Below are positions 1 to 25,388 of a stretch of DNA of 25,388 bases, in pieces; position 1 is the stretch's first letter; every line of letters begins with the position of its first letter. The translations under genes and the position numbers were made by a program. The notes below the pieces were generated by a model. The model worked only from the letters and a program-made list of their open reading frames with translations, was not told the DNA's origin and made no database searches. Source of the stretch: a virus; the IMG/VR virus record IMGVR_UViG_3300030430_003454, positions 1 through 25,388 of that record. One strand, 5' to 3'.

Positions 1-231
1 CAACTCACAAGGGAGTAAAGCAGCTCGTTGTCCACAACAGGTCTGTCTTACTTCCCATGTGTTCATACAATCGAGTGCAGTATTCTCTCTATCGATTTTT
101 ACAACCATGAAATAACGCTTGGTCAAGTCATTAGACATTTTACATTTCTTGTGAGTGTTAACCCACCTGTAATGAGTACTCTTACCCAAGTGTCTATCCC
201 ATAGTCTTTTACTTACGAACGCAAATTTCAT
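1..231 (-). CDS. Small early protein, 3' end beyond window
   Basis: An open frame begins with MKFAFVSKRLWDRH at 231 and stays open for 77 codons to the window edge, so the C-terminus is missing. A GAGGAG-type ribosome binding site lies about nine bases upstream, and the start overlaps the stop of the preceding gene as ATGA (228-231), which indicates translational coupling. The visible part is basic and has paired cysteines (TCCGQ near residue 68) and another Cys at the end, which could bind metal. I do not recognise the family. It is the most distal visible member of the leftward early-type operon. Confidence 0.6.
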   Translation of the reverse strand, partial: MKFAFVSKRLWDRHLGKSTHYRWVNTHKKCKMSNDLTKRYFMVVKIDRENTALDCMNTWEVRQTCCGQRAALLPCEL

Positions 232-371
232 ACGTTGATACTCCTCTTTTTTTCTCTTATACCATTTTCATTAAGAAATGGCATGTATGTATTTCTATAA
301 CTAATTTTCCACGCTCTCTCCTCTGGAGTGTCTGGAGTAATTAGCCATGTTTTGTTAATTAGATTTTTCAT
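228..371 (-). CDS. 47-aa hypothetical protein
   Basis: A 47-codon frame starts MKNLINKTWLITPDTPEERA and stops inside the start of the next gene (ATGA overlap). An AAAGGA site sits five bases before the ATG. The protein is short, mixed-charge and Trp-containing, with no signal peptide or membrane segment. It fills the space between its neighbours with standard phage overlap geometry, which is the main argument that it is real. Function unknown; no family recognised. Confidence 0.55.
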   Translation of the reverse strand: MKNLINKTWLITPDTPEERAWKISYRNTYMPFLNENGIREKKRSINV

Positions 372-431
372 ACGTATCCTTTCTGCCGATTTACAATCAG
401 CTTAACAACCCTTCCTCACGTACTGAAGCAA

Positions 432-761
432 TCAAAAACTTCTCCACATTACGATATCTGTTTGTACACCACCATCTGTATTTATCTCTTCCCAATGCCA
501 GTCCAATGAGTAATCTCCTACTATTGCTTCTTCATCTAGGTATGGCACGAGCTTGTCATCAACACCCCATATCTCTACGAAGTCATTGAATATCGTATTA
601 CTGTATTCATCCCAACTAACGAAATGAACACAAGCCATGAAGTCCTCGAAGTATTTATCTTGATAGTGTTTCAAGAACACATCATAGATAGCTTGACACT
701 CGTCCTCGTCATAGCTCCCTCCTTGTGCTTTTACCACATCTTCGACTGTGTATTTACTCAT
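432..761 (-). CDS. Acidic 109-aa hypothetical protein
   Basis: The protein is strongly acidic and rich in aromatics (for example DYSLDWHWEEINTD near the C-terminus), a composition common in phage host-takeover or DNA-mimic proteins, though nothing specific identifies one here. Two ATGs are adjacent at 764 and 761. I chose 761 because the GAGGA site ends directly at 764, leaving no spacer for it, and because the upstream tiny gene stops at TGATG sharing the A of 761. About 60 bases without a convincing gene follow before the next start at 371. Confidence 0.65.
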   Translation of the reverse strand: MSKYTVEDVVKAQGGSYDEDECQAIYDVFLKHYQDKYFEDFMACVHFVSWDEYSNTIFNDFVEIWGVDDKLVPYLDEEAIVGDYSLDWHWEEINTDGGVQTDIVMWRSF

Positions 762-847
762 CATTCCTCGTTTCTATTTCTATTACTATAACAACCTGTA
801 CATCTGTACTCGTTCCAATAAGTTAATTCATAATTACATACGTGCAT
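761..847 (-). CDS. 28-aa zinc-ribbon-like microprotein
   Basis: This frame exactly fills the gap between two neighbours. It starts at 847 overlapping the stop of the upstream gene (TAATG) and stops at 761 overlapping the start of the next gene (TGATG). A GAGG site lies about seven bases before the start. The product (MHVCNYELTYWNEYRCTGCY, then a short Asn/Arg tail) has one Cys near the N-terminus and a CxxC pair, so it could be a half zinc ribbon. The double coupling argues for translation; function unknown. Confidence 0.5.
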   Translation of the reverse strand: MHVCNYELTYWNEYRCTGCYSNRNRNEE

Positions 848-1032
848 TAGCACACCTCACTTTCTTTTAGAAATTCTTGTTGAGCTATTTCGTTAATAAT
901 CTTCGGGTCTGTCGTTCCATATTTTTTCTTTTGATACAACTTCATTAAGCAATCCTCAATGACGCTACGTGCTTCCAACATACTTTCGACATCATCAACT
1001 CTAAATTCCACATATCTTTTTTTCATTTTCAT
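847..1032 (-). CDS. 61-aa hypothetical protein
   Basis: The start is placed at 1032 (MKMKKRYVEFRVDDVESML) rather than at an ATG six bases earlier, because it overlaps the upstream stop as ATGA and stands seven bases after a GAGG site. The protein is mostly predicted helix with alternating charge and a Lys-rich middle (YQKKKYGTTDPK). It has no transmembrane segment and no recognised domain. It belongs to the coupled leftward operon. Confidence 0.6.
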   Translation of the reverse strand: MKMKKRYVEFRVDDVESMLEARSVIEDCLMKLYQKKKYGTTDPKIINEIAQQEFLKESEVC

Positions 1033-1478
1033 ATACATACCTCACAATCTTGTAATCCACTAGGTATCGCCATACCACATGGGCAATAACTCGCAAAGAG
1101 TTCTGCATGTGAAGGGCAGCAACCTTTCTCAATATTATGGTCGAAGCCTTTCACGTATCGATGACTACCATCTCTAACAGGGTTAGATACTTCGTCTTGC
1201 AATAAAGCTCTACGTTTTTCTAACTCTTGTACGTTGCGAGTTTCTTTGCAATCTCTACACATTCCGTATCGACTAAGGTGTTTACCACATAGCGAACAGC
1301 ATGGAACTTCTTTCGCATCTATGTCTACGTGTTCTATTCTCATACCTGATAGGTTTGGAATATCTGTACGAGTAATTGTCTTACTTGCACGTATAGTTCT
1401 GCTATCCGATTGTATGAAGTCCACGTCTACGGCAACTTTCATACGAGGGATAGTGCTTGTGCGTTTTTGTTTACTCAT
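1029..1478 (-). CDS. Cys-rich zinc-binding protein, 149 aa
   Basis: The start at 1478 (MSKQKRTSTIPRMKVAVDVD) has GGAG five bases upstream and overlaps the preceding stop as ATGA; a longer frame reaching 1535 lacks these signals. A zinc ribbon is visible at residues 61-77 (CxxC, nine residues, CxxC: CSLCGKHL then CRDC). A second cysteine group lies at residues 120-148 (CC, CPC, CEVC). The linker is basic and helical (ELEKRRALL). This suggests a nucleic-acid or protein-binding early protein with two metal sites. The specific role is unknown. Confidence 0.65.
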   Translation of the reverse strand: MSKQKRTSTIPRMKVAVDVDFIQSDSRTIRASKTITRTDIPNLSGMRIEHVDIDAKEVPCCSLCGKHLSRYGMCRDCKETRNVQELEKRRALLQDEVSNPVRDGSHRYVKGFDHNIEKGCCPSHAELFASYCPCGMAIPSGLQDCEVCI

Positions 1479-1693
1479 ACTTTCTCCGCTCGTATGATAT
1501 CTTTTGCTCTTTCCATACCTCTTACAAACCCCCATACAGAGTTTGAATTACAACCCTCGCACCCTGTAAGTCCACTTGTAATATCTATTACTTCATCTTT
1601 ATCGTATTCAATATCAGAATTTTCTTTCACAAATTCTACTATCTCATCTTCAAATAGTTTTAGTAAATAGTTTGATAGAAATTTATCTAACAT
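1475..1693 (-). CDS. 72-aa acidic helical hypothetical protein
   Basis: It begins MLDKFLSNYLLKLFEDEIVE and is acidic and helical for its first half, then has a CxxC (GCEGCN) with only one pair, so metal binding would need a partner. AAGGAT lies six bases before the start, which overlaps the upstream gene by seven bases. Its stop overlaps the next start as ATGA. Function unknown. Confidence 0.6.
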   Translation of the reverse strand: MLDKFLSNYLLKLFEDEIVEFVKENSDIEYDKDEVIDITSGLTGCEGCNSNSVWGFVRGMERAKDIIRAEKV

Positions 1694-1935
1694 GACATAT
1701 CCTTATTCAAAATACTAATTACTTTTTCAAGTGTTTGTATTTGTGTAGCATACCAAATTGAGTTGTCTGCACCTGTGAAATCCCAATCATCAACTCGCTC
1801 AACAAACTCATCTGTGTTCATATCTATCAAATCAAGTTGCATATCGCTTTTATCACAATAATCAAACTCGTTGTTATCTATTCTTGTTTGTAAATCTTCC
1901 TTAATACTATTAAGTAGATTATTTATTTCTTTCAT
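1687..1935 (-). CDS. 82-aa hypothetical protein, first gene of leftward operon
   Basis: An AAAGGAT site precedes the ATG at 1935. The protein (MKEINNLLNSIKEDLQ...) is acidic and helical and ends KDMSC. It is the first coding region downstream of the 1936-2188 intergenic stretch and of the leftward terminator, so that stretch must hold the promoter for the operon running to position 1. No family recognised. Confidence 0.65.
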   Translation of the reverse strand: MKEINNLLNSIKEDLQTRIDNNEFDYCDKSDMQLDLIDMNTDEFVERVDDWDFTGADNSIWYATQIQTLEKVISILNKDMSC

Positions 1936-2033
1936 GACTTATCCTTTCTCTTGTACGTTATTCACATCTGCAAGCCAAAGCAAATGTTTCCAACAACATT
2001 AATCAGCTAGCTTCCCGTATTGAATCTTATATC

Positions 2034-2059
2034 TAAAATATTTATTAATAAATATTTTA
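2034..2059. repeat. 26-bp perfect AT palindrome
   Basis: TAAAATATTTATT is followed immediately by its exact reverse complement AATAAATATTTTA, with no central loop. A perfect dyad of this length without a loop is more like a protein-binding operator (or cruciform site) than a terminator, since no T-tract follows. It lies about 100 bases upstream of the start of the leftward operon at 1935. Confidence 0.6.
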
Positions 2060-2087
2060 TGGTTATTGGTTTTATGGTTTGGTTTCA

Positions 2088-2185
2088 ACAGTGAGTGTGG
2101 TAACCGTGTGCGTGTGTGTGTAAGAAATGGTGTGGTCGTGTGGTTATTCATAAGTGATTGTGGTACTCGTGTGGGAATTTGTAGG
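2088..2185. repeat. GT-rich direct-repeat stretch
   Basis: On the plus strand the words GTGTGG, CGTGTGG and GTGAGTGTGG recur at irregular spacing, with TCGTGTGG seen twice. The base skew (almost no C on this strand) differs from flanking DNA. It could be iteron-like protein sites or part of a replication origin. The spacing is irregular, so this is tentative. Confidence 0.3.
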
Positions 2186-2188
2186 CTT

Positions 2189-2224
2189 AAAAAAAATACC
2201 TAGTGAGCCGAAACCCACTAGGTA
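2189..2224 (-). terminator. Strong rho-independent terminator, leftward
   Basis: TACCTAGTG (2197-2205) pairs perfectly with CACTAGGTA (2216-2224) around a 10-nt loop. On the minus strand the stem is followed by eight T (2196-2189). It ends the transcript of the gene starting at 2675. The -1 frame of that gene stops at 2230, only six bases before the stem, which supports translation reaching that far. Confidence 0.9.
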
Positions 2225-2229
2225 AATTA

Positions 2230-2675
2230 TTAGACACCATATACAAGTTCTGTATAGTAGGCATCTACGCAATAGGTACAGTCTGCAACGTTTGTAAAAT
2301 CACTACAGTATGTACAGTCATACTGCTCGATTACTTCTTGAGAAGTTCCTCCAATGTAGTCTTGTTGATTACTTGGAGTTGTTTCTTTGTAATCGAGCTT
2401 GACACTTTTCCCTTGTCAGATACCTTGATAGTAGCTTTTCCTTGCAGGAGCATGTTCTTGATTTTGTCGGGAGTACCTGAATTGTAGCAGGTTTCCCAAT
2501 CCACTAGGTCGTGGAACTTACCATCAAGAACATACGCTACGTTGTAGCGTCTTTTGAAATTGTCCTTTTCTAGTTGTCGTCTACGTGTGACTAACATTCC
2601 GTCTTGGAATTTAGTCGTTGTACCTACTTGGTGAGGTGTATACTCTACACCTTGTATTAGTTTATTACTAGGCAT
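2230..2675 (-). CDS. Predicted -1 frameshift fusion with C-terminal zinc ribbon, 148 aa
   Basis: The first 90 residues are shared with the short form. At G|GGA|AAA (2412-2406) the ribosome is predicted to slip back one base and read 58 further codons to a TAA at 2232-2230. The new tail starts SVKLDYKETTPSNQQDYIGG and carries CTYC and DCTYC, giving CxxC, eight residues, CxxC (fusion residues 121-136), a zinc-ribbon pattern. The -1 frame has no ATG, GTG or TTG between its upstream TGA (2418-2416) and the ribbon, so an independent start is unlikely. It is open only from three bases before the slip site. An assembly indel is the main alternative, but it would not explain the slip heptamer and the downstream stem. 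Confidence 0.7.
2325..2412 (-). promoter_or_regulatory. Programmed -1 frameshift signal
   Basis: Reading leftward: slippery heptamer GGGAAAA at 2412-2406, in the correct phase (X XXY YYZ). Then a 7-nt spacer GTGTCAA, then GCTCGATTAC (2398-2389) pairing perfectly with GTAATCGAGC (2334-2325) across a 54-nt loop. Inside the loop CTCCAA (2378-2373) pairs with TTGGAG (2354-2349). Directly downstream AGTATG/CATACT (2324-2307) forms another hairpin. The zero-frame stop lies in the 3' arm. Slip heptamer plus a stem 5-9 nt downstream is the standard -1 arrangement; lambda G-T uses the near-identical GGGAAAG. Confidence 0.75.
2331..2675 (-). CDS. Zero-frame product, 114 aa (frameshift gene, short form)
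   Basis: MPSNKLIQGVEYTPHQVGTT begins seven bases after an AAAGGA site. The protein is basic and of mixed secondary structure; the zero-frame end is a short helix (TTLEELLKK). I do not recognise the family. The gene stands alone, is read leftward out of the large non-coding region, and stops 107 bases before its terminator. That 3' space is open in the -1 frame and encodes a zinc ribbon (see the frameshift product). The short form would be the main product if frameshifting is partial. Confidence 0.75.
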   Translation of the reverse strand: MPSNKLIQGVEYTPHQVGTTTKFQDGMLVTRRRQLEKDNFKRRYNVAYVLDGKFHDLVDWETCYNSGTPDKIKNMLLQGKATIKVSDKGKVSSSITKKQLQVINKTTLEELLKK

Positions 2676-2695
2676 TAGCTAGTCCTTTCTGTTAT

Positions 2696-2740
2696 GTATG
2701 TACGTTGTGTACATACTTCGTACTCTTGTATGAAGTATGT
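2696..2740 (-). promoter_or_regulatory. Two mutually exclusive leader hairpins
   Basis: In the leader of the frameshift gene, ACATACTTCGTAC (2711-2723) pairs with GTATGAAGTATGT (2728-2740) as 13 bp with one G-T pair and a 4-nt loop. The overlapping GTATGTAC (2696-2703) pairs with GTACATAC (2709-2716) as a second 8-bp hairpin. They share 2711-2716, so only one can form. The proximal one ends close to the AAAGGA site at 2683-2688, so switching could control translation of the gene at 2675. Confidence 0.45.
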
Positions 2741-2763
2741 ATTACTTTATAGTTTAACTACAT

Positions 2764-2859
2764 AGATAAATTATCTCTCTGAAATAGACCTTTACTCTCT
2801 CGTTTCGGGAAGAGCGACTAGACTGGTTCTAGTCGGGTCTAAGGAAGGATAATTTATCT
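2764..2859. ncRNA. Branched structured RNA candidate
   Basis: Outer stem: AGATAAATTATC (2764-2775) pairs perfectly with GATAATTTATCT (2848-2859), 12 bp. Second stem: TAGACC (2785-2790) with GGTCTA (2836-2841). Inside are two hairpins. The first is TCTCG (2798-2802) with CGGGA (2806-2810), extended by CTC/GAG. The second is CGACTAGA (2815-2822) with TCTAGTCG (2828-2835) and a 5-nt loop. Together they form a three-way junction closed by a long stem. The strand is not determined. It matches no RNA family I know. Confidence 0.55.
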
Positions 2860-2880
2860 CTACGAATTAATGAGAGTTGG

Positions 2881-2900
2881 TATATATCTTTAGATATATA
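2881..2900. repeat. AT hairpin
   Basis: TATATATC and GATATATA pair perfectly around TTTA. It sits between the branched element at 2764-2859 and the long two-step stem at 2903-2978. A single AT-only hairpin of this length is weak on its own. Confidence 0.4.
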
Positions 2901-2902
2901 TT

Positions 2903-2978
2903 AGTTGTACTATAAATTATTTAAGAGCCTAGGCCGCTTGGGCGGGTGTAGTGAATAAATAATTTGGTTAGTACAACT
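2903..2978. ncRNA. Long two-step hairpin RNA candidate
   Basis: AGTTGTACTA (2903-2912) pairs perfectly with TAGTACAACT (2969-2978). After a small internal loop AAATTATTTA (2914-2923) pairs perfectly with TAAATAATTT (2956-2965). The apex is GC-rich, unlike its surroundings, with CCGC-TTGG-GCGG as a compact hairpin near 2934-2945. Twenty perfect pairs in two blocks plus a GC apex suggest a selected RNA or a protein-recognised cruciform. Strand unknown. Confidence 0.5.
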
Positions 2979-3244
2979 TAAGGCTTGATTTAATAAGTAG
3001 TGTAGTTGTGGGGATAGTGTGTGATGTAAATAGACGGGGGGATGTTTTTAGAAAGAGAAATATAGTCTATTACGTATATGTGTGGTACAGCTCATACGTG
3101 TGCATATCAGTACTAGTTAGTTATATATATAGGTATACGGAGATGTTAAGAGGTCACGTGTAGGCGTGTAGGGTTTAATGTAGGCACGGGTGTATATGTA
3201 CTGTAAGCACTAGGAATATTAATGGTAATTCTTGGTAAAACTTA

Positions 3245-3319
3245 GGGCTAGTTACAGGTTACTTATGGGATGTCGTACTAATTAGGGGTAATTAATACAC
3301 TGTTGAGACATACTAGCCC
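3245..3319. ncRNA. Stem-closed structured element
   Basis: GGGCTAGT (3245-3252) pairs perfectly with ACTAGCCC (3312-3319). Within it TAATTA-GGGG-TAATTA (3279-3294) forms a tetraloop hairpin that extends by GTA/TAC past one mismatch. The GC-containing 8-bp closing stem is unlikely in such AT-rich sequence by accident alone, though the 59-base interior makes this less sure than its neighbours. Confidence 0.4.
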
Positions 3320-3412
3320 TGCTAGTAGCTTAACATATTTTGGCAGTAATTGGTAGTACATTTGTTCATATTTATTGTTTGTTTTAATGAAGTGGTGTTC
3401 GGTGTTTTGTGA

Positions 3413-3546
3413 GCGTACGGGCATTTATGCTTGTCATATAAAAAAGCTCTAAAACGCTCTTACAATATCTTTCAGTGGTCCTTGGGTACTGCTTTTTGAG
3501 GTAATCCCTATCCTGACTAAAGAGTCAGTAAGCAGCTTTCGTACGC
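3413..3546. ncRNA. Multi-stem structured RNA candidate
   Basis: GCGTACG (3413-3419) pairs with CGTACGC (3540-3546). AAAGC (3443-3447) pairs with GCTTT (3535-3539), directly stacked on the first stem. TGCTT (3490-3494) pairs with AAGCA (3530-3534). CTGACT (3513-3518) pairs with AGTCAG (3523-3528) around AAAG. The four 3' strands run almost without gaps from 3523 to 3546, giving a continuous coaxial stack, which is typical of compact functional RNAs. A small GCAT/ATGC hairpin fits in the 5' bulge. The family is not recognised. Confidence 0.5.
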
Positions 3547-3598
3547 CCGGTATCCGCTTTACCTGTAACCACATCTCAACATTGTGTTTGTTGATTTT

Positions 3599-3625
3599 TA
3601 TAATAACATACTTTAAATATAAAGT
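3599..3625 (+). promoter_or_regulatory. Possible promoter -10 and operator dyad before 3646
   Basis: A perfect TATAAT lies at 3599-3604; no good -35 is seen at normal spacing. Immediately downstream ACTTTA-AATA-TAAAGT (3610-3625) forms a dyad overlapping the expected transcription start, where a repressor could bind. The next gene starts at 3646 without a visible Shine-Dalgarno. Confidence 0.35.
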
Positions 3626-3645
3626 AGAGTATTATTTATTACATT

Positions 3646-4176
3646 ATGGGAACTATACATGAATTTAAAGACGATTACAACATTGGTTTACTAGGTGAAA
3701 ATTTAATTAAGGATTATTATAACTCCAGGTACACATCAGAAGGTAAAGAGATATATATAGTACGACCTGCAGAGAAATGGGAACAAGAACAAGGTGCAGA
3801 TTTTTTTGTAGTTAACAATAAGTTAGGTACAAAATACTTTGAAGTTAAAACAGATACTCAAAGTAAAGATACAGGGAATGTAGCACTTGAGATACAAATA
3901 GTGTATGGAGATACAAAAAGTATTGGATGTGCGTTAAAAACTTTTCCTGATTATCTTTTCTATTGGATATACCCAACAACAAAAGTCCTGTATTGGAATC
4001 CAAAAGAATTAAATCCATACATTGTTGACTGGCTACTTGATAATCCAAAGATAGTAGAAACAAAAAATAAAAATTTTTTTTCACGCTCTTTGCTCGTCAG
4101 CGTAGAAAAACTCAAGCAAACAAGCGTAGTTCGCTCGTTCGAAGTTCCATTGGAGATAGTAGAAAAAAACAAATAG
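3646..4176 (+). CDS. PD-(D/E)XK-fold nuclease
   Basis: A 176-aa protein with the nuclease core pattern: Glu18 in the first helix (LLGENL), Asp52 in GADFFV, then the strand YFEVKTD with Glu67 and Lys69, followed by a TGNVALEIQ segment. Spacing and order fit the restriction-endonuclease/Holliday-resolvase-like superfamily, so it probably cuts DNA in a metal-dependent way during replication, recombination or host DNA breakdown. Substrate cannot be deduced. The start ATG has no clear Shine-Dalgarno, unlike most genes here. The last third (4081-4146) is visibly richer in G+C than the rest of the gene. It is the first gene of the rightward block. Confidence 0.65.
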   Translation: MGTIHEFKDDYNIGLLGENLIKDYYNSRYTSEGKEIYIVRPAEKWEQEQGADFFVVNNKLGTKYFEVKTDTQSKDTGNVALEIQIVYGDTKSIGCALKTFPDYLFYWIYPTTKVLYWNPKELNPYIVDWLLDNPKIVETKNKNFFSRSLLVSVEKLKQTSVVRSFEVPLEIVEKNK

Positions 4177-4194
4177 TCAGTTTACACTCAGCTA

Positions 4195-4347
4195 ATGAAG
4201 AAGATAACTTCCTGTAAGTTGTGCAATAAGTTATTCCAAATGCGAGGTGGTTATCGATACTGTGCTAATGTAGGTTGTACAGAGTATAATAAGCAATTTG
4301 GAGGAAAAGTTGTACGGCAAAAAAACAAAAAAGAAGAAGAAGAGTAA
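4195..4347 (+). CDS. 50-aa zinc-ribbon protein
   Basis: The frame MKKITSCKLCNKLFQMRGGY continues with RYCANVGC and ends in a charged Lys/Glu tail. Four cysteines in the pattern CxxC, 12 residues, CxxxxC form a classic zinc ribbon, as in small DNA- or RNA-polymerase-associated proteins. The gene lies between the nuclease and a hairpin leader. No strong Shine-Dalgarno is seen, so expression may depend on the upstream gene. Role unknown. Confidence 0.65.
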   Translation: MKKITSCKLCNKLFQMRGGYRYCANVGCTEYNKQFGGKVVRQKNKKEEEE

Positions 4348-4375
4348 ATCAAAAAGATATACAAAAATGTAAAAG

Positions 4376-4436
4376 TTTGAGTATGTGTAGGTGCGAGGAC
4401 CTTTAACTGAGGAAACCACTGCCTACAGTACTCAAA
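4376..4436 (+). promoter_or_regulatory. Structured 5' leader before the late operon
   Basis: TTTGAGTA (4376-4383) pairs perfectly with TACTCAAA (4429-4436), and TGTAGG (4386-4391) pairs with CCTACA (4422-4427). CCTT (4400-4403) can pair with GAGG (4409-4412) at the apex. The structure ends just before GGAGG (4443-4447) and the GTG start at 4454. No T-tract follows the stem, so it is better read as a cis-regulatory leader than as a terminator. Confidence 0.45.
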
Positions 4437-4453
4437 AAGAGTGGAGGTACACA

Positions 4454-4657
4454 GTGGCAAAAATAAAAAATAAACGTAATATATTTACTACACCACAAGA
4501 TTTGAAAGAATGGTCAATGGACCTTGCTGAAGCATGTGGTAGTATATTAATTAGTAAAAAACCAAATATCAGCAAGATTGATACACTGGTAGAAAAGTTT
4601 GTAAATGATTACAACATTAACATGGAGAGTTTAAATGCCACCAAAGAAGAAGAGTAG
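4454..4657 (+). CDS. 67-aa hypothetical protein, GTG start
   Basis: I placed the start at GTG 4454 (MAKIKNKRNIFTTPQDLKEW) because a full GGAGG stands six bases before it; a GTG further upstream at 4391 lies inside the hairpin stem and lacks a site. The protein is helical and basic at the N-terminus, acidic at the end (NATKEEE). The last 23 bases overlap the next gene. It is the first gene of the late operon. Its size and place before the terminase would suit a small-terminase-type or DNA-binding helper, but no motif supports that. Confidence 0.6.
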   Translation: MAKIKNKRNIFTTPQDLKEWSMDLAEACGSILISKKPNISKIDTLVEKFVNDYNINMESLNATKEEE

Positions 4658-4919
4658 TTCAAGGAAAAAACCTGCTAGAAAACCTATTAACGCCAAAACT
4701 AAAGCAACGCTTCAAAAAAAAGCTAAGAACTCTAAATATACGTACAGTCAGTTGGCGGCTGTATACAGGCGTGGACAGGGTGCTTATCTTTCTTCGGGAA
4801 GTAAATCAGCTTCTATGGCAGCTTGGGCTATGGGTAGAGTTAACTCTTTTATTAGGGGTGGTCATTCTCAAGATAATGATATAAAAAGAAGAGGCAAGTC
4901 ACGTGCGAAAAAGAAGTAG
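4635..4919 (+). CDS. Basic phage protein, DUF5824-like
   Basis: After a Lys-rich N-terminus (MPPKKKSSSRKKPARKP) comes YTYSQLAAVYRRGQGAYLSS and later AWAMGRVNSFIRGG, a combination I know from small proteins of cyanophages and pelagiphages described as DUF5824 (from memory). GGAGAG lies five bases before the ATG, which overlaps the upstream gene by 23 bases. The basic tail (GKSRAKKK) suggests nucleic-acid contact. The family's function is not established. Confidence 0.7.
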   Translation: MPPKKKSSSRKKPARKPINAKTKATLQKKAKNSKYTYSQLAAVYRRGQGAYLSSGSKSASMAAWAMGRVNSFIRGGHSQDNDIKRRGKSRAKKK

Positions 4920-5097
4920 AAGAAAAGTAAAATATGAAAAAGGAGTCCCGGCTAAATACCTTAAGAATAAAAAAAATTCAAAGGCTTCTGTTGCTCGTGA
5001 AATTAAAGCGACTTCAAAGGCTTATAAAGAAGGTAGGTACATAGATTTAAAAGCTGTACAGAAATCAAGAGCTACTAAGAAAAGGAGGCGTAAATGA
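4903..5097 (+). CDS. Tiny basic protein with GVPAKYL motif
   Basis: GTG at 4903 gives a 64-aa Lys/Arg-rich protein containing KGVPAKYLKNKK and AREIKATSKAYKEGRYIDL, a pattern I have seen in small phage proteins next to terminase genes. AGAGG lies about eight bases before the GTG. The start overlaps the previous gene by 17 bases and the stop overlaps the next start as ATGA. It is probably nucleic-acid binding by charge; no enzymatic motif. Confidence 0.65.
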   Translation: MRKRSRRKVKYEKGVPAKYLKNKKNSKASVAREIKATSKAYKEGRYIDLKAVQKSRATKKRRRK

Positions 5098-5267
5098 AAG
5101 TTAAAGGCGTGGATGCTAGTAAGTTGACTAAAAGACAACAAAATGCTTTGAAAAAACATTCTAAGCATCATTCCAAAAAACATATACAATATATGGTAAA
5201 CTCTATGAAACGTGGTTCTAGTTTTTCTAAATCACATAAAAACGCACAAAAGAAGGTAGGTACATAA
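5094..5267 (+). CDS. 57-aa basic His/Lys-rich protein
   Basis: The frame starts MKVKGVDASKLTKRQQNALK, followed by KHSKHHSKKHIQYMVNSMKR, and ends AQKKVGT. GGAGG lies six bases before the ATG, which overlaps the upstream stop as ATGA; its stop overlaps the next ATG as TAATG. The KHSxHHSxKH pattern resembles small conserved phage proteins found in the same neighbourhood in marine phages. Function unknown. Confidence 0.65.
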   Translation: MKVKGVDASKLTKRQQNALKKHSKHHSKKHIQYMVNSMKRGSSFSKSHKNAQKKVGT

Positions 5268-5401
5268 TGCCAAAAACTAATGGTCAATATTCTGAAGCTC
5301 AGAAAAAAATTGCAAGAGTTGCACCACCATTTGATAAAATAACAGGAGCTGATTTTAAAAAGCTACGTCAAAATGCTAAAAGAAAACCAAAGATGAGCTG
5401 A
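5267..5401 (+). CDS. 44-aa basic protein
   Basis: The product MPKTNGQYSEAQKKIARVAP continues with PFDKITGADFKKLRQNAK, a short motif (APP-x-DKITGADFKKLR) that I recognise from tiny cyanophage and pelagiphage proteins of unknown role. Start and stop both overlap neighbours (TAATG, TGATGA). A GAAGGTAGG-like site precedes the start. Confidence 0.65.
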   Translation: MPKTNGQYSEAQKKIARVAPPFDKITGADFKKLRQNAKRKPKMS

Positions 5402-5523
5402 TGACACAAGTAAGTTGGATGTGGGGTGGCAAAAGACATTACGGTACTCTTATTAGAGAAACCAAAACACATAAGTTTGCAAGAACAAAAAACGGCAAAA
5501 TAAAAAAAATTAAGAAGGTTTAG
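5401..5523 (+). CDS. 40-aa basic protein
   Basis: MTQVSWMWGGKRHYGTLIRE is followed by a Lys-rich tail (NGKIKKIKKV). The start overlaps the preceding stop, and the next gene starts one base after its stop. It is too short for domain assignment; the Trp/Gly start and basic tail are the only marks. Support comes from coupling and from its place in a row of similar genes. Confidence 0.55.
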   Translation: MTQVSWMWGGKRHYGTLIRETKTHKFARTKNGKIKKIKKV

Positions 5524-5524
5524 T

Positions 5525-5815
5525 ATGCCACACAACACTGCAAGAAAAAAAAATCTATTAAAAAAACACAACCTATCAGGAGTTAACAAACCTAAGAGAA
5601 CTCCTAAACATCCTACTAAATCACATATTGTTTTAGCACAAGAAGGTCATAAACTTAAATTAATTAGATTTGGACAACAAGGTGCAAAAACTGCAGGAAA
5701 AAAACAAGATGCAAGGTCTAAAGCAAAAAGAAAATCTTTTAAAGCTAGACATGCAAAAAATATTAGAAAAGGAAAAATGTCTGCTGCATACTGGGCTAAC
5801 AAAACTAAATGGTAG
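5525..5815 (+). CDS. 96-aa basic phage protein, conserved next to terminase
   Basis: Residues 47-70 include LIRFGQQGAKTAGKK and the C-terminus reads GKMSAAYWANKTKW. This arrangement (RFGQQG near the middle, SAxYWAxKxKW at the end) is one I know from small conserved proteins of marine T4-like and T7-like phages. It is highly basic throughout. AAGAAGG lies just before the start; the gene overlaps the terminase start by seven bases. Probably structural or nucleic-acid binding; not established. Confidence 0.7.
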   Translation: MPHNTARKKNLLKKHNLSGVNKPKRTPKHPTKSHIVLAQEGHKLKLIRFGQQGAKTAGKKQDARSKAKRKSFKARHAKNIRKGKMSAAYWANKTKW

Positions 5816-7707
5816 ATATTGAAAAAAATTTAATCTGTCAGAGTCCTAAATGTAAAACAATTCTTAAAGGTAGGCAAAGAAGGTATTGTTCAAATACTTG
5901 CAAAAGGTATGTACAAAATCAAAGAGCATTACATGGTGATAAAACTTTAGGTATACCAAAGCCACAAAAGAAAAATGCAACATCTCGTAAAGGCGAGTTC
6001 TATGACCAGTTTTTAGAAGATGGTTATGCATTAGAAATGTTAAAAGGTGAAATGAGTGCTAGAGAAGTTGCAAGTTTATATCAAATATCTCCTGCACAAG
6101 TGTCAAGAATGTATGCAGCATTTATAGATGATAAAGAGCTTGAAACAAAAAGAGAGGACTGGACAGTTCCCAAAGAAGCAATTAATTCTTTAGAAGATTT
6201 TAAAAAATTTAGAGATAGATATTTTAAAACAGAGACAGGTCACAAATATGAAACACCTGACTTTCAAGATAAATGGGTAAAGGCTATAGCAAATAATATT
6301 GCTGATGGTGGCAACTTGATGATATTGAGTCCACCTCGTCATGGTAAAACAGAATTGCTTATACATTTTGCTATATGGCAAATATGTAGAAATCCTAATG
6401 TAAGAATTATGTGGGTAGGTGGAAATGAAGATATTGCAAAAAATGCAGTAGGTTCTGTACTCGACCATTTAGATTCTAACCAAAAATTAATCGAAGAGTT
6501 TTGTGGACCAGGACAAACATTTAGACCTAAAAGTAGGTCAGGAAAAAACTGGTCACAGACAGCTTTTTCAGTAGCAACTAGAAACGTTACTGGTATAAAG
6601 TCACCAACAATGGTTGCAGTAGGTAAAGGAGGTAAGATTTTATCTCGTGACTGCGACCTTATTATAGCAGATGACATTGAAGATTTTGGTTCGACAGCAC
6701 AACCATCAGGAAGAGCAGCAACAAAAAGGTGGTGGACAACTACATTGTCATCACGTGTTGAAGCTCATACTGCTGTTGTAGTTATTGGTTCAAGACAACA
6801 TTCAGATGATTTATATAATTCATTATTAGATAATAACGCTTGGAACAATATTGTAGAACAAGCACATTCAGATGATTGTGAAATACCAGAACAAGATTTT
6901 GATGAGCATATAGATTGTATGTTATGGCAAGGTAAAAGAGATTATAAATGGTTAAATACACAAAAAGAGGCATCAGCAACAACAGGTGGTGTGCATGTAT
7001 TTGAAATGGTATATCTTAATAGAGCAAATCCAATAGGTACAACAATATTCAATCCTGAAACTATAACAAAATGTTTTGATGACACATTAGATATTGGTGA
7101 AGTAAAAGAGTCTTGTTATTTAGTAGCAGGTCTTGACCCTGCTGCTACAGGTTATCAAGCAGCATTTTTGTGGGCTATATACGATAGTTCACCTTTAAAA
7201 ATGCAAATGGTTGATATTGAAAACAATAAAGGTGGAGGCATCAAAGAAGCATTAAGAGTTATGAAAGAATGGAAAGAACTACACGGTTGTTATCATTGGG
7301 TTATAGAAGAAAATGCATTTCAAAAGGCAATAAGACAAGATACAGAGTTAAGAGATTACTGTGCAACAAACGGAATTATACACGAAGGTCATCAAACACA
7401 GGCAAAAAATAAATGGGACTCAAGATATGGTGTTACATCAATGACATCTTTATTTGCTGAAGAAAAAATTATCTTACCTTACAAATCTGTAGAAGCTAAA
7501 ATCAAATCAGATTTATATAAAAAACAACTATCTTTCTTTGCTAGTAAAGGTAGAGGCTATAAATCAGATATAGTAATGGCTAGTTGGTTTCCAATGAAAG
7601 TTGTAAGAAGATTACAAACTGCAAGATTTGATGATATGATGGTAGAATATAGTCCGAGTTTTAGCGGAATAAATACAGCATCTTGGAATGATGCACCTTG
7701 GAGATAA
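5809..7707 (+). CDS. terL: Terminase large subunit with N-terminal zinc cluster and HTH
   Basis: The DNA-packaging motor (ATPase plus nuclease) that fills the procapsid through the portal. Walker A is SPPRHGKT (residues 174-181), Walker B is DLIIADD (283-289), and the RNase H-like nuclease acidic residues are likely Asp443 (GLDPAATGY), Glu500/501 (WVIEENAF) and Asp587 (KSDIVMASW). Unusually, about 120 residues precede the ATPase: a four-Cys cluster (Cys10, Cys15, Cys27, Cys31) and a helix-turn-helix-like segment at about 74-105 (REVASLYQISPAQVSRMY). These could bind DNA and replace a separate small terminase, none of which is recognisable upstream. It abuts the portal gene without a gap. Confidence 0.93.
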   Translation: MVDIEKNLICQSPKCKTILKGRQRRYCSNTCKRYVQNQRALHGDKTLGIPKPQKKNATSRKGEFYDQFLEDGYALEMLKGEMSAREVASLYQISPAQVSRMYAAFIDDKELETKREDWTVPKEAINSLEDFKKFRDRYFKTETGHKYETPDFQDKWVKAIANNIADGGNLMILSPPRHGKTELLIHFAIWQICRNPNVRIMWVGGNEDIAKNAVGSVLDHLDSNQKLIEEFCGPGQTFRPKSRSGKNWSQTAFSVATRNVTGIKSPTMVAVGKGGKILSRDCDLIIADDIEDFGSTAQPSGRAATKRWWTTTLSSRVEAHTAVVVIGSRQHSDDLYNSLLDNNAWNNIVEQAHSDDCEIPEQDFDEHIDCMLWQGKRDYKWLNTQKEASATTGGVHVFEMVYLNRANPIGTTIFNPETITKCFDDTLDIGEVKESCYLVAGLDPAATGYQAAFLWAIYDSSPLKMQMVDIENNKGGGIKEALRVMKEWKELHGCYHWVIEENAFQKAIRQDTELRDYCATNGIIHEGHQTQAKNKWDSRYGVTSMTSLFAEEKIILPYKSVEAKIKSDLYKKQLSFFASKGRGYKSDIVMASWFPMKVVRRLQTARFDDMMVEYSPSFSGINTASWNDAPWR

Positions 7708-9459
7708 ATGTTAGTTAAAGATATTTTAGACAGAGCAGTACATCTTAGAAACATGCATAAGACTGCATTAGTCGATAGACATAGATTTAGGGCAATAATG
7801 AATGGTGGTGCGGATGGAATAAGAGCATTACTCGGCAATCAACTTGATATGATGGACGAATCATTATTACCTGCACCAAACTTACTTATGTCAGGGTTAG
7901 ATAGACTTGCACAAAAACTAGGAAGAGTACCTAATCTTAGAGTAGATTTAACTAATCCAAGAGACTCTGAAAGGTCAAAAAGAAAAAAAGAAAAGCTAGA
8001 ACGAATAATTACATCATTTGACCAAATGCAAAACTTAAAAGGTCAGCTACCACAAGTTGCAAGATGGTTACCTGGTTACGGTTTTGCTGTATGGATAATA
8101 ACTACAAAACAAGATGCAGATGGAAATGTATATCCATGTGCTGAACTTAGAGACCCTTACGATTGTTTTCCTGGTTATTACGGTGCTAATCAAACACCTG
8201 ATGAATTAGTAACAGTTAGAACAGTACCAGTAGATGAATTAATAACTATGTACCCTGAACTTAAAGCATATTACAACGACCCCGATTCAAGTAAAGATAA
8301 AGAAGTTAATAAAAGTTATGCAAATTTAAGTTATCAAAATTATGAAGAAGGTTCATGGGAAAACTCAAACGATAATGGAGACAATATTATTGAATACATG
8401 AATGCTGAAGGCACTTATATAGTACATCCTGCTTCAGCAAAAATAGTTGATTTTGTCCCTAATCCTTTACAGTCAGGTCCTGCGTTCGTTGTAGCTAAAA
8501 GATTTAGTTTTGACCAACTGCAAGGACAGTTTGACCAAACAATAGGACTTATGTCATCAATGGCAAAAATAAATATTATGTCAATAATTGCTATGGAAGA
8601 TGCAGTATTTACAGAAACTAACGTAGTAGGAGAGATAGAGTCAGGGCAATATAGAAAAGGAAGATTTGCTGTTAATTATTTGACTCCTGGTTCACAAGTA
8701 GTAAAACCAGTAAGTAATTTACCGTATCAACTATTTGAACAAGTAGGAAGAATAGAAAGACATTTAAGAGTTGTAGCAGGATACCCAGTTCAAGATGATG
8801 CAATATCTCCTAATTCATTCGTTACAGGTAGAGGTTTAGAAGAACTTCAAAGTGGTGTATCTCTTATGGTAAGAGAATATCAACAAATATTATCAAAAGC
8901 ATTAGAAGATGTTGATTATAAAAGATTAGAACTAGATGAAATATTGTTTGCTAACAAAAGAAAACCTTTATCAGGATATATTAAAGGAGCAGCATTTTCA
9001 GAAAATTATACTCCAGGAACAGATATAAATAAAAATTATAAAACAACACGTGTTTACGGAACTATGGCAGGTTTTGATGAGCCACAAAAAATTATTACAG
9101 GATTGCAGTTGTTACAAGCAGGTATCATAGATAGACAAACAATGCAAGAAGAAATGGATGGACTTCAAGACCTTACTAAAATAAATGACAGAATTACAAA
9201 AGAACGTGCTGAAAGAGTTCTGTTTGAGTCGCTTCTTGCTAGGTCACAACAAGGAGACATGCAAGCCATGGCAGCAATAACAGAAATATACAGAAGTCCA
9301 AATAAAATAGATGATATATTAGAAGATTTCTTTTCTGAACAAGTAGAGCAACAACAACAACAACAATTAGCAGCAGCCGCAGGACAACAAGCAGCAGCTC
9401 CAGGACAAGGACCTGCATCGGTACAAGATATATTTGCACAGATTGCAGCAGGACAATAA
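7708..9459 (+). CDS. Portal protein
   Basis: A 583-aa protein starting immediately after the terminase stop, the usual place for the portal ring subunit through which DNA enters and leaves. Supporting features are the overall length, a helix-rich N-terminus, an early strand region (VARWLPGYGFAVWIITTKQD, about 115-134) and the clip/stem-type region around 300-400. The C-terminus is a flexible Gln/Ala-rich tail (EQQQQQQLAAAAGQQ), encoded partly by CAA repeats. No catalytic motif is expected. Identification rests on position and shape rather than on a diagnostic motif. Confidence 0.8.
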   Translation: MLVKDILDRAVHLRNMHKTALVDRHRFRAIMNGGADGIRALLGNQLDMMDESLLPAPNLLMSGLDRLAQKLGRVPNLRVDLTNPRDSERSKRKKEKLERIITSFDQMQNLKGQLPQVARWLPGYGFAVWIITTKQDADGNVYPCAELRDPYDCFPGYYGANQTPDELVTVRTVPVDELITMYPELKAYYNDPDSSKDKEVNKSYANLSYQNYEEGSWENSNDNGDNIIEYMNAEGTYIVHPASAKIVDFVPNPLQSGPAFVVAKRFSFDQLQGQFDQTIGLMSSMAKINIMSIIAMEDAVFTETNVVGEIESGQYRKGRFAVNYLTPGSQVVKPVSNLPYQLFEQVGRIERHLRVVAGYPVQDDAISPNSFVTGRGLEELQSGVSLMVREYQQILSKALEDVDYKRLELDEILFANKRKPLSGYIKGAAFSENYTPGTDINKNYKTTRVYGTMAGFDEPQKIITGLQLLQAGIIDRQTMQEEMDGLQDLTKINDRITKERAERVLFESLLARSQQGDMQAMAAITEIYRSPNKIDDILEDFFSEQVEQQQQQQLAAAAGQQAAAPGQGPASVQDIFAQIAAGQ

Positions 9460-9515
9460 TGGAAGAAAATAATAAAGAATACGCAGGTAATCCTAATTGG
9501 GCAGGAGATGATTGA
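9459..9515 (+). CDS. 18-aa coupled microprotein or leader peptide
   Basis: The frame MEENNKEYAGNPNWAGDD starts overlapping the portal stop (TAATG), has an AGGA site just upstream, and stops overlapping the next start (TGATG). It exactly bridges the gap between two genes, which makes translation plausible even if the peptide only carries ribosomes to the next start. Low confidence because of its length. Confidence 0.35.
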   Translation: MEENNKEYAGNPNWAGDD

Positions 9516-9700
9516 TGGAAGAATACTTTAATGAAAAATTTATAGACATGATATTAAAGGAATATCCTGAATATAATAGTCAACCATTTACAGAAGAATA
9601 TCAAGATGGCATTATGTTTAACGCTGTTACTATTGCACAGTTTCCAGGTATGAGAATAGATTTATTGATTATAAGAGGTGAAGATGACACGAGGAGATAA
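9515..9700 (+). CDS. 61-aa acidic hypothetical protein
   Basis: MEEYFNEKFIDMILKEYPEY begins at ATG 9515, eight bases after GGAG; a TTG three bases earlier is also possible. The protein is acidic and aromatic, ending LLIIRGEDDTRR. It overlaps the following gene by 17 bases. No family recognised; between portal and ejection genes a small head-joining or chaperone role is possible but unsupported. Confidence 0.6.
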   Translation: MEEYFNEKFIDMILKEYPEYNSQPFTEEYQDGIMFNAVTIAQFPGMRIDLLIIRGEDDTRR

Positions 9701-10079
9701 ATTAAATTATAATCCTGGAAAAGACAAAATAAATCCATCTGATTTAGTAGGTGGTGGACAAGATTTAGAAAGAGCAAGAAACGCAGAACTAGTTAGAAGT
9801 TTTGAACAATATAAAGAACCTGATGTTGGGGAATTAGTACAAGAAGTTGAGCCAATAGATACAGCAAGAGCTTCAGGTGAAGGGGTCACTCCGCTTAAAG
9901 CAGAGACACAAAGAAAAAATGTATCAGCAATAAATGATTCACTTATTTCACAGCCACGTGTTCCTGTAGATAAATTAGCAGTATTAAGGACATTATATAA
10001 TGTATATCCGGATGTAGATATATTAGCCTTAATGGAAAGTGAGATGAAAAAGCAACAAAATACTTATGGTGCTGGCTAA
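9684..10079 (+). CDS. 131-aa hypothetical virion-region protein
   Basis: The start ATG 9684 (MTRGDKLNYNPGKDKINPSD) stands four bases after AGAGGT; a GTG two codons upstream is the alternative. The sequence is hydrophilic and probably extended in its first two thirds, with a short helical end (LAVLRTLYNVYPDVDILALM). It looks like a flexible structural or ejected protein. It ends 12 bases before the 1631-aa gene. Family unknown. Confidence 0.6.
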   Translation: MTRGDKLNYNPGKDKINPSDLVGGGQDLERARNAELVRSFEQYKEPDVGELVQEVEPIDTARASGEGVTPLKAETQRKNVSAINDSLISQPRVPVDKLAVLRTLYNVYPDVDILALMESEMKKQQNTYGAG

Positions 10080-10091
10080 GGAGAAATAAGT

Positions 10092-13000
10092 ATGAGATTT
10101 TCACAATATTGGGTAGACCCTGATGTAGAGTTGCAATTGCTCTTTGACCAAGAGAGAGAAATAAAAGAAACAGAGATTGTTAAAAATCAAATAACAAGGT
10201 CACAAGGATTTCACACATCTCAGCTTGCAAGCGAATTAGGTAATGTTATGCCTAGTGGTGCAATTATAGCTTCCGGATTATCTGAGTTAGCAATACAAGC
10301 ACCTGAAATAAAACAAGTAGTAGATTCATATTTAGAACAACAAGCATCAATAACTAAAAGAATTAGAGATGCAGGAAGAAGTTTTATAAGAACAGCTTTT
10401 GTTGCTGCAGATTCATTAGCAGAGGCTGTTATTAAAAGACCTTTTCAAGCTGCTGCAGCTACACATGTACAAAGAGGTGATAATCCTATTCTTGCTTTAG
10501 GTGGACCTTTACTTGGTTTCCTTACAGACCCATTTACAAGAGATGAGGGTGAAGAATCTTTTTACAAAAAATATAGAGAGAACAAAGAGCAATTAGGTAA
10601 GACAGTATTTGGTAGAGCAATACAAGAGTTAGCAGCAGGAAACAATGTTAACCTAGGTGCAGGTTTTTTTGGAAATAGTGATATTGCAGAAAACATGGAT
10701 ATATTTAAAGCTATTGTCGATTCTACTGACGATGAACAAGTTATATCACAAGCAAGAAGTATTATTGAAGAACAATTAGGTAAACCAATAACTATAGAAG
10801 AAAGACAAGATGTTAATAGTTTGTTAGCACAAGATGGGTATATACTATCTCCAGGAACAGTAGTCGCTGCAAATGTTTTTGAACCAGGAACTAAAAATTT
10901 TAATATCATGTCAGGTGCTATTGATTTTGGTGTCACCGCAGGATTAGACCCACTTAACTTTGTTGGTGTAGGTATTGGTAAAATAGGTAAAGCAAAGAAA
11001 GCATTCAAAACAGGTGAATCATTACAAGGGGTAGGAATTATAGATAAAGCTATAAGGAAATCAGTTCATCAACCTACTGCAGATGATTATTTTTTAAGAG
11101 GACCAGGTAGACAAATTGCTGAACTAATGGGTAAAGAAACAAATATAAAGAATATACAAAAGATATTTGGCAAAAATAGAGATGCTATACCACATGAATT
11201 GTATAGAGAATTAGCAGATGCAAATACAGAAGGTGTTATAAATGCACTAAGAAGAGAAATATCAAGAGGAACTATTACCGAAAGATTTGACCCTACATCA
11301 GCTATATTCAATGGCAAGTTTTCTACAACATTAGGCAAGATGTTTGACCCTGAGTTTGGAGACTTAGGATTAAAAGCTGTAGTAAAAAGACGATGGGAGG
11401 GTACACCTATTGTACGTATGATGGGAGATTTACCTCCAGTAAACCTTAATGTTAAAAACTTAGATGAAGCATACGACCAACTAAATGAATTTATGGATGG
11501 AGTAGGTATTGGTGTAGAAAAACAAGATGAACTATTAAGAGGATTTGTTGATATAACATCTGAAGTCAAAGGTAAAGGTGCAAATCCAAATGAAGCTATA
11601 CCGAGCTACGGTATTGTATCTAAAATATTTAAGTTTTTAAATGATGAAGTATTTCCTGCTACAGATGAAGTATTAGGTGAAGGATACGTAGGTAGAGCAT
11701 TTGAGAAGTTTGAAGCAGATACATCGAAAATGAGAGATTACTTTCACGATGAACTAGGTAATCCTGAAACATTCCTTGGTGCAAAGTCAGACATTATCAT
11801 AGATGGAAAGATACAAATACAACCAACAGCACATTTGTTTTCTGAATACTTTGATGGCAATATATTTTTGCCTGGCGGTAGAGATTTATCAAGAATTGTA
11901 GGTAATACAAGAAATGCTTTTTGGAGACTTATTGGAGGAAGAAAACTTACTGGTAAAGATTTAACACTTGAATCATTTGTAAAAGCACAATCAGAAGATG
12001 CTAACTTTGTAGCCAAAAACTTATCTAAATTATTTTATGGTGTCGACCCTGATGGTGTAAGAGTTACGGAGGGTGCATTAACACAGATAGCAGATACTTA
12101 TATGCAAGCCTTGTGGAAACCTTTTATTCTTCTTAGAGCTGCTTGGACATCAAGAGTTGTAGGCGAAGAGCAATTAAGAATGTGGGCAGCAGATAGAACA
12201 AGCGTATTTAGTCATCCCATATCACATATTGCATGGGTATTAGGTACACCATCTGCAGGGAAGTATGTTGGTAAAGTTGAAAATGCTTTGAAAAAAATAC
12301 CTGGTATAAAAGCTAAAGGGCTAGAGGACATTTTAGGTAATGAGTTTTTAATGGATATATCTTTTAAAAATTCTATGGCTAGAGGTAAATCAGTAGCTAT
12401 TGGTGGACTTGCTCCTAAAAGGTCAAATATATTCATAACAGTAGGAAAAGGTAATAAAAAATATTTAGATGGTTATGTATTAGAAAATACACTATTAGCT
12501 AATGATGTTCTTGCAAGAGAACTTGCTAGAACAATTAGTAATGCAAAAGGAGTTTACGCAACATTTGATGAGTTAGTAGATGCAGCTTTCAGTGGTGATT
12601 TAAGACCTTTGTTAGAAGATTTTGTAGAATTAGCAGACGATGCTTCTTATGCAGCAAAAGCAAGAATATTAGAAACTAAAGAAAACGTAGCTGCTTACTT
12701 AGAATCTATACAAGCAAGATTACACAAACAAGCAGGGGGAAGTTATGAAAAATATATTGTTGTAGATGGGCAAGAAATAATATTAAAAGCAGGAGAAGCA
12801 ATACCTACAGAGTATGCAGACTTTATACCTAGATTTAGAATTACTCAAACAGGAGATGACGAGATACTTAATCTTATTGCAAATGGTAGTGGAGAAGTAG
12901 CCGGTAAATTTATATCATTAGAAAACATATCTAAAGAATTTAGAGCAGAATATAACAAAGCTAAACAAGCATTAGGTTCTAAATTAAAAGAATGGGATAA

Positions 13001-14987
13001 TTCTGATTTACCATTCAACAGACCAGAATTTGTAAAAGTATCAAAGGTAGACGTAGACTCAAGTCTTTTAAGTAAATATGATGAAGTTGTATCTTCTATA
13101 TTTAGAATATTTGGTTCTACACCTACAAATAAACTATCTAGGTCTCCTGCATTTAGACAGTTATATTTTGAAAAAATGGAAAAACTTGCACCAAGTCTTA
13201 CAGAGACTGCATTAAATGCTTTAATCAAACAGGCTAAAAAAAATAACTTAGATAAAAATTATATAAAAAGACTAGAGTCTTTAGTTTCTAATGTAGATGA
13301 TGCACTTAAGATTGGTACACGTAAAGCTGATGAAATAGCTAAAGGCTTTGCATTAGAAGAAGTTAGAAGATTACTATATGACTTAAATAAACGTTCACAG
13401 TTTGCTGATGCAGCAAGATTAATATTTCCATTCGCTGAAGTGTATAAAGAAGTTTTAGGAACATGGTCAAGACTTATTGCAACAAATCCAGGTAAATTAC
13501 GAAAAGCAGAACTTTTAGTAAACAAAGCACAAGAAAATGGTTTTTTTACAACAGACCCAGTAACAGGAGAAGAAGTATTTAACTTTGCTTTTACTGAAGG
13601 ATTAAGTAACAGTATTGTAGATGAAGAATCAGGTATAAGAGCAAACCTTGTTGGTTATACTTCAGGTCTTAACTTAATTGGACAAAGTGTTTTACCAGGA
13701 TTTGGACCAGTAATACAGTTACCTGCTTCATATTTACCTGATACACAAAGATTTGCTTCTCTTAAAAAAGTTATATTTCCACTAGGAGAACCTGCAAATG
13801 TAGGACCTATTGAAGCTGCATTACCAACTTGGTACAAAAAAGTATTAACTCTTGGTGATGATGCAGACCCACAGTATAGAAGATTGTTTGCAAACGTTGC
13901 ATCAGACATATTGAAAGCAAGAGTGTTATCAGGACAAGCTAAATTTACTACTACACAGGAACGAAGAGAAGCAGTAAAATCTGCAGAGAAAACAGCTACA
14001 TTTGTTACATTGATACAAACTGCTCTAGCATTTGCTGCTCCTACAGGAGGCACGGTTAGATATTACAAACAAGTGCCTGAAGAGTTTTTAACAGACGAAA
14101 TACAAGAAAAACTTAAATTAGATATAAGAGACTTTCCTGCAGGAGATGATGGTGCAGTAATGTTTGGGTTTTCTGTATTTACAGATTTATATTACGACAT
14201 GCTTAGAAAAAGCAAAGGTGATTCATACGAAGCAACAAAAGAGTTTATTTCTACATTTGGGTTTGAACCTTTTGCTTTATTACAAAGAAAATCAAAAACA
14301 GTTGTAAGAACACCATACACAGCAGAGGGTTCAGCATATATGGCAGAAAACAAAGATGTATATGAATTTGCACCTAACACAGCATACTATCACAATCCTG
14401 ATAATCCATTAGATGAGTTTGATATTGCTTCATATTGGAAAGCATTTACTGAAGGTGATAGAGTTTCTTTAACTACAGACCAAGTTGCAGCAGAGATAAT
14501 GAATGCAAAAGGTAGGTTTATATACGAAGGTAATAGAAGAATGTTACTTAATGATGCTAATTACTTTGGTGTATCAGATTATGTAAGGAGACAAATACTA
14601 AAAGAAATAGAGATATATTTGATTGAGACATTACCAGGATTTAGAGAAAGTCTTGGTCTAGCAGGAACTATAGATACAGAATCACAAGTTCGTGAACTAC
14701 AAACATGGAAATTAAATCCTACACTTGCAAGTTCAGATGCAGGTCAGGGATTGTTTAAATACTTAGACGCATACGAAAAAGTATTAGACTGGGGTAAGAG
14801 AAATATTAGACCTAATGTTACAATAGGTTCAGGTGATATGTATGCTCAAAGAGAATATCTACGTAGATATGTACAAGATGTTTTATTAAGAGAACATCCT
14901 GATTTTTACCATTTATGGGTTAATATATTATCAAGACAATTAGATGAAGATATTGCTAAAACGCAAAACATTGAGTTAGGATTTTAA
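10092..14987 (+). CDS. Giant internal virion/ejection-type protein, 1631 aa
   Basis: The largest gene here, with a GGAG site before the start. The protein is mostly helical, lacks a signal peptide, and has Ala/Gly-rich patches (for example SGAIDFGVTAGLDPLNFVGV around residue 275). A hydrophobic helical stretch near residue 1315 (FVTLIQTALAFAAP) could touch a membrane. Size, composition and the lysozyme two genes downstream suit internal core or ejection proteins such as T7 gp15/gp16, which leave the head to form a channel across the envelope. I see no protease, polymerase or toxin motif. A multi-domain polyvalent protein is the alternative. Confidence 0.55.
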   Translation: MRFSQYWVDPDVELQLLFDQEREIKETEIVKNQITRSQGFHTSQLASELGNVMPSGAIIASGLSELAIQAPEIKQVVDSYLEQQASITKRIRDAGRSFIRTAFVAADSLAEAVIKRPFQAAAATHVQRGDNPILALGGPLLGFLTDPFTRDEGEESFYKKYRENKEQLGKTVFGRAIQELAAGNNVNLGAGFFGNSDIAENMDIFKAIVDSTDDEQVISQARSIIEEQLGKPITIEERQDVNSLLAQDGYILSPGTVVAANVFEPGTKNFNIMSGAIDFGVTAGLDPLNFVGVGIGKIGKAKKAFKTGESLQGVGIIDKAIRKSVHQPTADDYFLRGPGRQIAELMGKETNIKNIQKIFGKNRDAIPHELYRELADANTEGVINALRREISRGTITERFDPTSAIFNGKFSTTLGKMFDPEFGDLGLKAVVKRRWEGTPIVRMMGDLPPVNLNVKNLDEAYDQLNEFMDGVGIGVEKQDELLRGFVDITSEVKGKGANPNEAIPSYGIVSKIFKFLNDEVFPATDEVLGEGYVGRAFEKFEADTSKMRDYFHDELGNPETFLGAKSDIIIDGKIQIQPTAHLFSEYFDGNIFLPGGRDLSRIVGNTRNAFWRLIGGRKLTGKDLTLESFVKAQSEDANFVAKNLSKLFYGVDPDGVRVTEGALTQIADTYMQALWKPFILLRAAWTSRVVGEEQLRMWAADRTSVFSHPISHIAWVLGTPSAGKYVGKVENALKKIPGIKAKGLEDILGNEFLMDISFKNSMARGKSVAIGGLAPKRSNIFITVGKGNKKYLDGYVLENTLLANDVLARELARTISNAKGVYATFDELVDAAFSGDLRPLLEDFVELADDASYAAKARILETKENVAAYLESIQARLHKQAGGSYEKYIVVDGQEIILKAGEAIPTEYADFIPRFRITQTGDDEILNLIANGSGEVAGKFISLENISKEFRAEYNKAKQALGSKLKEWDNSDLPFNRPEFVKVSKVDVDSSLLSKYDEVVSSIFRIFGSTPTNKLSRSPAFRQLYFEKMEKLAPSLTETALNALIKQAKKNNLDKNYIKRLESLVSNVDDALKIGTRKADEIAKGFALEEVRRLLYDLNKRSQFADAARLIFPFAEVYKEVLGTWSRLIATNPGKLRKAELLVNKAQENGFFTTDPVTGEEVFNFAFTEGLSNSIVDEESGIRANLVGYTSGLNLIGQSVLPGFGPVIQLPASYLPDTQRFASLKKVIFPLGEPANVGPIEAALPTWYKKVLTLGDDADPQYRRLFANVASDILKARVLSGQAKFTTTQERREAVKSAEKTATFVTLIQTALAFAAPTGGTVRYYKQVPEEFLTDEIQEKLKLDIRDFPAGDDGAVMFGFSVFTDLYYDMLRKSKGDSYEATKEFISTFGFEPFALLQRKSKTVVRTPYTAEGSAYMAENKDVYEFAPNTAYYHNPDNPLDEFDIASYWKAFTEGDRVSLTTDQVAAEIMNAKGRFIYEGNRRMLLNDANYFGVSDYVRRQILKEIEIYLIETLPGFRESLGLAGTIDTESQVRELQTWKLNPTLASSDAGQGLFKYLDAYEKVLDWGKRNIRPNVTIGSGDMYAQREYLRRYVQDVLLREHPDFYHLWVNILSRQLDEDIAKTQNIELGF

Positions 14988-16381
14988 TGGTAGAAGAAAA
15001 AAGCATTGGTACGATATTAGGCGAGCTATATCTTGAATATATAAAAACAACAAACACAGCCTCTATGAGCAGAGTAGGTGCTGCTAATATTGCAAATAGA
15101 CCTATAGGGGATGAGCAGACAGCTTTAATAGATTTTTTTAATAGCTTTGAACCTTCTACACCTGAAGAAAGACAAGCAAAAGCTATTGCATTAGAGCAAA
15201 TTAGAAATAATAATAATCCATTTTTTGGATTAGCTAAAGATTTTAGAGATGACTTCAAGACTGCTGCAGAAATTAAAGCAGATGAAGAGGATATAATTAT
15301 AGAAGATGTAGTTGCTCCTGACCCATTAATTGCAGATTTTGTAGAGACTGAAACTAGAGAAGAAAGAATAGCAGCTACAGAGGGTAGAAGAACTTTTAAA
15401 CCTTTATCTGTACAAGAACAACAATCTCAATATATTGACCAAAAATTAGCAGAAGGTGATTTTTCAGATGAACAATTAAACTTTGTACAGACAATGTTGC
15501 CATCAGATTTACCATACATTGGTCTTGGTGGAACAATTACACCAACACAACCTGATAAATTACCTTTGTATGTAGAAGGTATGCAGTATGGATTATTTAA
15601 TGGTATGTCTGCAGAAGAATTAATTAACGTACAATTAGCATTAGTAGAAGCAGAGTATTTATATCCAGGTTCTTTTGAAGCAGGGGTTTTAGATTCAAGA
15701 ACTATTGCAGCTATAGGTAAAGCTATGGAAGTACAAAACCTTCAAGGTAGAACTAATCCAACACTTGCATCTTCTGCATCTGTACAGTTAGCACTTAGTG
15801 GAGCAGGTCCAGGAATAGCACAAGATATTAGAAACTTCTTTATATCAGAAGTTAAAAAAGATGAACCTAGTGGTCAAGCAGATTTAGCAATAGAAGAATC
15901 TGTTCAACTCTTTCCTGAGTTTGCAGCTCTCTATGGAGAAACTGCGGCAGAACAAATATTAGGTAGAAAAATAAGACAAGGCGAAAGAGCTATGATAGGT
16001 TCTTATTATAATGAAGCAGTACAAGAAGCATCACAAGAAGTTCAAGATATGTTGAAAGCTAGAGAGCAAGCAAGGAAAGAAGCTCAGACAACTGCATTAA
16101 AAACAGAGCAAATTAGATTACAAGCAGGATTACCTGAAGGTGTTTATTCTGTAGAAGCACCTGAACAATTTACTGCTGCTCCAGGAGACGCAGGTTCTGC
16201 ACAACAAATACAAGGACTTATAACTGCATTAGCAGGACAAAGATTTGAAGATAAAATTACATCAATAGGAGCTTATGCAGCAGAGCTAGATGAAAATGAC
16301 AGAGAAGCAGAGATGAGGTCTAGGTCAAGAGCATTTACAACAGCACTTAACTCTACAGGTTCAGGAGCATTAGGAGCATAA
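14987..16381 (+). CDS. 464-aa putative internal virion protein
   Basis: It overlaps the giant gene by one base and the lysozyme gene by one base, so all three are almost certainly co-translated. The sequence is acidic and helical, with disordered linkers (EDIIIEDVVAPDPL) and a coiled-coil-like region near 350-385 (EVQDMLKAREQARKEAQ). No catalytic motif. By context it is a partner in the ejected complex. Confidence 0.5.
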   Translation: MVEEKSIGTILGELYLEYIKTTNTASMSRVGAANIANRPIGDEQTALIDFFNSFEPSTPEERQAKAIALEQIRNNNNPFFGLAKDFRDDFKTAAEIKADEEDIIIEDVVAPDPLIADFVETETREERIAATEGRRTFKPLSVQEQQSQYIDQKLAEGDFSDEQLNFVQTMLPSDLPYIGLGGTITPTQPDKLPLYVEGMQYGLFNGMSAEELINVQLALVEAEYLYPGSFEAGVLDSRTIAAIGKAMEVQNLQGRTNPTLASSASVQLALSGAGPGIAQDIRNFFISEVKKDEPSGQADLAIEESVQLFPEFAALYGETAAEQILGRKIRQGERAMIGSYYNEAVQEASQEVQDMLKAREQARKEAQTTALKTEQIRLQAGLPEGVYSVEAPEQFTAAPGDAGSAQQIQGLITALAGQRFEDKITSIGAYAAELDENDREAEMRSRSRAFTTALNSTGSGALGA

Positions 16382-17202
16382 TGGCAAAAGTAAACGTTAA
16401 TCAAGTGATAGAATTTCTTAAAAATGCAGGAGCAGCAGATGAAGATATTCCGAAACTTGTAATGACTGCATATTATGAATCTACTTTTGATACACTAGCT
16501 CAAAACAAAGATACAGAGGCTATTGGTTTGTTTCAAATAAATGCTAGTTCTTTTTATAAAGGCACAAAACCTGATAATACTTTACGTAGTTTTTTTGGTA
16601 ATGATATATTATCTGTTACTGAATTTGAAGAAAAATTAAAGGACCCTCAATACAATACAAACTTTGCTGTGCATTACATAAATAGAATAAAAAAAGATTT
16701 AGAAGATGGAAGCAGTCAGTTTGGTGATGTTAGTGATAATGACAATGACCCATTTGCAGTTTTTGAAGGATACCTAGATTATGTAAAACCTTATTTAGAA
16801 GGTAAAAAGATTTCAGGAAGAGGACCGGATGAAGTGGCTCAAAGAAATGATGTAGTAATAGGAGTTGGAACATATCTTGATGCTTTTGTTCAAGTTCACA
16901 TGAATCAAACAAAAGAAGATATTCTTAATACTTTAAATAATACAACTGAACTAAAAGAAGATGAGTTTGTAAAAGCACAACCTGTATCAGAAGAATTATT
17001 AGAAGATGAGTTTGTAAAAGCACGACCTGTATCAGTAGAAGAAGGTCGAAAAGAAAAAGAAATTAAAGATGTGTTTACAGCAAGCATATATTCATATTTA
17101 CAAAAACAAAAAAGTGTATATGAATCACAAGTTCCTAAAGAAGCGGGACCAATAGATGTTGCTAGAGCAAAAACAGATATTAAAAGAAACGAGAAAAAAT
17201 AA
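16381..17202 (+). CDS. Virion lytic transglycosylase (SLT-like)
   Basis: Residues 25-110 carry a soluble lytic transglycosylase core: catalytic Glu33 in YYESTFD and the diagnostic GLFQIN at 49-54, followed by YNTNFAVHYINRI. This fold cleaves the glycan of peptidoglycan. Placed among ejection-type proteins with no holin or signal peptide, it probably opens the cell wall during DNA entry rather than at lysis. The C-terminal third is charged and contains a duplicated 15-residue unit beginning EDEFVKA. The end is a Lys-rich helix. Confidence 0.8.
   Translation: MAKVNVNQVIEFLKNAGAADEDIPKLVMTAYYESTFDTLAQNKDTEAIGLFQINASSFYKGTKPDNTLRSFFGNDILSVTEFEEKLKDPQYNTNFAVHYINRIKKDLEDGSSQFGDVSDNDNDPFAVFEGYLDYVKPYLEGKKISGRGPDEVAQRNDVVIGVGTYLDAFVQVHMNQTKEDILNTLNNTTELKEDEFVKAQPVSEELLEDEFVKARPVSVEEGRKEKEIKDVFTASIYSYLQKQKSVYESQVPKEAGPIDVARAKTDIKRNEKK
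16957..17046 (+). repeat. Tandem 45-bp duplication within lysozyme gene
   Basis: Two adjacent 45-base units start at 16957 and 17002, encoding EDEFVKAQPVSEELL and EDEFVKARPVSVEEG. The DNA identity is high over the first 33 bases, pointing to a fairly recent in-frame duplication in a linker after the catalytic domain. Confidence 0.85.
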
Positions 17203-18482
17203 TGCCGCATGAACCAGGACATATAGAATTTGATTCAGATGTTACAGCTGATGGAGTATCAGTAGATGATATAGGAACATCCACTGCAACACAAGCTCCT
17301 GCACAATTTTCACCAGGAGAATTTGATGGACCTGAACCTGATTTAATTTATCGAGTTGGTGACCAGTTTTATATTCTTTATGAATTACCTTTGGAAAGAC
17401 TTGGAATAGATGATGAACCTCATTACATTATGTACACAGGAACTGGTGTAATTCCTGAATATGAATTTAAAGCACAATCAATATCACAAGAAGCACTAAA
17501 TAAAGTTTTGTCTGTATCTTTTGATTCAGGTGGATATGAAGAGATAGAAGATAAAACAGATGTAATTAATCAGTTCTATAACAGAATACTTAGAGCTGCA
17601 GAATCAAGACCTTGGCTTTTAGAAAAAGAAACGTCAGGTAAAAATGCAGGTAAGTATGTATTACTTTCAATGTTTATTGAACAACTATTTGAACCTTCTG
17701 TAATAATATCAGTAGATGAATATAAAGCAGAATCAAATTACATAAATCAATTTACTCAAAGACAATTAGATTATTGGTCTGCTATTACATACGGAGATGA
17801 CCCCGCAACAAATGCTGCTCTTAGAAAACTACAACAAGAGTCAGCTATAAGTGTTGCATCACTACTTAGGACTTTTGCTCCTGAAGGATTAAGTCAAGAG
17901 GTTGTTAACTTTTTATATAATAAATCTTTGACAGGAGATTATGACCCTGCATATTTGAAAGAACAGATTAGATTCTTAGCAGCACCTGAATTTGCATCTT
18001 TAGTTGACCCTGAGTTACAGGCATTAGTAGGAGACGTTGAAACAGGTACAAGCCAGTTTGACCAACAAGCAAGACAAATAATAACAAAAGTTATGGGTCA
18101 AGGATTTTTAAATGATTTAGGCGAAGATGAGTTTAATACTATAGCTCAATCACTTGTAGACCCAAATGGTGCAAGAATATTGGAAGGTCAATTACAAGAA
18201 TTGTGGGATGCAGAACATCCAAATAAAAAAGGACAAAACTATGCATTAGCATCTGCTACACCAAGAAAACTTGCAAATAACATAACTAGTGGACTAGACG
18301 AATTTGGAGATGACCAGGCATTTTTTAATGATTTGATGGAAGCAGAAAATCAAAGAGAAATGCAAAAAATGTTACGAATGTATGGTTTACAAAAAGGAGA
18401 TGAGAAAACTGTATCAGATGTACAATTATCTGTAGGTAGAAGTTTTAAACCAGGACCTATAAGGAGACTTAAAGCAAAATGA
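17202..18482 (+). CDS. 426-aa putative internal virion protein
   Basis: It starts overlapping the lysozyme stop and ends with an ATGA overlap. The N-terminal part is Pro/acidic and probably extended (APAQFSPGEFDGPEPD), followed by a helical middle and a basic end (FKPGPIRRLKAK). It shows no recognised domain. Together with the 390-aa protein downstream it shares a style of long acidic helices with Gln/Ala content, suggesting related structural roles in the head interior or at the neck. Confidence 0.5.
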   Translation: MPHEPGHIEFDSDVTADGVSVDDIGTSTATQAPAQFSPGEFDGPEPDLIYRVGDQFYILYELPLERLGIDDEPHYIMYTGTGVIPEYEFKAQSISQEALNKVLSVSFDSGGYEEIEDKTDVINQFYNRILRAAESRPWLLEKETSGKNAGKYVLLSMFIEQLFEPSVIISVDEYKAESNYINQFTQRQLDYWSAITYGDDPATNAALRKLQQESAISVASLLRTFAPEGLSQEVVNFLYNKSLTGDYDPAYLKEQIRFLAAPEFASLVDPELQALVGDVETGTSQFDQQARQIITKVMGQGFLNDLGEDEFNTIAQSLVDPNGARILEGQLQELWDAEHPNKKGQNYALASATPRKLANNITSGLDEFGDDQAFFNDLMEAENQREMQKMLRMYGLQKGDEKTVSDVQLSVGRSFKPGPIRRLKAK

Positions 18483-19651
18483 TAAGTAATGAATTACTTT
18501 TAGAAAATAGTATAAGTAGAAACTTAAGATATAAAACTGATGATGAAAAAGATGTTGTATATGTTTTTAAAGATGGAGATTACTTAGAAGCCTTTAATGA
18601 AGAAGAATTAACTGAGGCTTTATCAGGAGGTGGAGTAGCTATATCAAAAGGTTTATTTGATTCAAGAAGCTATGGTCAAAACGATACAAGTGTTTCTACT
18701 TCAGATATTCCAAATTATTTTAATTTGTATACAAGTTTGTTAAATAAAACAGAAGAAATATTGTCAGATGTAGTTACTGAGGTTCCTGAAGTAGAGGAAG
18801 ATTTATTTGTACCTACAGTAGAACAAGCAGGACAGCTAGTTCCGTTTATGAGAAATAAAGGTAACTTACTACAAACTTATGTAGATACATGGGCAGCAAC
18901 AGGTAATGACCAATTAGCTTTACAGGCAGTCAGAGATTCTGACGAATACGAGACATACTTTCCTGGTAACTACAGGATTGACCCAAGCACAGGACAACAG
19001 GCAGGCATTCGTTATACAGAAGCACAATATACAGCATTGACAGATGCTTATGACAGAGCTTTTATTGAAGCCGGTCTTAACCCTGATGTGTTTAGAGATG
19101 CTGAAGTATACCCTGCATTAGTTGCAGGAGACGTTGGTTCAGAAGAGTTAACATTTAGAATTAATTCTGCAAGACAAGCGTTTGTTGATAATCCATTGGC
19201 AGAAGAAGTTAGAACATATTATGCTCAAAATTTTAATATTGATATGACTGATTCTGCCTTGCTTGCTTCAGCTTTAGACCCTAGTGTAGGAGAAAATATT
19301 CTTAAAAGAAATATTGCTATATCTCAAATAGGAGCGGAAGCATCAGCAAGAGCATTTGATATTACACTACAAGAATCAGAAAGATTGTATCAGCTAGGAG
19401 TTACTGGAACTAAAGCTGCTCAGTTATTTAGCCAGGCTGAAGATTTATTAGGAAGAATAGATACATTAGCTGCTGCACAAGGAAGAGAACAATTAGGTAT
19501 ATCTCAATTTCTACAAGCAGAGGCATTTGGAAGCACAGAAGAAAGTCAAAGATTTAGAAATATTTTAGCTCAACAAGCAACTGAAAGTGCTGCACAATTT
19601 GGTGCAAGAAGAACACAAACAGGTGCTGTTACTGGCTTGACAGAGGGATAA
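18479..19651 (+). CDS. 390-aa helical virion-region protein
   Basis: After about 110 variable residues the protein becomes a regular helical array containing DEYETYFPGNYRIDPSTG, EAGLNPDVFRDAEVYPALVA and an Ala-rich C-terminal section (ISQIGAEASARAFD). I recall proteins with a similar YFPG-to-GLNPDVF order in uncultured and actinobacterial phage genomes, without a known function. It is the last gene of the portal-led operon: its stop lies between the -35 and -10 of the capsid promoter. Confidence 0.5.
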   Translation: MISNELLLENSISRNLRYKTDDEKDVVYVFKDGDYLEAFNEEELTEALSGGGVAISKGLFDSRSYGQNDTSVSTSDIPNYFNLYTSLLNKTEEILSDVVTEVPEVEEDLFVPTVEQAGQLVPFMRNKGNLLQTYVDTWAATGNDQLALQAVRDSDEYETYFPGNYRIDPSTGQQAGIRYTEAQYTALTDAYDRAFIEAGLNPDVFRDAEVYPALVAGDVGSEELTFRINSARQAFVDNPLAEEVRTYYAQNFNIDMTDSALLASALDPSVGENILKRNIAISQIGAEASARAFDITLQESERLYQLGVTGTKAAQLFSQAEDLLGRIDTLAAAQGREQLGISQFLQAEAFGSTEESQRFRNILAQQATESAAQFGARRTQTGAVTGLTEG

Positions 19652-19663
19652 TTCTGCTATACT
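19637..19663 (+). promoter_or_regulatory. Sigma70-type promoter for scaffold and capsid
   Basis: TTGACA (19637-19642) and TATACT (19658-19663) are separated by 15 bases, and TG precedes the -10 in extended position (TGCTATACT). The -35 lies inside the end of the upstream gene. The short spacer is compensated by the extended -10. It would start a transcript at about 19670, just at the hairpin leader, giving the capsid genes extra expression. Confidence 0.6.
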
Positions 19664-19668
19664 AAAAT

Positions 19669-19796
19669 TAGTACCTGGCAGGGTCGGTACTATAAAATAG
19701 GGCTGCATTCGACAATACCACCAAGGTGTGTTGTCTGTCATTCGTAAACCCTTGCGTAAAATCCCTTTAATTACCTAGCGATTAAATCTATGGGAT
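19669..19796 (+). ncRNA. Three-hairpin structured leader of the capsid operon
   Basis: Hairpin 1: TAGTACC (19669-19675) with GGTACTA (19686-19692). Hairpin 2: AGGG/CCCT (19699-19752) closing GACAA/TTGTC (19711-19735), with ACC/GGT inside. Hairpin 3: ATCCC (19761-19765) with GGGAT (19792-19796) enclosing TTTAAT (19766-19771) with ATTAAA (19781-19786). Two imperfect CGTAAA-CCC repeats lie between hairpins 2 and 3. It fills a 176-base gap in an otherwise gapless operon. A cis leader controlling scaffold and capsid, a small RNA, or a packaging signal are all possible. Not a family I recognise. Confidence 0.5.
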
Positions 19797-19827
19797 AACT
19801 ATATGCTAGAGAAGATGGAGAAAAATA

Positions 19828-20298
19828 ATGGAAGAAATTACACAACAAGAAAATACAGAATCTGCAGATGAATCTACAGAAGGTATCAAACAACTTAGAG
19901 AAGAATATAAAAAGCTCAAAGCTGAGAATAAACAGTTTAAGGCTGATGCTATGAATAATGCACTTGGTTCATTAGGACTAACTGCTGATAAAGGCATTGG
20001 AAAAGCTGTAACTAAACTTTATGATGGTGATGTTAATGTTGATTCAATAAAAGAGTTTGTAGCTCAAGAGTTTGGAGAAGTTAGTAGTTCTGAACAACCT
20101 AGCGAAACTCCTGTTGCAGAAAATGTTATAGAAGCTCAATCACGTGTAGAGCAGTTAAATAAAATTGGTGTAAACGCTGAACCTGTTGATATAGGTAAAG
20201 AGTTTATCAATTTTGTAACAGATTCCAATACAAGCACAAGAGATTCTATTAATGCAAAAATGCGTATGATGGAAACTCTTAAAGAACAGAATAAATAA
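19828..20298 (+). CDS. Capsid scaffolding protein
   Basis: A 156-aa acidic, highly charged protein directly before the major capsid gene, the canonical place for the scaffold that shapes the procapsid and then leaves. Residues 18-42 (KQLREEYKKLKAENKQFKAD) form a coiled coil, and the C-terminus is a basic amphipathic helix (INAKMRMMETLKEQNK) as in helix-turn scaffold tails that bind coat protein. GGAG lies seven bases before the ATG. No protease domain is present. Confidence 0.75.
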   Translation: MEEITQQENTESADESTEGIKQLREEYKKLKAENKQFKADAMNNALGSLGLTADKGIGKAVTKLYDGDVNVDSIKEFVAQEFGEVSSSEQPSETPVAENVIEAQSRVEQLNKIGVNAEPVDIGKEFINFVTDSNTSTRDSINAKMRMMETLKEQNK

Positions 20299-20317
20299 TT
20301 TATAGGAGAAGATAAAA

Positions 20318-21436
20318 ATGGCAGATATTTCGTTAACTAATAATACGTTATATGCTCAAAATATTAATAACTTCGCTGGTGAATTGTTTAAAGTCGGTGG
20401 TCAAAGAACACCTTTACTTTCTGCAGTTGGTGGTTTAAATGGAGGTAGAGCTATTAATTCTACATATTGGCAAGTCCAAGTAGAAGATAATGCAAAAATC
20501 TCAACTGAACCAACTAAAGGACAAGAAGGTTCTACACCTACAGAATTTCTTGGAAGAGACAGGGCTGCATATACTTATGTAACACAAATCTTTCACAAGG
20601 GTGTACAAATGACATATACCGCTTTGGCATCTACTGCCAATCAAAATCCACTAGACTTATCTGCAAATATTGTTAACTCTTCAGATGGAGACGGAACAAC
20701 AACAGCAGCAGACAAGCTAGCATTTTTTGGTGGTAGCCCAGTGGCAGATGAATTTGCTTTCCAAATGGAAAAAGCGATGGAAAAAATAGCAAGAGAAGTT
20801 GAGTGGTTTGCATTCAATGGTTCTTTCTCAGACGGTGCAAATGTTACCCCTGGGTCAGGAACTAGAGAAATGTATGGTCTTGACGTGTGGATTTCACTAA
20901 ACAAGAACGCTGACAACTCTGCAGCAGTAAACCCATTAGGTGGTAACTGCTTCTACAACGACACAGCAGGTGATGGTACTGGAAGTACCCAAGTCATCTC
21001 ATTCGCAACTATTTCAGGTGCGTTAAAGAGAATGTATGATAACCATGCACCAATGACACAACCTGTTCTTGCTGTTAGTCCAAAACAAGTTCTTGACCTT
21101 AACAATGAACTTGTTAAAGGAACAGTAGATATTGCAGGTGCAATTATTCCTAGAGATAGAAATGTTGCAGGAGTCGATATTGATACAGTCATAACCCCAT
21201 TCGGTTCAATCGGAATGATGGTTGTTGACCCTGATATATTGCCTGACAATACTGCTTTCATCTTAGACTTAGCTTACATAAATCCAGTATTTACCAACAT
21301 CCCAGGATTTGGTACTGTATTTGTTCGTGACATAGACCAAGATGCTAATGCTAGAATTGGTAAAGCAATTTATATGGAGATGGGCTTCGAGTTCGGACCT
21401 CCTTCATATCACTGTAAAATTCAAGCAGTAAGTTAA
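20318..21436 (+). CDS. Major capsid protein, SU10/DUF5309-like HK97 fold
   Basis: A 372-aa shell protein with a strong AGGAGA site. The order LFKVGGQRTPLLSAVGG (24-40), a polar arm, YTYVTQIFHKGVQMTYTALA (85-104), a helix EKAMEKIAREVEWFAFNG (about 150-167) and TREMYGLDVWI follows the DUF5309 family typified by phage SU10 (family assignment from memory). The codon choice and G+C in its centre are somewhat higher than in neighbours, as usual for a highly expressed gene. It is followed at once by a terminator. Confidence 0.85.
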   Translation: MADISLTNNTLYAQNINNFAGELFKVGGQRTPLLSAVGGLNGGRAINSTYWQVQVEDNAKISTEPTKGQEGSTPTEFLGRDRAAYTYVTQIFHKGVQMTYTALASTANQNPLDLSANIVNSSDGDGTTTAADKLAFFGGSPVADEFAFQMEKAMEKIAREVEWFAFNGSFSDGANVTPGSGTREMYGLDVWISLNKNADNSAAVNPLGGNCFYNDTAGDGTGSTQVISFATISGALKRMYDNHAPMTQPVLAVSPKQVLDLNNELVKGTVDIAGAIIPRDRNVAGVDIDTVITPFGSIGMMVVDPDILPDNTAFILDLAYINPVFTNIPGFGTVFVRDIDQDANARIGKAIYMEMGFEFGPPSYHCKIQAVS

Positions 21437-21452
21437 ATTAATTTGAAGATTA

Positions 21453-21478
21453 GGGTGGAACTCCACCTCCACCCTTTT
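21453..21478 (+). terminator. Rho-independent terminator after capsid gene
   Basis: GGGTGGA (21453-21459) pairs perfectly with TCCACCC (21468-21474), followed by TTTT. An alternative GGTGG/CCACC pairing lies inside the same segment. It lies 17 bases after the capsid stop and probably ends most transcripts from the 19637 promoter, lowering expression of the tail genes. Confidence 0.8.
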
Positions 21479-21500
21479 CTTCTGCTATAGTGAGGAAGAT

Positions 21501-21833
21501 ATGATTAAATCAAAACAAGCATTAATAGATGTTTCAGCAGATAATAATAATTCTCTTGGTGTTCAAACAGAAGGTATGTTACTTTGTGGTGTACAATTTC
21601 CTGCAGCTATGACAGGCACAGCAATCACATTTGATTTTTCAATGGACAATTCTACATTTGTAGATGTTAAAGAAACAGACGGTACAGACGTTAGTTACTC
21701 AGTTTCAGCAGGTGATGTTTTAAGAGTTGACCCAAGTGGTTGGGCATTTGCAAGTAACGGATTTTTAAGAGTTACATCAAATGATAATGAAACTGCAGAT
21801 AGAAAAATAATATTACATTTTAGACATAGTTAG
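21501..21833 (+). CDS. 110-aa beta-rich head or neck protein
   Basis: The sequence is almost entirely predicted strands (FPAAMTGTAITFDFSMDNST, VSAGDVLRVDPSGWAF, FLRVTSNDN), like small beta-sandwich decoration or fibre-base proteins. GAGGAAG precedes the ATG. It stands directly after the capsid gene, where decoration or head-completion proteins are common. The pattern 'deviation from mean, constraint at 3 sigma' is not visible; the role is inferred from fold style and place only. Confidence 0.55.
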   Translation: MIKSKQALIDVSADNNNSLGVQTEGMLLCGVQFPAAMTGTAITFDFSMDNSTFVDVKETDGTDVSYSVSAGDVLRVDPSGWAFASNGFLRVTSNDNETADRKIILHFRHS

Positions 21834-21842
21834 GAGTTACTT

Positions 21843-22028
21843 ATGGGTATGCTCTTAATGCTAAAAGAAGGAAGAAATCTTAATATAGAAAGTATTCCTG
21901 ACCAACAATTAGAACCTTCATTTCCTATTGTTAACCCAAATGATAATGCAAATGATGGTTGGTTTGGTTTAGGTGCTTTTGGTCAAGCAATATTTGCTGC
22001 TGAATTAGTTGAGGAAGGTGCTGCATAA
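21843..22028 (+). CDS. 61-aa hypothetical protein
   Basis: MGMLLMLKEGRNLNIESIPD begins seven bases after AGGAG, and the stop overlaps the following ATG as TAATG. There is a short hydrophobic start and a Gly/Ala-rich C-terminal part (WFGLGAFGQAIFAAELVEE). No family recognised; it may be a minor virion part co-expressed with the connector gene. Confidence 0.55.
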   Translation: MGMLLMLKEGRNLNIESIPDQQLEPSFPIVNPNDNANDGWFGLGAFGQAIFAAELVEEGAA

Positions 22029-23023
22029 TGAGTACAAATATACAAGGTTTAGTTGATAGAACTTATAGAGAATATCTTGAACCTATGGATGATTTGACAT
22101 CTTATACAACATTAAATGAAGGTGCAGAATTATCTGCCTCAGATACAGTTATTACATTTGATGGTAATTTACTTACACAAGAAGAAGAAGATGCCATGGA
22201 TGCAGGAACAATTATTGAATGCGAACAAGAATTAATGAGATGTGTTTCCCTTGATACTGTAAATAATCAAGTAACAGTTGTAAGGGGTGTTAGAGGAACT
22301 ACAGCTTCAACACATGCAGATGGAAGTATAATTAAAATAGCTCCACCATTTCCAAGAAAAGTAGTATTTGATGCTGTATGTGACCAAATTAAAAATTTAT
22401 ATCCTACACTTTTTGCAACTGAAACAAAAAATGTTACATCTAAAACAGGTTACATAATTTTAGATGGAGCAAATGATAATTATTTAATAGCTCCTGTTAA
22501 AGCGATATCTCAACAAACTGATTTTTCTGCAGGTAGCGATGAAACCGGAGTTGTATATTCAGGTGTTGGAGTTGAATTAGTAGATTTACCAAACCCATTT
22601 ACATATACAGATGCAAATGGAGCATCACAAACAGTTACATATACTAATAATGGACCTAACAAAGTGAATGCAGTGCAAGTATATAATGTGTCTGCAGGTC
22701 ATACAGTATTTATAACATTTAAAAAGAAATTTGTTGAACCAACTGCTGAATCAGATACCTTAGCTACTATAGGTTTAGAAAGTGAATATGAACCTATTAT
22801 TATGGCAGGTGTTGCTGCACAACTTTTATCTGGAAGAGATATACCTACAGCAACTGCTGACTATGTGAGTGACCAATTAGCAACACAAACTTTTCCTGTT
22901 AACTCAGCTTCTTCAATAAGAAATTCTTTACTCTCATATCAAAGAGTATTAATTGAACAAGCAAGAAAAGATTTAAGAGCAAGATTTCCTGAAACAGTAA
23001 CCATAAATAGTATTACTTATTAA
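22028..23023 (+). CDS. Connector/head-tail adaptor-type protein
   Basis: A 331-aa protein with a small beta domain at about 30-105 ending in VVRGVRGTTASTHADGS, a motif (RG-x-x-GT-x-x-x-H-x-x-G) I associate with phage neck or tail-attachment proteins. It is followed by PFPRKVVFDAVCDQIKNLYP, a second beta domain, and a helical C-terminus (LLSYQRVLIEQARKDLRARF). By order after capsid and head genes it likely joins head and tail. A similar RG/GT-H-G unit recurs in the partial gene at 24988. Confidence 0.55.
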   Translation: MSTNIQGLVDRTYREYLEPMDDLTSYTTLNEGAELSASDTVITFDGNLLTQEEEDAMDAGTIIECEQELMRCVSLDTVNNQVTVVRGVRGTTASTHADGSIIKIAPPFPRKVVFDAVCDQIKNLYPTLFATETKNVTSKTGYIILDGANDNYLIAPVKAISQQTDFSAGSDETGVVYSGVGVELVDLPNPFTYTDANGASQTVTYTNNGPNKVNAVQVYNVSAGHTVFITFKKKFVEPTAESDTLATIGLESEYEPIIMAGVAAQLLSGRDIPTATADYVSDQLATQTFPVNSASSIRNSLLSYQRVLIEQARKDLRARFPETVTINSITY

Positions 23024-23025
23024 TT

Positions 23026-24963
23026 ATGCCAAGATTAACTACTCAAGCAGAAGAGTCTAATCCTCAAAGAAAAGGTTATGATTTTCGAATAGATAACCAA
23101 TTATATCGGGCTGCAATAAATACTCAACAACAACTTACAATACAATCATCTGATGTAAATGAAAGAGGAATAAATGTAAAACAAAATCCTGAAGATTTTA
23201 CATCTAATTTAGGACGTATTTATTCAAGAAATAATTTTAGTGGTGGAAGTAATTTAGATAATGCCCACAGAGCAAGTGGAACTTCTGCAGATGTAAAAAG
23301 ATTTTGGGATAGTCAAGGTGTAGATGTTTTTAATACAGATTTAGGCAAAGGATACAATGTTCAACTTTTAAATACTACTGAAAAAGAACATACATTATCT
23401 TCTGCAGTAAATCACATGGCAGTAGTTGGAACAAATATATTTGTGTCTGATGATGAAACTTTATTTATATCTACAGATGGTGGTAATACATTTTCAACAC
23501 AAGCAGAAAATTTAACTGCAGGATACCAAATAAAAGCATTAGCAGCACATGGCGATTTATTATACATCACTGCTAATAATGGTTCTGCAGGAGAGATTGA
23601 AGCTCTTCCTTCTGCTAATGCTACACCAGGTTCATCAACTCAAAAAATGTCAGCAGCAGTTTATGATAAAATATTTTCTGTTAAAGGTAGATTTTTAGTA
23701 ACTATAGGTAATGCACTGCACGAATACAACGGGGAAACCACAGTAAGTTCAGCACTTGTTACTTTACCATCAGGACAAACATTTACAGATGCAGCAGATG
23801 TAGGTCCTGTTATTTTAGTTACAGCAACTGATGGAAGAATATATTCTATTAAAGATAATGCAGGAACATTTATTTTAAAAGGACAAACAGAAATCTCCGG
23901 AGAACAACCAACTTGTGTTGTTGAATCTCAGGGTATAATTTTTTATGGAACAAAAGATGTTCAGATAACTGGTAATAAAGTTATTGGAAGATTATACCGT
24001 GGTGATTTAAGAGTAGCTGATGATTTATATGTTTTAGCTAATAACCAATTAATAAAAGAATGGGATGTAGATGGCATTGATAATTCTCCAAATGCTTTGT
24101 TTACAACAAGAGATAGTGTATATACAGGAATCAAAGAATCAGGCAGTACAAGTTTTTTATGGAGATACTATTTGCCAACTGCAGGTATTGCACGATATTA
24201 CAAAGCTGCAGCAGGTGGAACTATAAATAATATAGAAATAGTAGATGAAAAGTTTTTATTTACAGTAACTTCAGACGGTGTATACCAACAAACATCAGAT
24301 TTTGAACCAGAAGGTTTCATTATTGCACCACCTGCTGATTTTTTTACAGCAGAAAATAAACAATTTGTTGAAGCAAGTGTAGAAGTAGAAGAACTTGGTA
24401 GTGGTGAAAGTGTAGAATTGCATTTGTCTAATAAGTACGAATCAATAAACGATAGCAACGATAGCACTTGGGATTTAGAGGTTAATGCATTGTCAGGTGT
24501 TGGTGAAGAGTCAGTACAGTTATCAAGAGTAGCAAGATATATTGCAGTAAAAATAGTATTAAAATCTTCTACCCAAAGAACAAGTCCTAAATTTAAAGCA
24601 TTTCAAGTACGTGCATTAGCAAGACCTGAATTAGTAGTTGTACAAATACCTGTAAATATATCAGACAGAGTTGAAAGACCATTTAGAAAACCTATTAAAG
24701 TAAAAAATTTAGGTGAAACAATATATCAATCTTTAAAACAAAAAGAGGGTAATGCAGTAACACTAGAATTGTATGACCCTGCTGAAATAATTAGAGGAGT
24801 AGTAGAAAAAATTACATACCCAATAATAAGCAATCCAAACATTGGCAGCGTGACGCAGTATGCTATACTAACTGTCAGAGGAACAAGACAGCAAACCTTT
24901 AGCCAAATCACTTCAGGTGATATTTTGGGTGTAAAAGGTTTTGCAGTAATGAGATTTGGATAA
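23026..24963 (+). CDS. Tail protein with beta-propeller-like repeats, 645 aa
   Basis: The N-terminus is polar (YDFRIDNQLYRAAINTQQ). About residues 130-420 then show repeated blades such as MAVVGTNIFVSDDETLFIST, LLYITANNGSAGEIEAL, HEYNGETT and LVTATDGRIYSIKDNAG, a beta-propeller pattern. The final third is beta-sandwich-like (VEVEELGSGESVELHLSNK). Such proteins are found in tail tubes and hubs of marine podo- and siphoviruses. There is no Shine-Dalgarno; the start is three bases after the previous stop, so translation is coupled. Confidence 0.6.
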   Translation: MPRLTTQAEESNPQRKGYDFRIDNQLYRAAINTQQQLTIQSSDVNERGINVKQNPEDFTSNLGRIYSRNNFSGGSNLDNAHRASGTSADVKRFWDSQGVDVFNTDLGKGYNVQLLNTTEKEHTLSSAVNHMAVVGTNIFVSDDETLFISTDGGNTFSTQAENLTAGYQIKALAAHGDLLYITANNGSAGEIEALPSANATPGSSTQKMSAAVYDKIFSVKGRFLVTIGNALHEYNGETTVSSALVTLPSGQTFTDAADVGPVILVTATDGRIYSIKDNAGTFILKGQTEISGEQPTCVVESQGIIFYGTKDVQITGNKVIGRLYRGDLRVADDLYVLANNQLIKEWDVDGIDNSPNALFTTRDSVYTGIKESGSTSFLWRYYLPTAGIARYYKAAAGGTINNIEIVDEKFLFTVTSDGVYQQTSDFEPEGFIIAPPADFFTAENKQFVEASVEVEELGSGESVELHLSNKYESINDSNDSTWDLEVNALSGVGEESVQLSRVARYIAVKIVLKSSTQRTSPKFKAFQVRALARPELVVVQIPVNISDRVERPFRKPIKVKNLGETIYQSLKQKEGNAVTLELYDPAEIIRGVVEKITYPIISNPNIGSVTQYAILTVRGTRQQTFSQITSGDILGVKGFAVMRFG

Positions 24964-24987
24964 AAAAATAGTATATAATGGAGAGAT

Positions 24988-25388
24988 ATGGTAGCTAGAG
25001 AAACCAATTTAGTAAACGCTTTTGAAACAACATTAGCTGCACAATTAGCTAGTGGTGGCACATCAATGAATTTAACAGATGACCCGGGTGTAGATAGTCC
25101 TGCATATTTTGTTATTGACCCTGATAATGACAGCAACAGAGAAGTTGTATTATGGTCATCAGGAACAAACCACGCTGCTGCTACAATTACAAGAGATATA
25201 GATAGTAAGCATGGAACAGACCCTACACACGCATCAGGAACTAAAGTAAGATTAGCTGTAGTTAAACAACACATAGAAGAAGCACATGATGCTATTCAAC
25301 AAGGTTTTATATTAGAAGATGGTGATGGTACAGAGGTAACAATAGCACCTGCTGTTGCATCAGGAGTTTATACACAAAGAGAAGTTAA
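24988..25388 (+). CDS. Tail fibre or tail-attachment protein, 3' end beyond window
   Basis: A frame of 133 codons starts MVARETNLVNAFETTLAAQL after GGAGAG (24980-24985) and runs open off the window. Residues 55-90 repeat the unit seen in the connector-type gene (ATITRDIDSKHGTDPTHASG), followed by VRLAVVKQHIEEAHDAI, which is typical of the head end of tail fibre or baseplate proteins. The rest is not visible, so the receptor-binding part cannot be judged. Confidence 0.6.
   Translation, partial: MVARETNLVNAFETTLAAQLASGGTSMNLTDDPGVDSPAYFVIDPDNDSNREVVLWSSGTNHAAATITRDIDSKHGTDPTHASGTKVRLAVVKQHIEEAHDAIQQGFILEDGDGTEVTIAPAVASGVYTQREV

Follow-up and report, generated by a model that had tools for sequence, protein, structure and literature searches.

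Why does a small phage gene, pointing away from the terminase and virion genes, carry what looks like a complete signal for -1 ribosomal frameshifting? The gene lies in the window, by which we mean the whole stretch analysed: all 25,388 nucleotides, positions 1 to 25,388, of the IMG/VR virus record IMGVR_UViG_3300030430_003454. Its zero-frame ORF (2331..2675, minus strand) encodes 114 aa, of which residues 1-90 would be common to both products of a frameshift, and homologues occur in three lineages. The zero frame, read on the minus strand, is AAG GGA AAA GTG, which places the slippery heptamer G_GGA_AAA (2406..2412) in X_XXY_YYZ phase, with GGA as the P-site and AAA as the A-site codon. The heptamer is followed by the 7-nt spacer GTGTCAA (2399..2405) and by a putative stimulatory stem, the 5' arm of which, GCTCGATTAC (2389..2398), pairs perfectly across 10 bp with the 3' arm, GTAATCGAGC (2325..2334). 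The 3' arm contains the zero-frame stop UAA (2333-2331). A first-pass annotation of the window had described this in-phase heptamer, spacer and stem, all of which we confirmed in the sequence. It had also described a nested 6-bp hairpin. Folding places this hairpin, CTCCAA/TTGGAG, within the 54-nt loop (2335..2388) in the window; in the close relatives L001, L002 and L004 it is weakened or broken.

How unusual is this arrangement? The folding energy of the 89-nt segment is -25.3 kcal/mol, compared with -11.5 +/- 2.4 for dinucleotide shuffles (z -5.75), and 0 of 200 shuffles were as stable. On the two strands of the window there are 309 slippery heptamers, and a 10-bp Watson-Crick stem 5-9 nt downstream accompanies a single one, that of this cassette. 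The same heptamer is the only in-phase GGGAAAN among the 18 genes examined. An AAGG at 2423..2426 (minus strand), 10 nt 5' of the heptamer, is a possible, weak Shine-Dalgarno-like element. It takes the form AAGG, AAAGG or GGAG according to lineage and is lost in L003, and its energies (-3.4 to -6.4 kcal/mol) are not exceptional against background; a role in helping slippage is suggestive only.

The -1 frame is bounded as the first-pass annotation had it. Its last stop before the slip is the TGA at 2418-2416, one codon upstream of the heptamer. From the re-read A it runs for 58 codons (2233..2406, minus strand) to the TAA at 2232-2230, immediately after which comes an intrinsic terminator (2197..2224, minus strand); the gap is 5-6 bases because the terminator stem starts at about 2224. 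The tail lacks a start codon of its own and is absent from the window's ORF list.

A protein scan of viral contigs recovered five close relatives, 90-95% identical, which together with the window constitute lineage A. Distant relatives were identified by a terminase scan followed by tblastn on those loci, plus a profile scan. They comprise lineage B (L030 and L045), with bodies 43-44% identical, and lineage C (L038, L041, L040, L054 and the partial L039), with bodies about 36% identical, so that body identity between the three lineages is only 36-44%. The segments KRRYNV, TPD and GKV of the gene body are invariant across homologues. The cassette could be compared in 12 sequences, the window included. 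Beyond this phage group no homologues came to light, and the zero-frame protein has no relative in 50,697 phage records or in bacterial genomes. A wider terminase profile yielded no additional cassette lineages, and in L059 (terminase 51%) no homologue of the gene could be recognised within the 10 kb upstream. The additional sequences returned by a pattern scan with GGGAAAAGTCAAARGCTC (L063, L065, L066, L069, L073 and L074) were rejected as chance matches, having neither the gene nor a matching stem, and a tail pattern scan returned known members only.

Is the signal conserved across this divergence? The heptamer is invariant in 13 of 13 sequences that reach it, and all 12 that cover the cassette combine an in-phase GGGAAAA, a spacer of exactly 7 nt and a stem with 10 bp or more. 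The length of the spacer is constant while its letters vary (GTGTCAA, GTCAAAA or GTCAAAG), and the stem of lineage C has 12 pairs and one bulged C. The codon before GGA is Lys (AAG), Thr (ACG) or Ser (TCG) among relatives and ends in G throughout, as the heptamer requires. In the window's genes ACG accounts for 1.9% of Thr codons, TCG for 1.9% of Ser codons and AAG for 11% of Lys codons.

Between lineages, both partners of a pair change at stem positions 5 (G-C to U-A), 6 (A-U to C-G) and 8 (U-A to A-U or G-U), while positions 7 and 9 change to G-U. In the alignment of lineages A and B, 100% of stem cells are paired, compared with 16-41% in slid versions; the covariation score for these two lineages alone was reached by 29 of 500 shuffles. 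The RNAalifold consensus of the automatic three-lineage alignment contains 4 pairs only, because MAFFT did not place the bulged base of lineage C. Since automatic alignment misplaces this bulge, pairing across all three lineages was counted on arms placed by hand, and with only three independent lineages the double changes represent few evolutionary events. The comparison of heptamer, spacer and compensatory stem changes that the first-pass annotation had proposed therefore came out in its favor across 12 sequences and three lineages. No homologue encodes the tail in frame with the body, and none retains the gene without the heptamer and stem; the annotation had named both outcomes as ones that would speak against its reading.

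Is the -1 frame translated? Past the zero-frame stop, the tails of the window and L030 differ with pS 0.87 and pN 0.19 in the -1 frame (binomial P 1.4e-4), and those of L038 and L001 with pS 0.93 and pN 0.31 (binomial P 3.5e-4). L030 and L045 give 0.29 and 0.07. In the two other frames of the same alignments the pS excess is much weaker or absent, and in the window and L003 tails alone synonymous changes are not in excess. Judged by these substitution patterns, purifying selection acts on the -1 frame, and on no other, beyond the zero-frame stop. Indels within the tail, of 6 and 3 bases, are multiples of three. The test for such selection had been proposed for 2331-2406, where the frames overlap. 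There, changes are mostly non-synonymous in both frames and neither frame is clearly constrained, and therefore the overlap adds no evidence; the selection is seen in the tail beyond 2331.

Taken together, programmed -1 frameshifting that yields two proteins from one start, as the annotation had proposed, is very probable, because the signal with its heptamer and fixed spacer is conserved, the stem shows compensatory changes, the -1 tail is selected, and there is neither an in-frame tail nor a usual start codon for it. Most ribosomes would continue in the zero frame to the stop in or beyond the stem, producing the body with a short helical end (114 aa). Some would pause at the stem while the P site is occupied by GGA and the A site by AAA, whereupon both tRNAs, stimulated by the 3' stem, would re-pair simultaneously one base back, on GGG and AAA. 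Reading on in the -1 frame would give a predicted fusion of 90 + 58 = 148 aa, in which 58 residues replace the final 24 of the 114-aa form, with a Cys-rich module at the end.

Could the tail instead be a separate small gene, reached by re-initiation or coupling from a non-standard start, with the stem acting as a coupling or other RNA element? The zero-frame stop does fall within the 3' arm of the stem in lineages A and C, but in lineage B it is far downstream of the stem. Candidate starts are also available, as ATT and ATC codons are present in the -1 frame and L002 and L003 have -1-frame TTG codons upstream of the heptamer; from the slip to the distal tail, however, none of the 12 sequences contains an ATG, GTG or TTG in that frame. 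A separate gene would moreover leave the invariant in-phase heptamer, the wobble G and the fixed 7-nt spacer unexplained, and we regard it as improbable.

An origin in the RNA rather than at the ribosome is still less probable. Transcriptional slippage at GGGAAAA, producing mRNAs with indels that fuse the two frames, would be expected to yield a comparable fusion. For a slipping polymerase, however, 3 G and 4 A are short runs, and the ribosome is the better fit for an RNA stem that is conserved, covaries and keeps a constant distance of 7 nt. Nor is an artifact or gene decay a likely account of the locus: the window is a single metagenome-derived contig, in which one might suspect a gene in decay or an indel introduced by sequencing or assembly, yet the same architecture recurs in all other gene-bearing contigs, from several metagenomes, and the tail is under purifying selection, so that either is scarcely credible. 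On the preferred reading of programmed frameshifting, the purpose would most likely be to set a fixed ratio between the short and the tailed form of a small regulatory or nucleic-acid-associated protein.

What does the frameshift add? Tails are of two types. Type 1 (DCTYCxDFTNVADCTYC, with the spacing CX2C-X8-CX2C) is found in the window, L002, L003, L030 and L045; the 34-aa distal tail of the window, DCTYCSDFTNVADCTYC, is of this type and is conserved to lineage B. Type 2 (SSDxHxLD...C...), with a different Cys/His pattern, is found in L001, L004, L006 and lineage C. Bodies of lineage A that are 90-95% identical carry either type, and the window and L001, with bodies 94% identical, have tails of different type. 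Conversely, between lineages A and B the type 1 tails align with a score of 147 (z 19), though the bodies are 44% identical, and the type 2 tail of L001 resembles lineage C (z 7), compared with z 0.5 for the window's type 1 tail. The segment that differs between the types measures about 90-100 bp and lies between the stem and the common terminator. Because near-identical bodies carry either type, it looks as if the tail is an interaction module that can be exchanged, and we infer that this frameshift-encoded module has recombined between phages. Rapid divergence of distantly related tails is the weaker alternative, in favor of which the two types within lineage A retain some mutual similarity (z about 6). 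A fuller picture, which we find plausible and put forward tentatively, is of a non-virion regulator that receives its C-terminal interaction module through -1 frameshifting only, with cassettes exchanged behind the stem such that one slippery platform would serve alternative tails.

The tail had been described as a zinc ribbon. Its two CX2C pairs do occur in type 1, and in type 1 only; type 2 differs, and all matches of the tail to Pfam, including the curated zinc-ribbon families, were below cut-off. The structure model of the tail (pLDDT 46) is unusable, and zinc binding is a guess. For the zero-frame protein, the best of five AlphaFold models is of fair quality (pLDDT 81.5, pTM 0.70; the other four 60-68) and has four strands followed by helices. 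Foldseek returned no match to it at E <= 0.001, and a second structural comparison gave a maximum Z of 3.4; similarity to the PUR-alpha fold appeared in several rows and, at Z 2-3, was too weak to use. Family searches found no match above chance in PHROGs, the tail assembly chaperone families included, and nothing above cut-off in Pfam; Rfam gave no hit at gathering thresholds. From the basic KRRYNV segment and the Cys-rich tail, a nucleic-acid-linked regulator is the likeliest guess, albeit a doubtful one.

The gene forms its own transcription unit and heads the leftward, non-virion block, which diverges from the genes for the terminase and the virion. Its counterpart in the 41-kb relative G002 likewise belongs to a leftward block that runs against the virion genes; the other members there include small unknown genes and one whose product weakly resembles Rad52-type annealing proteins, just under the curated cut-off. 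Early expression is guessed from gene position only. Known phages of 'Ca. Actinomarina' have 33.6-36.5% GC (PMC7771536). The window's GC of about 34%, a terminase resembling those of Streptomyces phages (25%) and a capsid protein resembling those of Mycobacterium and Propionibacterium phages (26-29%) would fit a host among the marine actinobacteria, such as 'Ca. Actinomarina', a weak inference. The phages form a family that is uncultured and probably marine.

How does the cassette compare with known systems? The lambda-type tail assembly chaperone G/GT also slips by -1 at a near-identical heptamer, G_GGA_AAG, and also gives a C-terminally extended isoform; here, in contrast, the gene is a 114-aa non-tail gene in its own transcription unit with a strong conserved 3' stem. 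It does not lie between the major tail and tape-measure genes, where tail chaperones are placed, and no sequence similarity to the lambda-type G/GT system was found. The E. coli dnaX and IS-element cassettes share the X_XXY_YYZ heptamer and 3' stem, and perhaps the weak upstream Shine-Dalgarno-like element, but these are host or transposon genes, and the dnaX slip truncates its product rather than extending it. In gene 10A/10B of T7 and T3 and in A2-type capsids, frameshifting likewise adds an optional, evolutionarily mobile C-terminal domain (PMC5009743); those are virion proteins, whereas the present gene is leftward, opposite the virion genes.

Known phage frameshifts are mostly in G/GT chaperones, capsid or tail proteins (PMC5009743), and in the PRFect survey the joined genes of 2476 genomes were counted as 2397 tail chaperones and 79 hypotheticals (PMC10885494). 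In genes like the present one such signals have seldom been seen. Frameshift fusions in small non-virion genes have also been suggested: among the joined CDSs of the T7 record (NC_001604) are 'possible gene 0.6B' and 'possible gene 5.5-5.7', gene 0.6 being in the early region and both being annotated only as 'possible', and cro of phage A2 frameshifts in E. coli (PMC5009743). The first-pass annotation had judged a frameshift that adds a zinc ribbon in an isolated early-type gene to be apparently new. Because non-virion cases were already proposed in T7 and A2 cro, the mechanism itself is not new. The novelty lies in the gene family, in how strongly comparison supports frameshifting in a non-virion gene, and in the tails that appear to be exchanged. 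The locus provides good comparative evidence, from covariation and frame-specific selection, for programmed -1 frameshifting in a small phage gene that belongs to neither the head nor the tail genes and whose protein family had not been described. This suggests that non-virion regions of phages hide frameshift isoforms that gene callers miss, and that frameshift-encoded protein ends may be swappable as modules.

Several further elements were observed at the locus. The leader (2676..2742, minus strand) contains the hairpin GTATGTAC/GTACATAC and an overlapping hairpin, followed by the Shine-Dalgarno sequence AGAAAGGA. These are two overlapping inverted repeats, CATACTTC/GAAGTATG and GTATGTAC/GTACATAC, at (-)2742-2690, which have GTATG in common and end just 5' of the Shine-Dalgarno sequence. 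The GTATGTAC/GTACATAC repeat is kept in all three lineages, and the pair is possibly an operator or leader switch. Within the ORF, a second hairpin at (-)2550-2534, ACGCTAC-AAC-GTAGCGT, reads ACGATAC-AAT-GTATCGT in L001-L004, a compensatory change that uses the rare Ser codon TCG; lineage C has a different hairpin there, and the element may act at the RNA level or as an operator. Immediately 3' of the frameshift stem, lineage A members with type 1 tails have the hairpin CAGTATG/CATACTG (window (-)2326-2305), whose place is taken by AGAGT/ACTCT in type 2 relatives. Farther along the window, between the small genes and the terminase, positions 4635-5815 contain a run of five or six short ORFs whose products are very basic and Lys/Arg-rich.
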